Assembly: GCA_030429705.1 (NCBI GenBank)
Contig: JAUIES010000001.1
Location: forward strand, 372,001 to 436,000
Source of the DNA: Phycisphaerae bacterium
Lineage (GTDB): Bacteria > Planctomycetota > Phycisphaerae > Phycisphaerales > UBA1924
Direction of reading: 5' to 3'
DNA: 64,000 nt
Made by a program: the position numbers and the translations under genes. Under the pieces are notes generated by a model, which was not told where the DNA came from, made no database searches, and worked only from the letters and a program-made list of their open reading frames with translations. The first letter of the stretch is position 1, and each line of letters opens with the position of its first letter. This document shows positions 1 to 64,000 of this stretch, piece by piece.

Positions 1-395
1 CCATCGAAGTGGATGGCAAAACCTTGGTCGAGGAGCGACCCGGGTGGGTGATCGTTGCCAACACACGCGAGTATGCACTGCACCTCGACCCGGTGCCCAC
101 AGCGAGCATGGTCGAACAGCAACTCAATGTCGTCTTCATGCCTGCCCAGACTTCACTTGGCGCATTCGTGCAACTGCTCAGTGCCCGCCATGGACCCAGT
201 CATCATCTGCACACTGCCGGACAAGAGATCAAGATCACAACCACGCCGTCAAATCGCGCTCCGATCTGCTGCCAGATCGATGGTGAAGCAGGGCCCGCGA
301 TGACGGGCACCATCACCACAGCATGCGCTCGCGAACAATTGCGTGTACTCGTTCCGAGCAGCCGTGAGCCAGTTAATCCGAACTCACGGGACTGA
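1..395 (+). CDS. Diacylglycerol/lipid kinase family protein, C-terminal part (5' truncated by window)
   Basis: Only the C-terminal ~130 residues are present; the frame is open from base 3. The segments WVIVANTREYALHLDP, an LLSARHG-like helix, a QIDGEAGP stretch and the LRVLVPSS ending match the C-terminal beta-sandwich domain of the YegS/DgkB-type lipid kinases, in which a conserved E/DGE region follows the nucleotide-binding catalytic domain. The catalytic domain lies upstream of the window. Such kinases phosphorylate diacylglycerol or a related lipid at the membrane. The 3' end overlaps the convergent lipoprotein gene by about 23 bases. An NAD kinase-like relative cannot be excluded from this fragment. 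Confidence 0.7.
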   Translation, partial: IEVDGKTLVEERPGWVIVANTREYALHLDPVPTASMVEQQLNVVFMPAQTSLGAFVQLLSARHGPSHHLHTAGQEIKITTTPSNRAPICCQIDGEAGPAMTGTITTACAREQLRVLVPSSREPVNPNSRD

Positions 396-1086
396 AACGG
401 ACGACGACCGGCGTACCAAAGACCGGCACCTCTGCAGCGTTGGCCATAAACGCAGGCACTTCAAACTCGCTTTCCGGATGGTGCATGGATCGCGCCGCGA
501 TCATCTCAGTACCAAAAGTGGTCAAGCCGACAATCGTGCCTTCGATGCCGGCGAGGTAGACCTCGCGCCCGTTGAACGACCGGAATCCGCTGCCAGCGAA
601 CACCCACGACAAATCCTGAATCGGGGTCCGGTCATCACCGAGACCAATCCATGTCGCTGGGCGGATCACTCGACCATCGACGATAAAATGAACCGCAACC
701 GGTGTACCCGTTGGTTCCACACCAACGATTGAACCCGAACGCTGTTCCCAACGCCCGGGTGACCCCGGCAGATACCCAGCCAGCAGCATCGCCGCATGCA
801 CATGCTCCGCCGCTGCGTCGATGACAACCAACGCTTCGTACGCGCGTGTGTCAGGAACGCTGACGACGACTTCGAGGTACACATCCGGCGTATCAGGATG
901 ATGAACATCCGTCCCGACGCGGGCATCGACCTCGACGATCTGCTGCTCCCGATCGATCCTGACCCCTGGAAAAACCTCAACCATGGCATGCGCATCACGA
1001 TCTGATTGTGGTGCTGGTCTGGCGCATCCCGCGACCCATCCGAATGCCACGATGAACAGCAGCGTTACCACGCATCGCATCCGCAT
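373..1086 (-). CDS. YdjY-domain-like lipoprotein
   Basis: A 237-residue protein with a lipoprotein signal peptide: Met-Arg start, a hydrophobic stretch and the lipobox VAGC with Cys at about residue 21, so it should be lipid-anchored outside the cytoplasmic membrane. The stretch FPGVRIDREQQIVEVDARV, then DTPDVYLEVVVSVPDTRAYEALVV and HVHAAMLLAGYLPG, resembles the YdjY domain found in many planctomycete exported proteins; its function is unknown. The gene starts 22 bases inside the end of murD on the same strand, which suggests translational coupling. Its 3' end overlaps the convergent lipid kinase gene. The family call is from memory of the motif pattern. Confidence 0.65.
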   Translation of the reverse strand: MRMRCVVTLLFIVAFGWVAGCARPAPQSDRDAHAMVEVFPGVRIDREQQIVEVDARVGTDVHHPDTPDVYLEVVVSVPDTRAYEALVVIDAAAEHVHAAMLLAGYLPGSPGRWEQRSGSIVGVEPTGTPVAVHFIVDGRVIRPATWIGLGDDRTPIQDLSWVFAGSGFRSFNGREVYLAGIEGTIVGLTTFGTEMIAARSMHHPESEFEVPAFMANAAEVPVFGTPVVVRFSPVSSD

Positions 1087-2432
1087 ACCTCCGATGCCAG
1101 TTGGGCGAAACGCTGTCCGCGTTCTTCAAAATTGGCGAACTGATCCCACGACGCGCACGCCGGGCTCAAAAGGACCGCATCGGTCACGGTTCCTTTCGGC
1201 CCAGCACTTGTGCCGCGCATCTGTTGTATCCGTTCGCGGATGACGGACACCGCCCGTTCCAATGTCCCGCACGAGATACCGCCTTCAGCCGCCAACAACT
1301 CTCCGGTTGAACCGATGGTCGCCAGGGTTGCAATCTCCCGCCCCAACTGCGCGATCGATCGCAGGTCAATCCCTTTGTCATACCCGCCTGCGATCAGGTG
1401 GATGCGTTGTACGCTCGTCTCACGCAGTGCCCGAATCGCCAGCAGCGTCGACTCCGGCGTCGTTGATTTAGAATCGTCATACCAGACAACTCCCCCGGCC
1501 TCAAACAACCGACAAAGCCGATGCGCGAGCCCCTTGAACTGACCGATGCCCGAACTCACCAAATCTCGATCTGCGCCCAAAGCGGCGCACGCCTCGACAG
1601 CCATCGCAGCATTCAGTCGATTGTGCACACCGGGCACCGCCAATACATCCTTCTCGAACTGATCAGATCGCGCCACGACCCGATTCACATGCCTGGGAAC
1701 GGCCCAGTCGGCCACACCCTCACCGAGCACCGCCGTTTCTTGAGCCGCTGTCATAAGCCCCTCTTTGCTTTGGCGATAATGCTCGATCGAACCGTGCCAA
1801 TCGATGTGATTTTTGCTATAGGTCGTCAGAACACAGACCTTTGGCCGAAACACCTCGCACCGTTCAAGCCACCACAACATCGCGCTCGACAGTTCCAAAA
1901 CAACCGCAGCATCACGCGGCATCGACGCAATCTCGCCGAGCAAACTGCCACCGATATTGCCGCCGACGACAACGCTTCGCCCGGCCGCCATCAAACCGGC
2001 ACCGATCATGCTTGTCGTCGTACTTTTACCGCTCGACCCACTCACCGCGATGATGTCCGCGTGTTCGCCGAGTCGGTCGACGAGTGCACGAAAGGTCAAT
2101 TCAATCTCGCTCGTCACCATCGCACCGCTCGCCTCGGCGTGTAAGAGGCGTTCATCGCACCAAGGCTGAGGCACCGCTGGGTTCACGACGATGACATCGT
2201 TGCCCGAGCACGCCGGAAGCGAATCATCACCCGCGATCACCTCGACCTGTCCGGTTTCAATCAAATCAGACAATGACTCGATCGCAGGAGCGAGTGCATC
2301 GGCTTCCAACTTGTCAACGACCATCACCGAAAGCCCAGCATCAGCGAGGGCGCGCGTCACACCAAGGCCCCCGCCGAACCGTCCCAACCCGAGCACGATC
2401 GCTCTGTTCTTACCTGCAAGACTGTCGTTCAT
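1065..2432 (-). CDS. murD: UDP-N-acetylmuramoylalanine--D-glutamate ligase
   Basis: This cytoplasmic Mur ligase adds D-glutamate to UDP-MurNAc-L-Ala in peptidoglycan precursor synthesis. Three domains are recognisable: an N-terminal Rossmann part (LGLGRFGGGLG), the central ATPase with P-loop GSSGKSTTT near residue 130 and an ELSSAML motif, and the C-terminal ligase domain with HNRLNAAMA, LAHRLCRLFE, DDSKSTTPES and SPACASWDQFANFEERG, all typical of MurD. The P-loop has Ser-Ser where most family members have Thr-Asn. At 455 residues it has the usual length. ATG at 2432 was chosen; a GTG lies one codon upstream. The gene lies 11 bases after priA and overlaps the following lipoprotein gene. Confidence 0.93.
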   Translation of the reverse strand: MNDSLAGKNRAIVLGLGRFGGGLGVTRALADAGLSVMVVDKLEADALAPAIESLSDLIETGQVEVIAGDDSLPACSGNDVIVVNPAVPQPWCDERLLHAEASGAMVTSEIELTFRALVDRLGEHADIIAVSGSSGKSTTTSMIGAGLMAAGRSVVVGGNIGGSLLGEIASMPRDAAVVLELSSAMLWWLERCEVFRPKVCVLTTYSKNHIDWHGSIEHYRQSKEGLMTAAQETAVLGEGVADWAVPRHVNRVVARSDQFEKDVLAVPGVHNRLNAAMAVEACAALGADRDLVSSGIGQFKGLAHRLCRLFEAGGVVWYDDSKSTTPESTLLAIRALRETSVQRIHLIAGGYDKGIDLRSIAQLGREIATLATIGSTGELLAAEGGISCGTLERAVSVIRERIQQMRGTSAGPKGTVTDAVLLSPACASWDQFANFEERGQRFAQLASEVCGCDAW

Positions 2433-2443
2433 CACATCACTCG

Positions 2444-4783
2444 CTACAGCACCGAAACCGGATCTACATCGATCGCATAGGTCGCGTCACTCGTCACCGA
2501 ATCAACATCGCGAAGCGATTCCAGCGTCGCCATCAGATCGACCGCTCGTTCTGCAAACACGCGTACCTCCATCCGATAGCGGTCTGCGATACGAGCAAGC
2601 GTGCATGGGTCCGGCCCATCAATACGCACGCCACGCTGGGCGCGCTCACGAAGTCGCGACGCAGCATCCTTCGCAAGTGTCGTCGCTCGTGCGTGGGACG
2701 CATCGCGCACCACAATCCGGGCCATCCGTACCGCGGGAGGCAACTTCGCTGCCTCTCTCGCCTTCATCTCCATGTCTGCAAATCGAATAAAATCATGCTC
2801 CGCTGCAAGCGTAATCGCTGGATCGTCGGGATACATCGATTGCACGAGAACGATCGCCTCGCCGTGTGTTTCTACATCGCCCCGCCCCGCCCGACCGGCC
2901 ACCTGATTCACCAACTGAAAAGTCCGTTCGCCCGCTCGAAAATCCGGCAGCATCAGCGCCGTGTCTGCGTTCAACACGCCAACAAACCCGACATTCGGAA
3001 AATCGAGCCCCTTCGCAATCATCTGTGTACCGAGCAGGACTCTGGTCCGTCCATCCCGAAAGCGATCAAGTACATCAAAGTAAGTTTGCCCGCTGCGCAT
3101 CGAGTCGGAATCGACCCTGACAAAGTCGTCGCCCGGCACCAGACCAAGCCGGCGTTCGAGTTCCATCTCAACATGTTGCGTCCCCGCGTTCAAAAGCACC
3201 ATCTGCTTCGCGCACGACGGGCATCGGTCAGGCACACGCTGGGCTGCCTGACAGTGATGACAACGCAAGTACCGTCCGCTGGCGCCGGTCGGCAATCGAT
3301 GACTCGACAACAGCACATCGCACGCATCGCACCGCATCGTCCACCCGCACGCAGCGCTCGCGCACCCCACATACCCCGCTTCACCGCGACGATTGAGCAA
3401 TAGGATGGCCTGCGAGCCGCGATCGAGCGTGGCTCGCAGCGCCCCCTCCAGCGTCGGACCGATCAAATCGAGCGTGGCGCCGCGTGATTCGCCCATGCGT
3501 GCGCGCGCTCGCCGTTCTTCAGCGAGATCCACAATACGAACGGTCGGCAACCGCCCGCCACTCACACGATCGGCGAGTGTCCACAAGCGATACCGTCCGT
3601 CGCGGGCATTGCGCCAACTCTCGAGTGAAGGTGTCGCAGAACCCAACAAAACCGCAGCACCTTCGACAAACCCGCGTTTCACCGCGACATCGCGACCGTG
3701 ATAACGCGGCGACGAATCCTGCTTGTAACTCGAATCGTGCTCCTCATCGACAACAATCAGACCTAGGTTTGGCATCGGCGCCAGCACCGCCGACCGAGGC
3801 CCGATCAACACCTGCGCTTCGCCCGAGGCGCACATCGACCACGCCCGGTTGCGCTGCGCACCCGTCAGTTTGGAATGCAGGACCGCCACCCGATCGGTAC
3901 CGCATCGATCGGCGAACCGACGCACGGTTTGCGGCGTCAATGCAATCTCGGGAACGAGCACAATCGCGCCCATGCCTTGTTCAATCGCCTGTGCGATGAG
4001 CCGCAGGTACACCTCAGTCTTCCCGCTTCCGGTCACGCCGCGCAGCAGGTGCACCGACGCTCGACCAAGATCGGGCTTGATCCCGTCGATGATCAACTGT
4101 TGATCATCACTCGGCTCAGGCGCAACAACCGGCTGACCCCCCCTTGTCATCCAGCCCTCAACGCCGCTTTGAATCTCGCGCCTTTCCACCCGCTCAAGGA
4201 GACCTGCCTCGATGAGTCGATTGATTGGCCCGACATTTGCAACCTCGGCCACACGCGCGAGCGCTCTCGCCTCCATCGGAAACACAGACCCATCCATCGC
4301 CGACAGCCGCTCCCACGCGAGTCTCGCGGTCGGTGTGAGCGGCGTCTCTTGCGCCTCCGCGCCGGCCACGGGTCGCACCAGGACACGCACCCGCGAACCC
4401 ACGCTCTTTTTCACCGCAACCGGCAACATCGCTTTGGTCACAACACCCAATGGGCATGCGTAATACCGGGCAATCCAGCGAGCCAGATCGACAAGCCCGA
4501 GCGGGAGGCTTGCTTCACCTGCGCTCACAACCGCTTTCACTTTGCGTGGGTCAAAACCCTCAAGCAACTCGGTCCCGCCGCACGCAACCACCAGCCCGCC
4601 GACCGTTTTTCGACCGAGCGGCACGCGCACCCACTGCCCGACCGTCAGCCCGTCACCTCGATAGGTCAGCCCGTCTTGCCCCACTTCGCCAGAAATGCCA
4701 CGCTCGACGACGACACGCACAAAACGACCGGCACCAGCCGCTTCGTTCGATTCACACGCGTCTTGGGTTTCAAAAAGGTCCAC
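2444..4783 (-). CDS. priA: Primosomal replication protein N' (PriA helicase)
   Basis: A superfamily 2 DNA helicase of 779 residues that restarts stalled replication forks. The N-terminal 3'-end-binding domain is followed by the helicase core: P-loop GVTGSGKTEVY near residue 250, the Walker B variant DEEHDSSYKQ, GSATPSLES, and motifs V/VI (GTQMIAKGLDFPNV, QVAGRAGRG). A zinc-binding insertion carries the CASAACGWTMRCDACD and CHHC...CPSC cysteine pairs expected of PriA. The start is a GTG at 4783 without a strong ribosome site. It is divergent from carA with about 20 bases between the start codons, so the promoters must overlap coding sequence or lie within the gene starts. murD follows closely. 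Confidence 0.96.
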   Translation of the reverse strand: MDLFETQDACESNEAAGAGRFVRVVVERGISGEVGQDGLTYRGDGLTVGQWVRVPLGRKTVGGLVVACGGTELLEGFDPRKVKAVVSAGEASLPLGLVDLARWIARYYACPLGVVTKAMLPVAVKKSVGSRVRVLVRPVAGAEAQETPLTPTARLAWERLSAMDGSVFPMEARALARVAEVANVGPINRLIEAGLLERVERREIQSGVEGWMTRGGQPVVAPEPSDDQQLIIDGIKPDLGRASVHLLRGVTGSGKTEVYLRLIAQAIEQGMGAIVLVPEIALTPQTVRRFADRCGTDRVAVLHSKLTGAQRNRAWSMCASGEAQVLIGPRSAVLAPMPNLGLIVVDEEHDSSYKQDSSPRYHGRDVAVKRGFVEGAAVLLGSATPSLESWRNARDGRYRLWTLADRVSGGRLPTVRIVDLAEERRARARMGESRGATLDLIGPTLEGALRATLDRGSQAILLLNRRGEAGYVGCASAACGWTMRCDACDVLLSSHRLPTGASGRYLRCHHCQAAQRVPDRCPSCAKQMVLLNAGTQHVEMELERRLGLVPGDDFVRVDSDSMRSGQTYFDVLDRFRDGRTRVLLGTQMIAKGLDFPNVGFVGVLNADTALMLPDFRAGERTFQLVNQVAGRAGRGDVETHGEAIVLVQSMYPDDPAITLAAEHDFIRFADMEMKAREAAKLPPAVRMARIVVRDASHARATTLAKDAASRLRERAQRGVRIDGPDPCTLARIADRYRMEVRVFAERAVDLMATLESLRDVDSVTSDATYAIDVDPVSVL

Positions 4784-4803
4784 GCTGAGCTACAGTATCA
4801 CCT

Positions 4804-6012
4804 GTGAGCACTCAGACACCAAGCGCAATGACCGCACGACTCGCTCTGGCGGACGGCACCGTCTTTCATGGTCGCCCGTTCGGCGCTGTCAACGAGCCCG
4901 TGCTGACCACCGCTGAAGTCGTTTTCAACACCGCCATGACGGGCTATCAGGAGTCGCTGACCGATCCCTCCTATGCCGGTCAGATCCTGGTGCAAACCGC
5001 GCCGCTCATCGGAAATACCGGCACCAACGACGAGGACTTTGAGTCCCGCAAGATTCAGGTCGCGGGCTTTGCCGTTCATGAATGTGCGAACAGGAGTTCG
5101 AACTTCCGAAGCGACCGATCGCTCGAAGCCGAACTTGAGCGTGCAGGTATCCTCGGTATTTCAGCCATCGACACACGCGCCCTCGTTCGCATCATCCGTG
5201 CTGCAGGAGCGGCGCCGGGTGCACTCACCAATCGAACCGATCTGTCTGACCAGGAGTTGGTGAAGGCAGCTCGACTGGCGCCATCGATGGAAGGCGCCAA
5301 CCTCGTGTCAACCGTCGCCGGGCAGGAGTCTGATCGTTGGACCGAAACGAAAGCGCCCTGGGCCTCCACAACCCAATCTGGAAAAGGTTTGACAGTGCTG
5401 GCGCTCGATTGTGGCGTGAAACGCAATATCCTGCGCAACCTCGCGTCTCGAGGCTGTTCGGTCGAAATCATCTCGCACAAAACACCCGCAGACGAGATCC
5501 TCGACCGTTTTCGGACGGGTCAGGCAAGCGGCCTGTTCGTATCAAACGGTCCCGGAGACCCGGCAGCCGTCGAGGACACCATCGCGACATTACGGACCAT
5601 ACTGCAGGCCCACCCCGAGGTGACTGTGCCCATCTTTGGAATCTGCCTCGGTCACCAACTGCTCGCAATAGCTGCTGGGGCAAAGACATACAAACTCAAG
5701 TTCGGCCATCGTGGCACCAACCAACCGATCCGTGACGAGTCCCATAACCGCGTCCAAATCACTTCGCAGAATCACGGGTTCGCGGTCGATGCCGAATCGC
5801 TGCGTGCATGTGGCGGCCAGGTCACGCACACCCACCTCAATGATGGGACGGTCGCCGGTTTTCGACTGACTTCTCAACCGGTTTTCGCGGTCCAGTATCA
5901 TCCGGAAGCAAGTCCTGGCCCGCATGATGCCGATGCGTTGTTCGATGCGTTCGTCGCTGCAATGACCGATAACGCCAGTCAGATCAACAATTTAGACTCA
6001 ACACTCGCGTGA
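4804..6012 (+). CDS. carA: Carbamoyl-phosphate synthase, small (glutaminase) subunit
   Basis: CarA hydrolyses glutamine and delivers ammonia to the large subunit for carbamoyl phosphate, feeding arginine and pyrimidine synthesis. The N-terminal CPSase small-chain domain shows VVFNTAMTGYQESLTDPSY and PLIGNTG. The C-terminal class I glutamine amidotransferase domain shows FVSNGPGDP, the nucleophile motif GICLGHQLL (Cys near residue 280) and the His/Glu pair in QYHPEASPGPHD. At 402 residues it has the standard length. GTG at 4804 was taken as start; an in-frame ATG at 4828 is possible and would leave more room for divergent promoters. carB is not in the window. Confidence 0.95.
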   Translation: MSTQTPSAMTARLALADGTVFHGRPFGAVNEPVLTTAEVVFNTAMTGYQESLTDPSYAGQILVQTAPLIGNTGTNDEDFESRKIQVAGFAVHECANRSSNFRSDRSLEAELERAGILGISAIDTRALVRIIRAAGAAPGALTNRTDLSDQELVKAARLAPSMEGANLVSTVAGQESDRWTETKAPWASTTQSGKGLTVLALDCGVKRNILRNLASRGCSVEIISHKTPADEILDRFRTGQASGLFVSNGPGDPAAVEDTIATLRTILQAHPEVTVPIFGICLGHQLLAIAAGAKTYKLKFGHRGTNQPIRDESHNRVQITSQNHGFAVDAESLRACGGQVTHTHLNDGTVAGFRLTSQPVFAVQYHPEASPGPHDADALFDAFVAAMTDNASQINNLDSTLA

Positions 6013-6472
6013 ACGCTCGAATCTCCAAACGGGTTCTCCGTCGTTCCGGACCCACTCAAATCGGGACGATTTGCCCACATTCCAAATTCTTCCGGCAAAT
6101 TGGCAGCGCACCCCCTTGCATTGCTGGCCGTTTCGGGTATATTGCCATAAGCAGAGATCGGTCCGAGCGCGTTCTGTAGCTCGACCGCACTCTCAGGAGC
6201 GGAGTCAACGACCAGCCCACGGGAAGGGGAAAGCCCACGGCGCTGCAAAGAATTAGAAGCCTCACAAGTGCGACGATCGGCCAGTGCGATCGGCAACGCT
6301 TGGAGCGGGCTTGGAGAAATGCTGATTGTCAGACCTTGTGGTCAACTCGATTCGTACTTGCTGCCAAGGAACTCGTTGTTCTGAGGCAGGGGATTATGTT
6401 TGTGTTCCCCTTGGGGGATTTGTGTCAAGTTTGTGGTTCCACAGTTTTTAGAAATGAAAGAGGAGCGTTCCA
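6013..6472. other. Long intergenic leader region before the dockerin-tailed secreted gene
   Basis: About 460 bases without a convincing gene. The only long open frames lie on the minus strand and have no ribosome site or recognisable product. A sigma70-like promoter can be drawn at 6116-6143. If it is used, the transcript has a leader of roughly 320 bases before the ATG at 6473. The last 100 bases are rich in G and T. A clear AAAGAGGAG ribosome site stands just before the start codon. Confidence 0.6.
6116..6143 (+). promoter_or_regulatory. Candidate sigma70-type promoter
   Basis: TTGCAT (6116-6121) and TATATT (6138-6143) are separated by 16 bases, close to the -35/-10 consensus. It would drive the secreted protein gene at 6473 with a long untranslated leader. 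This is a pattern match only. Confidence 0.4.
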
Positions 6473-7525
6473 ATGAAAGCTAAGACTTGTCTTGCGTTGG
6501 CGATCGCCGCTGGTTGCGCGACCGTCGCATCCGCTAACCCGGAAAACATCACCATCACCGGTCAGGTTGGTCTGACCACCGATGTGATCGGTCACATCTA
6601 TTACAATGTCGCGACCGGTGAAATGGTCAAGACACCCGCCGCCAACACCCGTGGCGAGCCGGATCCGTTGTGGGTCAACGAAATCTACGACCAGTGTGAT
6701 TTCGCCGAGTGGTTCTACTATGCATCACTCAACACCGGCAACGGCACCAACAACTACTGGATGGACTGGGCCGAAGCCACTCCTGACGCGATCGCTGACA
6801 CCATGACGCTTCTGTTCGTCACCGATGTCCCCGATCCCGAAGCAGACGGCGAAGAAGGCCTCGAAGCCGACTTCACCTTCTTCAGCGGCATCGACCAGGG
6901 TTCGGTCGACTCAACCGTCGGCACCGGTGACTTCGTCATGACCATCACCGGCCTGCCCGGTTCCGACGCCAGTGGCGGCGGCCTCGGCACATGGCTCATC
7001 ACCCTCGACCTTGCCGGTGGCAACGAAGTTCCCTTCGGCAACACCGACATCGATGGTGACGAAATGACCAACTTCGGCTATGGCTGGAACTTCCGCGTGC
7101 CGGAAACCGCCACCGCCAATATCGTTGGTATGGGTCTGGTTTCACCTCCCGAAGGTACCGATGAAAACAGCATGGGCGACCCCGACAACATGGGTCTCTC
7201 ATTCGACCAGAACTGGTCAACCACCAACCCGAACTACTGGTTCGGTGGCTATGACTGCTCAGGCGGCGCTGGCTTCAACTGGGGCCCATTCGCCTCATGG
7301 TACCTCGGCTTCTACAGCGCCGGCGACACTGGCCCCACGCCATGTAACGACGCTGACCTCGTCGAGCCCTACGGCGTCCTCGAGTTCGCCGATGTCCTCG
7401 CATTCCTCGGTGCGTTCTCCGCTATGGAGCCCGCAGCTGACCTCGTCCCCACTGGCGGCGACGGCGTCTGGGAATTCGCAGATGTTCTGTACTTCCTCGG
7501 CCAGTTCTCGGCGGGCTGCCCGTAA
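6473..7525 (+). CDS. Secreted protein with C-terminal GC-type dockerin-like domain
   Basis: A 350-residue exported protein. The first ~21 residues form a signal peptide (Lys start, hydrophobic core, ASA-type cleavage site). The body is acidic and rich in Gly, Asp, Asn and Trp, with no catalytic motif that I recognise. The last ~65 residues contain two copies of a repeat around FADVLAFLGAFS and FADVLYFLGQFS, ending GCP, with a Cys at the start of the module. This is the GC-type dockerin-like tail seen on many Phycisphaerae surface proteins and is thought to be a sorting or attachment module. A strong AGAGGAG ribosome site precedes the ATG and a strong terminator follows, so the gene is probably monocistronic. 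Confidence 0.85.
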   Translation: MKAKTCLALAIAAGCATVASANPENITITGQVGLTTDVIGHIYYNVATGEMVKTPAANTRGEPDPLWVNEIYDQCDFAEWFYYASLNTGNGTNNYWMDWAEATPDAIADTMTLLFVTDVPDPEADGEEGLEADFTFFSGIDQGSVDSTVGTGDFVMTITGLPGSDASGGGLGTWLITLDLAGGNEVPFGNTDIDGDEMTNFGYGWNFRVPETATANIVGMGLVSPPEGTDENSMGDPDNMGLSFDQNWSTTNPNYWFGGYDCSGGAGFNWGPFASWYLGFYSAGDTGPTPCNDADLVEPYGVLEFADVLAFLGAFSAMEPAADLVPTGGDGVWEFADVLYFLGQFSAGCP

Positions 7526-7572
7526 TAGGCACACCGCTCAGGCTCAGAACGCCTGAAGTTCTGACTTGAAAC

Positions 7573-7612
7573 CGAGGCCCGCGTCCCAGTGACGCGGGCC
7601 TCGTCTTTTTTG
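7573..7612 (+). terminator. Rho-independent terminator after the secreted dockerin gene
   Basis: A perfect 13-bp stem (7573-7585 paired with 7591-7603) with a 5-base loop is followed by a T-rich tract (TCTTTTTT). This is a textbook intrinsic terminator for the gene ending at 7525. Confidence 0.93.
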
Positions 7613-7644
7613 TTCAACCGGTAAGACCACTGGTTCGCGGCAAG

Positions 7645-7702
7645 ACCCCCTCCGACCTTCGCTGCACCCAGCCACCTCCCCCATTGAAATGGGGGAGGGA
7701 AG
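7645..7702 (+). repeat. DUF559-associated palindromic repeat, copy A
   Basis: The copy begins ACCCCCTCCGACC and ends in a hairpin, CCTCCCCC with GGGGGAGG around an AT-rich loop. It shares the scaffold of copies B, C and D and points towards copy B, so A and B form a large inverted pair upstream of the small nuclease gene. Confidence 0.8.
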
Positions 7703-7757
7703 CTCGCTCGGAATGGAAAGGGAAGGAAAAGAACAAACGCACCGTCGGCACGCCTCT

Positions 7758-7816
7758 CTCCCTCCCCCGCGTGCGGGGGAGGTGGCCGAGCGCAGCGAAG
7801 GTCGGAGGGGGTGCGC
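7758..7816 (-). repeat. DUF559-associated palindromic repeat, copy B
   Basis: This 59-base element matches copy D (8535-8593) at every base and is inverted relative to copies A and C. It contains the CTCCCCC/GGGGGAG hairpin and a second short hairpin region (GCCGAGCGCAGCGAAGGTC). It ends about 43 bases before the nuclease start codon. Confidence 0.85.
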
Positions 7817-7858
7817 ATTCAATCGCAGCGAACCCTCGAAAACTGATACCCTGCCCTC

Positions 7859-8215
7859 ATGCCATCCAGCTTCACGGCGACACCAAAAGCGAAAGCCCAA
7901 GCAAAGTATCTCCGCAAAAACCTGTCACCCCCCGAGTCCGTACTTTGGCATCACTTTCGCCGAAACCAACTTGGTGTCCGCATCCGCCGCCAGCATCCAA
8001 TCGGTCCATACATCGCCGATTTCTACTGCATTTCAGCACGACTCGTGATCGAAGTCGATGGCTCAACGCATCGAGCAGAGCAACGAAAACATGATCAACA
8101 ACGCGATGCATGGATGGCCGAACGAGGTGTGCAAGTGCTACGCATCTCGGCACGCGATGTCAGCACCAACCTCGAGGGTATCGTACGGACAGTGCGGAAA
8201 ATCACCGACGAATGA
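7859..8215 (+). CDS. DUF559 domain endonuclease-like protein (Vsr-like fold)
   Basis: A 118-residue protein fitting the DUF559 family, small single-domain proteins related to the very-short-patch-repair (PD-(D/E)XK-like) nucleases. Visible motifs are the opening ARYL-like stretch (AKAQAKYLRKNLSPPE), a basic FRRNQLG/IRRQHPIG segment, IADFYC with its Asp, LVIEVDGSTH with Glu/Asp/His, and QRDAWMAERG followed by VLRISARDV. The Asp and Glu/Asp positions are the likely metal ligands. No good Shine-Dalgarno precedes the ATG. The gene is framed by two inverted repeat pairs (7645-7816 and 8294-8593). A role in moving or maintaining these repeats is only an inference. Confidence 0.85.
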   Translation: MPSSFTATPKAKAQAKYLRKNLSPPESVLWHHFRRNQLGVRIRRQHPIGPYIADFYCISARLVIEVDGSTHRAEQRKHDQQRDAWMAERGVQVLRISARDVSTNLEGIVRTVRKITDE

Positions 8216-8293
8216 GTCAACGCTTCATCTAGGTCAGGCACCGATTGACGAATGAACGATTTATGTAGACACACGAAGTTGAACACGGGACAC

Positions 8294-8350
8294 ACCCCCT
8301 CCGACCCGGCCTTCGGCGGGCCACCTCCCCCGTTGCACGGGGGAGGGAGC
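8294..8350 (+). repeat. DUF559-associated palindromic repeat, copy C
   Basis: Same orientation and scaffold as copy A: ACCCCCTCCGAC, an internal hairpin (CCCGGCCTTCGGCGGG), CCACCTCCCCC, a short loop and GGGGGAGG. The sequence of the internal hairpin differs from the other copies while its pairing is kept, which points to a structural role. Confidence 0.8.
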
Positions 8351-8380
8351 ACAAAGTATCCAGCCTTCATCTGTTCACAG

Positions 8381-8430
8381 TCCTCTGCCCTCTATCCTCT
8401 GTCCAAATTTCCTCTGTCCTCATTTCCTCG
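8381..8430. repeat. Pyrimidine-rich imperfect CCTCTGTCC repeats
   Basis: Several imperfect copies of CCTCTG(T/C)CC occur in tandem between repeats C and D. This is low-complexity sequence with no open frame of interest. Confidence 0.6.
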
Positions 8431-8534
8431 AAGCATTCTCGACGAATCGAAGCATCCGAGCCCCATCGCATCACTCGATACCGCGCACGGCTCACAAGGC
8501 GCGCGTCAGTCCCGTTCCTGCAGAAAGCACCATC

Positions 8535-8593
8535 CTCCCTCCCCCGCGTGCGGGGGAGGTGGCCGAGCGCAGCGAAGGTCGGAGGGGGTGCGC
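8535..8593 (-). repeat. DUF559-associated palindromic repeat, copy D
   Basis: Identical over 59 bases to copy B and inverted relative to copy C, so the arrangement around the nuclease gene is A>, <B, gene, C>, <D. Confidence 0.85.
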
Positions 8594-8763
8594 CCTTGAA
8601 CGGCTTTCGATCATCCGCCACCACATAGACTCGTCATTGATCTGCACTCGCTCACGCCACCTTCCACCGAATCGGTACCCACACGCCAAGCCGGGTGGCA
8701 TATCGTCTGGTTCACACGCAAACTGATTCGGCCCGACGAGCGCCGACCAACCTTGGAGCCACC

Positions 8764-10143
8764 ATGCCCTACGCCATCGACGAAACGCATGACCCGAAAC
8801 TCGAATCCTGGGTCGAAAGCGCCAATGACCCGAACACGGATTTTCCGATTCAGAATCTGCCGTTGTGCCTTGCAGGCTGCCCGACAAAGCAGCTTTCGAT
8901 GATGACAACTCGGGTAGGCGATTTCCTCGTCGATTTTGATGTCCTCAGTGCTGCTGAGTTGATTGAAGATACAAGTTGCGAAACTGGTGGAGTATGTTGG
9001 AATTATGTTCGCGCAATGAATCCTGTTTGGCGCACCGCCAAGATCAGAAAGCGTCTCAGTGAGCTCCTTCACAAAGACAACCCGGAACTGAGAGACAACA
9101 AAAAGTTACGAGAGGAGGCGCTCACGCCCATCGCAGAATGCAAAATGTACCAGCCAATCAGGTTCGGTGACTACACCGACTTCTACGCCTCTCTCAACCA
9201 CGCCACCAATGTCGGCTCCATGTTCCGCCCCGACAACCCGCTGCTGCCCAACTACAAGTGGATCCCGGTCGGGTATCACGGGCGGGCATCGAGCATTGTC
9301 CCTTCCGGCACGGTGATCACGCGGCCGGTCGGGCAGCAGGCACCGGCGGAGGGGGCTGTCGGCTCGGAGAACCGACCTACTTTTGGCCCGTGCAAACTGC
9401 TCGACTACGAGATGGAGATGGGCGCGATCATCGGGCGTGGCAACGACCTCGGCAAGCCCGTCACAATGGCCGAAGCCGAGGACCACATCCTCGGGCTGTG
9501 CATCCTCAACGACTGGTCGGCCCGCGACCTTCAGAAGTGGGAATATGTCCCGCTCGGCCCGTTCCTGGCGAAAAACTTCGCCAGTACCGTCAGCCCTTAC
9601 ATCGTCACGATGGAGGCCCTCGCCCCGTTCCGATGCCCGGCGATGGAACGGCCAACGAGCGACCCGCAGCCGCTCCCCCACCTCGACGCGCCAGCCAACC
9701 GCGAAGCGGGCGGCATCGACATCACGGTCGAGGTCCATCTTGCGAGCAAGCAGATGCGCGACACGGGGCTCGAACCGATCCGCCTGAGCAAGGGCAACTT
9801 CCGCGATATGTACTGGACGGTCGCCCAGATGATCGCCCACCACACAAGCAACGGCTGCAACCTTCAGCCGGGCGACCTGCTCGGCAGCGGAACCATCAGC
9901 GGCACCACCCGCGACAGCCGCGGGTCGCTGCTCGAACTCACCTGGGACGGCGACCCGTTTGCAAATCCGCCGGTGCTGGTGCCTGGCACGCAGCGCACGC
10001 CGATCGAGTTACCCACCGGTGAAACCCGCAAGTTCATCGCTGATGGCGACGAGATCATTATGCGGGCCTACTGCGAGCGCGAGGGTTTCCGCCGCATCGG
10101 TTTCGGTGAGTGCCGCGGGATCATCCAGCCGGCGGTCTCATAA
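8764..10143 (+). CDS. fahA: Fumarylacetoacetase
   Basis: Last enzyme of tyrosine/homogentisate breakdown, splitting 4-fumarylacetoacetate into fumarate and acetoacetate in the cytoplasm. Conserved active-site pieces are visible in order: FGDYTDFYASLNHATNVG (metal Asp and catalytic His), YEMEMGAIIG (metal Glu pair), NDWSARDLQKWEYVPLGPF (metal Asp), FLAKNF (Lys) and GSGTISG. The N-terminal SH3-like domain is present and the 459 residues match the family. I chose ATG 8764, preceded by GGAG, rather than the longer open frame beginning at 8695. The first third (to about 9180) is more AT-rich than the rest. No other tyrosine-degradation gene is nearby. Confidence 0.95.
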   Translation: MPYAIDETHDPKLESWVESANDPNTDFPIQNLPLCLAGCPTKQLSMMTTRVGDFLVDFDVLSAAELIEDTSCETGGVCWNYVRAMNPVWRTAKIRKRLSELLHKDNPELRDNKKLREEALTPIAECKMYQPIRFGDYTDFYASLNHATNVGSMFRPDNPLLPNYKWIPVGYHGRASSIVPSGTVITRPVGQQAPAEGAVGSENRPTFGPCKLLDYEMEMGAIIGRGNDLGKPVTMAEAEDHILGLCILNDWSARDLQKWEYVPLGPFLAKNFASTVSPYIVTMEALAPFRCPAMERPTSDPQPLPHLDAPANREAGGIDITVEVHLASKQMRDTGLEPIRLSKGNFRDMYWTVAQMIAHHTSNGCNLQPGDLLGSGTISGTTRDSRGSLLELTWDGDPFANPPVLVPGTQRTPIELPTGETRKFIADGDEIIMRAYCEREGFRRIGFGECRGIIQPAVS

Positions 10144-10253
10144 GTGCCGTTTCGCCGAAAACCCATGGATACGCCCGTTCGTGTCGTATGGCTTCCGTCG
10201 TTCGCATGGCCACATGAGGCAGATTCCCTGACCTTTCCAGAAGAAGGAGGCAG

Positions 10254-10340
10254 ATGAGCCACCGAATACACCGATTCGTCTGTAGCCGTATTCAATGCGG
10301 CTTGCGTGAGGCGAATGCATGGAATGTCATGATCTGTTGA
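10254..10340 (+). CDS. Possible 28-residue leader peptide
   Basis: A short open frame begins at an ATG preceded by a very strong AAGGAGG ribosome site with 5-base spacing. Its TGA at 10338-10340 overlaps a TTG codon (10337) in the frame of the PilZ protein. The peptide has no recognised similarity. It may be a coupling leader or regulatory upstream frame, or the ribosome site may serve no gene. Confidence 0.35.
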   Translation: MSHRIHRFVCSRIQCGLREANAWNVMIC

Positions 10341-11206
10341 AGATTGATAACGAAGAATACGCCGAGGTTCTTCGCCAGATCACCGCAGATGCCGCTGGGC
10401 ACCGGACGAGTTCGAAACGAAAATCAGAGCGGCTGACGCACAAACTGGATACACCGCTCGTCGCCGTTTTCAATTACGACATTCTCGAGAAGCGCGAAGC
10501 GTTTCAAGTGCGCACGGTTGATCTTTCAAACACCGGAGTTGGGTTTTTGCATGCCAAGCTGGAGTACCGCGATACGACAGTTGTTGTACTCGCTCACAAC
10601 AAGGCAGGTGAACTTCACAAGCTCTTTGGAAAAGTGGCTCACGCTCGGTTAATCACAGGAAGACTGCATCTTATCGGCATGCAGTTTGACGACTCGATTG
10701 AAGCGGAACAGTTTGTCACTATCTACGAGGACTCACAGTCTATACCTGGGTCGCCGATCGGTGCGTGGAATGATCTCGTGCGACTGGAAGGTGCTGCTCT
10801 CGAACGCGTGTTGCGAACCGTTAAATCACGCGAGCAAGCAGACGCAAAACGAGTCAGTCTGAGAAAAACCAAGCGTTCGGATTTCCACACGGAGTCCGTT
10901 CGACTGGTTGTACAACCTAACGATCCGACACGCCGAGCGCTATTCAAAGTTACACCGCTGAATCTGTCGAGCACGGGGGCCGGGTTTCTTCATGGCGCTT
11001 TCCTGTATCCGGGCACACCATGCGATGTGCTGCTTACAAATATTCATGGCGAGACCGAACTGACACGCAGCACAGTCGCTCGATGCGAACTCATTGGTGG
11101 TCGAATCCACCAAGTCGGGGTCAAGTTTGAGTCAAAACTCGAAGTCAGTCGATTCCTCTCAAACGAAGGTGGAGCGGACAGCAAAATCAGTCCGCGTGCA
11201 GCCTGA
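10319..11206 (+). CDS. Tandem PilZ-like domain protein
   Basis: A 295-residue cytoplasmic protein with two similar halves. Each carries a PilZ-like signature: first VRTVDLSNTGVGFLHAKLEY with KVAHARLITGRLHLIGMQF, then VTPLNLSSTGAGFLHGAFLY with TVARCELIGGRIHQVGVKF. PilZ domains bind cyclic di-GMP through an RxxxR motif and a (D/N)xSxxG motif. The DLSNTGVG and NLSSTGAG pieces fit the second motif; basic stretches precede both halves, but the RxxxR spacing is not clearly canonical. The partner is unknown. The first ATG is 10319; TTG 10337, coupled to the leader frame, is an alternative start. The gene is somewhat AT-richer than its neighbours. Confidence 0.7.
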   Translation: MECHDLLKIDNEEYAEVLRQITADAAGHRTSSKRKSERLTHKLDTPLVAVFNYDILEKREAFQVRTVDLSNTGVGFLHAKLEYRDTTVVVLAHNKAGELHKLFGKVAHARLITGRLHLIGMQFDDSIEAEQFVTIYEDSQSIPGSPIGAWNDLVRLEGAALERVLRTVKSREQADAKRVSLRKTKRSDFHTESVRLVVQPNDPTRRALFKVTPLNLSSTGAGFLHGAFLYPGTPCDVLLTNIHGETELTRSTVARCELIGGRIHQVGVKFESKLEVSRFLSNEGGADSKISPRAA

Positions 11207-11256
11207 TCTACGGTCAATCGTGGGCATACAATCCGGCTCTACAGGAGTCGGTACCG

Positions 11257-12222
11257 TTGAGCAGGACACAAGCCATCCCGAATCCGGTGTATGCCTCCAA
11301 TGCCACCGGTCTCGCTTGGGCCAAAGCCCTCGTCAGCGTGACCAAACCCGGCATCACGCGCATGGTCACCATCACCGCGATGGTCGGGTTTGTCCTCGGC
11401 GCGTGGCAGAACGGAGCCGACTCACTCGTCTCGATGCTTCGCCTTGGAGCGATCGTGGCGGTTGGCACCTACTTCTCGGCTGCCGGAGCCAACGCGCTCA
11501 ATCAATGGTGGGAATCAAGTCTTGATGCGCGCATGCGTCGTACGCGAAACCGACCAATTCCCGCTGCCCTGGTCCAGCCGCACACGGTTGCAAAGCTCGG
11601 GCTTCTGCTCGCGCTCGTCGGAACGGTGGTCCTCTTTCTTGCTGGTCCAGTGCCGGCGATCATCGGGCTTGCCTGTACGATTTCGTATGTACTGATCTAC
11701 ACGCCGCTCAAAACGCGGTCGGCGTGGTGTACGCTGGTCGGCGCTCTGCCAGGGGCTCTACCCCCCCTCATCGGCTGGACTGCTGCGACGGGCGGCTGGG
11801 CGTTCAGTGACATGCTCGCACCCGGCGGCCAGGCACTGTTCTGGCTCATGATGGTCTGGCAGATCCCCCACTTCATGGCCATCGCGTGGATGTATCGCAC
11901 CGATTACGCCGACGGCGGCATGCGCATGCTCCCAGTCATTGCACCGGGTGGACGCAGCACCAGTTGGGTGGTGCTCCTGACCTCCATCCTGCTCATACCG
12001 GCAACACTTGCGCCAGCACTCGCCATGCCGCAACTGATCGGGGTCGTTTACCCGGTGGTTGCATTGGTTTCAGGCGTGTGGTTCCTGTGGATGGGTATTC
12101 GGCTCGCCCGCCATCGAAACGACGCGATGGCAAAACGCGTCTTCTTCGCGTCGATCGCACACCTGCCCGTCCTCCTGCTGGTCATGGTTTGCGAAGCGTT
12201 TGTGCGGACGGTCCTTCTATGA
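11257..12222 (+). CDS. ctaB: Protoheme IX farnesyltransferase (heme O synthase)
   Basis: An integral membrane UbiA-family prenyltransferase that converts heme B to heme O for terminal oxidases. The first Asp-rich motif is in NALNQWWESSLDARMRRTRN and the second region is YTPLKTRSAWCTLVGALPG; WQIPHFMAIAWMYRTDYADGG is also typical of CtaB/CyoE. About eight or nine hydrophobic segments are visible. The start is a TTG at 11257, supported by AGGAG nine bases upstream. The stop overlaps the next gene by ATGA. The downstream ABC transporter and SCO gene point to cytochrome oxidase assembly. Confidence 0.95.
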   Translation: MSRTQAIPNPVYASNATGLAWAKALVSVTKPGITRMVTITAMVGFVLGAWQNGADSLVSMLRLGAIVAVGTYFSAAGANALNQWWESSLDARMRRTRNRPIPAALVQPHTVAKLGLLLALVGTVVLFLAGPVPAIIGLACTISYVLIYTPLKTRSAWCTLVGALPGALPPLIGWTAATGGWAFSDMLAPGGQALFWLMMVWQIPHFMAIAWMYRTDYADGGMRMLPVIAPGGRSTSWVVLLTSILLIPATLAPALAMPQLIGVVYPVVALVSGVWFLWMGIRLARHRNDAMAKRVFFASIAHLPVLLLVMVCEAFVRTVLL

Positions 12223-13133
12223 CTTCAATCGGCCCCATGGTCGAGACCCATAATCTGGCGGTTCAATATGGTTCACGCCAGAAGTCACACGCGCTCGAGC
12301 CAACATCTATCTCGATCGACACAGGCCAGTGGGTGGCTTTGCTCGGCCCGAATGGCAGCGGCAAGTCCACGCTCCTCAAGTGCCTCTCGACACTCTCAAA
12401 ACCAACCCAGGGCACGCTCAATCTGTTTGGTGAAAGCCCCTTCAAGAACGCCAAGGCGACCGCTGCAGCACGGGCCCGGTTGGGTGTTGTCTTTCAAAAT
12501 GGTGCGCTCGATGCTCTACTCACGGTTCGAGAAAATCTCCTGCTCGTCGCCGCGTGTTTCAGTCTGGATCGTGCATCAGAGCGCGTCGATGCCATCGTCG
12601 AGACGCTCGGCATCACCGACCGCATGACGCATCGTGTCGGCACGCTCTCGGGGGGGTTGATGAGGCGCGTTGATCTCGCTCGGGCATTACTCCCTGAACC
12701 GAGCCTGCTCCTGCTCGACGAACCGACCACCGGGCTTGATCTCGAATCGAGACAGCGGTTCATCGGTTCGCTGCAGTCGATTCGTCAGCAACGATCCATG
12801 ACCATCGTCTTCGCCACGCATCAGATGGACGAAGCCGAAGCCGCCGACCGTGTCATCATGATGGCGGACGGGACCATGATCGCAGACGACACGCCAGGTC
12901 ACTTCCGCGAACATGCCGGTCGCACGCGCCTCACGCTCGAAAGCACATTACCCGAAGACCTTCGACAAACCCTGGACCTACCAGAGACTGACGCTTCAAT
13001 CCCGGTGGATGCGTCCAACTTGCAAACGCTGTCAACGCTCGCCTCGAACGGGATCGCGTTTCGTGTCGGCCCGCCGTCTCTGGGCGATATCTACCTCGAG
13101 AAAACCGGCCAGCGACTGGTGGACCAACCATGA
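12219..13133 (+). CDS. ABC transporter ATP-binding protein
   Basis: A 304-residue ATPase with Walker A GPNGSGKSTLL near residue 40, Q-loop GVVFQNGALD, signature LSGGLMRRVDLARAL (LSGG), Walker B LLLLDEPTTGLD and the switch His in FATHQMDEAEA. It resembles the CcmA/DrrA/NatA type that pairs with ABC-2 permeases. ATG at 12219 was chosen because it overlaps the ctaB stop; the longer upstream open frame is a shadow of ctaB. It overlaps the next gene, a permease, by four bases. The substrate is unknown; the setting suggests something needed for oxidase biogenesis. Confidence 0.9.
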   Translation: MTSIGPMVETHNLAVQYGSRQKSHALEPTSISIDTGQWVALLGPNGSGKSTLLKCLSTLSKPTQGTLNLFGESPFKNAKATAAARARLGVVFQNGALDALLTVRENLLLVAACFSLDRASERVDAIVETLGITDRMTHRVGTLSGGLMRRVDLARALLPEPSLLLLDEPTTGLDLESRQRFIGSLQSIRQQRSMTIVFATHQMDEAEAADRVIMMADGTMIADDTPGHFREHAGRTRLTLESTLPEDLRQTLDLPETDASIPVDASNLQTLSTLASNGIAFRVGPPSLGDIYLEKTGQRLVDQP

Positions 13134-13885
13134 GCGCCGTGGGATTCACCCAACTCGTTCGCCGCGACCTCATCCGCATGACCCGGCAACCGGCGCGCGT
13201 CGTTGCTTGCATCGCAACACCCGCTCTCCTCGGTGTGTTCCTTGCATCAGGATTCTCAGAATCACTTCAACCTGGCGGCGAACGCTATGGTTCATTCCTC
13301 TTGCCCGGCATGATCGTCATGGTCGTGCTCTTCAGTTCCATCTTCAGCGCCATCTCACTCATCGATGACCGCGAAAAAGGTGTGCTTCAGGGCATCATCG
13401 TCAGTCCGATGTCGTGGCGAGCGATTGCGCTCGCTCGATTGGCCGGCTCGTCAATCGTCGCAGCGATACAGGCTGTGATTCTGCTGATCATCGGGATTTT
13501 CACCGCGTCCGCCGACTTCACCCCGCAACTGCTTTTCGCTTTGGTTTCCATCTCCGTTGTCTCCGTTGGCACCACTGGTCTCGGGCTCGCGCTCGCGTGG
13601 TTCGTGAACTCGAAAGAAGGCTTCCATGGCGTGATGAATCTGATCATTATGCCGATGTGGCTCTTAAGCGGTGCGTTCTTCAGCCGAGAATCGGCGACAC
13701 CCTGGCTCGATGTCGTGATGAATCTCAATCCGCTCACCCACTGCACGGATACCCTCCGATGGGCACTCGGCAGCGGATCATCGCCGAGCACCTTCGCTTG
13801 GGTGATCGCAATCGGATTTGCCGTCGCGGGCGCGGTTCTGACAACCGAAGCCATCGGACGCCCACCTCGACCCGGACGAATGTAA
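13130..13885 (+). CDS. ABC-2 type permease
   Basis: A 251-residue membrane protein with six predicted membrane segments, including LLPGMIVMVVLFSSIFSAIS, VAAIQAVILLIIGIF, ALVSISVVSVGTTGLGLALAW, LIIMPMWLLSGAFF and a final C-terminal helix. LIDDREKGVLQGIIVSPMSW after the second helix and the LLSGAFFSRE...NPLTHCTDTLRW region are hallmarks of ABC-2 (DrrB/NodJ-like) permeases. It is translationally coupled to the ATPase and probably forms a dimeric exporter with it. Confidence 0.9.
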   Translation: MSAVGFTQLVRRDLIRMTRQPARVVACIATPALLGVFLASGFSESLQPGGERYGSFLLPGMIVMVVLFSSIFSAISLIDDREKGVLQGIIVSPMSWRAIALARLAGSSIVAAIQAVILLIIGIFTASADFTPQLLFALVSISVVSVGTTGLGLALAWFVNSKEGFHGVMNLIIMPMWLLSGAFFSRESATPWLDVVMNLNPLTHCTDTLRWALGSGSSPSTFAWVIAIGFAVAGAVLTTEAIGRPPRPGRM

Positions 13886-13931
13886 ACAACAGGGTCTGCG
13901 CATCTGTGTCAAACAACTGCCTGGAGAGATC

Positions 13932-14654
13932 ATGTCAAACCAATCCTCATCAATGATGATTCCAGTGGTGATCGCGGCCATAGTCGCGTTTGTCGCTGCT
14001 TCTGCAGTCGTGCTCATTCCGAAAATGCGAGCGAGCAAACCAAACGAAACCGTCGGCACGCCGAGCGGCATCGTCGATTCAGGAGCAACCTCTGGTGAGA
14101 CCATCATCCCCGGACAACCACCCGAGATTTTGGCCGACATGAAGATCTTGCCTTTCCAACTCATCAATCATGATGGTTTGCCGGTTGACGAGACCATGTT
14201 CGACGGCAAGGTCACGATCATGGATTTCTTTTTCACTCGGTGCCCGGGCCCTTGCCCACAGATGACCAGCGAACTGCGCCGAATACAACAATCGCTTGAC
14301 GGAACCGGTGTGCGCATTGTCAGTTTCAGCGTCGACGCCGACCATGACGGTCCGGTCGTCATGAGGCAATACGCGCATCAGAACAACGCTGATCTTGCAA
14401 CATGGACTTTCGTGACGGGAGATCCTGATCAGGTGGCGAATCTCGCAATCGATGGACTCGGGTTTGCGCTCCAGCAGGCAGAGCCTTCGCCCGACGCACC
14501 GACGGACGGACCCAACATCCTGCACCCAACACATTTCATGCTCGTCGGTCCGGATCGCCGCATACTAGCGATCGCTCGAAGCAACGACGCTGAGCATGTC
14601 GATCTCCTCGTCGCTGGGGCGCGACGATTGGCTGAATCGCTCGACGGCGGCTAA
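13932..14654 (+). CDS. SCO1/SenC-type copper chaperone for cytochrome oxidase
   Basis: A 240-residue thioredoxin-fold protein with an N-terminal membrane anchor (VVIAAIVAFVAASAVVLIP), so the domain faces the periplasm-like space. The copper motif CPGPC is in FFFTRCPGPCPQM, and the third ligand His is in ILHPTHFMLVGPD, as in SCO proteins that mature the CuA centre of cytochrome c oxidase. FSVDADHDGP and FVTGDPDQV also fit the family. It closes the ctaB-ABC-ABC operon, 46 bases after the permease. Its 3' end overlaps a convergent small gene. Confidence 0.93.
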   Translation: MSNQSSSMMIPVVIAAIVAFVAASAVVLIPKMRASKPNETVGTPSGIVDSGATSGETIIPGQPPEILADMKILPFQLINHDGLPVDETMFDGKVTIMDFFFTRCPGPCPQMTSELRRIQQSLDGTGVRIVSFSVDADHDGPVVMRQYAHQNNADLATWTFVTGDPDQVANLAIDGLGFALQQAEPSPDAPTDGPNILHPTHFMLVGPDRRILAIARSNDAEHVDLLVAGARRLAESLDGG

Positions 14655-14822
14655 CACACCCGGCAACAAAGCCTCCGCCCGAGCACGGCGGTCAAGTATC
14701 GCCGTCAGACCCTCATGGGCCATCAACTGATCGATGAGTGCGCCCCTAGCCCGCTCTTTGACCGAAGCGAGCTCGGCCTGGCTGATCTCGCTCGATATCG
14801 TCTCGGACGGCTTCTGTTCCAT
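14565..14822 (-). CDS. Small hypothetical protein overlapping the sigma factor gene
   Basis: An 85-residue, mostly helical, charged protein without membrane segments or recognised motifs. It starts 77 bases inside the 3' end of the ECF sigma gene on the same strand and is therefore probably co-translated. Third codon positions are GC-rich, which supports real coding. A regulator of the sigma factor is a possibility only because of the coupling. Its 3' end overlaps the convergent SCO gene by 90 bases. Confidence 0.5.
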   Translation of the reverse strand: MEQKPSETISSEISQAELASVKERARGALIDQLMAHEGLTAILDRRARAEALLPGVLAAVERFSQSSRPSDEEIDMLSVVASSDR

Positions 14823-15351
14823 CTGTATCTCGCCCCGCTACTTCTTCCTGCCGCGAACTGTGCTGTTTCAGCCTCTGCAGCCCGCGGAACTTCCAGTTGT
14901 TGACCGACGAAGTTGTCACCCCGAGTGCTCGGGCGGCCTCATCGTAACTCAATCCACGAAGAACGATCAGGCGAACCGCTTCCTGCTCGTGAGGTGTCAG
15001 AGACCCAAGATCCTGTTTCAACCGCCGCTTGGCATCAGCTCCTGCCTCTGTTCGCCGCCCGGCTGGCTTGTTCTCGTGTTCGGCTTTGCGACGCTCGCGG
15101 GCCGTGTGCTGGTCCAGCAGTTGTTTCCGTCGATGTCCGCGTTTGATCAGGTTCTCCGCAATCTTGATGAGATAACTCGCGTGAATCTCGCGTGTTTCAA
15201 GATCTGGAACATTCAGCAATCGAACGAACACTTCTTGAGCGATATCTTCTGCTGAAGATGGCTCCACGCTTCGTCGCGCGAAGCAATACACCCGTTCGTA
15301 ATACTGCTCAAACAAACTAAGCACTCGAAGCGTTTTTGACTCTGACGCCAT
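14746..15351 (-). CDS. ECF-type RNA polymerase sigma factor
   Basis: A 201-residue sigma70-family protein. Region 2 is visible in LFEQYYERVYCFARR and AEDIAQEVFVRLL. Region 4 is in LGSLTPHEQEAVRLIVLRG and DEAARALGVTTSSVNNWKFRG, a clear helix-turn-helix. A charged linker (RRKAEHENKPAGRRTEAGAD) joins them. GGGAGG precedes the ATG by eight bases. The last ~25 residues overlap the small downstream gene. No classic membrane anti-sigma gene is adjacent, so control may be through the small partner or another route. Confidence 0.9.
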   Translation of the reverse strand: MASESKTLRVLSLFEQYYERVYCFARRSVEPSSAEDIAQEVFVRLLNVPDLETREIHASYLIKIAENLIKRGHRRKQLLDQHTARERRKAEHENKPAGRRTEAGADAKRRLKQDLGSLTPHEQEAVRLIVLRGLSYDEAARALGVTTSSVNNWKFRGLQRLKQHSSRQEEVAGRDTDGTEAVRDDIERDQPGRARFGQRAG

Positions 15352-15408
15352 GATTGGACGCCTCCCTCGTCAATCGAAACCCAGCATGCAAAACACCTTG
15401 CGTGTCTG

Positions 15409-15430
15409 ACTTCTGTTGTAACACAGAAGT
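15409..15430. promoter_or_regulatory. Inverted repeat between the sigma gene and the next genes
   Basis: ACTTCTGT and ACAGAAGT face each other around a 6-base spacer. The site is 58 bases upstream of the sigma start codon and could be an operator or part of a promoter. The function is not known. Confidence 0.3.
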
Positions 15431-15644
15431 TCCCACCAGACGCACACAGGATACCGACTTCTTCACGGAATGTAAGAGGCAATCACCCGATTTACCTCCA
15501 AGTTTTTCCAAAGCCGAAAGATACAACGCCAGATCAGATTGTGTTTTTGAGACTCATCGGTTTCTCTTCTACTCACGCCGAATGCGTGAACTCGGTACGC
15601 AAGATTCGGGCCAGGACGAGCCACACCATGAAAAACACACAACC

Positions 15645-15722
15645 ATGTCATGCAAGTGCCAGACGAAACCCGGCCAGTCGCGCAAAAAGTGCACCAGGTG
15701 CCGTCCGTGCCTGGATCTGTAA
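15645..15722 (+). CDS. Possible cysteine-rich mini-protein
   Basis: A 25-residue frame with cysteine spacing CxC, then CxxCxxC, near a basic QSRKKC segment. Its third codon positions are strongly GC-rich, unlike the overlapping longer frame beginning at 15628, so this is the better coding candidate for the stretch. The TAA stop is followed after one base by the ATG of the next gene. No ribosome site is obvious. The spacing could bind a metal. Confidence 0.35.
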   Translation: MSCKCQTKPGQSRKKCTRCRPCLDL

Positions 15723-15723
15723 C

Positions 15724-16047
15724 ATGACGCCGCAACAACGGCACAAATTGTCTCACCAGATAAGGGGGGGTGCCGGCAAAGTCACAGATGTACCGGCAAT
15801 CCGTTCACGCGTCGACCGATATGAAGCGGCATTGACGGTGGCGCTCTTCCTCGAATTTGCCAATCACCACAATCTCACGCCAGCAGAAGCGGATGCACTT
15901 CTGCACCGCGCCGGTGAAGTCGGCCCGCGCACGCTCGATCTTCTCGGGCTCGCCAGTCCGCCCACAGCCTTACCCGGTCGAACTGAAAATGAACACGCAG
16001 GACATCGCAATCAACGCGCATCAACCGCAACGCCCGGGCGTCACTGA
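15724..16047 (+). CDS. Hypothetical protein
   Basis: A 107-residue protein of unknown function. The middle (DRYEAALTVALFLEFANHHNLTPAEADALLHRAG) is helical and looks like genuine protein. The last ~25 residues are low in hydrophobics. I chose ATG 15724 rather than the longer frame from 15628 or 15541, because codon bias supports a different frame upstream of 15724. It is convergent with the aminopeptidase gene. Confidence 0.5.
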   Translation: MTPQQRHKLSHQIRGGAGKVTDVPAIRSRVDRYEAALTVALFLEFANHHNLTPAEADALLHRAGEVGPRTLDLLGLASPPTALPGRTENEHAGHRNQRASTATPGRH

Positions 16048-16081
16048 TGGACACGCGTTACCTCGCGTCGCCGTTCTGTAC

Positions 16082-17323
16082 TCACTTGGATCGTGTATTG
16101 CGTCGCCGCGCGGTTCGCATGGCGGCCTCGACTTCATCGGCGGTACGCGGGATCGCTTTCGTCAGATTCGTTCGACCCTGTGCGGTCACCAGAATATCGT
16201 CTTCAAGACGAATCCCGATGCCCTTGTCCTGCAAATATATTCCAGGCTCGACCGTCAGCACCATGCCCGGCGCCAACTTGTCCGGCGTTTGCGGATCGTG
16301 TACATCGACACCGAGATGGTGCCCGATGCCGTGAACGAAAGTGTCGCCGTACCCGGCTTTGTCAATGATGTCTCGCGCCGCGCGATCAACATCCATGAAG
16401 GTCGCGCCGGGCTTGACCGCACGAATACCAGCATCGAGTGCCTGCAACACCAGATCGTACAACTTTCGTTGCTCTTTTGTAAACTTGCCGCTGACAGGAT
16501 ACGCGCGCGTTACATCGGCACAATATCCCCCCACCTCGGCACCAGCATCGATCAAAACGATGTCATTCTCACCCGATTGTTCATCGTTGCGCATGTAGTG
16601 CAACACAGTCGCATTGCCACCTGCACCAACAATCGAGTTGTACGCCGGTCGGGTCGCACCTGCATCTTCAAAGCCGCGTTCGAGTGCTCGCTGAATATCC
16701 CGCTCGCAGACCCCCGGCTTCATCACGCCCATCGCTTGCGAAAACCCTTCTGCGGTTGCTGCGGCGGCGAGTCGCATCTGCGCCAGTTCGCTGCGCGACT
16801 TGACCGCCCGCATCGAGGGCAGCACATTGGTCGCGTCTTCGATCGCCACGCCCGGCACGGTCTCGCAGACGCGCCGAAACACCGCGAGGTCGGGCGATGC
16901 TGGCGATCCATAGTTTGCAAACTGATGCAGACAAGCAACCCGCTTGGCGCGAGCCGCGGCACCTGTCACCATGCGCGGGAGGTAAGTCGTTCGCATGATC
17001 GACTCAATACCCAACTGCGAACGAAGCGTGCCCGAGATTTGCGCGCGAAACCCGTCCCACTGGTCGAGTTCGGGATCCGTCGGCCGAAGAAACAAAACAA
17101 CTCGACGTTTCGGGTCTGGGTTCGACTTATCGAACAAGAGCGCTGCCCCGTGTTCATCGCGAATACCGGTCAGGTAAAAGAAGTCGGAGTTCGCCTCCCA
17201 AGCGCCGCGCAGTGGCGGCGCGCCATTGCCCGCCATGACCAGCCCCACCGCGCCTTTGAGCGCCTTGAGAACCTTGTTTCGACGAGACGCAAACTCTTCA
17301 CTTTTGATCGGGCTACGAAGCAT
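16082..17323 (-). CDS. pepP: Xaa-Pro aminopeptidase (aminopeptidase P, M24B)
   Basis: A dinuclear metallopeptidase of 413 residues that removes N-terminal residues ahead of proline. The N-terminal creatinase-like domain (SDFFYLTGIRDEHGAALL) is followed by the pita-bread domain. Metal ligands can be seen: two Asp in LIDAGAEVGGYCADVTRAYPV, His in FVHGIGHHLGVDVHD, Glu in TVEPGIYL and Glu in IRLEDDILVT. Length and motif order match PepP. It is 18 bases downstream of the receiver-like gene on the same strand, perhaps in one transcript with tilS. Confidence 0.95.
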   Translation of the reverse strand: MLRSPIKSEEFASRRNKVLKALKGAVGLVMAGNGAPPLRGAWEANSDFFYLTGIRDEHGAALLFDKSNPDPKRRVVLFLRPTDPELDQWDGFRAQISGTLRSQLGIESIMRTTYLPRMVTGAAARAKRVACLHQFANYGSPASPDLAVFRRVCETVPGVAIEDATNVLPSMRAVKSRSELAQMRLAAAATAEGFSQAMGVMKPGVCERDIQRALERGFEDAGATRPAYNSIVGAGGNATVLHYMRNDEQSGENDIVLIDAGAEVGGYCADVTRAYPVSGKFTKEQRKLYDLVLQALDAGIRAVKPGATFMDVDRAARDIIDKAGYGDTFVHGIGHHLGVDVHDPQTPDKLAPGMVLTVEPGIYLQDKGIGIRLEDDILVTAQGRTNLTKAIPRTADEVEAAMRTARRRNTRSK

Positions 17324-17340
17324 GCCGACTCCTTGGATTC

Positions 17341-17712
17341 TTAGGCCAAAGCAGATTCAATTCGTTCACGCGTTTCATCAGACCGCATGTTGGTCTTCCC
17401 AAACCCGGGCACCGCACCAACGGCAAGAGCCCTCTCTTGAGCATCATCAAAGTTTGAAACCAGCATGAACTTGCCAGCCGCCCCTTGAGCGTGCTGTTCG
17501 ATCAGTCCAATGCCGTCTTCAGACTCGAACGCCCCATCAAGAACGCGGTTGACGAGCATAAGTTTCGCAGCACCCAGCTGATCAACAAGTGCTTGCTCGT
17601 CGTTCACCATGATGATCTCTGCGCCCGGCGCAAACGACCGAGCCATACTCTTGAGCATAAACGCGTCCGGGCCGCAATGCCCGACCAGCAATATGGAAAC
17701 TTCACTCATCAT
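17341..17712 (-). CDS. Degenerate response-regulator receiver-like protein
   Basis: A 123-residue single-domain protein that follows the alternating beta/alpha plan of receivers: VSILLVGHCGPD, then EIIMVND, KLMLVNRVLDG, GKFMLVSNFDD and GFGKTNM. The position expected to hold the phosphorylated Asp carries Asn (LVNRVLDG), and the N-terminal acidic pair is absent, while the late Lys is kept. It is therefore probably not phosphorylated in the usual way. ATG 17712 has AAAGGGA upstream, and its start overlaps the tilS stop, suggesting coupling. Confidence 0.6.
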   Translation of the reverse strand: MMSEVSILLVGHCGPDAFMLKSMARSFAPGAEIIMVNDEQALVDQLGAAKLMLVNRVLDGAFESEDGIGLIEQHAQGAAGKFMLVSNFDDAQERALAVGAVPGFGKTNMRSDETRERIESALA

Positions 17713-18733
17713 TGTCCCTTTCCAGCGATACGCAATGCGAATCAACCGAGACCACAAGACCACGCCAATCGTATCGCGCTGAAGTTGCAGAACGACTGCA
17801 AATCGTTTCTGAGACGGCGAGCACCGAATCTGAACCTCGCGTGTCCGCGTGCCGACCAGCTAACAACGCATCGGCAGCTGCCCGAAGCGCTGCACCCACC
17901 ACCGCCACTGGTTCGTCGGCCAGAGCGGCCCGGTCCCACACGCAACGATTCAATACACGATCCGCTGTGGACAACACGCGTGCGGCTTCATTCTCCAGAA
18001 CGCTTTTCGCCAGCTGCATCTGACGAACCGTTCGTGCAGCCCCAGTCAAAACCCGCGGCTCCGCTTCAATCAAAGCGGGCAGTACAGTGTGGCGAATCGC
18101 TGCCCGGGCACGCGAGATATCCGCATTTGTCGCGTCCTCACGCCACGCGTGCCCACAGATCCTGCAGAACGACTGTGCATCATTCCGCGAAACCGACAAC
18201 ATCGGACGAACAATCTGGACCGACCCTTCACTCCGCACCGGTGCAATACCACTCAGGCCGGCCACGCCGCTGCCGCGCGCGATGCGCATCAAAAGCGTCT
18301 CAAGTTGATCTTCCGCGTGATGAGCAGTCGCGACCAGCCCGATGCCGCGCCCAACCGCAATCTCTCGAAGCGCCTCATAACGACCCGTGCTCGCGTTCGC
18401 TTCCAGGTTGCCCGGGCGATCTCGAACACAAACTTTCTGTTCATGGAACGGCAATCCAAGCGAATCGGCCAAGTCTCGCACCGCATCGCGATCACCGATC
18501 GCTTCGGCTTCTGATCGAAGGTCATGAACGATATGAGCAACTTCAATCGGTCGATCCGCAAGAGCAAGCACGAGAGCGGCAGAATCTGCGCCTCCGGAAC
18601 ATGCGACCAGAGTTCGTCGCTCAGCGTCACGGACAGCCGAACCACCAGTAAGCGACCGCCAGTGCGTTCGAACGGCACGCACGAAGGCGTGCCCCGAACC
18701 GGGGATCGAAAATTGGGAGTTGCCTGCCGACAT
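17702..18733 (-). CDS. tilS: tRNA(Ile)-lysidine synthase
   Basis: An N-type ATP pyrophosphatase that attaches lysine to C34 of tRNA-Ile(CAU) so it reads AUA. The PP-loop SGGADSAALVLALA lies near residue 45. VAHIVHDLR, TAHHAEDQLETLLMRIARGSG and the GLSGIAPVR segment are diagnostic, and RARAAIRHTVLPAL closes the catalytic part. At 343 residues it is compact, with a reduced C-terminal domain. I took ATG 18733; an ATG 16 codons upstream would run into the divergent gene's start region. Its 3' end overlaps the receiver-like gene. Confidence 0.93.
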   Translation of the reverse strand: MSAGNSQFSIPGSGHAFVRAVRTHWRSLTGGSAVRDAERRTLVACSGGADSAALVLALADRPIEVAHIVHDLRSEAEAIGDRDAVRDLADSLGLPFHEQKVCVRDRPGNLEANASTGRYEALREIAVGRGIGLVATAHHAEDQLETLLMRIARGSGVAGLSGIAPVRSEGSVQIVRPMLSVSRNDAQSFCRICGHAWREDATNADISRARAAIRHTVLPALIEAEPRVLTGAARTVRQMQLAKSVLENEAARVLSTADRVLNRCVWDRAALADEPVAVVGAALRAAADALLAGRHADTRGSDSVLAVSETICSRSATSARYDWRGLVVSVDSHCVSLERDNDE

Positions 18734-18739
18734 ACGACG

Positions 18740-19390
18740 ATGATAGCGAAGCCCATGACACAAGCAGACGCACTTACTCAACCCGAACCGATGGACGCAC
18801 CCGGTCAGACGACCTCCGTCGAATCTGAGAGCGGCGCATCAGGGTCGCTGCAGAATCTTGACGCGGTTGCTACGACAACGGACAAGCCTTCACAACTGCC
18901 CACTATTCTCCTCGGCTTTGGGACCGTGGTGCTGATGATCACCATCTTCCGCATGCTTCGGGGCACCAGCAAAGCCCGGCAGTCTCGCGCCTACAAACAC
19001 GAAACGCCTCGCGAGACCATCGATCGGTTTCGCTCGGAAACAACCAACGCCCGCGAACCGCTCGACACGATGATGGCGGAAGCCGATGAACTCGCGCGGC
19101 GTTTGGCGACCATGCTCGATGCCAAGGCTGCTCGACTCGATGCGCTGATCGCCGATGCCGATGCACGAATCGATGCCCTCACCAATGGTGACGCAACCGC
19201 ACATGAGCGATCAAGATCCGAAACCCTCGCATCGACACCCGCTGCTATAGGCTCGATCGACGCGCAGGTGCTGTCACTCGCCAGCCAGGGCATGGACACC
19301 GGGCAGATTGCGACGCAGCTCGGCCGAACAGCCGGGGAGGTCGATCTCATTCTCGCGTTGCGTCGTTCGAACGACCAAACCACCGCGTGA
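18740..19390 (+). CDS. Single-pass membrane protein with coiled coil and DUF6115-like C-terminal helix-turn-helix
   Basis: A 216-residue protein with an acidic, flexible N-terminus, one membrane segment (ILLGFGTVVLMITIFRML), a helical region likely to form a coiled coil (EADELARRLATMLDAKAARL and after), and a C-terminal IDAQVLSLASQGMDTGQIA plus EVDLILALRR. That ending resembles the small helix-turn-helix seen in DUF6115-type proteins. The role is unknown. ATG 18740 or 18755 are both possible starts. It is divergent from tilS, and its 3' end overlaps the convergent kinase by 44 bases. Confidence 0.6.
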   Translation: MIAKPMTQADALTQPEPMDAPGQTTSVESESGASGSLQNLDAVATTTDKPSQLPTILLGFGTVVLMITIFRMLRGTSKARQSRAYKHETPRETIDRFRSETTNAREPLDTMMAEADELARRLATMLDAKAARLDALIADADARIDALTNGDATAHERSRSETLASTPAAIGSIDAQVLSLASQGMDTGQIATQLGRTAGEVDLILALRRSNDQTTA

Positions 19391-20381
19391 ACGCCGTCAT
19401 CAAGTTGGCGCGAGGTTTTGCAGGCGGCACCACGCCGACCACGGGTTCATCGTCGAGCACCCGTTGAATGTCAGTCGCGAGCGCTTCCGCACTCGCATAC
19501 CGAGCTGCCGGGTCATACGCCATCGCGCTCAAGACCAACGCATCGATAGACGCTGGCAGATCTGCATTCATCTCACGCGGCGAACGAGCACGCCCACTGC
19601 GAATCGCACGCATGGTCTCAATCGGGTCCTTCGGGTCGACCTCATACGGCAATGCGCCCGTCAACAGTTCAAAAAGCACCACGCCCAGGCCATAGATATC
19701 AGTCCGTTCGTCCAGATCGTCGTGGTTCCCCTGAATCTGCTCGGGCGACATGTATTGAACCGTGCCCAAGATCTGACCGAGTTCAGTGTGCATGGTCGTC
19801 CGACCCGAGTCTGCCCATCGGGCAACGCCAAAGTCCACGATCTTCGGCATGCCTCCCATCTCCACGAGTATGTTGTGCGGCTTGATGTCGCGGTGCAGAA
19901 CCCCTCGTGAATGCGCATACGCCATTCCCTGACACACTCGCAGAAATACGAGCAGCCTTGCTTCGACAGAAAGTTCAGACAACTCCGCATGACGAAGGAT
20001 GTGACGACCCGCAATGTACTCCATCGCGCAATAGACTCGCTGCTGACCATCGATGTCGGCTTCGCCCGCTTCGAGCACGCGTGCGATCCCTTCGTGTTCT
20101 AGTGACTGCAGGATTTCTATTTCCTGTTCAAACCGCCGGGCGGCGCTGTGCTTTGCCAGTGCGGGTCGAAGGACCTTGACCGCCGCAGGTGCACCGGTCT
20201 CCCGGTGTTCAGCCAGATAGACCACACCCATGCCGCCGGACCCTAGCCGAGCGACAACCGACCACGGACCGATCTGCTCAGGGTCGACCGGTCCGCGTTC
20301 GACGACGCGTTTCCGCGTTGCGCGCGCCTGCGATCTGGCTCTGGCGAGTGGGTCATCCGAGTTCTGCTGCTGATCATCCAA
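19347..20381 (-). CDS. Serine/threonine protein kinase (Hanks type, soluble)
   Basis: A complete kinase domain: Gly loop LGSGGMGVVYLAEH, catalytic Lys in AAVKVLRPAL, Glu in FEQEIEILQSL, HRDIKPHNILVE, DFGVARW, the activation segment GTVQYMSPEQIQG and DIYGLGVVLFELLTG. No membrane segment or sensor domain follows; the protein stops about 35 residues after the kinase core. I chose TTG 20381, which follows AGGAGAGAG, over a GTG at 20423 that would overlap the divergent rlmE start. It probably phosphorylates cytoplasmic targets; no partner phosphatase is nearby. Confidence 0.9.
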   Translation of the reverse strand: MDDQQQNSDDPLARARSQARATRKRVVERGPVDPEQIGPWSVVARLGSGGMGVVYLAEHRETGAPAAVKVLRPALAKHSAARRFEQEIEILQSLEHEGIARVLEAGEADIDGQQRVYCAMEYIAGRHILRHAELSELSVEARLLVFLRVCQGMAYAHSRGVLHRDIKPHNILVEMGGMPKIVDFGVARWADSGRTTMHTELGQILGTVQYMSPEQIQGNHDDLDERTDIYGLGVVLFELLTGALPYEVDPKDPIETMRAIRSGRARSPREMNADLPASIDALVLSAMAYDPAARYASAEALATDIQRVLDDEPVVGVVPPAKPRANLMTAFTRWFGRSNDATRE

Positions 20382-20410
20382 CGGTTCGTGCTCTCTCCTA
20401 GAGTCCTTGC

Positions 20411-21001
20411 ATGGCGCGGCCACGGCAACTTCACGATAGGTACTTTCTCAAAGCCAAGGCGGACGGCTACCTCGCCCGATCAGCGTACAAGTTGATCCAG
20501 ATCGATGATCGCGCCCGATTCCTGCGTCGGGCGAAGAAAGTCATCGACCTAGGCTGCGCCCCCGGATCATGGCTCCAGGTCGCCGCGAACCGATGCGCGC
20601 CCGATGCCCACATCGTCGGGGTTGATCTCAAGCCCGTTGAACATCCCATGCCAGACTCCGTTCGGACTGTCGTCGCCGATGTCACAACGCTTGACCCGAG
20701 CACCCTGCCTGACCCAGGACCGTTTGACGCGGTTCTCTCGGATATGGCGCCAAATACATCCGGACGCGGCGACGACCTGCGATCGGCCAACTTATGCCGA
20801 GAAGTCCTCGCTCTATTGCCAAAACTCCTCGCACCGCGTGGAACACTTGTCATGAAGATATTGGAGGGTGCCGAGACGCAGCATGTGCTCAACGAAACCA
20901 GAAGTGTCTTTGAGAATGCGAGGCAGTTCAAACCTCATGCATGCCGGGATGTTTCACGCGAAACCTACATCATCGGCCTGCGGTATCGAGGTGATTCATG
21001 A
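20411..21001 (+). CDS. rlmE: 23S rRNA (uridine-2'-O-) methyltransferase RlmE/FtsJ
   Basis: A 196-residue SAM-dependent RNA methyltransferase for U2552 of 23S rRNA. RSAYKLIQID contributes the first catalytic Lys, VIDLGCAPGSWLQVA is the SAM motif, LSDMAPN holds the catalytic Asp, and VMKILEG holds the second Lys, giving the K-D-K set of the RrmJ family. The length matches. The stop overlaps the start of the BatA-like gene (ATGA). It is divergent from the kinase gene. Confidence 0.94.
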   Translation: MARPRQLHDRYFLKAKADGYLARSAYKLIQIDDRARFLRRAKKVIDLGCAPGSWLQVAANRCAPDAHIVGVDLKPVEHPMPDSVRTVVADVTTLDPSTLPDPGPFDAVLSDMAPNTSGRGDDLRSANLCREVLALLPKLLAPRGTLVMKILEGAETQHVLNETRSVFENARQFKPHACRDVSRETYIIGLRYRGDS

Positions 21002-22950
21002 CGCTGCTTGCGCCGCTGTCGGCACTGCTTGCAGGTGTGCTCGCGTTTCCCATTCTCGTGCTCTACTACATGCTGAAACTACGGCGTCGGCCGCTGACCG
21101 TCAGTTCGACTTTCCTCTGGGAACAAGCCCAGCGTGATGTTCAAGCCAATGTCCCGCTCCGGTGGATTCGGCCGTCACTTCTCTTTCTGCTGCACGCTTT
21201 GATCCTCGCACTGCTGGCGTTGGCACTCGGTCGACCTGCGATCGAACGCACCGGCGCGAGTTCTGCTCGAGCGTTCTTCTTGATCGACTGTTCTGCATCA
21301 ATGGCGGCGACTGACGGCATCGGTGGCATAACGCGACTTGAGGCTGCCAAATCACAGGCTCTCGAAGTCGGGCGTCGGTTGCTCGGTGCGCCCGGTCGTC
21401 CGGTCATCATGCTCATGTCATTTGCACACGATGCTTCCATCTCATCCCGGCCGATTGATTCTGTTCGCGAACTGCGCATCGCGCTTGATGCCATCAAGCC
21501 TGTGGATCAGCCCGGTCGACTCGGACCGGCGCTCCAACTGACGCAGTCACTCATCGCAACCCCCACCGATGAAGCCACAACGCCATCAAAGCCACTTGTT
21601 ACTATTTTTTCCGACGGCGTGTTTACCGACAGTACCCCGCTGACTTTGGCAGGTGCAACTGTTTCCATCGTTCCGGTGGAAACACAGCAACAGGTCAATC
21701 AAGGCAATCTTGCAATTGTTGCCTGTTCGGCTGCACGCAGTGAGTCAAACCCGGCAACAGCCCGACTCTTCGTTCGAATCGAATCGACTTTCAAAAAGCG
21801 CATACCTGTTTCGATCGAGATCCTCGTCGACGGTAATCCCACAAACACGCATGCCTTGGTGGTTCCTCAAGCGACGGAAGATGGTCCGGGCACGGTCGGG
21901 CACAGTTTCATTATCAATATACCTGACGGCGCACTGCTCACAGCAGCGATCCCAATGGACGACCTGCTCGAATCTGATAATCAGGCAAGTGTCTACTTGC
22001 CGCAGCCTCGCAAGCCGCGCGCCCTGCTTGTGCACCCCGAGTCTGAGCCTGCTGATCCATATCTTCGAGACGTGCTCGAAGAGATACCGCTGCGTTCGCT
22101 GCGGGTCATGCCGGAGAGCACCTTTGGCGAGTTTTCACTTGATCAGATCGCTGATGCATTCGAACTGATCGTGTTTGATCGAGTCGCACCATTCGAGTTT
22201 CCAGCCGTACCAACACTTTCCTTTGGTGCATGGGGGGGAGAATTCGATACGCAATCGACCAGCGAAGTCGCGGGCGGGTTCGTTCTGACCTGGGATCGAT
22301 CCGCTCCCGAACTGGCCCATGTCACCTTTGACACGGTGCAGATCACGAGGCTGCGAGCGCCGCCAGATTCATCAGCCCTCGCAGCATTGGGAACTCCTCA
22401 CGAACTTGCCAGCGTGCGCACAGGCCCGGCGATCACACGGCTCGAAACACCGACTGGGACCCGCGTCTTTGTCGGGTTCCGCCTCGACGATTCGAACTGG
22501 CCGTTGCAGTTCAGTTTCCCGATCTTCATGCTCAACACCGTTGAATACCTGACGGGACTGGGATCGAGCCATGCGTCGATCGCGTTTTCGACAAACGAAC
22601 CAGTCATCGTCCGAGCAACCGCTGCCGATTCCACGCTTCGGCTCGAGCGACCAGATGATCGCTCTATTGAAAAGACAGTCGACCAACCGGGTCTCACATC
22701 GCTAGGCGTCATTGACACTGCTGGTGTTTACAGGCTTGATGGGGCAGCCTTGCCTGTCGCAGCTGTCAACTTGTTCTCCAGCATCGAGAGCCAACTCGGC
22801 GTGTCGACATCGCTCGTGGTCGGTGGGCAGGAAACACCTCGGTTCTCGTCAACCGTCGGGCGTGCTGAAATCTGGCATTGGTTGGTTGGAGCCGCTGGTT
22901 TGTTGCTGGTTTTCGAGTGGTTGCTGTATGCGTCACGCGTGAGGCTCTAG
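20998..22950 (+). CDS. BatA-like membrane protein with von Willebrand factor A domain
   Basis: A 650-residue protein. The N-terminus has the BatA signature: membrane helix, YYMLKLRRRPLTVSSTFLWEQ, then a second helix (LLFLLHALILALLALALGRP). The VWA domain follows with a MIDAS-like DCSASM motif and VTIFSDG. The middle is beta-rich and outside the membrane, and a C-terminal helix (WLVGAAGLLLVFEWLLY) anchors the end. Such proteins work with MoxR ATPases and DUF58 proteins in cell-envelope stress or complex assembly. A DUF58 gene lies at 47.4 kb. It is coupled to rlmE by ATGA. Confidence 0.85.
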   Translation: MTLLAPLSALLAGVLAFPILVLYYMLKLRRRPLTVSSTFLWEQAQRDVQANVPLRWIRPSLLFLLHALILALLALALGRPAIERTGASSARAFFLIDCSASMAATDGIGGITRLEAAKSQALEVGRRLLGAPGRPVIMLMSFAHDASISSRPIDSVRELRIALDAIKPVDQPGRLGPALQLTQSLIATPTDEATTPSKPLVTIFSDGVFTDSTPLTLAGATVSIVPVETQQQVNQGNLAIVACSAARSESNPATARLFVRIESTFKKRIPVSIEILVDGNPTNTHALVVPQATEDGPGTVGHSFIINIPDGALLTAAIPMDDLLESDNQASVYLPQPRKPRALLVHPESEPADPYLRDVLEEIPLRSLRVMPESTFGEFSLDQIADAFELIVFDRVAPFEFPAVPTLSFGAWGGEFDTQSTSEVAGGFVLTWDRSAPELAHVTFDTVQITRLRAPPDSSALAALGTPHELASVRTGPAITRLETPTGTRVFVGFRLDDSNWPLQFSFPIFMLNTVEYLTGLGSSHASIAFSTNEPVIVRATAADSTLRLERPDDRSIEKTVDQPGLTSLGVIDTAGVYRLDGAALPVAAVNLFSSIESQLGVSTSLVVGGQETPRFSSTVGRAEIWHWLVGAAGLLLVFEWLLYASRVRL

Positions 22951-22983
22951 GTCCAGTACCGCTGAGGCCTACAGTCCTCCGAT

Positions 22984-24201
22984 ATGGCACTTTCAGCTCA
23001 GGAACAACGCGTCTGCGAACACATCGCAAGCCGTCACAGGCAGCTGCTTGATGACCTGGAGTTGTTCGTCAATATTCCAACTGGTGGCTTCCATTCGCCA
23101 GGTCTCGACGACACGCGCGAGCGATTGGTGAACCGGCTCGAAGCGATCGGAGCCGAAACAAGCATCATCGCACCTGGACCCAAGCCCGACTGGCTGCTTG
23201 GTGCATCGGGCGACCACACCCCGCCCGTCACTGCTGTGTGCAACCGGCTTCAAGCGAACACGCCGCGCGTGCTCATCGCCGGTCACCTCGACACAGTTCA
23301 TGACCCGTCGAGTGATTTTCGAGAGCTGTCGATCGCACCCGACGGAAAGACCGCGACCGGACCGGGATGTGTCGATATGAAAGGCGGACTCGTGATCGCA
23401 GTGTCCGCGCTTGAGTCTCTCGAAGCGTGCGGCCTCGAAGCCTCGTGGTCGTTTCTCATGAACGCCGATGAAGAAACTGGGAGTTATCACTCAGAAGACG
23501 CACTGGCGGATTGCGCGCGCGAACATGACATCGGGCTTGCGATCGAACCGGCGCTACCGGGCGGTGAATTGGCAATCGATCGGATGGGCTCGGGGCAGTT
23601 CCTGATCGAAACACATGGCCGATCCGCCCATGTGGGGCGTGCATTTACCGAGGGGGTTTCGGCTGTCACAGCCTTGGCAAAGGCGATCGTTGCGGTCGCA
23701 GATATGCCAAAGCCCGATCAAGGGCGCATCTTCAACATCGGCCCGCTCGAAGGGGCTGCTGCCACCAACGCGGTCCCGGATCTCGCTCGTGCGTGGGGCA
23801 ATGTCCGTTACCCATCAAATGATGTCGCTGACAGCATGGGTGCAGAACTTGACGCACTCGCAACCGCTCCCGATGCGATGCCAGGCGTGATCATCAAGCG
23901 CAGTTTCAATCGACCTGCCAAACCAGAAACACCGGCTGTGCGGGCACTGGCAGAAGGCGCCCGCAGCGTGGCAGAAGACCTCGGGCAGAAGTTGCCGTTC
24001 GCTCGAACCGGGGGAGTCTGTGACGGGAATATTCTCCAGAACGCGGGCCTCCCGACGATTGACACTCTGGGTGTTCGTGGCGGAGGTCTGCACACCCCAA
24101 TTGAGTGGATCGAAATCGCCAGCCTCGTCGAGCGATGCCAACTCTTCGCTGTCCTCGTCTCCAGGCTCACGACGGGCCAGATTCAGATTCACGCCCAATG
24201 A
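22984..24201 (+). CDS. M20 family metallohydrolase, probable N-succinylglutamate desuccinylase
   Basis: A 405-residue M20 (ArgE/DapE/CPG2-like) zinc hydrolase. Metal-site motifs are LIAGHLDTVHD, GPGCVDMKGG, MNADEETGS, AIEPALPGG and the late GGGLHTPIEW; the dimerisation domain includes THGRSAHVGR. It is the first gene of a cluster with a class III aminotransferase, AstA and AstD. From context I infer that it removes succinate from N-succinylglutamate, replacing the unrelated AstE. An ArgE-type deacylase or another amidohydrolase role is not excluded. The next gene starts 18 bases after its stop. Confidence 0.8.
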   Translation: MALSAQEQRVCEHIASRHRQLLDDLELFVNIPTGGFHSPGLDDTRERLVNRLEAIGAETSIIAPGPKPDWLLGASGDHTPPVTAVCNRLQANTPRVLIAGHLDTVHDPSSDFRELSIAPDGKTATGPGCVDMKGGLVIAVSALESLEACGLEASWSFLMNADEETGSYHSEDALADCAREHDIGLAIEPALPGGELAIDRMGSGQFLIETHGRSAHVGRAFTEGVSAVTALAKAIVAVADMPKPDQGRIFNIGPLEGAAATNAVPDLARAWGNVRYPSNDVADSMGAELDALATAPDAMPGVIIKRSFNRPAKPETPAVRALAEGARSVAEDLGQKLPFARTGGVCDGNILQNAGLPTIDTLGVRGGGLHTPIEWIEIASLVERCQLFAVLVSRLTTGQIQIHAQ

Positions 24202-24219
24202 TTGCAGAAAGGGCTTCGT

Positions 24220-25656
24220 ATGACACCGACAACTACATCAATCAATGCGTCGATTCGTGAGCATCCAGAAATCGTGGCTGCTGTTGACACCATCGTCGCG
24301 CAGGTCCAGCAGGCTTCGAGCACCATCACGGATGCCTGTCCGCCAGATCCGGCTCTGGCCGAGTCGTATCAGTCACTGCTCGACCGCTCTGCAGCGGTCA
24401 AAGGACGAGGACTGCTCTACCCATACCTGGGATCGGGTCTCGGGAACGGCCCTTTGGTGCAGCTGGCGGATGGATCGGTTAAATGGGACATGATCAGCGG
24501 AATCGGTGTTCACTTCTTCGGACACTCGCACCCGGAACTGGTGCGGGCTGCCACCATGGGTGGCATCGAAAACACCATCAAACACGGCAACCTGCAGTCG
24601 GGCTTTGATGCATACGCATTCGGTGAGAAACTCCTCGAACTCGCTTCACGCAACAGCCGACTCAAGCACGCATTCCTGACCACCTCGGGCGCGATGGCCA
24701 ACGAAAGCGCCATCAAGGTGTGTTACCAGAAGCATGCTCCGGCATCGCGCGTCATCGCGTTTGCTGACTGCTTCATGGGACGAAGTGTCACCATGTGTCA
24801 GATCGGTGACTCGGCGGGCGGGCGCCAAGGTGTGCCGCTCTCAACACAGGTTGACTACATGCCGTTCTACAACGAAGTCGAAGCCGACCTGGTCGGCGGG
24901 CAAACGGCGTATATCGATCGCGCGGTCGCCCAACTCGAACACACCATCAGTCGATACCCCGGCCAGCACGCCTGTTTTATCTTTGAACTGGTTCAGGGCG
25001 AGGGGGGATTCAATGTCGCGAACAGAGACTACTTCAAAGCATTGATGGATGTCTGTCGCGATAAGAACATTGCCATCTGGGACGACGAGATCCAGACTTT
25101 CGGCCGCACCGAGCAAATGTTCGCCTACGAGATGTACGATCTTGGCGACTACATCGATGTGTTCTGCGTCGGCAAGATGACACAGGCCTGCGCGACATTG
25201 TTCACCGAACAGTACAACCCCAAAGCAGGGCTGCTCAGTGGGACCTTTACCGGCGCCACCGCAGACTTCACCGCCGGACTTCGAATCCTCGAGATGCTCG
25301 ATGAAGGAAACTACTACGGCTCAAACGGTTCGTTCACGCACCACCACGCGAAGTTCTGCGAACAAGTCAACACACTCATTGCCAAACACCCGGACTGGTT
25401 CCCTGAAGCGCCAGGCACCAAGAGCCTCATTGGTGGTGTGGGCGGCATGATGCGATTCACGCCATTTGGTGGTGACAAGACCAAAGTGTCCAAAGCCTGT
25501 AAAGCGATCTACGACGAAGGCGTGGTTATGTTCTACTGCGGGCATGGCCCGTTCCATCTGCGCGTGTTGCCGCCGATGCCGGTCATGAAGGATGAGTATT
25601 GGCCCAAGGTTTTCGAGTGCATTGAGCGCGGGCTCGCCAAGGTGGCTGCCGGGTAA
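24220..25656 (+). CDS. Class III PLP-dependent aminotransferase (probable succinylornithine aminotransferase)
   Basis: A 478-residue fold-type I aminotransferase related to acetylornithine/succinylornithine transaminases. Visible are TTSGAMANESAIKVC, the Asp motif WDDEIQTFGRTEQMFA and the PLP-binding Lys in CVGKMTQACATLF. It is longer than AstC (~406 residues), with an extra N-terminal helix. Between an M20 hydrolase and AstA/AstD it most likely turns N-succinylornithine into N-succinylglutamate semialdehyde. ATG 24220 is preceded by GAAAGGG; the TTG 18 bases upstream is less likely. Confidence 0.85.
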   Translation: MTPTTTSINASIREHPEIVAAVDTIVAQVQQASSTITDACPPDPALAESYQSLLDRSAAVKGRGLLYPYLGSGLGNGPLVQLADGSVKWDMISGIGVHFFGHSHPELVRAATMGGIENTIKHGNLQSGFDAYAFGEKLLELASRNSRLKHAFLTTSGAMANESAIKVCYQKHAPASRVIAFADCFMGRSVTMCQIGDSAGGRQGVPLSTQVDYMPFYNEVEADLVGGQTAYIDRAVAQLEHTISRYPGQHACFIFELVQGEGGFNVANRDYFKALMDVCRDKNIAIWDDEIQTFGRTEQMFAYEMYDLGDYIDVFCVGKMTQACATLFTEQYNPKAGLLSGTFTGATADFTAGLRILEMLDEGNYYGSNGSFTHHHAKFCEQVNTLIAKHPDWFPEAPGTKSLIGGVGGMMRFTPFGGDKTKVSKACKAIYDEGVVMFYCGHGPFHLRVLPPMPVMKDEYWPKVFECIERGLAKVAAG

Positions 25657-25730
25657 CCCGGAGTCGTTCTGACAACGGGTGAGCGTGTCCCCGGTGACGA
25701 CGCGCTGCGTGTTGGACGGAGGACGCCGCG

Positions 25731-26909
25731 ATGTTTTACATTCGTAGGGCTGTTGTCGAAGATATGAGTACCCTGCTCAAACTGGGCAAGATGGTGCACT
25801 TCATCAATCTGCCTGCAGACCGCGACATCATTTCACAGAAGGTCTTGCGCAGCCGAAACTCGTTCCGAAGTGTCGCGGATGGCTCGGCAGCGGTCGCGGC
25901 TGATTTTGACAAGCAAGATCACTCTCGGAAGCGTGCTGCGCGTGGACTCGGCGAAGTCATCAACGAGTCAGAACTGTTCATGTTTGTGTTGGCTGACACC
26001 GAGAACACCGGGTGCCTCGGCACAAGCCAACTCATCAGTTGCATGGGGGGGCCGAACAATCCGAATGTCTGTTACAAACTCGAACGAAAAGAGATGTTCA
26101 GCCCAGGGCTGCAGACCGGCACCAGCCACACCGTCGCGACGCTCTACCTCGACCCATCCGCGCCGACCGAGATTGGCGGTCTCATTCTTCAGCCATCGTA
26201 CCGCGGGCATTCACTCCGCCTTGGTCGATTTCTGAGCCTCGTCCGATTCCACTTCATCGGCCTCCACCGCAAGGTGTTCCGTGATCAGGTGCTTGGTGAG
26301 ATGATGGCCCAGATCACACCGGATGGACACAACCACTTCTGGGATCATCTCGGCCGCCGGTTCATCCCGCTTTCATACATCGAAGCAGACCGACTGTGCC
26401 AGTATTCGCGCGAGTTCATGATGTCGTTGCTGCCGCGAGAACCGATTTATCTTTCGATTCTCCCGCCTGAGCCGCGCGCCGGAGTCGGACAAGTCGGCAT
26501 CGAAACCATCCCCGCCCGACGCATGCTGGAGAAACTCGGGTTCGAATACCACGGATTCGTCGATCCATTCGACGGCGGCCCATATCTCCACGCCAACACC
26601 GACGACATCCCGCTCGTTAAGAAAACCCGATTCCGCAAACTGGGCGAGCCTGTCGCCGCATCAAAGTGCAAGACACCGGGCATCATCAGCGTGCTGCACA
26701 GTGACGGCGATTTCTACGCGGTCAATCAGCCGTACATGGTCGATGGTGAGGGGCGGATCCGCATCTCACGCGAAGCGATGAGCACGCTGCAAGTCAAACC
26801 TGGCGATCGACTCGGAGTCACTGATCTTTCACCCCCAACTGATAAATCTGGAAAACCAAAGTCGGCGAAACAAACGAAGAAAACAACAACAAAGAAGTCT
26901 ACAAAATAA
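25731..26909 (+). CDS. astA: Arginine/ornithine N-succinyltransferase AstA
   Basis: A GNAT-fold enzyme of 392 residues that transfers succinyl from succinyl-CoA to the alpha-amino group of arginine or ornithine. Strong matches include MFYIRRAVVEDM, VCYKLERKEM, TLYLDPSAPTEIGGLILQP with YRGHSLRLGRFLSL, RDQVLGEMMAQ, NHFWDHLGRRFIPL and IETIPARRMLEKLGF. The last ~30 residues are a Lys/Thr-rich tail. Beyond the TAA at 26907 the same frame continues with similar Lys/Thr/Arg/Pro sequence for 21 codons to a TGA that overlaps the astD start, so the tail looks shortened by a stop codon. Confidence 0.93.
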   Translation: MFYIRRAVVEDMSTLLKLGKMVHFINLPADRDIISQKVLRSRNSFRSVADGSAAVAADFDKQDHSRKRAARGLGEVINESELFMFVLADTENTGCLGTSQLISCMGGPNNPNVCYKLERKEMFSPGLQTGTSHTVATLYLDPSAPTEIGGLILQPSYRGHSLRLGRFLSLVRFHFIGLHRKVFRDQVLGEMMAQITPDGHNHFWDHLGRRFIPLSYIEADRLCQYSREFMMSLLPREPIYLSILPPEPRAGVGQVGIETIPARRMLEKLGFEYHGFVDPFDGGPYLHANTDDIPLVKKTRFRKLGEPVAASKCKTPGIISVLHSDGDFYAVNQPYMVDGEGRIRISREAMSTLQVKPGDRLGVTDLSPPTDKSGKPKSAKQTKKTTTKKSTK

Positions 26910-26971
26910 TCGAATTCCCCTTCTAAACCGACCAGTACCACCAAGAAAACCACCCGCCGAAAGCCACGATC

Positions 26972-28507
26972 ATGAGTCATGAATCTCTTCAACAACAGCC
27001 GGCTAACCTGATCAATGGTCAATGGCGGTCGATCGAGGGCGATCAACTGGTTTCAACGAACCCGGCGAACCCGTCCCGCGTCGTGTGGCAGGGCACGCCG
27101 CGTGTCAGCGATGTTGATGAAGCCGTAGCTGCAGCACAAGCAACCTTCCCAGCCTGGTCGCGCACCACATTTGAGCAGCGTCAGGCGGTCCTTCGCCGAT
27201 ACGCACAGATCGCTGCTTCGCGTGCGGAAGAGGTCGCTCTACTGATTACCGACGAAACCGGTAAGGCCCTGTGGGAGACCAGAGGCGAAGCGAGCGCGAT
27301 CGGTGGCAAGGTCGAGATTACACTCGACCCGTCACCCACAGCGGGTCTCTCGCGCGTTTCTCCCTATTCCATCCCACTCACGGACACGCGCGAAGGCCGA
27401 TGTGCCTTCCGTCCGCATGGGGTCATGAGTGTCATCGGGCCGTTCAACTTCCCCGCGCATCTGCCCAACGGTCACTTTGTCCCGGCGATGGCGCTTGGCA
27501 ATACCATCGTGTTCAAGCCGAGCGATAAAACGCCGGCCGTCGGACAGATTCTTGCTGAGATGATGCACGAGGCGCTCGAGGCCGAGGGCATGCCCTCTGG
27601 CATTTTCAACCTTGTGCAAGGGGGGGCCGATGTCGCCAGCACCCTGACCTCGCACCGTGACATCGACGGCGTGCTGTTCACCGGGTCTTGGGCGGTCGGT
27701 CGTCGAATCCTCGAAGCCAATCTTGACCACCCAAGCCGCATGATTGCACTCGAACTTGGCGGGAATAACCCGGCGGTCGTCATGCCCGATGCTGACCTTC
27801 GACAGGCAGCCATCGAAATCGTGCGCTGCGCCTTCAACACCACAGGCCAACGATGCACCTGCACGCGTCGTGTGATCGCGCACGAGTCCATCGCAGACCA
27901 GTTGTTTAAAATGGTTGTTGCAGCCACATCCCGACTTGCCATCGGCAACCCGCGCAGCGAAGAGCCAGTGTTCTGCGGCCCGATCATCACCGACGAATCA
28001 CGACAGGCGGTTCTCGATGCATCAGCACAATTCGCAAAAACAGGCGGCGAAGTAATGCTCGAAACCAGAGCACTGCCCGAGCATGGCGATGGGTGGTTCG
28101 TCTCACCGGGCATTGTGCGAGTTGATCGGTTCGTCGCTGCCGACACCAATGACGCCGGCTGCGATAGCGAAACCTTTGGTCCGCTTCTGCGAGTCGCCGC
28201 CGTTGCATCGCTCGACGATGCTATCGAACAAGCCAATGCCACGCGGTACGGCCTGTCGGCTTCGATCTTTACTACCGACAAAACATCAGCAGAGCAATTT
28301 CTGGCGGAGTCGCGAGCCGGATGTATCAATGTCAACGCCGGAACCGCGGGCGCGAGCAGCAAACTCCCGTTCGGTGGACTCGGGCTCTCAGGAAACCATC
28401 GCCCAGCGGGCGCATTCAGCCTCGACTACTGCGCCTATCCAGTCGCACAGATGTTCGAAAAAGGCGATGGCGCGGTCATCGCGCCCGGCATGTCGTTTGA
28501 CGATTGA
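26972..28507 (+). CDS. astD: N-succinylglutamate-5-semialdehyde dehydrogenase AstD
   Basis: A 511-residue NAD(P)-dependent aldehyde dehydrogenase oxidising succinylglutamate semialdehyde to succinylglutamate. IGPFNFPAHLPNGH and FKPSDKTP bind the nucleotide, LELGGNNPAVV carries the general-base Glu and TTGQRCTCTRR the catalytic Cys; the CTCTRR continuation is characteristic of AstD. FGPLLRV and LPFGGLGLSGNHRP also fit. It ends the succinyltransferase cluster and is followed by a hairpin in the convergent gap. Confidence 0.93.
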   Translation: MSHESLQQQPANLINGQWRSIEGDQLVSTNPANPSRVVWQGTPRVSDVDEAVAAAQATFPAWSRTTFEQRQAVLRRYAQIAASRAEEVALLITDETGKALWETRGEASAIGGKVEITLDPSPTAGLSRVSPYSIPLTDTREGRCAFRPHGVMSVIGPFNFPAHLPNGHFVPAMALGNTIVFKPSDKTPAVGQILAEMMHEALEAEGMPSGIFNLVQGGADVASTLTSHRDIDGVLFTGSWAVGRRILEANLDHPSRMIALELGGNNPAVVMPDADLRQAAIEIVRCAFNTTGQRCTCTRRVIAHESIADQLFKMVVAATSRLAIGNPRSEEPVFCGPIITDESRQAVLDASAQFAKTGGEVMLETRALPEHGDGWFVSPGIVRVDRFVAADTNDAGCDSETFGPLLRVAAVASLDDAIEQANATRYGLSASIFTTDKTSAEQFLAESRAGCINVNAGTAGASSKLPFGGLGLSGNHRPAGAFSLDYCAYPVAQMFEKGDGAVIAPGMSFDD

Positions 28508-28510
28508 AAC

Positions 28511-28530
28511 CGCGACCAGGCATGGTCGCG
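28511..28530. terminator. Hairpin in the convergent gap after astD
   Basis: CGCGACCA and TGGTCGCG form a perfect 8-bp stem with a 4-base loop between the stops of two convergent genes. There is no T tract, so it may stop transcription weakly or only protect RNA ends. Confidence 0.45.
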
Positions 28531-28536
28531 AGCGGC

Positions 28537-30537
28537 TCACTCATCTTCGACATGTGCCCCCCCGTACACCAGCGCGTGGGCTTTGTTGTCAGACTCGTCA
28601 TAGAGCCAGGCTGCAACCTGTGCATCCATATTGAAAAGCAAGACGGTGTCCGCATCCGGCGCAGGGTTGCGTGCCGGGCTTCCCCGTTGACCACTATAGC
28701 GTGCGACGCTTGAGAGCCGCACAGAGTCAATCCGCCCGTCAAAATACGATGTCGGGGCGCCGCTCCCGGCGACATCGGAACCGATCATCAGCGGAAGGTG
28801 ATTCGGCGTGCGCACACCTGAACCCGGTGCAGCTGCGATCTGCTCCCCGTCGAGGTACAGCCGAACTTCTTGGCCATCAAACACCCCGGCGATGTGGTAC
28901 CACTGACCCGCTTTCAACTGCCCCGCCGCGCCTTGCACCTCGATGTATCGCCCGTTGAGATGAATCGAAAACGACGGCTGACCTTTGTTCACGAAAAACC
29001 CATACTCCGAGTTTTCAGTCTTGGCGACCAGGCCCGTGCGATCGCTGAACGAGTCTGCCTGGAACCAGCACTCGAGCGTCATCGGCCCATCCGCGAGATC
29101 AAACTTGTTTGAAGGCACCGACGCGACGCCGCTTGTGCCGTTCACCGCAAACACGCGCTCGACGGCTGGCAGATCCGGCGCAAGCAGTTCGACATCGACC
29201 GAGATCGCAGTCCGTTTGATCGGTATCGCGTAGCGATGGCCTTCGCACAGATAATCCATCCCGATGGTCAGGTCTGGCAATCGGAATCGGTCGTTCAACG
29301 CACCACCCAAACGATCAACACGAAACGAGAACGATGCCTCTTCACCCGGCTCGAGCGTGCGATGCGCATGATCCGGCAGATACGACCACCAGTTGTCCGC
29401 AGCATCCAAACTCACCGCGACATCAACTGATCGCGAAGTCGGGTTCGGAACGCGAATCGTCACCTCACCCCCGCCTCCGCCATCGCTGGCGATCTGAACC
29501 GTGCTCTCGACAGCGTACCGTTGATCGGCGAGCCAACCAGTCTCCTGACTCACTTTCGCCGTGATCTCACGAACATCCATAATCTCGCCAACGGGTACGG
29601 ACGATAACGCGATCTGATCTTTCCGAACGGTCACAATGTGATATTGGTGCACATACCCGGCTTCTGGCACCTTGTTTGACTGCCCCCCACCCACGGTCGC
29701 GAGCGTGACATATTCAATGCCGTCGATCGTGTCATGACGCATCCGGTGAATGTGGCCTGCGAACACGGCTGTCACATTGCCAGCATCCACGAGGACCTTG
29801 TGCGCCGGTTCCCAGGTGTTGCCATACCCGCCGCCAATCCATCGCGGGTGATGGAGAAACACGAAGACATGGTCGAGTTCACCAAACCTGGTCAGCGTTT
29901 CCTGCAGCCACGCCAACTGTTCCTTACTCATCTTGTTTGCAGATGGTTTTGAGAAGTTCTTCTCGCCAGTTTCCGGGTTGCCCTCGTCTGTATAGAGCAC
30001 AACAAACCCGCTATTCTTGTGTGTGAACGCATACCACAACGGCCCGAAGTGCATCTCGTAACTCTTCTCGTGTTCGCCCTCGGGTTTTCCGTCGCCGCGC
30101 CAGTAGATATCGTGATTGCCAGCGACAGGAAACCATGGGCAGAGCAACTGATCCATGATCCCTTTGAACTCGGCCATCTGTGTCATCCAGGCATCCGTCT
30201 TGTTATACCCGTTGATCAAATCCCCCACCGTCATGACCAAGTCTGGTTCGAGCAGGTTGGTATCGCGCACAGCATCGGCAAGCACGCTCACACCCTTCGC
30301 CGGGCCGCCGGTGCGGTCGCCAAAAACCACGAATGAAAATGCGTCTTTCTCGCTTGGCAACGGCAAAACAACGGAACTGTCGCGATTCGTCGTGAATCGA
30401 GTTCCATCGTTAACGGCTCGTTCGTGAGGCTCATTCGCTCGATGCAGATGCCGCTCGTGCCCGATGTTGTCTTGAGCGGTCGCGATCACGCTCGCCGCGA
30501 CCAATACCAATAGTCCTGTAAATGCGTGTCTCACCAT
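28537..30537 (-). CDS. Secreted metallophosphoesterase with LamG-like domain
   Basis: A 666-residue exported protein. A signal peptide (HAFTGLLVLVAASVIATA) is followed by a calcineurin-like phosphoesterase domain with VFGDRTGG, TVGDLINGY, VAGNHDIYW, FLHHPRW and FAGHIHRM, which supply the two-metal site. A beta-rich middle follows, then a C-terminal LamG/concanavalin A-like domain (FDLADGPMTLECWFQ, WYHIAGVFDGQEVRLYLDG, DGRIDSVRLSSVARY), often a carbohydrate-binding fold. ATG 30537 fits the signal peptide; the longer frame upstream is not needed. The substrate is unknown. It lies 83 bases after the prepilin gene and may or may not belong to the B12 operon. Confidence 0.88.
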   Translation of the reverse strand: MVRHAFTGLLVLVAASVIATAQDNIGHERHLHRANEPHERAVNDGTRFTTNRDSSVVLPLPSEKDAFSFVVFGDRTGGPAKGVSVLADAVRDTNLLEPDLVMTVGDLINGYNKTDAWMTQMAEFKGIMDQLLCPWFPVAGNHDIYWRGDGKPEGEHEKSYEMHFGPLWYAFTHKNSGFVVLYTDEGNPETGEKNFSKPSANKMSKEQLAWLQETLTRFGELDHVFVFLHHPRWIGGGYGNTWEPAHKVLVDAGNVTAVFAGHIHRMRHDTIDGIEYVTLATVGGGQSNKVPEAGYVHQYHIVTVRKDQIALSSVPVGEIMDVREITAKVSQETGWLADQRYAVESTVQIASDGGGGGEVTIRVPNPTSRSVDVAVSLDAADNWWSYLPDHAHRTLEPGEEASFSFRVDRLGGALNDRFRLPDLTIGMDYLCEGHRYAIPIKRTAISVDVELLAPDLPAVERVFAVNGTSGVASVPSNKFDLADGPMTLECWFQADSFSDRTGLVAKTENSEYGFFVNKGQPSFSIHLNGRYIEVQGAAGQLKAGQWYHIAGVFDGQEVRLYLDGEQIAAAPGSGVRTPNHLPLMIGSDVAGSGAPTSYFDGRIDSVRLSSVARYSGQRGSPARNPAPDADTVLLFNMDAQVAAWLYDESDNKAHALVYGGAHVEDE

Positions 30538-30620
30538 GCCCCGAGCATACTCGAAGTAAGGCAGCGTGTGCTCCAGCCTTAAGGAGAAAACCAAATCAAT
30601 CTGGAACACAAACGGTATTG

Positions 30621-31424
30621 CTACCAATCACGCCAATCGGGCACATACCGGTCGGGCGTCAGACCCACTGAACCAATCTGCTGATCGGGCTCAGTCAACC
30701 ACTCCAGTTCGACCTGCACCATGGACCCACTGACATCGCCGGTCAACACAGCTACCGCACCCTTGTGACGGAAACTCGTCGTAGGGAATGGGTTCTCCTG
30801 CCAGCCGTTCCATTGGTTGTACAACATCGGCGGATCGAGCAGAGCGCTGTTGCGAGGCGGATCGCCCGCGAGTAATGAATCAGCAAACACGATGAGTTCG
30901 GCTGGTGCGGGAATCTCCCAGACGCGCCGCCAAGGCCTTTGCCCGATCTGGGCATTCCAACCGGGTGTCTGCGAAGGGCTCAGGTAATAGCCGTTGTACC
31001 CGTAGGTCGTCGTTACCGAGCGTGGCAGCCCTTGCGGCGAGTACGACCCCCAAGGCTGAGCAGGACACTCATAGACGCTGCGCTCATGCAAGGTATCCTG
31101 CAGATATGGTGCAAGGAAGCCCTGATCGGCATCGACGATGCCTGTCATGTCGCCCGCGCCACCAAACCAGAAGATGGTGTCTTCAGATCCGGAAGTCGAG
31201 CCTGATGCGGCCACCGGCATAGCAAACGATGCGAAATCGTCCGCATACACACTCCATGCAACACCGAGTTGGCGTTGGTTTGATAGGCACGCCACGGACT
31301 GTGCTGCCTGCCTCACACCCGAGAGTGCGGGCGCGAGCAATCCCACGAGAATCGCCGTGATCGCAATCACCACCAACAACTCTAAAAGCGAGAAACCGCG
31401 AGATGTCTGCTTCTGCCAATTCAT
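30621..31424 (-). CDS. Prepilin-type protein (type II secretion/pilin N-terminal signal)
   Basis: A 267-residue protein with a type III signal: a short basic leader, then RGFSLLELLVVIAITAILVG, where Gly-Phe is the cleavage/methylation site and Glu is at +5. The rest has the layout of planctomycete H-X9-DG-like pseudopilins (ACLSNQRQLGVAWSVYADD; later SFRHKGAVAVLTGDVSGSM). It is probably processed by a prepilin peptidase. Its start overlaps the stop of the beta-propeller gene by ATGA, placing it third in the cobalamin-riboswitch operon. Confidence 0.85.
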   Translation of the reverse strand: MNWQKQTSRGFSLLELLVVIAITAILVGLLAPALSGVRQAAQSVACLSNQRQLGVAWSVYADDFASFAMPVAASGSTSGSEDTIFWFGGAGDMTGIVDADQGFLAPYLQDTLHERSVYECPAQPWGSYSPQGLPRSVTTTYGYNGYYLSPSQTPGWNAQIGQRPWRRVWEIPAPAELIVFADSLLAGDPPRNSALLDPPMLYNQWNGWQENPFPTTSFRHKGAVAVLTGDVSGSMVQVELEWLTEPDQQIGSVGLTPDRYVPDWRDW

Positions 31425-32920
31425 GGATTCGTGCAGCCCATTCCAAAGATAGTCAAAAAGGCTTGAAGGTCAAAGAAGTTTATCAAACCATCGCCAGTCA
31501 AGTCGGCTTCGGGGTCGTTGGATGTGAATGCTTCGAGATAACTGATCAGATCGAAGAAATCCACGATGCCGCTGTCATTGAAATCTGCGGGACATGGTGC
31601 TGGCGGCAACTGATAAGCCCGCAAACCACCCGCACCAATGCCGTACACACGCGCTGCAGGCCCGATGGCAGAGATGCCAACGCCATTGAGTGTTTCTTGC
31701 ACGAACCCGGCTTCGTTCGGCAATTTGGAGAGGTTGAGAACCAATGTCGCTGGTGACGCACCGTATGGATCCCCCGGAGGGGGCGCACTCGCCATGACAA
31801 ACGCGCCTCCAAGGCTCTCCAACGCAACCGGTGTATGCGTCCAATAACCAACTTCCGGTCCACCGTCGAGAAAAGTGTCCCACATCAGACTTGCACTCGT
31901 CAGATTGTCTTGAAACATCTGCACCGAGGCGCGGCTACCAAACCCATTGACACCGGTTGACAGGATGATCCGTCCGTCGACAAGTGGCAGAGGCACCGCA
32001 TCCGTTCGATTGGACGGCACCGACCACAAGACCTGCCCGGTTAACGCATCAAGTTTGATCAGATTGGACGAGGTTTGCCCGCCGAAGAAGTTGTAACTGG
32101 CTACATACAACGCCCCCCCTCGATACGCCACACCAGAAAAAAGCCCGAGCCCGCCAGGATTGGGGGAATCCCAGACGGGCTCGGGAGGAGCGGCAGCATC
32201 GACAGGAAACGCGACAACCCGGCCATCCGAGGTCGCCACAACAACATTCTCTCCAGCAAGCGTTGGTGAAGCGCCGGACATTTCGCCCACACCGACAGAC
32301 CACACGATATCGCCCGGATCATGTGGATTGAGAGCGGCATCAAACGCATCAACATTGATGCAGTACAATCGCCCGGTTTGGCCGCCGAATGCAAAGTCCG
32401 TCACAAATGCACGGTCCGCCGGGCCGAGATGTGTCGTCACGAGGGGCGACGCATTTACAACCCGTCGTTGAAGCGACGCTTGCCAGAGCGAAGCACCGCT
32501 CGATAAATCGAACGCTGCAACTTCATCATCACTGGCAACGAGCACGGTGTGATTGGTTGCATCGATCGCAGGCGATGCCCACGAATCGGCGAACGGCGTC
32601 GCAATCGGCGCGAACCACCGCACCTCACCATCGTTCGCATCGACATCGATGACCGCGAACAGGCCATCCACGCGTCCAATCCCGACGATGTGATCGTCCG
32701 ACTGCACAACGCTGGTTCGACCGAGAAACGACACCGCTTCACCGGCAGGACCGGTACTGACAGTCCAGAGCGCTGAACCGATGGTCTGTCCGGTCCCAAT
32801 GCTGCCCGTTCGCACAGCCACCCTGTTTGGACCCTGCGCGAAGTGTGTCCAGTCCTGCGCGTGCGCAACAGACATGCATGCAAAAGCAACGACCCCGATG
32901 AGACGAGTGTGGTGTTTCAT
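31421..32920 (-). CDS. Secreted PQQ-like beta-propeller with GC-type dockerin tail
   Basis: A 499-residue exported protein. A signal peptide (MKHHTRLIGVVAFACM...AHA) is followed by repeated blades of the PQQ/quinoprotein type: ALWTVSTG, GEVRWFAPI, GASLWQASL, GDIVWSVGV, GQVLWSVPSNR. The last ~55 residues are a dockerin-like tail, PCPADFNDSGIVDFFDLISY with a second FFDLQAFLTIFG and the ending GC. No enzymatic residues are evident. It is the second gene behind a cobalamin riboswitch. Beta-propeller surface proteins capture B12 in Bacteroides (BtuG), so B12 binding is an attractive inference. ATG 32920 fits the signal peptide. Confidence 0.85.
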   Translation of the reverse strand: MKHHTRLIGVVAFACMSVAHAQDWTHFAQGPNRVAVRTGSIGTGQTIGSALWTVSTGPAGEAVSFLGRTSVVQSDDHIVGIGRVDGLFAVIDVDANDGEVRWFAPIATPFADSWASPAIDATNHTVLVASDDEVAAFDLSSGASLWQASLQRRVVNASPLVTTHLGPADRAFVTDFAFGGQTGRLYCINVDAFDAALNPHDPGDIVWSVGVGEMSGASPTLAGENVVVATSDGRVVAFPVDAAAPPEPVWDSPNPGGLGLFSGVAYRGGALYVASYNFFGGQTSSNLIKLDALTGQVLWSVPSNRTDAVPLPLVDGRIILSTGVNGFGSRASVQMFQDNLTSASLMWDTFLDGGPEVGYWTHTPVALESLGGAFVMASAPPPGDPYGASPATLVLNLSKLPNEAGFVQETLNGVGISAIGPAARVYGIGAGGLRAYQLPPAPCPADFNDSGIVDFFDLISYLEAFTSNDPEADLTGDGLINFFDLQAFLTIFGMGCTNP

Positions 32921-32987
32921 GGCAATCGCTCTGCCGCCGCTTTTCAGCCGCGACGAGCGTTCTGTTCGGGCCGGTGTCATCTCTCCT

Positions 32988-33830
32988 TCAAACACCGACC
33001 CGATGGCGTCGAAACGCCCCGAAGCAAACGACGAGTGATACCGCGATCGAACCCGGCGCCGGCACCACCGACACCGCGTCAATCTCGAATGTTTCGCCGT
33101 CCAGACCGGCATGACTCAGGCGAATAAACTGTGCCTCCGTCACACCTGACCCCGCGAGATCAAAACCGATACCCCCCCCAGAGCCGCCGTAGAGACCTAC
33201 CAACCCGGCGTAACTCAACCCCGCAATATCATCAAGCCCAAGCGAGGGGTCCATCGCTTGTCGAAAATCTGTGCGCACGCTACCCGGCACACCATCAAAG
33301 GGCATTGCATCCTGATAGCCGAGCGTCGGAAACAGATCCAGGTTCCTGATTGCGACATCAGACCAGGTCGCACCATCCGCGCTTGCTTCGACGCGAACCG
33401 CAGACCCCACGCCGAACATGGCCGGCGAAGGACCGACCGAACCATTCGGGAAATCACCATCGATAAACCCGGCATTCCCGAACACAATAAAATCGATGCC
33501 GAATGGGTTGGTGGCTGCATCACGAATCACCGTGTCAAATCGCAGTGTCAGACTGCCGCCAGCACCAACAGAGACAATCTCATCAACACCAAAGGCCGGA
33601 CTAAAGGGGCTGACAACACCCGGAAATGGTGTCAGTTCGCCTGTAAACCGACTTGCCGATCCGAGCGCCACTGCAGCGTTTTGAAACTCGGGGTTGGCTC
33701 CTGCCCCCGCGTCGTAATGCACGACCTCGCTGGCAAATGGACCTGCGCCTCCAATCGAGGCCACAGAACTCAACACAACGGCGAAAACCAGACGACCACG
33801 ACAGGCCACATTATCAAACAGCACACACAT
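32988..33830 (-). CDS. Cobalamin-riboswitch-controlled surface protein with PEP-CTERM-like tail
   Basis: A 280-residue exported protein. After a signal peptide (LVFAVVLSSVASIGGAG) comes a beta-rich domain with VDEIVSVGAGGSLTLRFD, FGIDFIVFGNAGF, VRVEASADGATWSDV and QFIRLSHAG. This resembles a family of surface proteins that I recall sitting near B12 uptake genes in other phyla. The C-terminus (VPAPGSIAVSLVVCFGAFRRHR) is a VPAPG-type sorting signal: motif, membrane helix, basic tail. It is the first gene after the riboswitch, with AGAAGG before the ATG, and the next gene follows after 67 bases. Confidence 0.82.
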   Translation of the reverse strand: MCVLFDNVACRGRLVFAVVLSSVASIGGAGPFASEVVHYDAGAGANPEFQNAAVALGSASRFTGELTPFPGVVSPFSPAFGVDEIVSVGAGGSLTLRFDTVIRDAATNPFGIDFIVFGNAGFIDGDFPNGSVGPSPAMFGVGSAVRVEASADGATWSDVAIRNLDLFPTLGYQDAMPFDGVPGSVRTDFRQAMDPSLGLDDIAGLSYAGLVGLYGGSGGGIGFDLAGSGVTEAQFIRLSHAGLDGETFEIDAVSVVPAPGSIAVSLVVCFGAFRRHRVGV

Positions 33831-33999
33831 CCGAGACCTTCTGACCGAATGGTCAATCTACCCCGATTCGCGCAGGGCACCTCCCACTCAAGAAAAAGAG
33901 CGGAACCGGCAACTCACGCGGGGTCTTGTCCGGCAGGCGGGTGTCGCAGGAAGGATGCGTACCGATGCAACCGGGCCCGTTTCGCGAGAGCCTCACAAA

Positions 34000-34203
34000 A
34001 ATGCTGAGAGCAGGTCTTCCGGCTTCGAGCTCGGCAGGGACCGGCCTTCCCATCCAACTTGGTGGACAGTGACCCGCACCAGGCGATCCTGGTGTGACGG
34101 ATGCTTCACACATCCGTGGCCCGCGTCGTTGCTCGTTACGGCGGCGCGTCCGCGGTGGATTCTCACCACACTTCCCTCGGGGCCCAAACAAGCGGGCACC
34201 CTC
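34000..34203 (-). ncRNA. Cobalamin (B12) riboswitch aptamer
   Basis: Read on the minus strand, the conserved pieces occur in the proper order: GGTGCCC, GGGAAGTGTGGTGAGAATCC, ACCGCGGACGCGCCGCCGTAACG, GTCACTGTC, GATGGGAAGGC and the B12 box-like CGAAGCCGGAAGACCTGC. These match the cobalamin riboswitch consensus closely. About 170 bases separate the aptamer from the start codon at 33830, room for an expression platform; GC-rich segments and a CTTTTTC stretch lie there. In known cases B12 binding lowers expression. Confidence 0.95.
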
Positions 34204-34264
34204 AACTTCAATAGCCTACACCATTTGCTGACGCTGTCAACTCGGTTGATAACTTCTCAAGAGA

Positions 34265-34636
34265 CTAACGAGGAAGGATCTGCCCCAACTGCTCACCCAA
34301 TCCAGGGAGCCCAAGCGCAGTGCCTTCTTCATCAATCGCCTCTGTGACCGCAACCTGAGCCTTTTTCAAGGCATGGTTCACAGCTTCGGCGATCAACGAC
34401 TCGGCGAGCGAGCGATCTTCGCTCGTCTTCATGCCAAACGCGAGCGAATCGCTGATCGTTATACTCAAAACCTGCATCTTGCCCGATACGACGGCGTGAA
34501 CCAGGCCTCCTTCGCATTCGCCATCGATCCGCATCGACTCCAGACGAGCCTGAATGCGTTCGCCCGCTGCTTGAATCTGATCTCGGTTCTTTAAAAGCCC
34601 TGCAATCGCTCCCATCGTCTTGATCTGATCAAACAT
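34265..34636 (-). CDS. YbaB/EbfC family nucleoid-associated protein
   Basis: A 123-residue DNA-binding protein usually encoded next to dnaX and recR. LLKNRDQIQAAGERIQARLESM is the helical part and the GGLVHAVVSGKMQVLSITISD strands follow, matching YbaB, which forms tweezer-like dimers on DNA. The start is ATG 34636; a TTG immediately upstream is less likely. It follows the dnaX tau frame by three bases. No recR is in the window. Confidence 0.88.
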   Translation of the reverse strand: MFDQIKTMGAIAGLLKNRDQIQAAGERIQARLESMRIDGECEGGLVHAVVSGKMQVLSITISDSLAFGMKTSEDRSLAESLIAEAVNHALKKAQVAVTEAIDEEGTALGLPGLGEQLGQILPR

Positions 34637-34639
34637 CAA

Positions 34640-36237
34640 TCATCCTTTTCTTCGTGAGTCCACACGCTTGGGCGTGGCATCAAACAACTCGGAAACCTGC
34701 TTGATCAAAGGATGATCCAGGTCAACATCCGCTTGTGTCTGTGGCGGCGCCTGAACGGATTCATCCGCACTCGCCGGTTCATCGTCGCCATCAATCGTTA
34801 AGACGATGTCACGCCGCCCCATGGCCTTGGCAAAATATGGTTTCAACTCGGCCAGATGTGCAACACCTGCTGCACGATGCGCTGCATCAAACCGGAGTTT
34901 CACTTCATCCTCATGCTGCGTGACAACCTCTGCATTGCTGACGATCGCCAGCAACATGCGACGAGACTTGCACGCGTGAGCAACCCGTTCAAGCAAAGGA
35001 GCGTCTGCTGAGACAGTAGTTTGCACTTCGGGCTGCTCGACTGGCGCACGCTGTGGAGCAGGCTCTCGAACTGGAGGGGTGGGCGAGGGCGGAGCGTTCA
35101 GGCTCCGGCTCGCCCCGGCTGTTTTTTTGGCGGCACCCCGCCTCTGGCAAGTGACGACGCATCTGCGAAACTCTCAGACATCGCCAGTCTTACCAGCGTC
35201 GCCTCGGCGAGTGCACGTGATGCGGCCGACCCCTTCAACATGCGCGTCACGGCTTCACACATCGCGATCATGTGGACCAGACCGGCAGCGTCAAAATGAG
35301 ACGCTCGCACGAGTTCTTCCTGCCGGGCAGGGCCGCTCAACTCGACCAGTGAAGTTGATTCTCCGCACGCTGCAAACACCATCAAATCTCGGAATCGCTC
35401 TGTTAAAGCCTCGAGACACATCTCAGGACCAATCCCGCGCCTGAGCAACTCGTCTGCACCTTCGAGCGTGCCCGCAACATCGCCGGCTGCGATCGCGTCG
35501 ATGACGCGCCCGATGATCTGCCGGTCGGGTAACCCGAGCAACGATTCGAGCAAGGCAACCGTCAAATGTGATTCGCCCGCCGCCATGACTCTGTCGAGCA
35601 GACTCAGCGCATCGCGCATCGATCCGTTGCCGAGTTTGGCGACTTCGTGGATGAGTTCCGGCTCTGCTGTCAAACCCTCAGACTCAACAACGCCAGTCAG
35701 GTGTTCGCCGATGCGCCCGGTCGCGATGTTACGAAAATCGAATCGCTGACATCGACTCTGGATCGTCGCCGGAACTTTCTGCGCTTCGGTCGTACACAGA
35801 ATGAACTTCACATGATCTGGCGGCTCTTCCATCGTTTTGAGCAGCGCATTGAATGATGCCAGGCTGAGCATGTGCACTTCGTCAATGATGTAGATTTTGT
35901 AGACGCCGCGCATCGGGCGATATGACGAGTTGGCGATGAGTTCGCGGGCGTGATCGACACCGGTGTTGCTCGCAGCGTCGATCTCGATAACATCCGTATC
36001 CTGCCCGGACATGATCGCCTGAGCCACTTCTTCGTTGTCATCCGCCTGATTCAAAACCTTGGCGAAGATACGAGCCATCGAGGTCTTGCCAACACCGCGC
36101 GTGCCACAGAACAGGTATGCGTGCGCAACCCGGTCCTGTTCGATCGCAGCCTTGAGCGTGCGAGCGATCGCTTCCTGTCCAACGACTTCATCAAAACTGG
36201 TGGATCGATATCGGCGTGCGAGTACGGTGTATGCCAT
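34640..36237 (-). CDS. dnaX: DNA polymerase III subunit gamma/tau, tau form made by -1 frameshift
   Basis: The clamp-loader ATPase. The frame from 36237 gives gamma (379 residues, stop at 35098): FCGTRGVGKTSMARIFAK (P-loop), EIDAASNTGVDHARELI, YIIDEVHMLS, EEPPDHVKFILCTTE and sensor/lid domains. At an A7 run (35122-35128) a -1 shift enters the second frame, giving a Pro-rich linker (NAPPSPTPPVREPAP) and a C-terminal domain ending at 34640, for about 532 residues in total. The downstream frame has no ribosome site of its own and reads like a tau tail (LDHPLIKQVSELFDATPK). Neighbours ybaB, prepilin and SRP RNA lie on the same strand. Confidence 0.93.
35081..35128 (-). promoter_or_regulatory. Programmed -1 ribosomal frameshift site in dnaX
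   Basis: In the zero frame the codons are CCA AAA AAA CAG, forming the slippery heptamer A AAA AAA (35128-35122). Six bases later a hairpin begins: GGGCGAG (35115-35109) pairs with CTCGCCC (35087-35081), and CGGAGC (35107-35102) pairs with GCTCCG (35095-35090). The zero-frame TGA lies in the apical loop. A Shine-Dalgarno-like AGAGG lies about 12 bases upstream of the slip. The layout mirrors the E. coli dnaX signal. Confidence 0.88.
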
Positions 36238-36279
36238 GCGGGCGGATTGTAGCGATTCAACACCCGCCTGCCCGCGCTG

Positions 36280-36789
36280 TCACGGGCTCAGGTCAAAGTC
36301 CATTTTGCCGACACCGACAGTTTTCGAATCGATCACCGCTGCCACAGCCAAAACTTCCGTGCCGTTGACAGCGTTGTACAGCGAAAGCGTGGACGCGTTT
36401 GTACCCTGGGAGGGCACTCGGCAGCGAAATTCGCCGTTGTCCGAATTGTACCAAAACGCAGTTTGACCCGAGATCGTCTTTGTCGCTGGTTCCGTCACAC
36501 CTGCACCGGCAGCCACCACTTCAATGCCATGCGGTAGCGTCGCTGCATACGGGTTTTTTGGCATGACCGCACCATGAAAATTTGATGTGTCGAGGAGCGC
36601 AGGCGGGCTTCCATGAATCGCCCGGTATTCCTCAATCACCGTGCGAGCCGATGACACAGCCCCGGCGGCACCCTGCACCTTTGACCGCGTCACCATGCCA
36701 CTGAACCGAGGAACAGCGATCGCGCCGATCACCCCAAGGATGACCACCACAACAACCAACTCAATAAGGCTGAATCCGCGACGCGACAT
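36280..36789 (-). CDS. Type II secretion/type IV pilin-like prepilin
   Basis: A 169-residue protein with the prepilin signal RRGFSLIELVVVVVILGVIG directly at the N-terminus, followed by a GspG/PilA-like body (VIEEYRAIHGSPPALLD, FWYNSDNGEFRC). It would be cut after Gly and assembled into a pseudopilus or pilus. ATG 36789 has GAGAGG upstream; the longer frame from 36837 would put extra residues before the leader. It lies between the SRP RNA and dnaX on the same strand. Confidence 0.88.
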   Translation of the reverse strand: MSRRGFSLIELVVVVVILGVIGAIAVPRFSGMVTRSKVQGAAGAVSSARTVIEEYRAIHGSPPALLDTSNFHGAVMPKNPYAATLPHGIEVVAAGAGVTEPATKTISGQTAFWYNSDNGEFRCRVPSQGTNASTLSLYNAVNGTEVLAVAAVIDSKTVGVGKMDFDLSP

Positions 36790-36923
36790 TTGGACCTCTC
36801 GACAGACATCGTCGGGTCCGTTGATCTCGAAGATCAAAACTCACTGCAAATGCGCGTTGGCGGGTCGACAGGTCGTCACAACTGTCTTGGCTGACGGTTC
36901 TCGGACGCTCTCGATGCCGTCAT

Positions 36924-37051
36924 ACCGCCCTCGGTTGACGGCCAGGACACCGGCGGCACCGGGCGACGGCCGCTTATGGCTGCTGCGGTCAAGCCCTGAC
37001 CAATTTCACGGGCCACCCGTGCACCGGGCCCGGCCGTCAACCGAAGGCGGG
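36924..37051 (-). ncRNA. ffs: Signal recognition particle RNA (small bacterial type)
   Basis: On the minus strand a 19-bp closing stem (37050-37032 with 36943-36925, one G-T wobble) frames a ~126-base hairpin. Near its apex is GGTCAGG...AGCAGCC, the domain IV core that binds Ffh. Ten bases separate the TCAGG and AGCAG halves, as in E. coli, but the usual GGAA tetraloop is replaced by TGAC, which fits the alternative URRC class. Location just upstream of dnaX/ybaB is common for this RNA. Ends are estimated from the stem. Confidence 0.8.
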
Positions 37052-37092
37052 ATCACAATCGTAGCGGCTACAAACCTCGGGTACACTCCTTT

Positions 37093-38415
37093 ATGCCGCC
37101 AGACACACACAGGACGATGCCAGAGCAACGATCGGGTAAACAACAGCCGCCCCACGACCCACTCAGCGAGTCCGTGAAACGACGCACTTTCCTCATCCGT
37201 GTCGTCCGCATCAGCTTCGTCATCCTCTTTCTGACAGTCACGCTGCTCAGTATCCTGGGCGTGCGCGGCGATGCGCAAGAAGCTGAGATCCAATGGGCTC
37301 TGTCCTATCCTGTCATTTTGCTTGCTGCTGTCGCCTTTGCCGGTGTGGTACTGCTCGTCGACTATCTCACGCCGCGCAAAAAAATTGCCACGCTTGTGAG
37401 CATCCTCGTCGGGCTCCTCGGTGCTCTGGCTGCCTCAATTGCGCTCAGTTTCGTGGTTGACCTCCTGATCGAAACCTGGGTGAGCGATGCAAAATCGCGC
37501 CAGGCGATTGCCCCGATCATCGCCACGGTGAAAGTGCTGATCGGGATCACGATCGCCTATCTGGCCATGATCACCGTCCTGCAGACGCAGGACGACTTCC
37601 GTCTCGTCATTCCCTATGTCGAGTTTGCCAAGCAGATTCGTGGTATCCGCCCTCTGGTGCTCGATTCATCAGTCCTCATCGACGGGCGAATCATCGACAT
37701 CTGCGAAACAGGTTTCCTGCAAGCCCCGCTCATCATTCCGCACTTTGTCGTGGCTGAGTTACAACTCTTGGCCGATTCGACTGACAAGGCGAAACGGACG
37801 AAAGGCAGGCGCGGGCTCGATATTATCGCCAAACTTCAGAGGAGCCCGGCGATTGATGTCTCGATCGACGAAACCAATGTCCCCGGTAAAGCCGTCGACC
37901 AGATGCTCGTCGAGTTTGCTGCGCAGATGCCCGCCATCGTCGTCACGACCGATTCCGGGCTCTCACGCGTTGCGAGCATCCAGGGTGTCGTCGCGATTAA
38001 CCTTCACGATCTCGCCAACGCACTCAAGCCCGGTGTCATGGCGGGCGAACAACTGCTCGTGCAAGTCATTCGTTCGGGTGAACAAGCCGGACAAGGTGTC
38101 GGGTATCTTGACGATGGCACCATGATCGTCATCGAAGACGGTGAGCCCGCGGTCGGCACCGAGATCGGTGTCACCGTGACCAGTTCGCTGCAGACCTCCG
38201 CAGGAAGAATGATCTTTGCTCGGCAAAATGCGCCCGAGTCGGCAACCAATCATGCCTCGGCGAATGTAACCAAGTCTGAACAAGAGCCAGCATCTGAAAC
38301 CGCTGGATCCCCCCCATCATCACCGATGACCGACACGCCGCGGCAGCGCACCGAGACGACACCTGCACATGGTCCGCGCAGAAAACCGCCTCAGGGACGA
38401 AACCCGAGGCGGTAG
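37093..38415 (+). CDS. PIN/TRAM domain membrane protein (YacL-like)
   Basis: A 440-residue protein with about four membrane segments in the first ~165 residues (FVILFLTVTLLSILG, VILLAAVAFAGVVLLVD, LVSILVGLLGALAASIALSFV, VLIGITIAYLAMITVL). A PIN nuclease domain follows with VLDSSVLIDGRI, PHFVVAELQLLADS, GRRGLDIIAKL and VVTTDSGL, which carry the acidic cluster. A TRAM-like domain (MAGEQLLVQVIRSGEQAGQGVGYLDDGTMIVIEDG) is next, then a disordered polar tail. This matches the Bacillus YacL type, predicted to act on RNA near the membrane. The start at 37093 has a weak ribosome site; ATG 37117 is an alternative. Confidence 0.87.
   Translation: MPPDTHRTMPEQRSGKQQPPHDPLSESVKRRTFLIRVVRISFVILFLTVTLLSILGVRGDAQEAEIQWALSYPVILLAAVAFAGVVLLVDYLTPRKKIATLVSILVGLLGALAASIALSFVVDLLIETWVSDAKSRQAIAPIIATVKVLIGITIAYLAMITVLQTQDDFRLVIPYVEFAKQIRGIRPLVLDSSVLIDGRIIDICETGFLQAPLIIPHFVVAELQLLADSTDKAKRTKGRRGLDIIAKLQRSPAIDVSIDETNVPGKAVDQMLVEFAAQMPAIVVTTDSGLSRVASIQGVVAINLHDLANALKPGVMAGEQLLVQVIRSGEQAGQGVGYLDDGTMIVIEDGEPAVGTEIGVTVTSSLQTSAGRMIFARQNAPESATNHASANVTKSEQEPASETAGSPPSSPMTDTPRQRTETTPAHGPRRKPPQGRNPRR
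38386..38412 (+). terminator. Hairpin at the end of the PIN/TRAM gene
   Basis: CCGCCTC with GAGGCGG, extended by GGG/CCC across one bulged base, forms a strong stem overlapping the last codons before the stop. No T tract follows, so it is a terminator-like structure only. Confidence 0.4.
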
Positions 38416-38454
38416 TTGATCACACATTGTCGAGCCGAAACCGCAGTTTCCTGT

Positions 38455-40647
38455 TCAACGGTTCATGACACCGAGTTGCCACATCATGAACAGCCGCTGA
38501 TCGACCACTTCGCGCACACGCAAGTGCAAGGGCTTGCCCGCACCGTGCCCGCCGTCATAGTCCACCCACAACAGTTGTGGCTCTTGATCGGGGTCTGACG
38601 CTGTTGCAGCCTGTAGAGCCGCCACCATCTTGCGAGCGTGCATGGGATGCACGCGAGCATCGTTTTCGCCAGCCGTTGTGAGCATGGCTGGGTACTTCGT
38701 GCCGGGCTTGATGTTCTGGTACGGCGAGTACTTCATGAGATACTCGAACTGACTCTGATCTTCACTCGACCCATACTCGGGGATCCAGTATCGCGCCATC
38801 AGGAAGTCCTGATACCGAATCATGTCGAGCAGCGGCACCCCGCAGATCGCCGCAGAAAACAGGTCCGGGCGTTGGGTAATTGCAGCCCCAACCAGCAGGC
38901 CGCCATTCGATCCACCAGCGACGCCGAGGTGCTCGGGTTTGGTGTATCCATTGTCGATGAGCCATTCGGCCGCACCGATGAAATCATCGAAGACATTCTG
39001 CTTCTGGTCGAGCATGCCGCCGCGGTGCCACGATTCGCCATACTCACCGCCGCCGCGCAAGTTGGCGACTGCATAGACCCCCCCTGCTTCGAACCAGGGG
39101 AACAGGGTCGCGCTGAATCGCGGCGTCATCGAGATATTGAATCCGCCATACCCGTACAGGATCGTCGGGTTCTTGCCGTCCAGTTCGAGCCCGGTGCGGT
39201 GAATCAGGAACATCGAAACCTTGGTGCCGTCCTTCGATTCATACCAAACCTGCTTAACTTCAACCAGCGATGGATCGACCGGAACATCGGGGCGTTCCCA
39301 CAAGGTTCGTTCGTTGTTCGCCAGGTCGATGCGGTAGATCGATGCCGGCTCGTTGTAACTCGTGTAATACAGAAACGCCTCGGTCCGATCTTCGCTCGTC
39401 GAGAGACCTGCTGAACCAAGACCGGGCAACTCGACCGGCCCGAGTTTCTCGCCGCCAAGCCCGATGCGCTCCATGCGCGTCGTTGCGTCGACCAGATACT
39501 CGACCACCAACATTCCGCGCGCGAGCGACGCATTTCGCAAGACTCGTTTTTCATCAGTCGGAACGATCGTCTTCCAGGCATCCATACCCGGGTTGTTCAG
39601 ATCGACAGCAACGACGCGGCCGTTCGGTGCATCCAGTGTGGTCTCCAGATACAGCGTGTCGCCAACAATCGGACCAGACCCCGACGCACCATTGGTGATC
39701 GTGTCACTCAGCACAGGACGCAGCGCCTGGTCGCCGGTGCGCATCCATTTGCTCAGGTCCATCGCCCACAGGTCGTTCGACCGTGTGCCGGTGTAATACC
39801 CAACGATCAACCATCGGCCGTCGTTGCTCGGATACGCAAACGGGCCATAGGTCTCAGCGACATCATCGAGTTGCTTGGCTGAATATCGACCGCTCTCACT
39901 GAGCATGTCGACAAAGTCACCCTGCACAAACAGCGTCGGGTCCTCACGCCAGTGCGTGCCCACGCGATGAAACTTGATCTGACCTGAATACGCGTTGTTG
40001 ACATCGGCGAGGTTGGTGTAAAAGAAACTGCGCCCGTCAGGCATCCAGCCGGCACCTCGAACCTTGCCCGGGATCTCATCAGCAAGCCAATCACCCGTAT
40101 CAACATCCAGAATGTACAGCGTCGAGTTTTCGTCGCCCGACCGGTACATGCCAAACGCAAGCAATGAGCCGTCATCGTTCGGCGAATACCACGAAACCGT
40201 CAACAAGCCCGACTCATCGAGCGTGTTCGGATTCAACATCTCCACCGGTTCGCCATCAATCCCGTCACGCATGTACACGACGGCCTGCGACTGCGCGCCT
40301 TCTCGTTTGGAATAAAAGTACCGCCCCTGCGCCATCTGAGGCGAGCCGACGCTGCCCACCTCCATCAACTCACGAACGCGTGCTTCGAGTGCTGCCCGTC
40401 CTGGCAGGTTGTCAAATATCGCACGCGTGTATGCATTCTGCTCAAGCGTCCAGTCTGTCACCTCATCCGTCGGGCGGCCCATCGCGGCAGGATCTGAGTT
40501 GTCGCCTTCCAACCAGCGGTACGGATCGACCAGTTCAACACCGTGGAGCGTGTCAGTCACCGGCGCGGTCTTGGTCGCTGGCGGGGCAGCGTGCGTCGCG
40601 ACCGTACCAACTATCAGAGCAACCAAAACTGAGCGAAATTCGAGCAT
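38455..40647 (-). CDS. Prolyl oligopeptidase family serine peptidase (S9), exported
   Basis: A 730-residue enzyme with a signal peptide (RSVLVALIVGTVATHA), then the N-terminal beta-propeller (DPYRWLEGDNSDP, DVDTGDWLADEIPGKV) and the C-terminal alpha/beta hydrolase domain. The catalytic Ser is in GVAGGSNGGLLVGA, the Asp in GENDARVHPMHARKM and the His in YDGGHGAGKP. IYGYGGFNISMTPRFS and YAVANLRGGGEYGESWHRGG are diagnostic of prolyl oligopeptidases, which cut short peptides after proline. ATG 40647 has GGAGG upstream; the longer frame to 40914 is not supported. Confidence 0.94.
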   Translation of the reverse strand: MLEFRSVLVALIVGTVATHAAPPATKTAPVTDTLHGVELVDPYRWLEGDNSDPAAMGRPTDEVTDWTLEQNAYTRAIFDNLPGRAALEARVRELMEVGSVGSPQMAQGRYFYSKREGAQSQAVVYMRDGIDGEPVEMLNPNTLDESGLLTVSWYSPNDDGSLLAFGMYRSGDENSTLYILDVDTGDWLADEIPGKVRGAGWMPDGRSFFYTNLADVNNAYSGQIKFHRVGTHWREDPTLFVQGDFVDMLSESGRYSAKQLDDVAETYGPFAYPSNDGRWLIVGYYTGTRSNDLWAMDLSKWMRTGDQALRPVLSDTITNGASGSGPIVGDTLYLETTLDAPNGRVVAVDLNNPGMDAWKTIVPTDEKRVLRNASLARGMLVVEYLVDATTRMERIGLGGEKLGPVELPGLGSAGLSTSEDRTEAFLYYTSYNEPASIYRIDLANNERTLWERPDVPVDPSLVEVKQVWYESKDGTKVSMFLIHRTGLELDGKNPTILYGYGGFNISMTPRFSATLFPWFEAGGVYAVANLRGGGEYGESWHRGGMLDQKQNVFDDFIGAAEWLIDNGYTKPEHLGVAGGSNGGLLVGAAITQRPDLFSAAICGVPLLDMIRYQDFLMARYWIPEYGSSEDQSQFEYLMKYSPYQNIKPGTKYPAMLTTAGENDARVHPMHARKMVAALQAATASDPDQEPQLLWVDYDGGHGAGKPLHLRVREVVDQRLFMMWQLGVMNR

Positions 40648-40912
40648 GAGATAAACCTCCGAAGAATGAGTGAGTGCAATCATACGCGAGTTCCACGATG
40701 GGTGTCTCGTCGCTTTCAGAGTCGAGTTAAACTGCCCTGAGACCACACCATTGGCATATTGATCATCCGATAACACAATTTCTGCGCCCGGTTTGGTCCG
40801 ATTTAATGGGAAAATCGAGCTGAGGTGGTTATGTTCCTGAACGCTTGGCATTACACCCAGTCCATTCACCGGCCGGGTCACTTCCCCAAGTGGTTGAGAT
40901 AGGAGAATCAAC
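40648..40912. other. Divergent intergenic region
   Basis: About 265 bases between the prolyl oligopeptidase gene and the secreted dockerin gene. It must hold both promoters, but no -35/-10 pair stands out clearly. A good AGGAG ribosome site precedes the plus-strand gene. Confidence 0.5.
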
Positions 40913-41818
40913 ATGGCAAACCCTCAAATCGGAATGTTCTTGGCGGCGTCAGTTCTGACAATTGGTTCAGGCCTCGCGACCGCCGATGTACTCGAATTCA
41001 ATGTGGCCAAGATTCAGTTCTTCGAACAAGACTCGGCTTCGCCTCCGGCTTCACCACTTGGTTTCGTGTTCAATGCCTACGCGGACATGCTCGAAGACGA
41101 TGCAAACGCCGTAAGCGTGAACGGTCTGGTGCTTGACAATCCTGGCCCAGGAGAGTGGAATCTCGAAGTCGAATTTGCAACCAAGTCGGAACTCGATGCT
41201 GCGTTCCCTTCAGACGAAACGTACTTCCTGCATCTAGAAGGTGGAGACTTGGGAGCACGCGATGAGATCGTGCAGTTTGACACACCCGAGTCGTACCCGG
41301 CCACACCGGCGTTGACCGCGTCGTCGTTCGGGACCATTCAGAATGCCCCGGCAGGTCAAGACTTGACCATTGAGTGGGTCCAGCCAGACGCAGAGACAAA
41401 CTTGGTTGCTATAGCTGTTGTTGACTTGGAATGGGACGATTCGGTCATTGATCTCACGATCGACGACCCGGCGCAAACTCAGTTGGTGGTACCAGCGGGA
41501 ACACTCCTGCACGGCAGGACTTACTACATCGAACTCGTATTTGCTCACGCGCTCACTTTTAGCGGCACTCCTGAGCCCGGGTTTGGAGCTGATGCTTTTG
41601 GTCTGACCGGTTTTGCGGCAATAACCGTCATCGGGTTTCAGACCGAGCCGTGCCAAGTCGATCTCAATGACGACGGCGAACTGGATTTCTTCGATGTCCT
41701 TGAGTTTCTCTCGCTTTACACGCAAGGAAGTCTGGACGCCGACTTTGCAATGGACGGCATGCTCGATTTCTTTGATGTCTTGGCCTTCTTGGGTGACTAC
41801 ACGGAAGGCTGTTCGTAA
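40913..41818 (+). CDS. Secreted protein with GC-type dockerin-like domain
   Basis: A 301-residue exported protein with a signal peptide (MFLAASVLTIGSGLATA) and a beta-rich acidic body of unknown function. The C-terminal ~55 residues are a dockerin-like tail: CQVDLNDDGELDFFDVLEFL, then MLDFFDVLAFLGDYTEGCS, with calcium-loop-like DLNDDG. AGGAGAATCAAC stands before the ATG. The middle resembles no family I recognise; the stretch TYYIELVFAH suggests an immunoglobulin-like or carbohydrate-binding fold. The stop is 15 bases from the convergent ABC gene stop. Confidence 0.82.
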   Translation: MANPQIGMFLAASVLTIGSGLATADVLEFNVAKIQFFEQDSASPPASPLGFVFNAYADMLEDDANAVSVNGLVLDNPGPGEWNLEVEFATKSELDAAFPSDETYFLHLEGGDLGARDEIVQFDTPESYPATPALTASSFGTIQNAPAGQDLTIEWVQPDAETNLVAIAVVDLEWDDSVIDLTIDDPAQTQLVVPAGTLLHGRTYYIELVFAHALTFSGTPEPGFGADAFGLTGFAAITVIGFQTEPCQVDLNDDGELDFFDVLEFLSLYTQGSLDADFAMDGMLDFFDVLAFLGDYTEGCS

Positions 41819-41833
41819 TTTGAATCGTGCTCG

Positions 41834-42799
41834 TTATTGTACAAGCCCCTTGGTCAAACGCATAAACGCGGTCTCAAGGTTGACCGATTCTTCGGTAAAC
41901 AGGGCAATGCGGTACCCCTGATTGATCAGGATGTTCGGCAGGTCCGTCGCATCCCCGCCGCGCTGTTCATCGAACTCGACATGGATCACCCGGCCCGAAC
42001 CGCCCGCCTGAGTGCCGTCCCCATCCACGATTTTGGACTGAACCACACCAGGCACGGTGGTCAGCAGCTCGGCCGCCTCAGCCATACGGTCCTTCACGCC
42101 GATATGCACGACATGCCCAACCTTGGCGCGACGCAGGATCTCCGACACAGTCCCGCTATAGAGCAACCGACCGCGCTCGATGATCCCCACCGTATTGCAG
42201 AGTTCGGCGAGTTCATGCAGAATGTGGCTTGAGATCAGAATCGTCTTCCCCATCCGCTTGAGTTCTTTGAGCAACTCGCGAATCTCAATGCGCGCACGCG
42301 GATCGAGACCACTCGCCGGTTCATCCATCAACAAGACCTTCGGATCATGCAAAAGCACCCGCGCGATCGAAAGCCGCTGCTGCATACCGCGACTGAGACT
42401 GTTCACCTCGGCCGTCGCCTTGTATCCAAGATCCGTCAACTCAAGCACATCGCTGACGACTTTCTTGCGTTGCGATCCGTGTATGTTGTAGGCCGCAGCA
42501 AAAAACTCGAGATACTCCATCACGACCATGTCTTCATAGGCGCCCATGAAATCGGGCACATATCCGATCAATGGCCGGATCATTCGGTTCTGATATCCAA
42601 CCGTCAACCCCGCGATTTGTGCCTGCCCGCTTGAGGGTTTGAGCAAGGTTGCAAGCACCTTGATCGTGGTCGTTTTGCCCGCACCATTCGGGCCGATGAA
42701 CCCGAAGCACGCACCTTCTTCGATCGTCAGGTTCAGATTGTCGAGCGCGACAAGTTCCCCGTATCGTTTCGTCAGATTGATCGTTTCGATCATGGGCAC
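41834..42799 (-). CDS. ABC transporter ATP-binding protein
   Basis: A 321-residue ATPase of the NatA/GldA type. Walker A GPNGAGKTTTIKVL, Q-loop region YVPDFMGAYEDM, signature SLSRGMQQRLSIARVL (LSRG in place of LSGG), Walker B VLLMDEPASGLDPRARIE and switch His in ISSHILHELAEL. A ~90-residue C-terminal domain follows. The GTG at 42799, with GAGGAG nine bases upstream, reads GTG CCC ATG ATC; ATG 42793 is an alternative. It follows a large membrane protein gene, as gliding-type ABC ATPases follow auxiliary proteins. No ABC-2 permease gene is present. Confidence 0.9.
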   Translation of the reverse strand: MPMIETINLTKRYGELVALDNLNLTIEEGACFGFIGPNGAGKTTTIKVLATLLKPSSGQAQIAGLTVGYQNRMIRPLIGYVPDFMGAYEDMVVMEYLEFFAAAYNIHGSQRKKVVSDVLELTDLGYKATAEVNSLSRGMQQRLSIARVLLHDPKVLLMDEPASGLDPRARIEIRELLKELKRMGKTILISSHILHELAELCNTVGIIERGRLLYSGTVSEILRRAKVGHVVHIGVKDRMAEAAELLTTVPGVVQSKIVDGDGTQAGGSGRVIHVEFDEQRGGDATDLPNILINQGYRIALFTEESVNLETAFMRLTKGLVQ

Positions 42800-42812
42800 A
42801 GCCGCACACTCC

Positions 42813-45314
42813 TCAACCGTCGGTTCCGTCGTCAACTTCGTCGTCTGCTACGAACCGCAACGCTGGCGGCTTTGCATCAAGCGGATACACCCACATCACC
42901 AGCGTCGTCCCCTCCGCCCGAACAACACGCCCGTCAAGCGCCACCGGGATCGGCGAGCGAGCATCGTCACCAGCGAGCCGGACCTGCCCGATCACCATCA
43001 CACTCGGCTGCGTAAACCACAGCCCCAGATCATATCCATGCGTCAGATCGCGCTTGGCCAGCCGAGACTCGGTCCCCACCGATGCCTGACCGCTGGGCGG
43101 TTCGAGCATCGGAAAAAGCGCCAGCGCTTCAAGCCGGTCACCGAGTCGCCTCGGATCGGGTCTCGAACTCGTCCCCTGGCTCACGCGTTCACTGCGCAGA
43201 AGCGCCGTCAGATAGGCGAACGCGAGTTGTCGATTCGCGCCTTGCCCAGAAGCCCGCTTGGTCACCGCCTCAAGTTGAAGCCGCACCTCAGGCTCCCAGG
43301 CACTGGTCAGTTCATACGCTGAAACATTGGCAGAAAGAGCGCCGCGGAGTTGACCGCCCTCAGACAGCGTCACCTGCCCTTTGTTGATCAGCACAACGAC
43401 ATTCTCGAGCGCGCCCGGCAAACTATGGACCAGTTCGCCCACAGCGTCACAATCAAGCAACACGCCGTCTTCACCAAACTCGCCATCTTCTGCCAGTCGA
43501 AGTGTTGGCGTTTCGAGGTCGCCTGGTTGGTTCACCGGCTCGGGCATGCCCCAGCTCGTTTGGCCGACCCAATCCAGAGCCAGCTCCTTCACTGTTGATC
43601 GTGCTGGGAAACGCAGGTCATCGGGCTCTCTCGCTTCAATGCGATACGGACGGTTGTCGGGCAAACCCGACAACGACAGCAACGAACCGGACGATTCAAA
43701 GACCGAAAGCAAAACATCGGCTGACGAACCGTCGTCGTCTGTTTCAACCGTCACCTGCGCCTCGCCGTAGTACGGAATCAGCATTGCCTGCCACGATCGC
43801 GCCCGTTGTGTCGGCTGACCATGTACGCCATGCAATATTGAAATATGACGAATCATCGCCTTATGCGGACGGGCAAAGGTTGCCCCCACCCAGGCGATGG
43901 CTGTGAACACCCCGATGACCCCGACAAAAGCAACCCACGCGTGTTGTTTCCAACCGCGCTTCCCGAGCAAGAGATAGCCCGCAGGACCGGCCGCTAACCA
44001 ATACAACACAAAGACCAGCACGCCGAGACCAACCCCGAACGCTGCGGTTCCTTTCAATGCAATCTCTTCAGGGATATCGACATCCAACTGCGCATGTGAT
44101 CGTTGCAGGAGTTCATTGAGGTTCTGGATCGTGCCTTCCTCGATCGCCGCAACGGAGGGGAGCTCCCCTCGCCGACCAAGCACACGGTGCCAGAACACTT
44201 CAGCCTCAGGCAGACCAAGATTTCGCATCATGGTCTGGTTGAGATCAAACCCGATCAGCGTCACCGCGCCCGCGCCGTACAAACGACGCATGACGACGCA
44301 TCGTCCATCCGCATCGTTGAGAATGGGCATCGCTTCGCCGGGCTGTGCATCGGAAGATGCCTCAAACACACGAACGATTGCGTTCGTCGAAAGCGGCACT
44401 TCATCCACCTTGCCCGATGTCAGAAGCGGGCGAAAATCATTGAGATCGACACCTTCAAGACTCGTGGGCGGCTTGATGTTCGGAAGCATCCCCGCCAACG
44501 GATTCCCACTGACCGAAAACCACTCCTGCCCGATCGAAGGCAACACCACCACCAGATGGCCGCCCCCCCGAACCCACTGGCGAATCGCATTTGCCTTGTC
44601 AGCGCTGAGCCGCCCGGGATCCGCTCGGTCGCGGGTTGAACCCCACACCAACACATCAAACGAGATCAGCCCCTGCCAACGATCCGGAATGTCAGCCGTA
44701 TCAAGGCCGGTCGTCAGATAGGTAATCTCATGCCCCTTGGGCAAAAACGACTCAAATCGACCGGTCGGCCCGTAGGCGTTTAGACCGAATGAGTTCGGAC
44801 CAACGACTGCCATCAACCCGCGTTGACCAGACATCACCAGCGTCGTCGGGACCTGCGAACGACCGACCAGTCGCCCGGCTTTGAATCCAAAACGCTCATC
44901 ACTCGATTGCTCAGCCTCATATGCCAGCACTTCGATGTAGTCGATGCCACTCGACAGCAACGGCATTCGCGTGTACAACCAGAATGCCTGCGGCAAACCA
45001 GAGTTTGATGTCACAACACGATCAAACTCCGCTTCGTCGCCATCGGGGTCCGTCACCCGCACCCGCAAGACCAACTCACGCTGCGAAGCGAGCCCGCTGT
45101 CGGTAACCTCGACCCGTAAACCGGCCCATGAGCCCTCGCGTGCAAGACCACCCATCCCGAGCCGCGTGACTTCGAGCCTGACCTCGCCATCGCCATCGAT
45201 TTGCCCCACGGCCGGCATCGAGCACAAAGCGATGACAACAACGATTCCCCACAATCGGGCAATACTCTGACACACAAGCGTTGTTCGGCGAAAGCCCAAT
45301 TCAAGCATTGCCAT
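42813..45314 (-). CDS. Large membrane protein with glutamine-amidotransferase-like fold
   Basis: An 833-residue protein: signal/anchor at the N-terminus (LWGIVVVIALCSMPAVG), an extracytoplasmic Ig-like region (VRLEVTRLGMGG to VLAYEAE), a flavodoxin/class I amidotransferase-like domain (IRQWVRGGGHLVVVLPSIGQ; GAGAVTLIGFDLNQ) without a clear catalytic triad, then membrane helices (FGVGLGVLVFVLYWLAAGPAGYLLLG; AWVAFVGVIGVFTAIAWVG) and a C-terminal beta-rich domain. Such proteins accompany BatA/DUF58 or gliding-type ABC genes in planctomycetes. ATG 45314 was chosen; an ATG two codons later is possible. The ABC ATPase follows 13 bases after the stop. Confidence 0.72.
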   Translation of the reverse strand: MAMLELGFRRTTLVCQSIARLWGIVVVIALCSMPAVGQIDGDGEVRLEVTRLGMGGLAREGSWAGLRVEVTDSGLASQRELVLRVRVTDPDGDEAEFDRVVTSNSGLPQAFWLYTRMPLLSSGIDYIEVLAYEAEQSSDERFGFKAGRLVGRSQVPTTLVMSGQRGLMAVVGPNSFGLNAYGPTGRFESFLPKGHEITYLTTGLDTADIPDRWQGLISFDVLVWGSTRDRADPGRLSADKANAIRQWVRGGGHLVVVLPSIGQEWFSVSGNPLAGMLPNIKPPTSLEGVDLNDFRPLLTSGKVDEVPLSTNAIVRVFEASSDAQPGEAMPILNDADGRCVVMRRLYGAGAVTLIGFDLNQTMMRNLGLPEAEVFWHRVLGRRGELPSVAAIEEGTIQNLNELLQRSHAQLDVDIPEEIALKGTAAFGVGLGVLVFVLYWLAAGPAGYLLLGKRGWKQHAWVAFVGVIGVFTAIAWVGATFARPHKAMIRHISILHGVHGQPTQRARSWQAMLIPYYGEAQVTVETDDDGSSADVLLSVFESSGSLLSLSGLPDNRPYRIEAREPDDLRFPARSTVKELALDWVGQTSWGMPEPVNQPGDLETPTLRLAEDGEFGEDGVLLDCDAVGELVHSLPGALENVVVLINKGQVTLSEGGQLRGALSANVSAYELTSAWEPEVRLQLEAVTKRASGQGANRQLAFAYLTALLRSERVSQGTSSRPDPRRLGDRLEALALFPMLEPPSGQASVGTESRLAKRDLTHGYDLGLWFTQPSVMVIGQVRLAGDDARSPIPVALDGRVVRAEGTTLVMWVYPLDAKPPALRFVADDEVDDGTDG

Positions 45315-45360
45315 GATTCTACCGATCAAGGCACCCCAAGATTCATCCGATCTGAGGAAC

Positions 45361-45669
45361 ATGGCCAACCTGCCACTTTGGGCTCTGGTAAGTATCTGTG
45401 TTGCATCAGCAGCGGCGCTGTTCGGATTTTGGACCGCGCTCGCCAATGAGGTCTTTCACGAGACCAGCGTGCACACGCTCAAAGGACAGGTCATCGATCT
45501 CCGGACTAAGTACTTAAAGCGCATGATTGAGGTCTACAACCTCGAAGATCCGGAGCAGATCAACGACGGCGCGGTTACCGAAACTGAGACGCATAATGAC
45601 ACCTCGCACTTAGAACAACCGAATCAGTCAACGCCCGATCCACAGCCTCAAAAGGCTGCTGCGGCGTAG
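45361..45669 (+). CDS. Small single-pass membrane protein
   Basis: A 102-residue protein with an N-terminal membrane helix (LWALVSICVASAAALFGFW), a short helical segment (DLRTKYLKRMIEVYNLEDPEQ) and a polar, low-complexity C-terminus rich in Thr, Gln and Pro. No family is recognised. ATG 45361 is preceded by TGAGGAA; the earlier ATG at 45313 would overlap the divergent gene's start. Confidence 0.6.
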   Translation: MANLPLWALVSICVASAAALFGFWTALANEVFHETSVHTLKGQVIDLRTKYLKRMIEVYNLEDPEQINDGAVTETETHNDTSHLEQPNQSTPDPQPQKAAAA

Positions 45670-45704
45670 ACCAACCCGGTTGCTCTCGAACTCGGTCAGT
45701 ATCA

Positions 45705-45722
45705 ATCTGGCAACTGCCAGAT
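45705..45722. terminator. Palindrome in a convergent gap
   Basis: ATCTGGCA and TGCCAGAT form a perfect inverted repeat with a 2-base centre between the stops of two convergent genes. No T tract is present; termination is only possible. Confidence 0.35.
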
Positions 45723-46483
45723 CAACCGTCTTCGTGCGGTTCAAATGAATCGTGGCCTTTACCTTGAATGTCATTGAGTTTCTTCAATAGTGCTGCCGCT
45801 GCCTTGGCATCGCCTTCAAGGATGGCCATCTCGATTTCGATGGTGGCCTGGAGCGCGCGGGCGAGTTGCATCCGCAAATCCATGTGGAGTCGATCCGGAT
45901 CGCCAGCATATTTGGCTTGAGCCTCTCGCGAAACTTCGGCGTGCAGATAGGCGATCTTTGAATCCATCAACCCGCGCTGCACCGTCTGCACAAGCGCCAG
46001 ATCACCCATGCGCGTTTCCTCGGCAAAGTCGCTGCGTGACAGTCGTCGCATTGCTCGACCAGCAGTTTCCATGCCGTCATGGAACATCTGTCCGCTTGGT
46101 GCGGTCACTGCCGGCCGATTGCCGCCAGGAGCCGCTGCACCAGGTGCAACCGGGTTGCGATCTGCGCCCGGTCTGTCTGCAAAGCGTTCCTTGACAAACG
46201 CTTCGATCTCAGATCGCGTGAGTGCGTCGTCGCCATCTGTGTCAGCCGCGTCAAAGATCCGGGTCGCTCTTCCTTCACCCATTTCATCGCGTGTGACTTT
46301 GCCATCGTCGTTTGCGTCGGCCTGCATGATGCGATCGACAAACGCGCTCGGATCGCCGCCCGGCTGACGCTGGCGTTGAGGCCTATCCGCCCCATCACGC
46401 TCAGGCTGAACCATCAGCCCAGCACCCGATGCAATTGCCAAAACCGGTACCAACGCCACCACTGCGATTGCTTGCTTGCGCAT
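45722..46483 (-). CDS. Secreted EF-hand domain protein
   Basis: A 253-residue exported protein. The signal peptide (IAVVALVPVLAIASGAGL) is followed by two EF-hand loops, DANDDGKVTRDE and DTDGDDALTRSE, which have the calcium-coordinating acidic positions. A flexible Pro/Gly/Ala linker and a helical C-terminal domain follow (MQLARALQATIEIEMAILEG). The role is unknown; calcium-dependent envelope functions are plausible. ATG 46483 has AAGGAGAG upstream. Confidence 0.83.
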   Translation of the reverse strand: MRKQAIAVVALVPVLAIASGAGLMVQPERDGADRPQRQRQPGGDPSAFVDRIMQADANDDGKVTRDEMGEGRATRIFDAADTDGDDALTRSEIEAFVKERFADRPGADRNPVAPGAAAPGGNRPAVTAPSGQMFHDGMETAGRAMRRLSRSDFAEETRMGDLALVQTVQRGLMDSKIAYLHAEVSREAQAKYAGDPDRLHMDLRMQLARALQATIEIEMAILEGDAKAAAALLKKLNDIQGKGHDSFEPHEDG

Positions 46484-46624
46484 TGCGCTCTCCTTACAAA
46501 TCGAATATGTTCGTTCAAAAGCCCCACGGGCTGTGCTCAAGCCCAACGAGCATACCAGTTCTTCATTGCCCGAACGCTCAGGTCCGAGTCACCGAACTGT
46601 AACAAACCACCCTGTTTGGGGCGT

Positions 46625-47317
46625 TTATCTCACCGCTCTCAAAGCCGCGATCACTTCTTGCGGGTCGGCACGCTTGCTGTAATCCTCATTGACATAGGCG
46701 TACCGAATCACGCCTGCCCGGTCGACGACAAAGGTGGCCGGAATCACGAGATCCCAGTTCTGTTGCGCGTTGATCGTCGGCAGATCGATCCCGTAACCCG
46801 CGTATTTCCGTTGGGTCTTTTCATCGAGCGTGAACCCGACGTCGAAAGCCGCCGCAGCCTCACCCGTCCCATCACTCAAGATGTCAAACCCGAGGTTGTT
46901 CTTGGCTCCGGTCGCTTCGGCCCGGTTCGGGGCTTCAGGCGTAATCGCCACGAGTGAACCACCGAGATCATCGACTTCGGTCAAATGACCCTGCCATTCC
47001 TTCAGATCTCCCGCGCAGTACGGGCACCAACCGCCACGATAGAACACCAGAATGAGTGGCCCGGATCCGACCAACTCACCCAATTGCACATCACTTCCCA
47101 AGATCGACGCGAGCGCCACATCTGGTACACGATCTCCGACTCGAAGCCCGCGCGTTGTATCGCTCGCAGCCGCATTGTCTTTGACCTCTACAGCAGCGGA
47201 TAGGTCTGAAGTGGTCTCTGTTGCTGGTGCCCGACATTGACCCGCACCCTTGCATCCGGTCAGTATCGATCCTGCCACAACACTCATCATCGCAATGGTC
47301 GTCAATTGAGTCCGCAT
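46625..47317 (-). CDS. Peroxiredoxin-like (AhpC/TSA) lipoprotein
   Basis: A 230-residue protein with a lipobox (ILTGC) after the signal peptide, so it is anchored outside the membrane. The thioredoxin-fold domain shows GDRVPDVALASILG, LILVFYRGGWCPYCAGDL with the redox pair CPYC, VAITPEAPN and IPATFVVDRAGVIRYAYVNEDY. The CxxC with RGGWCPYC is typical of the bacterioferritin-comigratory or AhpC/TSA-like redoxins used against peroxides. The resolving mechanism is uncertain. Confidence 0.87.
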   Translation of the reverse strand: MRTQLTTIAMMSVVAGSILTGCKGAGQCRAPATETTSDLSAAVEVKDNAAASDTTRGLRVGDRVPDVALASILGSDVQLGELVGSGPLILVFYRGGWCPYCAGDLKEWQGHLTEVDDLGGSLVAITPEAPNRAEATGAKNNLGFDILSDGTGEAAAAFDVGFTLDEKTQRKYAGYGIDLPTINAQQNWDLVIPATFVVDRAGVIRYAYVNEDYSKRADPQEVIAALRAVR

Positions 47318-47408
47318 GTATTACTCCAGATTTAACTTAATTCCGTGCACTGTCTTGTCGCAGCGAACGGCCGATGAGTGAGAACTATTCGCGCACGACA
47401 CAGGTTCG

Positions 47409-48362
47409 CTAACCCAGGACGCCACGCTCGCGCAATCGATCCAGCACGAGTGACCCAACATCGGCATCACTTCGGGCAAGCAGGTATCGCATCTGACGAG
47501 CAGCGCAGTCTCGCGCGAGCCGATTACGCAGTTCGGTCAACCGGCGCTCGTAACTCGTCAAGAGTGACTTGGTCAAGGTCACCTCCGCAGGGCGACCGGT
47601 TTCGACATCCGTCAGCCGAACATCGCCGACAAGTCCCTGTTGCATCGCAAGTTCGGGGTCGATCTCTTCGGGAGAAAGTACCTGAACGCAAGTGACATCA
47701 AACCCGCTCGATCCGGCGTGCGCCAGGTCATTCAACCCGCGTGTCCAACCTTCCTCGAACAGAAAATCGCTGAGGACGATGACAACGCCTCGGCCACCTT
47801 GACGCTGCGAAATATGGCGCATGGCATCATTAAACGGTGAACCGCCCGAAACAGGTGGTGCCATCGACAGGCTTGCGATCAAGAACTCGCTCAGTCGATG
47901 AACCCCACGGCGTCCACGCACCGGTCGCAGCTGATCCACCCCACCAGATTGGTCAAAACGAGCGACCGAAAGTCGATTCTGGTTCACCAATGCCACATAC
48001 CCAAGTGCCATTGCCAATCGATGACAGAACACGGATTTATCGCCGGTATCCATCGATGTCGAGCAATCGAGGACGAGCACAACTGAAAGATCTTCTTCTT
48101 CTCTGAATAGTTTGATGAACAGTCGATCGAGGCGTGCGAAGACATTCCAGTCAATATGCCGAAGATCGTCTCCGGGGACATACTGCCGAAAATCATCAAA
48201 CTCGACACTTCGCCCGCGTTTCTTGGATCGCCTTTCGCCGGGCAGTTTGCCAGCGAAGATTTTGCGGCTGAGCACATCGAGGCGATCAAGGCGCTGCATC
48301 AACTCCGGGCTGAGCAAGGCATCCAATGTGTCAGGCTTTGGGGATCGTTGGCCGATGATCAT
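47409..48362 (-). CDS. DUF58 domain protein
   Basis: A 317-residue cytoplasmic protein. RRSKKRGRSVEFDDFRQYVPGDDLRHIDWN is the DUF58 signature, followed by a VWA-like fold (SVVLVLDCSTSMDTG, VVIVLSDFLFEEG). DUF58 proteins function with MoxR AAA ATPases and BatA-like membrane proteins, whose relative is at 21-23 kb; no moxR gene is adjacent here. ATG 48362 was chosen over the longer frame, which would cross the divergent gene start. Confidence 0.9.
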   Translation of the reverse strand: MIIGQRSPKPDTLDALLSPELMQRLDRLDVLSRKIFAGKLPGERRSKKRGRSVEFDDFRQYVPGDDLRHIDWNVFARLDRLFIKLFREEEDLSVVLVLDCSTSMDTGDKSVFCHRLAMALGYVALVNQNRLSVARFDQSGGVDQLRPVRGRRGVHRLSEFLIASLSMAPPVSGGSPFNDAMRHISQRQGGRGVVIVLSDFLFEEGWTRGLNDLAHAGSSGFDVTCVQVLSPEEIDPELAMQQGLVGDVRLTDVETGRPAEVTLTKSLLTSYERRLTELRNRLARDCAARQMRYLLARSDADVGSLVLDRLRERGVLG

Positions 48363-48401
48363 GTCGAAGTGATACAGTAGGTTGGACAGGAGGCTCACAC
48401 G

Positions 48402-49322
48402 ATGATGCACAAAACGCTCCGGATTGGCCTGATTCTCGCGGTCGGGCTTTTGACACCAATCGCAGCCGCACAAGATTCTTCTCCGGCAGAACTGCGTCGA
48501 GAGATTGAAGACCTGCGCGTCGTCAACGAAACGCTCGCTGCGCAGCGTGATCAGATCATGGCGGATCTGACCTCACTCAAAGAGGAGAACCAATCGCTCA
48601 AGGACCAACTGGCAGAAGCGATTGCCGATATCGAAGAACTGACTGCCCGACTTCGAGCGGCACCTTCTGTTGTACCTGAGTCGGAATCGACCGAGCAAGA
48701 ACAACCAGTGACCGTGCCCGAAACCGAGCCCTCAGCACCGGTCCCGGAAGACCATCTCGCGTCACCAGCCTCGCTTTATCGAGCACTCCAGAAGTCGTTC
48801 GACGAGATGTTCCCCAACCCTGTCCTCAACACCGAAGCCAACAAGAAACGCTACGAGGCTTCTGTTCGTCGCTGGGCGCGCGATATGAACACCAAACTCA
48901 GAGGCCAGACCAGATGGCGCGTGCGCGTCGAAGACATCGCAGCGGCAGCGCCGACCCAATCCAATCCACGATCAACCGACGCAACAGCTCGCATGACCGT
49001 ACTCGATCACGAAACCGGTCTCCCGATCGGTCGGCCATTCCCGGTCACTGTGCCTTCAAAAATGGTTTCGAAACTTGGTGGGGGCCCGGCGTTTGAATAT
49101 GAACTGCGCCTGCTTCTGTTGCCCAAGCCCGTCATCAACTCACGCCGCCTCGAACCCGGTGTCTTTGCGTGGCCGCCGTTCATCGGTCCCATGACTGAGT
49201 TCGGGTTCGATTTCGAGTGGATCGGTGTTCGGCCGTACCCCAAGGCTGAGAAAGCACCGGTGCCTGCGACGCAAACCAGTCCAGACGAGAATGCGGTCTC
49301 ATCTGACGACGACCGGCCCTGA
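48402..49322 (+). CDS. Secreted coiled-coil protein
   Basis: A 306-residue exported protein with a signal peptide (LILAVGLLTPIAAAQ), a coiled coil of about 60 residues (LRREIEDLRVVNETLAAQRD to IADIEELTARLR), an acidic Pro/Glu linker and a C-terminal globular domain (KSFDEMFPNPVLNTEANKKR; FEYELRLLLLPK) that I do not recognise. AGGAGG precedes the ATG. A strong bidirectional hairpin with T tracts follows. Confidence 0.7.
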   Translation: MMHKTLRIGLILAVGLLTPIAAAQDSSPAELRREIEDLRVVNETLAAQRDQIMADLTSLKEENQSLKDQLAEAIADIEELTARLRAAPSVVPESESTEQEQPVTVPETEPSAPVPEDHLASPASLYRALQKSFDEMFPNPVLNTEANKKRYEASVRRWARDMNTKLRGQTRWRVRVEDIAAAAPTQSNPRSTDATARMTVLDHETGLPIGRPFPVTVPSKMVSKLGGGPAFEYELRLLLLPKPVINSRRLEPGVFAWPPFIGPMTEFGFDFEWIGVRPYPKAEKAPVPATQTSPDENAVSSDDDRP

Positions 49323-49338
49323 GACTCGGCATATCCAC

Positions 49339-49373
49339 AAAAAAAGCACTGACTGACTCGTCAGTGCTTTTTT
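49339..49373. terminator. Bidirectional rho-independent terminator
   Basis: GCACTGAC and GTCAGTGC form an 8-bp stem, flanked by A6-7 on the left and T6 on the right, so it works in both directions between the convergent coiled-coil and 3D-domain genes. Confidence 0.9.
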
Positions 49374-49424
49374 CGTTTTTGGTCTCACGCCGTACGAAAT
49401 CGCGGGCTTGTTCTGCAGACAGGG

Positions 49425-50084
49425 TCAGCGTACTTTCCGGGGATTTGTCGCGGGCTTGCCGTCGGCGTATTCCCAGATCGTCACCGGCAATCGCTGAACA
49501 CCCCACTTGCGTGCGCGCGAGTGCGTCGGATACAAGACATCGAGTCGTTGTCCCTTGATCGCGCCGCCGCAATCGAGGACTGGCACGATGTCTTCTTTCG
49601 CATACCCGGGAATTGAAATGGTTGAGCCGTAGGGAAGCACCTTTGGGTCGGCAGCGACGAGTTGCATAGCGTTGGTCGAGACCGAGTGCAGCGTCGCTGT
49701 TTGACCATCAGCGAACTCTCCGCATGAGGCCTCGTCTGGCGAATAGGCGGTGACAGTCATCCAGACGGTCTTGGCCGGTCGCATGGGTCGACCATCGAAC
49801 CAGCGGATTTCTGTGACGGGTACGACGGGATCGGTCTCGAGATTCATCGTGACCGCCGGTGCATCGTCGCGCGTCGCCAATACGACAGGCGTCACGATCG
49901 CTTTGTGCTGAGGTTGCATGGTTGACTCGACACTCACCATGGATGGCACCGTGCCGCGTTCCTTTGCCGAGATCGCCGACGCCACCACGCCGCACGCGAG
50001 AACAACCCACACGACCGGTTCGGCGATCCGTCTGAAACGGACGCTCGGCCATGAGACACCTGTCTTATCTGCTCTGCTATTCAA
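49425..50084 (-). CDS. 3D-domain (RlpA/Mlt-like barrel) protein
   Basis: A 219-residue protein with an N-terminal membrane anchor or signal (VVWVVLACGVVASAISA). The C-terminal half is a 3D domain: TAYSPDEASCGEFADG, AADPKVLPYGSTISIPGY, VLDCGGAIKGQRLDVL, with the three Asp residues for which the domain is named. Such double-psi barrels occur in lytic transglycosylases and resuscitation-type cell-wall enzymes. A TTG at 50084 eight bases after GGGAG was taken as start; a GTG at 50093 is possible. Confidence 0.82.
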   Translation of the reverse strand: MNSRADKTGVSWPSVRFRRIAEPVVWVVLACGVVASAISAKERGTVPSMVSVESTMQPQHKAIVTPVVLATRDDAPAVTMNLETDPVVPVTEIRWFDGRPMRPAKTVWMTVTAYSPDEASCGEFADGQTATLHSVSTNAMQLVAADPKVLPYGSTISIPGYAKEDIVPVLDCGGAIKGQRLDVLYPTHSRARKWGVQRLPVTIWEYADGKPATNPRKVR

Positions 50085-50374
50085 ATCACACACTCCCGAT
50101 CACATCTCGTGACATTCGAAACCGGCGTATCCCACCACGCCGGGTCGAATTGCATTCGTCTCACAACGAATCATGTCAAGCGATGCTTATCTCACCACTT
50201 TATCCCGCAATGGGCAAAGTGACACAAATCTCTCCCATGGTGTGCAAAACTTGGTCCGTCTGTGCCACCTGTATGAGTGGGATGATAGCATCCTCATTTC
50301 AATAATCACCACATCTGGGGATAATCACGCGGACGGACCCACGCGTACCATGCAGCCCATGCAGGAGATCCCGG
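50085..50374. other. Divergent intergenic region
   Basis: About 290 bases between the 3D-domain gene and the TauE/SafE permease gene. Promoters for both must lie here, but no clear pair was identified. No RNA gene was seen. Confidence 0.5.
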
Positions 50375-51262
50375 TTGAGTGACTTCGATTTCATGAGTTT
50401 CGTCATCGCCCTGGTCGTCGGCGCTCTGGCGGGAGCTGTGGGCGGCCTTGCGGGGATTGGCGGATCGATCATCATGCTCCCGGCGCTGGCGATCATCTTC
50501 GGATACGCCGGACCGGATCACAACGAACAGCACCTCTACATCGCGTCTGCGATGTGTGTGAATGTCGTGGTTTCGTTTTTCAGTTGGGGCAAGCACCGCA
50601 AGGCGGGCGCGGTCCGCAAAGACATTGCTGTTCCGCTCGCGATCGCGATGTGCACTTTTGTTCTTGCGGGCGTGCTTTGGGGGTCGTCACTCAAGGGTGT
50701 CTGGCCGGGGCGTGCGATGATCGTCTTCATCCTCGGCTACGCCACATACAACATTGTCGCGACCATCCGAGGCACACCCGAGCAGCCTCTTGATGCACCT
50801 CGGCCCTCGCTTTTGAAACTCCTCCCGATTGGCGCGGTCACGGGCGTTGCGTCAGGTTTTCTGGGCATCGGAGGCGGAATTGTACTTGTACCTTTACTCC
50901 AGGCGGCAAAGGTACCGTTGCGACAAGCGATCGCTTCGAGTGCGGCGGTGATGTGGATCTCGGCTGCGATCGGCGCTGCGTTCAAACTCAGCCTCCTTCC
51001 TGGGCACGAACTGAGCGTTATTGATGCATTCGCTCTTGCAGGGCCAATGGCACTTGGTGCTGTGTTTGGAGCCCGAGCCGGCGCAACTTTGACACATCGG
51101 CTCAAACTGCCCTGGCTTCGGACTTCAATTGCGATCATCCTCGCAGCAGCTGCGGTGCGCATGGCGTATTCAGACTACAAGACCACCACCAGTCAAACCG
51201 GCATTGTGCTCGACGAAGAACTGCCAGAACAGCGTCAAGCCGAGCCTGAGATTCGGCCCTAG
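50375..51262 (+). CDS. TauE/SafE family permease
   Basis: A 295-residue membrane protein with two TauE repeats of about four helices each. The repeat hallmarks are visible: AGAVGGLAGIGGSIIMLPAL in the first and GVASGFLGIGGGIVLVPLLQ in the second. These permeases export sulfite, sulfoacetate or similar organosulfur anions; the substrate here is unknown. The start is a TTG at 50375 with AGGAG eight bases upstream. A charged tail follows the last helix. Confidence 0.9.
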   Translation: MSDFDFMSFVIALVVGALAGAVGGLAGIGGSIIMLPALAIIFGYAGPDHNEQHLYIASAMCVNVVVSFFSWGKHRKAGAVRKDIAVPLAIAMCTFVLAGVLWGSSLKGVWPGRAMIVFILGYATYNIVATIRGTPEQPLDAPRPSLLKLLPIGAVTGVASGFLGIGGGIVLVPLLQAAKVPLRQAIASSAAVMWISAAIGAAFKLSLLPGHELSVIDAFALAGPMALGAVFGARAGATLTHRLKLPWLRTSIAIILAAAAVRMAYSDYKTTTSQTGIVLDEELPEQRQAEPEIRP

Positions 51263-51381
51263 CGCGCAATCCTGCGTCGCGTCAATCGGCATGAACTTTG
51301 CAGTGTTGAGACGAGACCGGGTTGAAGCCGAAGCCCAAAAGAGACTTCATCAAGTTCCCAATCAGGTGTCCAGAGGAACAT

Positions 51382-52227
51382 ATGCACTCATTTATCAACA
51401 ATGCGAAGACAGCGATTTTGCTCGGCGCCTTGATCGGGCTTTTTGTGGCTGTGGGCGGACTGATGGGTCAGCAGTATCTCTGGCTTGGCTTACTGCTCGG
51501 GGGAGTGACCAACCTGATCGCGTTCTTCTTCTCTGACAAGATCGCGATCAAAGCGATGCGAGGGCGAGAGTTGACCGCGGAAACGGGCGGCGATCTGTAC
51601 CACATGGTTGATCGCCTCCGCAAAAGAGCCGATCTACCGATGCCCAAAGTCTACCTTTGCCCGCATGACGCGCCAAATGCATTCGCAACCGGCCGCAGCC
51701 CAAAGCACGCAGCCGTCGCGTTCACCGAGGGTGCGGTCAGTCTCCTCAACCCTGCAGAACTTGAGGGCGTTGCCGCACACGAACTCGCACACATTAAGAA
51801 CCGCGACACGCTCATTTCAACGATCGCGGCGATGGTTGCAGGCACGCTTGCCTTCATCGCGCAATATTCGTTCTACTTCATGCTGGGCAGTCGGCGGTCG
51901 GGCGGGAACCCGTTGTTCATGTTTGCTGGTGTGATCCTTGCAGCCGTGGGTGCCGCAATCATCCGCGCCATGATAAGTCGAACCCGCGAGTTTCAGGCCG
52001 ACGCGATCGGTGCTGAGATTGCGGGTTCCCCTGAAGGTTTGATGAGTGCCTTGAACAAATTGAACACCTATTCGCGCCGCATCCCCCTTCGACAGCCGAA
52101 CCCGGCTCAGAACAATCTGTTCATTGTCGAGCCGCTCGCCGGCGTGAGCAAGACGCTCGTGACGATGTTCGCGACGCACCCACCGACCGAGAAACGCATC
52201 GCTGCACTGCAACGACTTGCTGACTGA
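51382..52227 (+). CDS. htpX: Membrane zinc metalloprotease HtpX
   Basis: An M48 protease of 281 residues for quality control of membrane proteins. Two N-terminal helices (ILLGALIGLFVAVGG, YLWLGLLLGGVTNLIAFFF), NAFATGRSPKHAAVAFTEGA, the zinc motif HELAH in GVAAHELAHIKNRDTL, further helices and REFQADAIGAEIAG with the third ligand Glu, then FATHPPTEKRI, are all as in HtpX. ATG 51382 has AGAGGAA upstream; the longer frame from 51322 is not supported. Confidence 0.95.
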   Translation: MHSFINNAKTAILLGALIGLFVAVGGLMGQQYLWLGLLLGGVTNLIAFFFSDKIAIKAMRGRELTAETGGDLYHMVDRLRKRADLPMPKVYLCPHDAPNAFATGRSPKHAAVAFTEGAVSLLNPAELEGVAAHELAHIKNRDTLISTIAAMVAGTLAFIAQYSFYFMLGSRRSGGNPLFMFAGVILAAVGAAIIRAMISRTREFQADAIGAEIAGSPEGLMSALNKLNTYSRRIPLRQPNPAQNNLFIVEPLAGVSKTLVTMFATHPPTEKRIAALQRLAD

Positions 52228-52228
52228 T

Positions 52229-53224
52229 TCAGCGCTTTTCGCCCAGAATGTAAAATGACTGGCTCATCGAGATCTGGTCGAGCAACTCGGCAGGATCTGA
52301 GGGTCCAGGTGTCGCACTCGTGTTGATCGAGACCCGCAAGCCCGATTTTCTGAATCGTGCTGCCAGATCAAAGGGATCGGTGACATTGCCCGCTGCCATA
52401 CCTGTCGGAGCGTGCACCGGCGCTTTCTGCCAGCCACCGAGGAACGGACTCGCGGGCTCAATGCCGTGGTCGCGCCAGACGATGATGGTCCGATCGAGTT
52501 CATCGCCGCCCAGATAGCAGGTCTGTCTTGCCAGACGCTGCGCTGATTCATCTCTGATTGCAGGGATGAGTTCCCGCACGCGTTTCACTCGTTCATGAAA
52601 GATGACGCCGTCGGGATGTGTCGAATCGCCCGAGCCAAGCTCACGGGTGCGATAGACACGCGAGAGGCGTTCGATCGTTGCTGAACAATGTGGGTTGTTG
52701 GAGTCACAGAATACGAGTCTTCCGCCGGACTTGAGGACACGGCTGATCTCGCCGACCGCCTGGTCAAACCCATCGGGTCGCATGTTGCAGAAAACCTGGT
52801 TGACATACACCCAATCGACCGTTTCATCTGCCAGCGGAATAACCCCCCCCGCGTTCCAGGCAAAACGAAGCGCGTCCAGGTCAAACTGTGAAGCCCACCG
52901 TTTGCCGTAGGCCATCGTGCGCGCATTTGCTTCGACACAGAATACACGGGCTGCACCAAACGATGCGAGTATTGAAGTGCCAAATCCGGACCAGCATCCA
53001 AAGTCGACACCCACCGAGCCGGCGAAATCTGGAATCGCCGGGACCACGGCGTCTCGGTAGAGCGCGATCCAACCATCGATCTGTTCATCTGTCTTAAAGC
53101 CTGTCAGATGTGCGCGAACCGCTTCGCCGCACAATCCGTCCGGCGCGTTTGCAAGCATCCAGTCGCGGATTTGTCGCGTTCGCTGGAGCAATGAGGGAGT
53201 TGATGCCACGGTCGTCTCCGGCAT
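52229..53224 (-). CDS. SAM-dependent methyltransferase (class I)
   Basis: A 331-residue protein with a Rossmann methyltransferase core: VGVDFGCWSGFGTSILASFG (motif I), VFCVEANARTM, VDWVYVNQVFCNM (motif IV-like) and VGEISRVLKSGGRLVFCDSNN. N- and C-terminal extensions are family-specific. It is the last gene of the minus-strand arm of the glycan cluster, 13 bases after the deacetylase gene, so it probably modifies a sugar or lipid-linked intermediate; the true substrate is unknown. Confidence 0.8.
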   Translation of the reverse strand: MPETTVASTPSLLQRTRQIRDWMLANAPDGLCGEAVRAHLTGFKTDEQIDGWIALYRDAVVPAIPDFAGSVGVDFGCWSGFGTSILASFGAARVFCVEANARTMAYGKRWASQFDLDALRFAWNAGGVIPLADETVDWVYVNQVFCNMRPDGFDQAVGEISRVLKSGGRLVFCDSNNPHCSATIERLSRVYRTRELGSGDSTHPDGVIFHERVKRVRELIPAIRDESAQRLARQTCYLGGDELDRTIIVWRDHGIEPASPFLGGWQKAPVHAPTGMAAGNVTDPFDLAARFRKSGLRVSINTSATPGPSDPAELLDQISMSQSFYILGEKR

Positions 53225-53237
53225 GCGTCGAGACCTT

Positions 53238-55265
53238 TCATTCAGCCGATTGGAGCTCGGCGGAATCGAGAACTGGTTTCAGTGCAGTGTAGAGCGCTCG
53301 CCCGGCGAGCCGATGGCCGGTATGACTCCACGAGCCTGATGCACGCCAATGTGTAGTCGGTCCATCAGGCTCGGCCAGAAACAATGCGTATGGGTCAATC
53401 AATCCGATGTTGGCTTGATCGGCCATCGATTTCAGGGCGGACACGGTGCGACGATGTGCAACCCGATTGTTCGCTGCAGCATCGACCCAGAACCCGGCAG
53501 ACTCGCCGCATTCGTTGATCATGGCTAGCGGGACGGCCCCCACCTCACGAATGCGATCCGCAAAGTGCTTCAAACATGTATTGAGGCGACTCTGGTCCTG
53601 TCTCCACGCTTTGCGAAGCGTGGATGGCTCGGCGTACGACGGCATGACCGTGGGCGGCCTTGGGCTGTTACGGCGGATCTCCGCACCCTCGCCGCGAGGC
53701 CGCAACGAAACCTCGAGTGACTCGCTCGCCCACAGGTACGGCGCAGGCGGATACGAAGCGTTCCAACCTGTCACCAATGACCACAACGATGGGTGAGACA
53801 ACGCCAACTCGTCAGCACCGAGACCGATGACGACCGCGTCGTACCGCTCACCCGATTCGATTGCGTTTTCAAACCATGCATAGAGCCGAGATAACCCCAT
53901 GCCAGGAAATGCAAGTTTGCGCAGGCGCACGCGCCGACCGAGCGCTTCGGTGAGTCGAGCGGCTGCCTGCATATGACAATGTTCAGGGATGCCGACTTCG
54001 CGACCATCGATATTGCGGCCGCCAAGGATCAACACGCGCAACTCGTCATCGCGTGCGAGGTCTCCCGCCGGGAGTGGCACATCGAGCATGCCGCGGTCAT
54101 CGCTGAAGTTGAGGCTCTGGAACTCGACTTCGCCGTCTATCTCACCTCGAACTGCCTGCTCGGCGTTCGGCTCGTAGGTTTCCCAGCCGATGGGTGACTG
54201 TTCGATTGTCGACACGCGATCCAACTCGATCGCCGGCGCGACATCGGGCGCATGCCGTGCGCCGTAGTAGAGTGGGTGGACATTGAGAATCAACCAACAA
54301 CCAGGCTCAAGACGCTTGATCTCTGCGAGCATGCGTTCTTGATCGACAAAACGATCTTCGGCTGGGTCTTTGGTCTTGCGCCAACGAATCAGATGCGCAT
54401 CCCAGCGCCATCGATTCAAATAGCGGGTCGCGCCGTACTCAATGCGGATGTCCTTGCGACGAAAGAAGTCATTCCCCTCGTAGGTCAGACCAAGTTCTGC
54501 TTCGTCGAGGACCCCGAGCGGTGCCCACTTGCCGTCGTGCCAGATTTCATCGAGCAACTCGTCACCAGGCTGGCCACGGGTACCGAGCGCGAGACCCTTG
54601 CGGTTCTTGCCGTGGAAGATTGCGAAGTTTTCGATGCCGTAGATCGGCGCGGAGTTATGTGCGACCGTTCCGGTGATCGTGAGCCCCTGCTCACGCAGCC
54701 ACGCGATCTCTTCGCGCACAGCCTGTGCGCCATCGAGTTTCATATTTTGATACAGGTTGAGCGGATCAGTATGCAGCGCGATTTCGTGCCCCAGATCCTG
54801 CATTTTGCGATAGATGTGCGCCATGCAGCCGTTGCGATGATGCACGCCGTCCACCCATGAGCCGTAGTAGGGCGCGGTGTGCAAGATGTAGAAGGTGCTT
54901 CGACATCCGTATTTGTACTCGATCTCCGCCTCGGTGAGCGAAACGCGGATATCCGCATCGACATCGTGTCGAATCGAGCAAACGATTTTGTCCGGCGGAC
55001 AGCCGAAGTCGTTCAACTCGGTGTGTGGCACGAAGACGAGATTGTCAATGCTGGCGAGTTCGCGGATGAGTTTTTCATACTGAGCCACGGTGTCGACCGT
55101 GACGCGCCCCTGGTCCGGGTGCGGGCCGACCCGCACATCCGGGCCATAGCACTCGAAACAACTCAAGTTGATCTGTGCCATGACATCGGTCAGGCTTCGC
55201 CCGCTGTCTTGAACAGCGTACGGCTGAATCTCTGCAGCAGGATCAACGACTGTTTGCGTCATCAC
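53238..55265 (-). CDS. NodB-like polysaccharide deacetylase fused to SGNH hydrolase-like domain
   Basis: A 675-residue two-domain protein. Residues ~90-380 resemble polysaccharide deacetylases: CSIRHDVDADIR with the metal Asp pair, RSTFYILHTAPYY, GHEIALHTDPL with His, and GTVAHNSAPIYGIENF. Residues ~420-660 resemble SGNH hydrolases: LRVLILGGRNIDG, PGMGLSRLY, VIGLGADELAL and a late SGSWSHTGHRLAG; the Ser-containing first block is not canonical. The start overlaps the sulfotransferase stop by ATGA. The deacetylase part has a paralogue at 58005-59162. Confidence 0.75.
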   Translation of the reverse strand: MMTQTVVDPAAEIQPYAVQDSGRSLTDVMAQINLSCFECYGPDVRVGPHPDQGRVTVDTVAQYEKLIRELASIDNLVFVPHTELNDFGCPPDKIVCSIRHDVDADIRVSLTEAEIEYKYGCRSTFYILHTAPYYGSWVDGVHHRNGCMAHIYRKMQDLGHEIALHTDPLNLYQNMKLDGAQAVREEIAWLREQGLTITGTVAHNSAPIYGIENFAIFHGKNRKGLALGTRGQPGDELLDEIWHDGKWAPLGVLDEAELGLTYEGNDFFRRKDIRIEYGATRYLNRWRWDAHLIRWRKTKDPAEDRFVDQERMLAEIKRLEPGCWLILNVHPLYYGARHAPDVAPAIELDRVSTIEQSPIGWETYEPNAEQAVRGEIDGEVEFQSLNFSDDRGMLDVPLPAGDLARDDELRVLILGGRNIDGREVGIPEHCHMQAAARLTEALGRRVRLRKLAFPGMGLSRLYAWFENAIESGERYDAVVIGLGADELALSHPSLWSLVTGWNASYPPAPYLWASESLEVSLRPRGEGAEIRRNSPRPPTVMPSYAEPSTLRKAWRQDQSRLNTCLKHFADRIREVGAVPLAMINECGESAGFWVDAAANNRVAHRRTVSALKSMADQANIGLIDPYALFLAEPDGPTTHWRASGSWSHTGHRLAGRALYTALKPVLDSAELQSAE

Positions 55266-56401
55266 AAAACTCCCGAGGCTGAAAGCAAGGATACAACGCC
55301 AAGCAAAATCGCGGCAAGCGTGACCGCGACCACTGTGCCACCGGAACGCGGCTCCGGAGGTGTGCTCGACGGGTGTTCGCGCTTGGCTGGTTCGTGCGGC
55401 GGCAGTACAATCGGCGTGGGTGCTGGCGATGGCACATGGGCGACTGGCGACACCTCGACAGCTTCTTCTACAGCCGGGGTCGAATCAGAAAAAGTATCGT
55501 CATCGATAACATTCATCGTTCTATCGAACTCTTCAGAAAAAGTCCGCACCTCGTCAAGCGTGAATCGATCGCGTTCGTAGCCGAGCGATTCATTCTTCTT
55601 CCCCGCGATGACATCGAATATGAATCGCTCACGAGAAGACAAGCGGTCGGCCCAACTGTGCGATTCAAAACGATGGTTGGGATTCTCGATCGTCTTTTGG
55701 TACTGCTCGATGTAGAACGCTTTATCTCGTCCTGAGCCGGGGAGCGGAAGGGCGTTCTCCTGATGCATCCGGATCATCATGATCGGTCCGGCGTTGCCGG
55801 CCGCCGGATGGTGTTCGTGTTCCCAGAATCGAAGCGCTGTCGGATCATAGGTCAGCCCCAGAAAACGACCCACGTGTTCAAGCATGCCCGCCTGGTCCTT
55901 GAGCACATCCTCGTATCGCAGACACAGTGAGTCAGGATTCGCTGGATCGAACGCGAAATTGTTGAACGAAGGCGCAAGCCAATCGCGAACAATATCGAAG
56001 AACGCCTGATCGGGGTGCTTGCGGGCGAAACTCTCGGCCACCGCTCGACCGTCACGAATGAACCTGATCGGTCGAACCACGATCCGCGAATCGTTGAGTG
56101 CCGCGCCCGCTCCGGTGGGCAAGAGGTTGTTGGTCACGATGATCCGCTTGCCTGAGACTTGTGCGAGGTGAACAAAAAAGTTCTCGTCCGCATCCCAGGT
56201 CTGATAAAACCTGGGCCAAAACGAGCAGTTCTCACCGTGCACGCGGCAGGCAGTTGCCGCCTGATCGCGCGGTAGCGCAAACGGGCGATCGGCAGGACCG
56301 AGACAGAAAATGTCGTCGTGTGAGCCGAGAACATAGTTGAGCCATGTCGTTCCGGTGTAACTCAATGACTCGATCACGACCACCGTGACGGGTGTGTCCA
56401 T
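55262..56401 (-). CDS. Sulfotransferase with C-terminal membrane anchor
   Basis: A 379-residue PAPS-dependent sulfotransferase-like protein. VVVIESLSYTGTTWLNYVLG contains the 5'-phosphosulfate loop (SYTGTTWL), RPIRFIRDGRAVAES is the 3'-phosphate-binding region, and SLCLRYEDVLKDQAGML with VGRFLGL continues the fold. The C-terminus adds an acidic Pro-rich linker and a membrane helix (VVAVTLAAILLGVVSLLSAS), tethering the enzyme to the membrane. ATG 56401 was chosen; the 15 codons upstream are doubtful. It is divergent from the fused sulfotransferase gene. Confidence 0.8.
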   Translation of the reverse strand: MDTPVTVVVIESLSYTGTTWLNYVLGSHDDIFCLGPADRPFALPRDQAATACRVHGENCSFWPRFYQTWDADENFFVHLAQVSGKRIIVTNNLLPTGAGAALNDSRIVVRPIRFIRDGRAVAESFARKHPDQAFFDIVRDWLAPSFNNFAFDPANPDSLCLRYEDVLKDQAGMLEHVGRFLGLTYDPTALRFWEHEHHPAAGNAGPIMMIRMHQENALPLPGSGRDKAFYIEQYQKTIENPNHRFESHSWADRLSSRERFIFDVIAGKKNESLGYERDRFTLDEVRTFSEEFDRTMNVIDDDTFSDSTPAVEEAVEVSPVAHVPSPAPTPIVLPPHEPAKREHPSSTPPEPRSGGTVVAVTLAAILLGVVSLLSASGVL

Positions 56402-56535
56402 CCGTAGTCCCCCGTGTGGAATCGCGAACGAGCGTGTTCGCGGCAAGCCGACTATATACCGTCAGCCTGCAAAACCGGCGTTCTTCGTAGGAAAACGGGC
56501 ACGAAAGCGAGGCCGTCCTCCTATCCTATGAAACG

Positions 56536-58008
56536 ATGTCGCCGTTCTTCGTCCTATCGAGCGCTCGCGCGGGCTCCACTTCGTTTGCTCGTATTCTTGA
56601 CTGCGCGGAGAATGGGTGTTGTCTGACCGAACCAACGCCGAATCTCAACGCCGAAACCCGTCTTGCGATGGAGCATCGACTTGACGATATCGACCGAGCG
56701 GTGGCCGATCTCGTGGTGCCGCGAGTCAACCAAACGACCGACGAAGTCCACGGTGAGAAGAATGTCACCTACGGCCCATTCATCCGCTCACTTCACCGGC
56801 AACTTGACGCTCGGTTCATACTCCTCACCCGCGACGGGCGTGATGTGGTTCGCTCGCTGATGGATTGGCACAACCAGATGTTCGGGACGGTTTACCGCGA
56901 AGCGCCGTCGCCGGGGAGTCTGGCTCATCGAGCGCGCGTTTCGGCGGGAGCGCTCCCGGTTCATCTGGACACCTCCGATTTTGCACGCCCCCGACCACAA
57001 CCGGGCGACCCGATGTACGACCGCTGGCTCGACGCATCGCGGTTTGAAATGTGCTGTTGGTACTGGGCCCGTATCTACGATCTGTATCTCGATGAGTTGG
57101 ACCGCGTGCCAAGCGAACACTGGCACACGGTCGACTACACGGCTGCCACTGCCGAGCACATTCTCGACGCGGCTCGGTTTGTCGGTCTTCGTGGGCTGAA
57201 CGCCGACACCATCGATAAGATGCGCGAAGCACGCATCAACTCGCTTCAAGACCGGGTTGAAGAAGAACCTCAGTTTCCTGATTGGACATCTTGGGATGGT
57301 CAGCAACGGCGGCAGTTTGCGGCGATAGCCGGTCACACCATGGAACGACTGGGGTATTGGTCGAACACTGCAACGCGATGGAAGCCTCGTGACTTTGGCA
57401 CCTGCTGGAACGACAAGGCTGCCGATGTCGAGTGGTATCGCTGGATGTTTGATGGTCGCCGCCGCATGCATGAGGATGCCATTGCGTGGGTCAACGCGCA
57501 GGGCGCGACTCGATCTGTCATGGACTTTGGCTGTGGCGTTGGCGAAGGGTACTGTGAGGCTTTTGCAGATCGTGCATACATCGGCGTGGATATCGCTGAG
57601 AAGAGTATCGCATGGGCTCAGACGAATCGAACGAACCCGATTCACCGGTACACATGTCGTGATTTTATCGCTGACCCCCCCCACCGCGAAGCCGACATCG
57701 TCATGTCGAGCGGAACGATCGACAACGCTTATGACCCCGAGGCATACATTGATGCCATGATTGCAGCCGCGAGAGAGTCGATTTACTTCACCTGCTATCG
57801 AGGTTGGTTTCCGGATCTCGAAGAGCACACATTCATGTGGTCGAGTGACCATGGCTGTTTCTATACCGATTTGAGTGCCATGAGGTTGCGCGAGCACCTC
57901 GAGCGGCGCGGCTGCCGTGACATTGTCGTTGAACCTCGCGCGACCGGACGGACGGATATTCCATATGAAACACGCGTCACTGCTCGCGTGCCGGAGCACG
58001 CTGCATGA
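56536..58008 (+). CDS. Sulfotransferase-methyltransferase fusion protein
   Basis: A 490-residue fusion. The N-terminal ~290 residues are sulfotransferase-like: FFVLSSARAGSTSFARIL (5'-PSB loop), FILLTRDGRDVVRSLMDWHN (3'-PB) and WHTVDYTAATAEHILDAARFVGL. The C-terminal ~190 residues are a class I methyltransferase: SVMDFGCGVGEGYCEAF (motif I), YIGVDIAEKSIAWA and ADIVMSSGTIDN. It may sulfate and methylate the same glycan or act at two steps of one pathway. The stop overlaps the next gene by ATGA. Confidence 0.8.
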   Translation: MSPFFVLSSARAGSTSFARILDCAENGCCLTEPTPNLNAETRLAMEHRLDDIDRAVADLVVPRVNQTTDEVHGEKNVTYGPFIRSLHRQLDARFILLTRDGRDVVRSLMDWHNQMFGTVYREAPSPGSLAHRARVSAGALPVHLDTSDFARPRPQPGDPMYDRWLDASRFEMCCWYWARIYDLYLDELDRVPSEHWHTVDYTAATAEHILDAARFVGLRGLNADTIDKMREARINSLQDRVEEEPQFPDWTSWDGQQRRQFAAIAGHTMERLGYWSNTATRWKPRDFGTCWNDKAADVEWYRWMFDGRRRMHEDAIAWVNAQGATRSVMDFGCGVGEGYCEAFADRAYIGVDIAEKSIAWAQTNRTNPIHRYTCRDFIADPPHREADIVMSSGTIDNAYDPEAYIDAMIAAARESIYFTCYRGWFPDLEEHTFMWSSDHGCFYTDLSAMRLREHLERRGCRDIVVEPRATGRTDIPYETRVTARVPEHAA

Positions 58009-59162
58009 GCACCTCGCGCACCATCCCACTCGGCCGTGCGGGCAAAGCCGACCTCAAGCGAGACCTCGCGATCGAGCGTGAACGCACGCGCATGCTGCGT
58101 GAAGACCTCGGGCGCATACACGATGAACTCGCTGCTCTGTACGCTGCGGTCGAGGCGGCCGGTGTTGATGCCGACGGCATCACCAATTTAACGGGCACGC
58201 GCGTCCGCCCACTGGCAGTCGAAGAACCACAACTGGACAACTACTTTCATCAGGTCGCCAGCAACTATGCGAGTTACACCAATCCGTATCACCATTACCA
58301 ACAACTGGTTTCCATGCTCGCAAGTCACTCGAAGGTGTCGCTCGTGCCGTGCTACGAGCTCGCGCAACATTCGATCTCCGGCGTGGCGGTGGCGCTTCGA
58401 CACGACATCGATGCCGACCCTGTGACAGCAGTGCGCATGGCGAGGCAACTTGCCAGAGATGGCATCTGCGGCTCGTTCTATCTCCTGCATACCGCGCTGT
58501 ACTACGGACGGTTCTTTGGCACGCTTTTTGTGCGTCACCGCGAACTGCGCCCGTGGATCGATGCGTTGCTTGTCGCAGGCTGCGAACTCGGTGTTCACAA
58601 TGATGCGCTGGGTGCCCATAGCCGACTTGGTGTGGATGGACCCGAAGCGCTTGTTCAGGAGATTGAGTGGCTTCGTTCGCGCGGCGCGACGATTCGCGGG
58701 ACCGTCGGTCATAACAGCGCCCCGGTGTATGGGGCTGAGAATGCTGAGGTTTTTGCAAATCGCGTTCTGTGGCCAGGCGATTCCTACCCACGCACGATGC
58801 TTCCGCTCGGCATGCTTGATGAGCGCGAGTTGCAACTGACTTATGAAGGGACCTTTGCCAAGCCGCATGACACGCCAGATACGGTTGCTGCAAATGCGTT
58901 CGCAGCCGACCGAGCGGGTGCGGATGTTCGCGACCCATCATGGATGAAGCGATATCTGACCGACAATCCCTGCTTGGACTGGGGCGTTGATTGCCAGGTG
59001 TGGGTCGTCGGGCAAGAACACTGGGTCGCGGGGGGGCGAATCAACGGCGAGCCATACTTCCGAGACCGACTGACGATCAGCGATTTATCCAGTGTCATCG
59101 ACGACATGCCGCCGTCAAGCAAGTGCCTGTTTGTCATGCATCCGGAGTACTTCAGAGCGTGA
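58005..59162 (+). CDS. NodB-like polysaccharide deacetylase with N-terminal coiled coil
   Basis: A 385-residue protein. Residues ~10-50 (RDLAIERERTRMLREDLGRI) form a helix likely to be a coiled coil. The deacetylase domain shows VAVALRHDIDADP, GSFYLLHTALYYGR, CELGVHNDALGAHSR and GTVGHNSAPVYGAEN, closely parallel to the minus-strand paralogue at 53238-55265, and ends with KCLFVMHPEYF. No signal peptide is seen, so it may act in the cytoplasm on lipid-linked sugars. It overlaps both neighbours by four bases. Confidence 0.78.
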   Translation: MSTSRTIPLGRAGKADLKRDLAIERERTRMLREDLGRIHDELAALYAAVEAAGVDADGITNLTGTRVRPLAVEEPQLDNYFHQVASNYASYTNPYHHYQQLVSMLASHSKVSLVPCYELAQHSISGVAVALRHDIDADPVTAVRMARQLARDGICGSFYLLHTALYYGRFFGTLFVRHRELRPWIDALLVAGCELGVHNDALGAHSRLGVDGPEALVQEIEWLRSRGATIRGTVGHNSAPVYGAENAEVFANRVLWPGDSYPRTMLPLGMLDERELQLTYEGTFAKPHDTPDTVAANAFAADRAGADVRDPSWMKRYLTDNPCLDWGVDCQVWVVGQEHWVAGGRINGEPYFRDRLTISDLSSVIDDMPPSSKCLFVMHPEYFRA

Positions 59163-61384
59163 CACAGACCCAGGCCCAACCCGAGACATTGCTCGAGACG
59201 AAACCCAGTGCTCAGTCTGGGGGGGCTTCCTCTGGATCTCGGCCGATCACAGACTGGCAATCGTGGCTGGCTACCTTTGAAAAAGAGCATGGACGCCGCC
59301 CGCGCATCCTGCACATTGGCAATGTTGCAAACAATGGGTACAACAACGCCAAGGTCCTTGTCGAAGCCGGATTTGATTGCGACGCACTGTGCTACGACTA
59401 CTACCACATCATGGGTTGCCCCGAGTGGGAAGATGGCGATTTTCGTGGCATGGTCAGCGATCACTTCTTCCCGCACTGGGGACAGGTCGATCTCAACGGG
59501 TTTGACCGTCCAATCTGGTTCTCGCAAGGCCCGAGACTTTGGGCGGTCGCGTATCTGCTCGCCAAACACGATCGACGACGACGATGTACCAAGTTTCTTT
59601 GGCGCATGCTCGCTGTGCAACGATGGTTCATCGCGCATCGATCGCGCTGGTGGTATCGAGTGATCAAAGGCACTGTGCGTCGTGTGCAGTATTGGACTTC
59701 GAAAACGATCAACTGGATCTCCGGTGTATACGCTCGCGCGGGTTCTGCCGTGCGCGCAGGCACCAACCTGATAGCTGCGGGTTTTCGCGCGATCGGCACC
59801 AGATTGCGTCGCATCGTCAATAGCGTCAACAATACGATACAAACTTCCAGGTCAACGACGCTGCAAACTGCCCGCCGCGCCAATCAAATCGTCCAGGCTC
59901 GCTTGCAGGTTCTTCGACGAGCGGGACACCGAACGGTTGCGTTTGGTCAGCGAGTCCGTTCACAGATCAATCAACATACAGCGGGATGGGTCTGGCCGAT
60001 CCCATCGATTGTAAGTATCTTGCTATACTTTGCCGTACTTCCTGTGCTCTTGCTTGCACTTGTCGTCGGCCTGGTGTGCCTGCCGTTCGCTTTGGTGTAT
60101 CACGCGGCCGTCTGGATGGGTCGCGTCGCGAGCGGAGACCATTACGCCACGAGCACCAAGATTCGCAAACCTAAAAAAGCGCGCCCGCCCAAGTCAGCAT
60201 TGGGCAAAGGCCGATTCTCGCTCGCGGTGTTTCGCTTTCAGTCCCCTCACACAATCGTCGAGCGCGTTCGCTGTCGTGTGTTCAAGCGTTTGACCGGGAT
60301 CGATCTTCCGTCGCTGCACACGCCTGCGTTTGACCGTGCGTTCTACGATCGTGCAGGGTCACTGATCGAAGACTTCCACCGGCGTTTCCCTGATAGAGAA
60401 GACCAACTCACGCTACTCGATATGGTGCCTTACCTCAGCGTGCTCCCACTCTGGACAGAACTTTTCCGTCGATATGATCTCATCGAGGCTTACGCGACTG
60501 ATCCGATCCTGACCATGCTCGCCGGTGTCGAGCCGTGCGTCGCTTATGAACACGGCACAATCCGTGAGATTCCATTCCACGACTCGCCAACGGCACGGCT
60601 GACAGCACTTGCATACGCACGGGCGCAAGCCGTCGTCATCACCAATCCGGATTGCAAAGAGGCAGCCGAGCAACTCGGCGTGGAACGGTTTGTACCAATC
60701 CCGCACCTGATTGATCGCAAGTACTACAACCCGATGATCGCTGACGCTGGCGATCTGCCACCTCAAATACGCCCCCCCTACCTCTTCAGTCCCGCTCGCC
60801 ACGACTGGGATGTCAAAGGTACGCACATCTTGCTTGGCGCCTTTGCAAGGATCGCCGACAAGTACCCAGACCTGCAGTTGGTCACGCCATCATGGGGCGG
60901 CGACCTCGATCGGTCACGAGACCTGATCAATTCGCTCGGGATCGCCGACCGTGTGGCGATGATCGAACCGGTCAATATTCACAACCTCATTCGCGTGACC
61001 CGCGGTGCTCGCGTGCTGGTCGATCAATTCCGATTCGGCGTGTTTGGCGGCATCGGGCCGACGGCGCTGGCGGTTGGCACACCCCTGATCACGCATCTTG
61101 ATCACAGCAAGTCTGACTGGTGGATGGAGCCACCGCCCTATTTTGAAGCCTGGGACGAAGACTCGTGCGTTGACGCGTTGAACAGGGCACTCACCGCGGA
61201 CGCGGGTGCCCTGCGTGCTGATCTGCGCGCCTGGATGCGCCGCAATTACTGGCATGGCCATGTTGTTGACCGGCACGCCTGTCTTTTCGCCGAACTCATC
61301 GAAGCAAGCCAACAATCAGATCCACGGCACAAAGATCTCGCCGAAGCAACGCCTCTCAATCCAAAACCCATGGAGTCTCGATGA
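59159..61384 (+). CDS. Glycosyltransferase (GT-B type) with internal basic membrane insertion
   Basis: A 741-residue protein. The N-terminal part (PRILHIGNVANNGYNNAKVL) looks like a GT-B Rossmann start. Residues ~145-350 are an unusual basic, Arg-rich region ending in a membrane pair (IPSIVSILLYFAVLPVLLLALVVG...FALVYHAAVW). The glycosyltransferase fold then resumes with DRKYYNPM, YLFSPARHDWDVKGTHILL, LQLVTPSWGGD and a GT1/GT4-like C-terminus (VLVDQFRFGVFGGIGPTALA). The start is a GTG overlapping the previous TGA. It overlaps the next gene by four bases. Confidence 0.72.
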   Translation: MTQTQAQPETLLETKPSAQSGGASSGSRPITDWQSWLATFEKEHGRRPRILHIGNVANNGYNNAKVLVEAGFDCDALCYDYYHIMGCPEWEDGDFRGMVSDHFFPHWGQVDLNGFDRPIWFSQGPRLWAVAYLLAKHDRRRRCTKFLWRMLAVQRWFIAHRSRWWYRVIKGTVRRVQYWTSKTINWISGVYARAGSAVRAGTNLIAAGFRAIGTRLRRIVNSVNNTIQTSRSTTLQTARRANQIVQARLQVLRRAGHRTVAFGQRVRSQINQHTAGWVWPIPSIVSILLYFAVLPVLLLALVVGLVCLPFALVYHAAVWMGRVASGDHYATSTKIRKPKKARPPKSALGKGRFSLAVFRFQSPHTIVERVRCRVFKRLTGIDLPSLHTPAFDRAFYDRAGSLIEDFHRRFPDREDQLTLLDMVPYLSVLPLWTELFRRYDLIEAYATDPILTMLAGVEPCVAYEHGTIREIPFHDSPTARLTALAYARAQAVVITNPDCKEAAEQLGVERFVPIPHLIDRKYYNPMIADAGDLPPQIRPPYLFSPARHDWDVKGTHILLGAFARIADKYPDLQLVTPSWGGDLDRSRDLINSLGIADRVAMIEPVNIHNLIRVTRGARVLVDQFRFGVFGGIGPTALAVGTPLITHLDHSKSDWWMEPPPYFEAWDEDSCVDALNRALTADAGALRADLRAWMRRNYWHGHVVDRHACLFAELIEASQQSDPRHKDLAEATPLNPKPMESR

Positions 61385-62505
61385 AACGCAGCACGCTCGA
61401 ATTACTCCGCGACCCGATGACCGGTTCGCCGCTCGAACTGGATGTCTTCACCGAAGCCGACGGCGAAATCACCGAAGGGCTCCTCAGTGCGGGCGGCAAC
61501 TGGTATCCGATCCTCGATGGCGTGCCGAGGCTCATGCACGGTCCGTTCCGCGAAGACTATTCGGCGTTTGTCGCTGTTCATGACCTGGCAGATCGATTGG
61601 GTGTCGAAGCAACCGCCACGCCACCCACCACGCAGGTTGAAACCAACAAGACTTTCTCAGACAAGTGGCGTCGATTCAAGAACTATGGCTTTGAAGCCGA
61701 GCACCAGAAGTTCCTGGGCGGTTGGTTCGTGAAAAAGTTCGGGCTCGAGACCGCTGACGAATTGCCTGGGTTCTATAGCACGAAAAACAGCATTCTGGAA
61801 ATCGGACCTGGTTCCGGGTTCAACACCAAGTTCATGGCTGAGCATTGCACTGGGCCAGTGTTTTCGGTTGATATTTCAGACGCTGCCATCACCACACACC
61901 ACAATGTCTCGTCACTCGCCAACGCACATGTTGTGCAGGCCGATCTGATGGCCATCCCTGCTGAAGACAACTCGTTCGACTTCGCCATTGCCGACGGCGT
62001 TTTGCACCACACTCCAAACACCCACGACGCTGTGCGGGCGGTGTATGCCAAGGTCAAACCGGGCGGCCAGTTCTTCTTCTATGTTTATAAGCAAATGGGG
62101 GCTGCCCGCAGATTCTGCGATGCTCACCTGCGCGAACTCCTGTCGCCGCTCGAACCCGAAGCCTGTTACGAGGCCTGTGAAGGTATCACTGAGTTGGGCC
62201 GTGCGTTGAGCAAGATCGACACGCGGATCACACTGACGAAGGGCATCCCACAACTCGGCATTCCGGCTGGCGAACACGATGTTCAGCGTCTTCTCTATTA
62301 CAACTTCCTCAAGTGTTTCTGGAACGATGCGTTTGACTGGGAAACCAACAACATGGTCAACTTTGACTGGTACCATCCGCATGATGCATGGCAACACACC
62401 GAGGACGAAGTCCGTGGGTGGCTCATGGGCATGGGTGTTGTTGACTACGAGATCAATGATGCGAACCCCAACGGCATTTCAGTCCTTCTGACCAAGCCCG
62501 CATAG
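61381..62505 (+). CDS. Methyltransferase with Trm112/YcaR-like N-terminal domain
   Basis: A 374-residue protein. The first ~60 residues (TLELLRDPMTGSPLELDV, GNWYPILDGVPRLM) resemble Trm112-like domains that often precede methyltransferases. The core shows NSILEIGPGSGFNTKFMAEH (motif I), FSVDISDAAITTHHN, FDFAIADGVLHHTPN and AVYAKVKPGGQFFFYVYK. It sits between two glycosyltransferases, so the likely substrate is a sugar or lipid-linked glycan. Confidence 0.83.
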   Translation: MKRSTLELLRDPMTGSPLELDVFTEADGEITEGLLSAGGNWYPILDGVPRLMHGPFREDYSAFVAVHDLADRLGVEATATPPTTQVETNKTFSDKWRRFKNYGFEAEHQKFLGGWFVKKFGLETADELPGFYSTKNSILEIGPGSGFNTKFMAEHCTGPVFSVDISDAAITTHHNVSSLANAHVVQADLMAIPAEDNSFDFAIADGVLHHTPNTHDAVRAVYAKVKPGGQFFFYVYKQMGAARRFCDAHLRELLSPLEPEACYEACEGITELGRALSKIDTRITLTKGIPQLGIPAGEHDVQRLLYYNFLKCFWNDAFDWETNNMVNFDWYHPHDAWQHTEDEVRGWLMGMGVVDYEINDANPNGISVLLTKPA

Positions 62506-62515
62506 GTATTACGCC

Positions 62516-63685
62516 ATGCGGCACATCGCTCGCTCAGCCGCTCTCATTTTCGCACTCGTCATTGTGACGCCAATCGCGGTTGTTGCAGGTCTGCTCAGCA
62601 GGCGCGAGCGTTCAACCCGGTCGCTTTGGGTCACGCATCCGATACCGACGGTACCTGCCAAAGCCCGCGCCGAACGGAGCCTTGGCTATCAGGTCACGAC
62701 CTGGGCGTTCGACACCAACCGCCTCGAAGATCGGTTCGATCGAGTCTTGAGCGTTGACCGAACTCGTAGATTCATTGGCGTTTTGACACCATTCGTCGCG
62801 TTCGTGCATGCGTGCGCTCGGTTCGATCGCCTGCATTTCTTCTGTGATCGAGGCCTGCTGCCGTTGTTCACGCCGCGCGTGTTCGATCCGTGGGAACTGA
62901 CGCTCTATCGCTTGCTCGGGAAACAGGTGTTCTTCTGGGCGTATGGCGCCGATGTACGCACACAAAGCACGACGCGTGCGACGGGCGAACCCAACGCGTG
63001 TTCGTTCTGCCCGTGCCCAGGTCAGTTCTGCGTCTGTTCAGACCAACGCGGGCAACTCAATCAACAACGGATCGCACGCACAGCAACCGCGGTGTTCTCG
63101 ATGGGTGACATGAAGGTCTACACACCGGGCAGCGTGAACGATTTGTTCTATTGGCCGATCGATCTCGATGATGCCCGTTTCGATCTGGCTGTGCCTGTAT
63201 TGAATCCGGAGCAGCCGATTCGCATTGTGCACGCTCCGAACCATCGCCATTTCAAAGGCACCCATCTGCTCATTGATGCGGTCAATGCACTCAAGAACGA
63301 TGGCATCGCCATTGATCTCGATCTTGTGGAGGGTGTCTCCAACGACGAAGCGCTGACTCGATATCGAGCCGCCGATCTGGTTTTCGACCAATGCCTCATT
63401 GGTTTTCATGGGTACTTCGCACTCGAAGCCATGGCAATGGGGAAACCCGTCATGTGTTTCCTTCGCGATCGACAGGCCGATGTAATCGCACCGGACGAAT
63501 GCCCGTTGATCAATGTTTCGCCCAACTCGCTGGAGCATGATCTGCGCACGGTCATTGCAGATCCGTCGAACCTGCCGGAAATTGGCCGAGCGGGCCGAGT
63601 CTACATCGAACGGTACTACAGTATTCCAGCATTTGCCGATCGATATCAGCAAACGCTACGGTCACTGGGAGTACATGCATCATGA
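62516..63685 (+). CDS. Glycosyltransferase (GT4-like), membrane-anchored
   Basis: A 389-residue protein with an N-terminal helix (AALIFALVIVTPIAVVAGLL) acting as anchor. The GT-B fold follows; IRIVHAPNHRHFKGTHLLIDAV, DLVEGVSNDEALTRYRAADLV and YFALEAMAMGKPVMCFL are GT4-like donor-site elements. Inserted near residue 165 is a cysteine cluster, CSFCPCPGQFCVC, that could bind metal or a cofactor. It overlaps the epimerase start by ATGA. Confidence 0.78.
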   Translation: MRHIARSAALIFALVIVTPIAVVAGLLSRRERSTRSLWVTHPIPTVPAKARAERSLGYQVTTWAFDTNRLEDRFDRVLSVDRTRRFIGVLTPFVAFVHACARFDRLHFFCDRGLLPLFTPRVFDPWELTLYRLLGKQVFFWAYGADVRTQSTTRATGEPNACSFCPCPGQFCVCSDQRGQLNQQRIARTATAVFSMGDMKVYTPGSVNDLFYWPIDLDDARFDLAVPVLNPEQPIRIVHAPNHRHFKGTHLLIDAVNALKNDGIAIDLDLVEGVSNDEALTRYRAADLVFDQCLIGFHGYFALEAMAMGKPVMCFLRDRQADVIAPDECPLINVSPNSLEHDLRTVIADPSNLPEIGRAGRVYIERYYSIPAFADRYQQTLRSLGVHAS

Positions 63686-64000
63686 ATATCGCGATCATCG
63701 GAGCTGCCGGATTCGTCGGACGACACCTTCACGGGTTTCTCGAATCCCAAGGGCACACGGTCTGCGCATCGGATGCGGTCGTCGCGCCGGAACTGAACGA
63801 CCGGGTCGAGACACTCGACATCGCAACCCAATCACCAAAGTGGGACAGCGGTATCGATGCTGTCTTCTACCTCGCCCAGTTCCCTGGATATCGGCAGTTC
63901 CCCGCAAAAGGCGGCGACCTGTTCGCTGTGAATGTCGCCGGTGCACTTCGTGCTGCAGACGCAGCCCGCGCTGCCGGAGCGCGTGCCTTTCTCTACGCTT
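63682..64000 (+). CDS. NAD(P)-dependent sugar epimerase/dehydratase, N-terminal part
   Basis: The first ~106 residues of an extended short-chain dehydrogenase; the gene runs off the window. NIAIIGAAGFVGRHLHGFLE is the Gly-rich nucleotide motif, followed by DAVFYLAQFPG and VNVAGALRAADAARAAGARAFLY, as in UDP-sugar epimerases and dehydratases. It is coupled to the preceding glycosyltransferase gene by ATGA and probably supplies a nucleotide sugar to the cluster. Confidence 0.85.
   Translation, partial: MNIAIIGAAGFVGRHLHGFLESQGHTVCASDAVVAPELNDRVETLDIATQSPKWDSGIDAVFYLAQFPGYRQFPAKGGDLFAVNVAGALRAADAARAAGARAFLYA

Follow-up and report, generated by a model that had tools for sequence, protein, structure and literature searches.

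A cobalamin riboswitch before a probable surface B12-scavenging operon with a BtuH-like protein and a pilin-like partner in a Phycisphaerae bacterium

Uptake of vitamin B12 by Gram-negative bacteria is understood via BtuB and TonB, to which Bacteroides adds helper lipoproteins that feed BtuB. A stretch of 64,000 nucleotides from the genome of a Phycisphaerae bacterium (the window) raises the question what a B12 riboswitch may control when the genes behind it encode exported proteins and no recognizable transporter (Table 1). An earlier note on this DNA had placed a PEP-CTERM-tailed surface protein, a dockerin-tailed beta-propeller and a prepilin-like protein behind the riboswitch, with no TonB receptor, BtuCDF or biosynthesis gene among them. 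Indeed, Pfam and NCBIfam searches found none of the latter among the four genes P1-P4.

Table 1 Features of the riboswitch locus, with positions in the window
Feature	Positions	Strand	Length	Description
Cobalamin riboswitch aptamer, RF00174	33992-34218	(-)		covariance match, full model 1-189
Candidate regulatory (P13-like) hairpin	33974-33992	(-)		3' of B12 box; 5-bp stem, TCGCGAAAC loop
P1 (P0001)	32988-33830	(-)	280 aa	exported, BtuH-like domain, PEP-CTERM-like tail; probable B12 binder as judged from sequence
P2 (P0002)	31421-32920	(-)	499 aa	exported beta-propeller of PQQ/BamB type, GC-type dockerin at the C-terminus
P3 (P0003)	30621-31424	(-)		DUF1559-type prepilin-like; most constant riboswitch partner
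P4	28537-30537	(-)		metallophosphoesterase and LamG

The riboswitch and its leader

The claim of a B12 riboswitch was borne out by a covariance scan, in which RF00174 matched over its full length with 61.1 bits (E 1.1e-12) against a gathering score of 31.5 bits. It is the single RF00174 match in the whole assembly at E up to 0.001. A hairpin with a TCGCG loop, a stem of at least 4 bp and a distance of at most 95 nt from the B12 box was found with 43 of 62 riboswitches, the present one included, and in 677 of 12200 windows of 95 nt drawn at random from these loci. The third stem pair of these hairpins is C-G in 27 and T-A in 16. The hairpin listed in Table 1 is probably the regulatory element after the aptamer, and it may represent P13, the loop of which would kiss L5. 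A possible pairing of CCCTCG in the leader with a core CGAGGG of the aptamer gave way to this hairpin, since no more than 4 of 62 aptamers have the core motif. Within 33800-34700 a search for terminator and promoter patterns was negative, and the fold of 33820-34030 was not more stable than its shuffles (z 0.38).

The exported proteins

P1 has AGAAGG 6 nt upstream of its ATG. Its single sequence had no match in Pfam, NCBIfam or the PDB sequences, PF14717 (DUF4465) gave no match in it, and a search for related loci with the P0001 sequence alone found none. The family profile, on the other hand, matched the B12-binding domain of BtuH from Bacteroides (8blw_B, E 1.8e-12; 7biz_A, E 1.5e-6); in sequence searches the kinship is visible only by family profile and not by single sequence. 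Among the Foldseek top 1000 for the predicted model (pLDDT 91), re-aligned with VIA-align, 8blw and 7biz led the structural matches (Z 12.2 and 12.5), with 7biz_B at the top (Z 12.5, 144 aligned residues, rmsd 2.9). Carbohydrate-binding modules lie near this fold (Z up to 11.1), and Foldseek itself ranked CBM32 modules first, BtuH being absent among the 50 matches listed. Judged by family profile and predicted model, P1 and the B12-binding domain of BtuH are homologous.

All aligned P1 proteins (40 of 40 and 58 of 58) have Asn at the position of Asn399 of BtuH2, which touches the B12 phosphate (PMC8941943). According to the alignment, two other contacts of BtuH2 are changed in P1 (Gln333 to Ala45 and Phe401 to Gly121), and its ring-contacting Tyr, Trp and His residues gave no confident mapping. 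Homology alone is no proof of binding by P1, since BtuK2 of B. theta does not bind B12 despite its resemblance to BtuK1 (PMC12751083), and a sugar ligand is conceivable because the fold is near that of carbohydrate-binding modules.

The closest known counterparts of P1 come from Bacteroides thetaiotaomicron, namely BtuH2 and the BtuH domain within BtuG1/BtuGH (7BIZ, 8BLW; PMC8941943, PMC10404256). Like these, P1 is exported, surface-type and part of a riboswitch-controlled locus. In BtuGH the BtuH domain is fused to a beta-propeller, whereas P1 adjoins a separate propeller gene. Furthermore, no PKD domains were seen in P1, and in place of the lipid anchor of BtuH the P1 family has a PEP-CTERM-like or dockerin tail; by eye, the hydrophobic stretch at the N-terminus of P1 has no Cys close to its end that would suit a lipoprotein. 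The partner here is a pilin, the operon has no btuB and the genome no TonB plug match, and on these last two grounds P1 is named BtuH-like and not BtuH. No literature on BtuH in planctomycetes was found.

The tail of P1 consists of VPAPG, a predicted helix (260-277) and RRHR. It proved to be PEP-CTERM-like only, as it reaches no Pfam or NCBIfam model; PF07589 is matched by 2 of 40 family members, and a pattern search found a PEP-CTERM-like tail in 22 of the 40 aligned. The dockerin propeller and the prepilin of the earlier note did score above their cut-offs. P2, the reading frame of which is open to 33112, matched PQQ_2 (PF13360) with 58.9 bits (cut-off 27.6) and the GC-type dockerin model NF041540 with 47.7 bits (cut-off 29). 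It is present in 20 of 60 riboswitch neighbourhoods, a count that leaves out one locus (L063) in which the dockerin belongs to P1 itself. Like P2, BtuG is an exported propeller under riboswitch control, but the P2 profile matched BamB and quinoprotein propellers in the PDB and showed no sequence link to BtuG. The suggestion that the apparatus was assembled independently thus falls for P1, which is homologous to the BtuH domain, and only P2, which showed no sequence link to BtuG, is a possible parallel recruitment. Another upstream propeller family (F3) was considered as kin of BtuG and found unsupported, its best PDB-profile rows being designed propellers and short matches. No literature joining a cobalamin riboswitch and a dockerin was found, and that on cobalamin riboswitches and PEP-CTERM was, in the passages available, unrelated.

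P3 overlaps P2 by 4 nt (ATGA) and matched N_methyl (PF07963; 30.4 bits, cut-off 21.2) and DUF1559 (PF07596; 23.6 bits, cut-off 23.3). Its predicted model has a long N-terminal helix (13-63), and the fold match is weak, with a best Z of 5.4 to PilA4. Of the 60 neighbourhoods examined, 56 have P3 downstream of the riboswitch, 8 of them without a P1 match, and the riboswitch-linked copies of P3 separate from paralogues in a tree, unmixed. The prepilin as most constant partner is an observation that goes beyond the earlier note, as is the finding of no TonB plug domain in the genome. P4 was rejected as part of the operon, being found here only (1 of 60 neighbourhoods).

Linkage and B12 supply across genomes

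Relatives of the first gene might have stood apart from B12 riboswitches in other genomes, which the earlier note had named as a refuting outcome; this did not turn out to be so. Of the 80 genomes in which P1 was matched, 76 have RF00174 85-1948 nt upstream of it on the same strand, with matches accepted up to E 0.001 and those of G013 and G014 scoring less than the family cut-off. In named genomes, 80 P1 loci were fetched and 41 scanned; 39 of the latter have a riboswitch above the gathering score, and one of the other two has a sub-threshold riboswitch at the right place. Riboswitch-bearing genomes mostly contain one RF00174 match (86 of 94; two in 8). The linkage to the B12 riboswitch holds across the order.

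Other genes were found behind the riboswitch as well. A BtuB-like gene directly follows it in one relative (L106) and, by the same family, in a second (L109). Four DUF4465 genes, in four relatives, occur in 101 genomes, each of them on the strand of an RF00174 match and at most 3 kb behind it; P1 itself is not DUF4465, and the genome studied here has no DUF4465 match. The C-terminal motif IPR013424 is presumably PEP-CTERM. In the accessible part of the source, this motif is given for 88 of 824 DUF4465 proteins, and those of B. theta are placed in riboswitch-controlled loci (PMC12751083). DUF4465 proteins (BtuJ1/2, D5EK51 and 'Pan' of the planctomycete Mucisphaera calidilacus) are described, in the passages available, as exported beta-sandwich B12 binders (PMC13398666, PMC12751083).

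CbiC, a protein of corrin synthesis, had no match in the genome and was found in 0 of 61 genomes, and a MetH-like frame of 1204 aa with a B12-binding domain is present; read from gene content, these are signs of auxotrophy. A TonB plug domain had no match in the genome and was not found in 31 of 37 genomes of the same family. An exosortase (PF09721, 149 bits) and six secretin matches are present. A FecCD permease scored higher with FhuB (154) than with BtuC (132), all below cut-offs, and as BtuC specifically it is not separable from FhuB by score. A periplasmic binding protein was matched once only, and weakly (25.0 bits against a cut-off of 27.5). The permeases next to MetH-like genes at other loci (L154-L158) were picked for having both matches on one contig and are not an independent count.

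Proposed role and alternatives

The MetH-like frame, together with the lack of CbiC and TonB plug matches, suggests that the operon is probably a surface B12-scavenging cassette. We put the probability that it is a cobalamin-repressed set for B12 scavenging at the cell surface at roughly 0.8; as a reading of the sequences, the earlier note's idea of a surface capture set under B12 regulation, tailed with PEP-CTERM-like and dockerin signals, is supported. At low B12 the riboswitch would permit expression of the operon, as its class and neighbours suggest. The BtuH-type domain of P1 would, by homology, bind cobamides outside the cell, and the PEP-CTERM-like (exosortase) tail of P1 and the dockerin tail of P2 may retain these proteins on the cell surface or within the matrix. 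P3 would be a dedicated pilin-like subunit that supports, presents or helps to move the binders, and a FecCD-type permease could carry B12 over the inner membrane to MetH. The cassette thus probably unites a dedicated pilin with binders of known fold that carry PEP-CTERM-like and dockerin tails, no BtuB having been found. It is tentatively proposed, as an unlikely but specific extension, that P3, repressed by B12, builds or decorates a fibre or pseudopilus, which would carry or retract the BtuH-like binder (P1, P2) and so admit B12 to the periplasm via a secretin-type channel; in this pilin-assisted uptake BtuB would be replaced and no TonB receptor needed. Planctomycete pili-like fibres that bind dextran tie a pilus-type surface fibre to nutrient capture, but concern a polysaccharide and not B12, and the pilin gene is unnamed in the passages available (PMC5394234).

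The same operon could be read as a switch of matrix or adhesion under B12 control, in which P1 binds sugars in the manner of carbohydrate-binding modules, P3 is an adhesive pilin and scarcity of B12 leads to settling near producers. Tails of the PEP-CTERM and dockerin kinds are typical for matrix proteins, and such tails on the operon proteins, the fold of P1 and the lack of a transporter in the operon would all suit a role other than uptake. We nevertheless regard it as improbable, given that BtuH domains take the first two places in the structural comparison of P1 and are alone in matching its profile convincingly, that all 4 DUF4465 B12 binders sit in such cassettes and that two relatives have a BtuB-like gene after the riboswitch.

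Regulation of the first gene alone, with P2 and P3 as unrelated downstream neighbours, would agree with the 40 of 60 neighbourhoods without P2. The recurrence of P3, also where P1 is unmatched, its overlap with P2 and the separate clustering of its riboswitch-linked copies make this quite improbable. Some bacteria use AdoCbl to sense light, and the absence of a B12 transporter or synthesis gene from the operon might likewise reflect a riboswitch co-opted beyond B12 supply, e.g. for other corrinoids or light sensing; as the same riboswitch precedes BtuH-like, DUF4465 and BtuB-like genes, this would be very surprising.

If the operon scavenges B12, the B12 locus of a planctomycete order without sign of corrin synthesis (by one marker, CbiC) would consist of a helper-type binder, extracellular-sorting tails and a dedicated pilin. 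That no TonB plug was found in most genomes of the family makes the route of B12 over the outer membrane a testable question. Beyond the Bacteroidetes and Firmicutes listed in the BtuH paper, a further BtuH-like lineage is added, and one group of DUF1559 pilins, for which the Pfam entry assigns no function, receives a hypothesis of function. The pilin route, if true, would be a new way for a vitamin to cross a bacterial outer membrane.

The riboswitch and the operon behind it

The near-consensus B12 riboswitch proposed in the earlier note was borne out by a scan with the RF00174 covariance model, which was covered in full at 61.1 bits (gathering score 31.5, E 1.1e-12). A search of the whole assembly (G000) returned this copy as its only RF00174 match. 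Behind it lie three genes for exported proteins, P1 (P0001), P2 (P0002) and P3 (P0003). P1 matched no model in Pfam or NCBIfam. Regarding the sorting tails assigned earlier, the dockerin of P2 was recovered by a model match, while the PEP-CTERM tail of P1 is a resemblance by eye that no model matched. P4, the gene directly behind the operon, was found downstream in one of 60 riboswitch neighbourhoods, the window's own. The window also holds an AstA gene followed by an aldehyde dehydrogenase gene, a pairing like that of the arginine succinyltransferase pathway.

Positions of the features in the window and of selected proteins in riboswitch neighbourhoods of relatives (L numbers)
Feature	Position	Strand	Remarks
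RF00174 cobalamin riboswitch	33992-34218	-	
P1	33830-32988	-, riboswitch strand	downstream of riboswitch
P2, PQQ-type propeller with GC-type dockerin	32920-31421	-	Pfam/NCBIfam matches
P3, DUF1559-type prepilin	31424-30621	-	Pfam/NCBIfam matches
P4, metallophosphoesterase with LamG domain	30537-28537	-	
AstA arginine N-succinyltransferase, then aldehyde dehydrogenase	25731-28507	+	
ybaB/ebfC-like gene	34265-34639		upstream of riboswitch; 42.1 bits, under cut-off 49.5
dnaX	35098-36237		upstream of riboswitch
Second prepilin-like protein (N_methyl)	36280-36837	-	upstream of dnaX, near the B12 operon
Bacterial small SRP RNA	36937-37035	-	57.3 bits
F10 exported proteins in B12-riboswitch cassettes	L075:1752-2579; L102:1572-2660; L104:1908-2600; L107:2874-3638; L121:1341-2465	riboswitch strand	
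PYSPGKGG... proteins of riboswitch cassettes, exported and of PEP-CTERM type	L107:6218-7240; L120:1847-2962		

No terminator was found in the leader region. A small hairpin past the B12 box (stem, TCGCG loop, partner stem) recurs with at least four base pairs at 43 of the 62 riboswitches compared; of 12200 random 95-nt windows drawn from these loci, 677 contain one. The third pair of its stem reads C-G in 27 cases and T-A in 16. GGNCGCGNC is present in all 62 aptamers and GGACGCGCC in 58 of them; judged from these sequences, their CGCG could pair with the TCGCG loop. We take the hairpin to be the usual L5-L13 regulatory hairpin.

Linkage and gene order in relatives

P1 and RF00174 were searched for in 101 genomes (own, same family and same order), with riboswitch matches accepted up to E 0.001. 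P1 was matched in 80 genomes and the riboswitch in 94, of which 92 exceed the family cut-off; 86 genomes have one riboswitch match and 8 have two (102 in total). In 76 of the 80 P1 genomes a riboswitch match precedes P1 on the same strand at a distance of 85-1948 nt, including two (G013, G014) with a riboswitch under the family cut-off. The four exceptions are two genomes without a riboswitch match (G089, G093), one whose P1 sits at the edge of a contig (G065) and one with P1 and riboswitch on separate contigs (G057). Many of the weaker P1 matches in this search were short, and a profile search of fetched neighbourhoods gave whole homologues where examined. A second sample, partly overlapping the first (L160 and G032, for example, are the same genome), consisted of the best 80 of 349 related loci from named genomes, labelled mostly as metagenome assemblies of Phycisphaerales and other Planctomycetota, with some Cyanobacteria, Limnohabitans and others. 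These names suggest that the present organism is itself a planctomycete. An Rfam scan of 41 of these 80 loci placed RF00174 above the gathering score before P1 in 39; the misses were L231, with a sub-threshold match (25.5 bits) in the right place, and L238. The linkage of P1 to the riboswitch is non-random, and the question whether relatives are tied to B12 riboswitches elsewhere, raised in the earlier note, is answered in the affirmative.

The comparison of gene order that had likewise been suggested was made on 60 riboswitch-bearing neighbourhoods, the window included, holding 62 riboswitches. Sixty stretches were fetched, some because their riboswitch or P1 match was strong and others so that further families were represented; they form a non-random sample of the 102 riboswitch matches. 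P3 is downstream of the riboswitch in 56 neighbourhoods (55 at E < 1e-40), P1 in 50, both together in 48, and P2 is present in 20. P1 and P3 are both missing from two neighbourhoods, L104, where the contig ends 844 nt past the riboswitch, and L109, where a BtuB-like gene follows and the contig ends 2.7 kb later. Among the best 80 of the 349 named loci, P3 was found downstream of P1 in 71 and P2 in 30. At loci without P2 another exported propeller often sits between riboswitch and P1 (family F3 at 15 loci, F25 at 2).

A pilin next to the riboswitch by chance is unlikely, because the own genome has only about 0.1 P3-profile matches per 7.5 kb (at least 45 in 3.49 million bases). Across 41 genomes the best P3 match was at the riboswitch locus in at least 34, as read off the match lists, with a profile that was built from linked copies and favours them. 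Of the other seven, no riboswitch was found in three, a contig edge intervenes in one, a stronger P3 match lies at another site in two, and one was unplaced among the matches listed. The linked P3 of the own genome scored 331 bits and the next match 151 bits, among at least 45 matches (62 of 90 candidates scored). In a tree of 37 linked proteins and 20 high-scoring paralogues from 11 genomes, the linked/paralogue label changes twice (shuffled mean 16.7; none of 500 shuffles as low). The linked copies fall into one group of 15 rows (support 84/76) and another of 22 rows (91/89), neither of which contains a paralogue; these support values are moderate, some of the paralogues sit on long branches, and the tree is compatible with one or more origins. 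The P3 model is pilin-like, with a long helix (13-63, pLDDT 90.7); its best structural match is a type IV pilin, weak at Z 5.4, and all four matches listed are type IV pilins.

P1 and other putative B12 binders

A profile of 40 aligned P1 proteins (A1) had two convincing matches among PDB sequences, 8blw_B (E 1.8e-12), within the BtuH domain of B. theta BtuG1, and 7biz_A (BtuH2; E 1.5e-6), the next row being at E 0.34. BtuG1 has a fused BtuH domain (PMC10404256). Structural comparison of the AlphaFold2 model of P0001 (mean pLDDT 91) with 992 chains using VIA-align ranked 7biz_B first (Z 12.5, rmsd 2.9, 144 aligned, 22 % identity) and 8blw_B second (Z 12.2, rmsd 2.9, 148 aligned, 21 % identity). 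Carbohydrate-binding modules follow (2jd9, Z 11.1), so that the BtuH lead is modest, about one Z unit, and Foldseek alone placed CBM32 modules at the top (E 1.7e-4), with BtuH absent among the 50 matches listed. It is the profile and structure evidence combined that identifies P1 as a BtuH-like protein.

In BtuH2, the B12 phosphate and ribose are touched by Asn399 and Gln333, Phe401 and Leu578 pack against the lower ligand, and Tyr510, Trp511, His476 and Trp577 make ring contacts (PMC8941943). Counted along the A1-profile/BtuH alignment, Asn399 corresponds to the Asn of GNAF (Asn119 in P0001), which is Asn in 40/40 A1 and 58/58 A3 proteins, A3 being the larger P1 alignment. Gln occupies the Gln333 position in 12 of 40 P1 proteins, and Phe that of Phe401 in 20 of 40, whereas P0001 has Ala45 and Gly121 there, respectively; the nucleotide-loop site is thus kept in part only. 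P1 itself is a putative B12 binder. Among the 40 A1 members, 14 hit the NCBIfam model NF033170 of the LIC_13355 lipoprotein family, at best with E 1.3e-6, hinting that this Leptospira lipoprotein is possibly BtuH-like too.

By pattern search, PEP-CTERM-like tails were found on 22/40 and 29/58 aligned P1 proteins, dockerin-like tails on 14/40 and 28/58, neither on 4/40 and 1/58, and both on none in either set; the unclassified L099, L236 and perhaps L072 are dockerin-like by eye. These counts point to a single binding domain carried on either sorting tail. NCBIfam recognized a GC-type dockerin in 13/40 and Pfam a PEP-CTERM in only 2/40. Exosortase had one match in the own genome (149 bits) and one or two in each of 21/21 genomes searched.

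Other proteins occur behind these riboswitches. L107 has a DUF4465 protein in its cassette (187 bits), and each of the four DUF4465 proteins found in the 101 genomes has a same-strand RF00174 match at most 3 kb upstream. Six diverse members of the DUF4465 family, among them a planctomycete one, kept B12 through purification (PMC13398666). L107 (G098) carries two cobalamin riboswitches 3 kb apart with one cassette each, the second with the DUF4465 protein, which has a PEP-CTERM-like tail. In L106 and L109 the riboswitch is directly followed by a TonB receptor, of the same family in both; the closest structures to that of L106 are E. coli BtuB (E 7.7e-44), and TIGR01779 scores 289 bits, under its cut-off of 599.7. 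The F10 proteins share a DFNDG..SLAWGYRFDG motif, with a PEP-CTERM-like tail in one example read; the example tested had no Pfam match, and they are candidate new B12 binders. The PYSPGKGG protein of L120 matches the P1 profile at 8e-13, and these proteins may form a third BtuH-like branch.

A proposed cell-surface route for B12

CbiC was found in none of 61 genomes searched and in 7 of 14 control genomes by the same search, suggesting an absence of corrin synthesis. The B12-binding domain matched four times in the own genome, once in a 1204-aa frame with the length of MetH; the genome also has one strong (218 bits) and three weak FecCD permease matches, one weak periplasmic binding protein match below the cut-off, and six secretin matches. 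The TonB plug domain had no match in 31 of the 37 same-family genomes, G000 counted in; across all 61 genomes it turned up in 23, showing that the model can detect it in this order. With the assembly about 96 % complete, such absences are strong, not final.

In the literature searched, with most subscription journals outside its scope, no paper dealt with both BtuH and planctomycetes, and none with both cobalamin riboswitches and dockerins. Most likely, the operon is a cell-surface cassette, repressed by B12, with which cells that seemingly do not make the vitamin scavenge it. BtuH-like binders, and in some relatives DUF4465 binders, would act alongside a dedicated pilin and a propeller. Its mode of action would resemble that of the Bacteroides accessory system, but the cassette falls outside that system, as it has no lipid anchor and no BtuB was found. 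Pili-like fibres bind labelled dextran in Planctopirus and Gemmata, which take it up actively, its passage through the outer membrane being left open in that study (PMC5394234). A pilin-linked route for B12 would fit with this dextran uptake.
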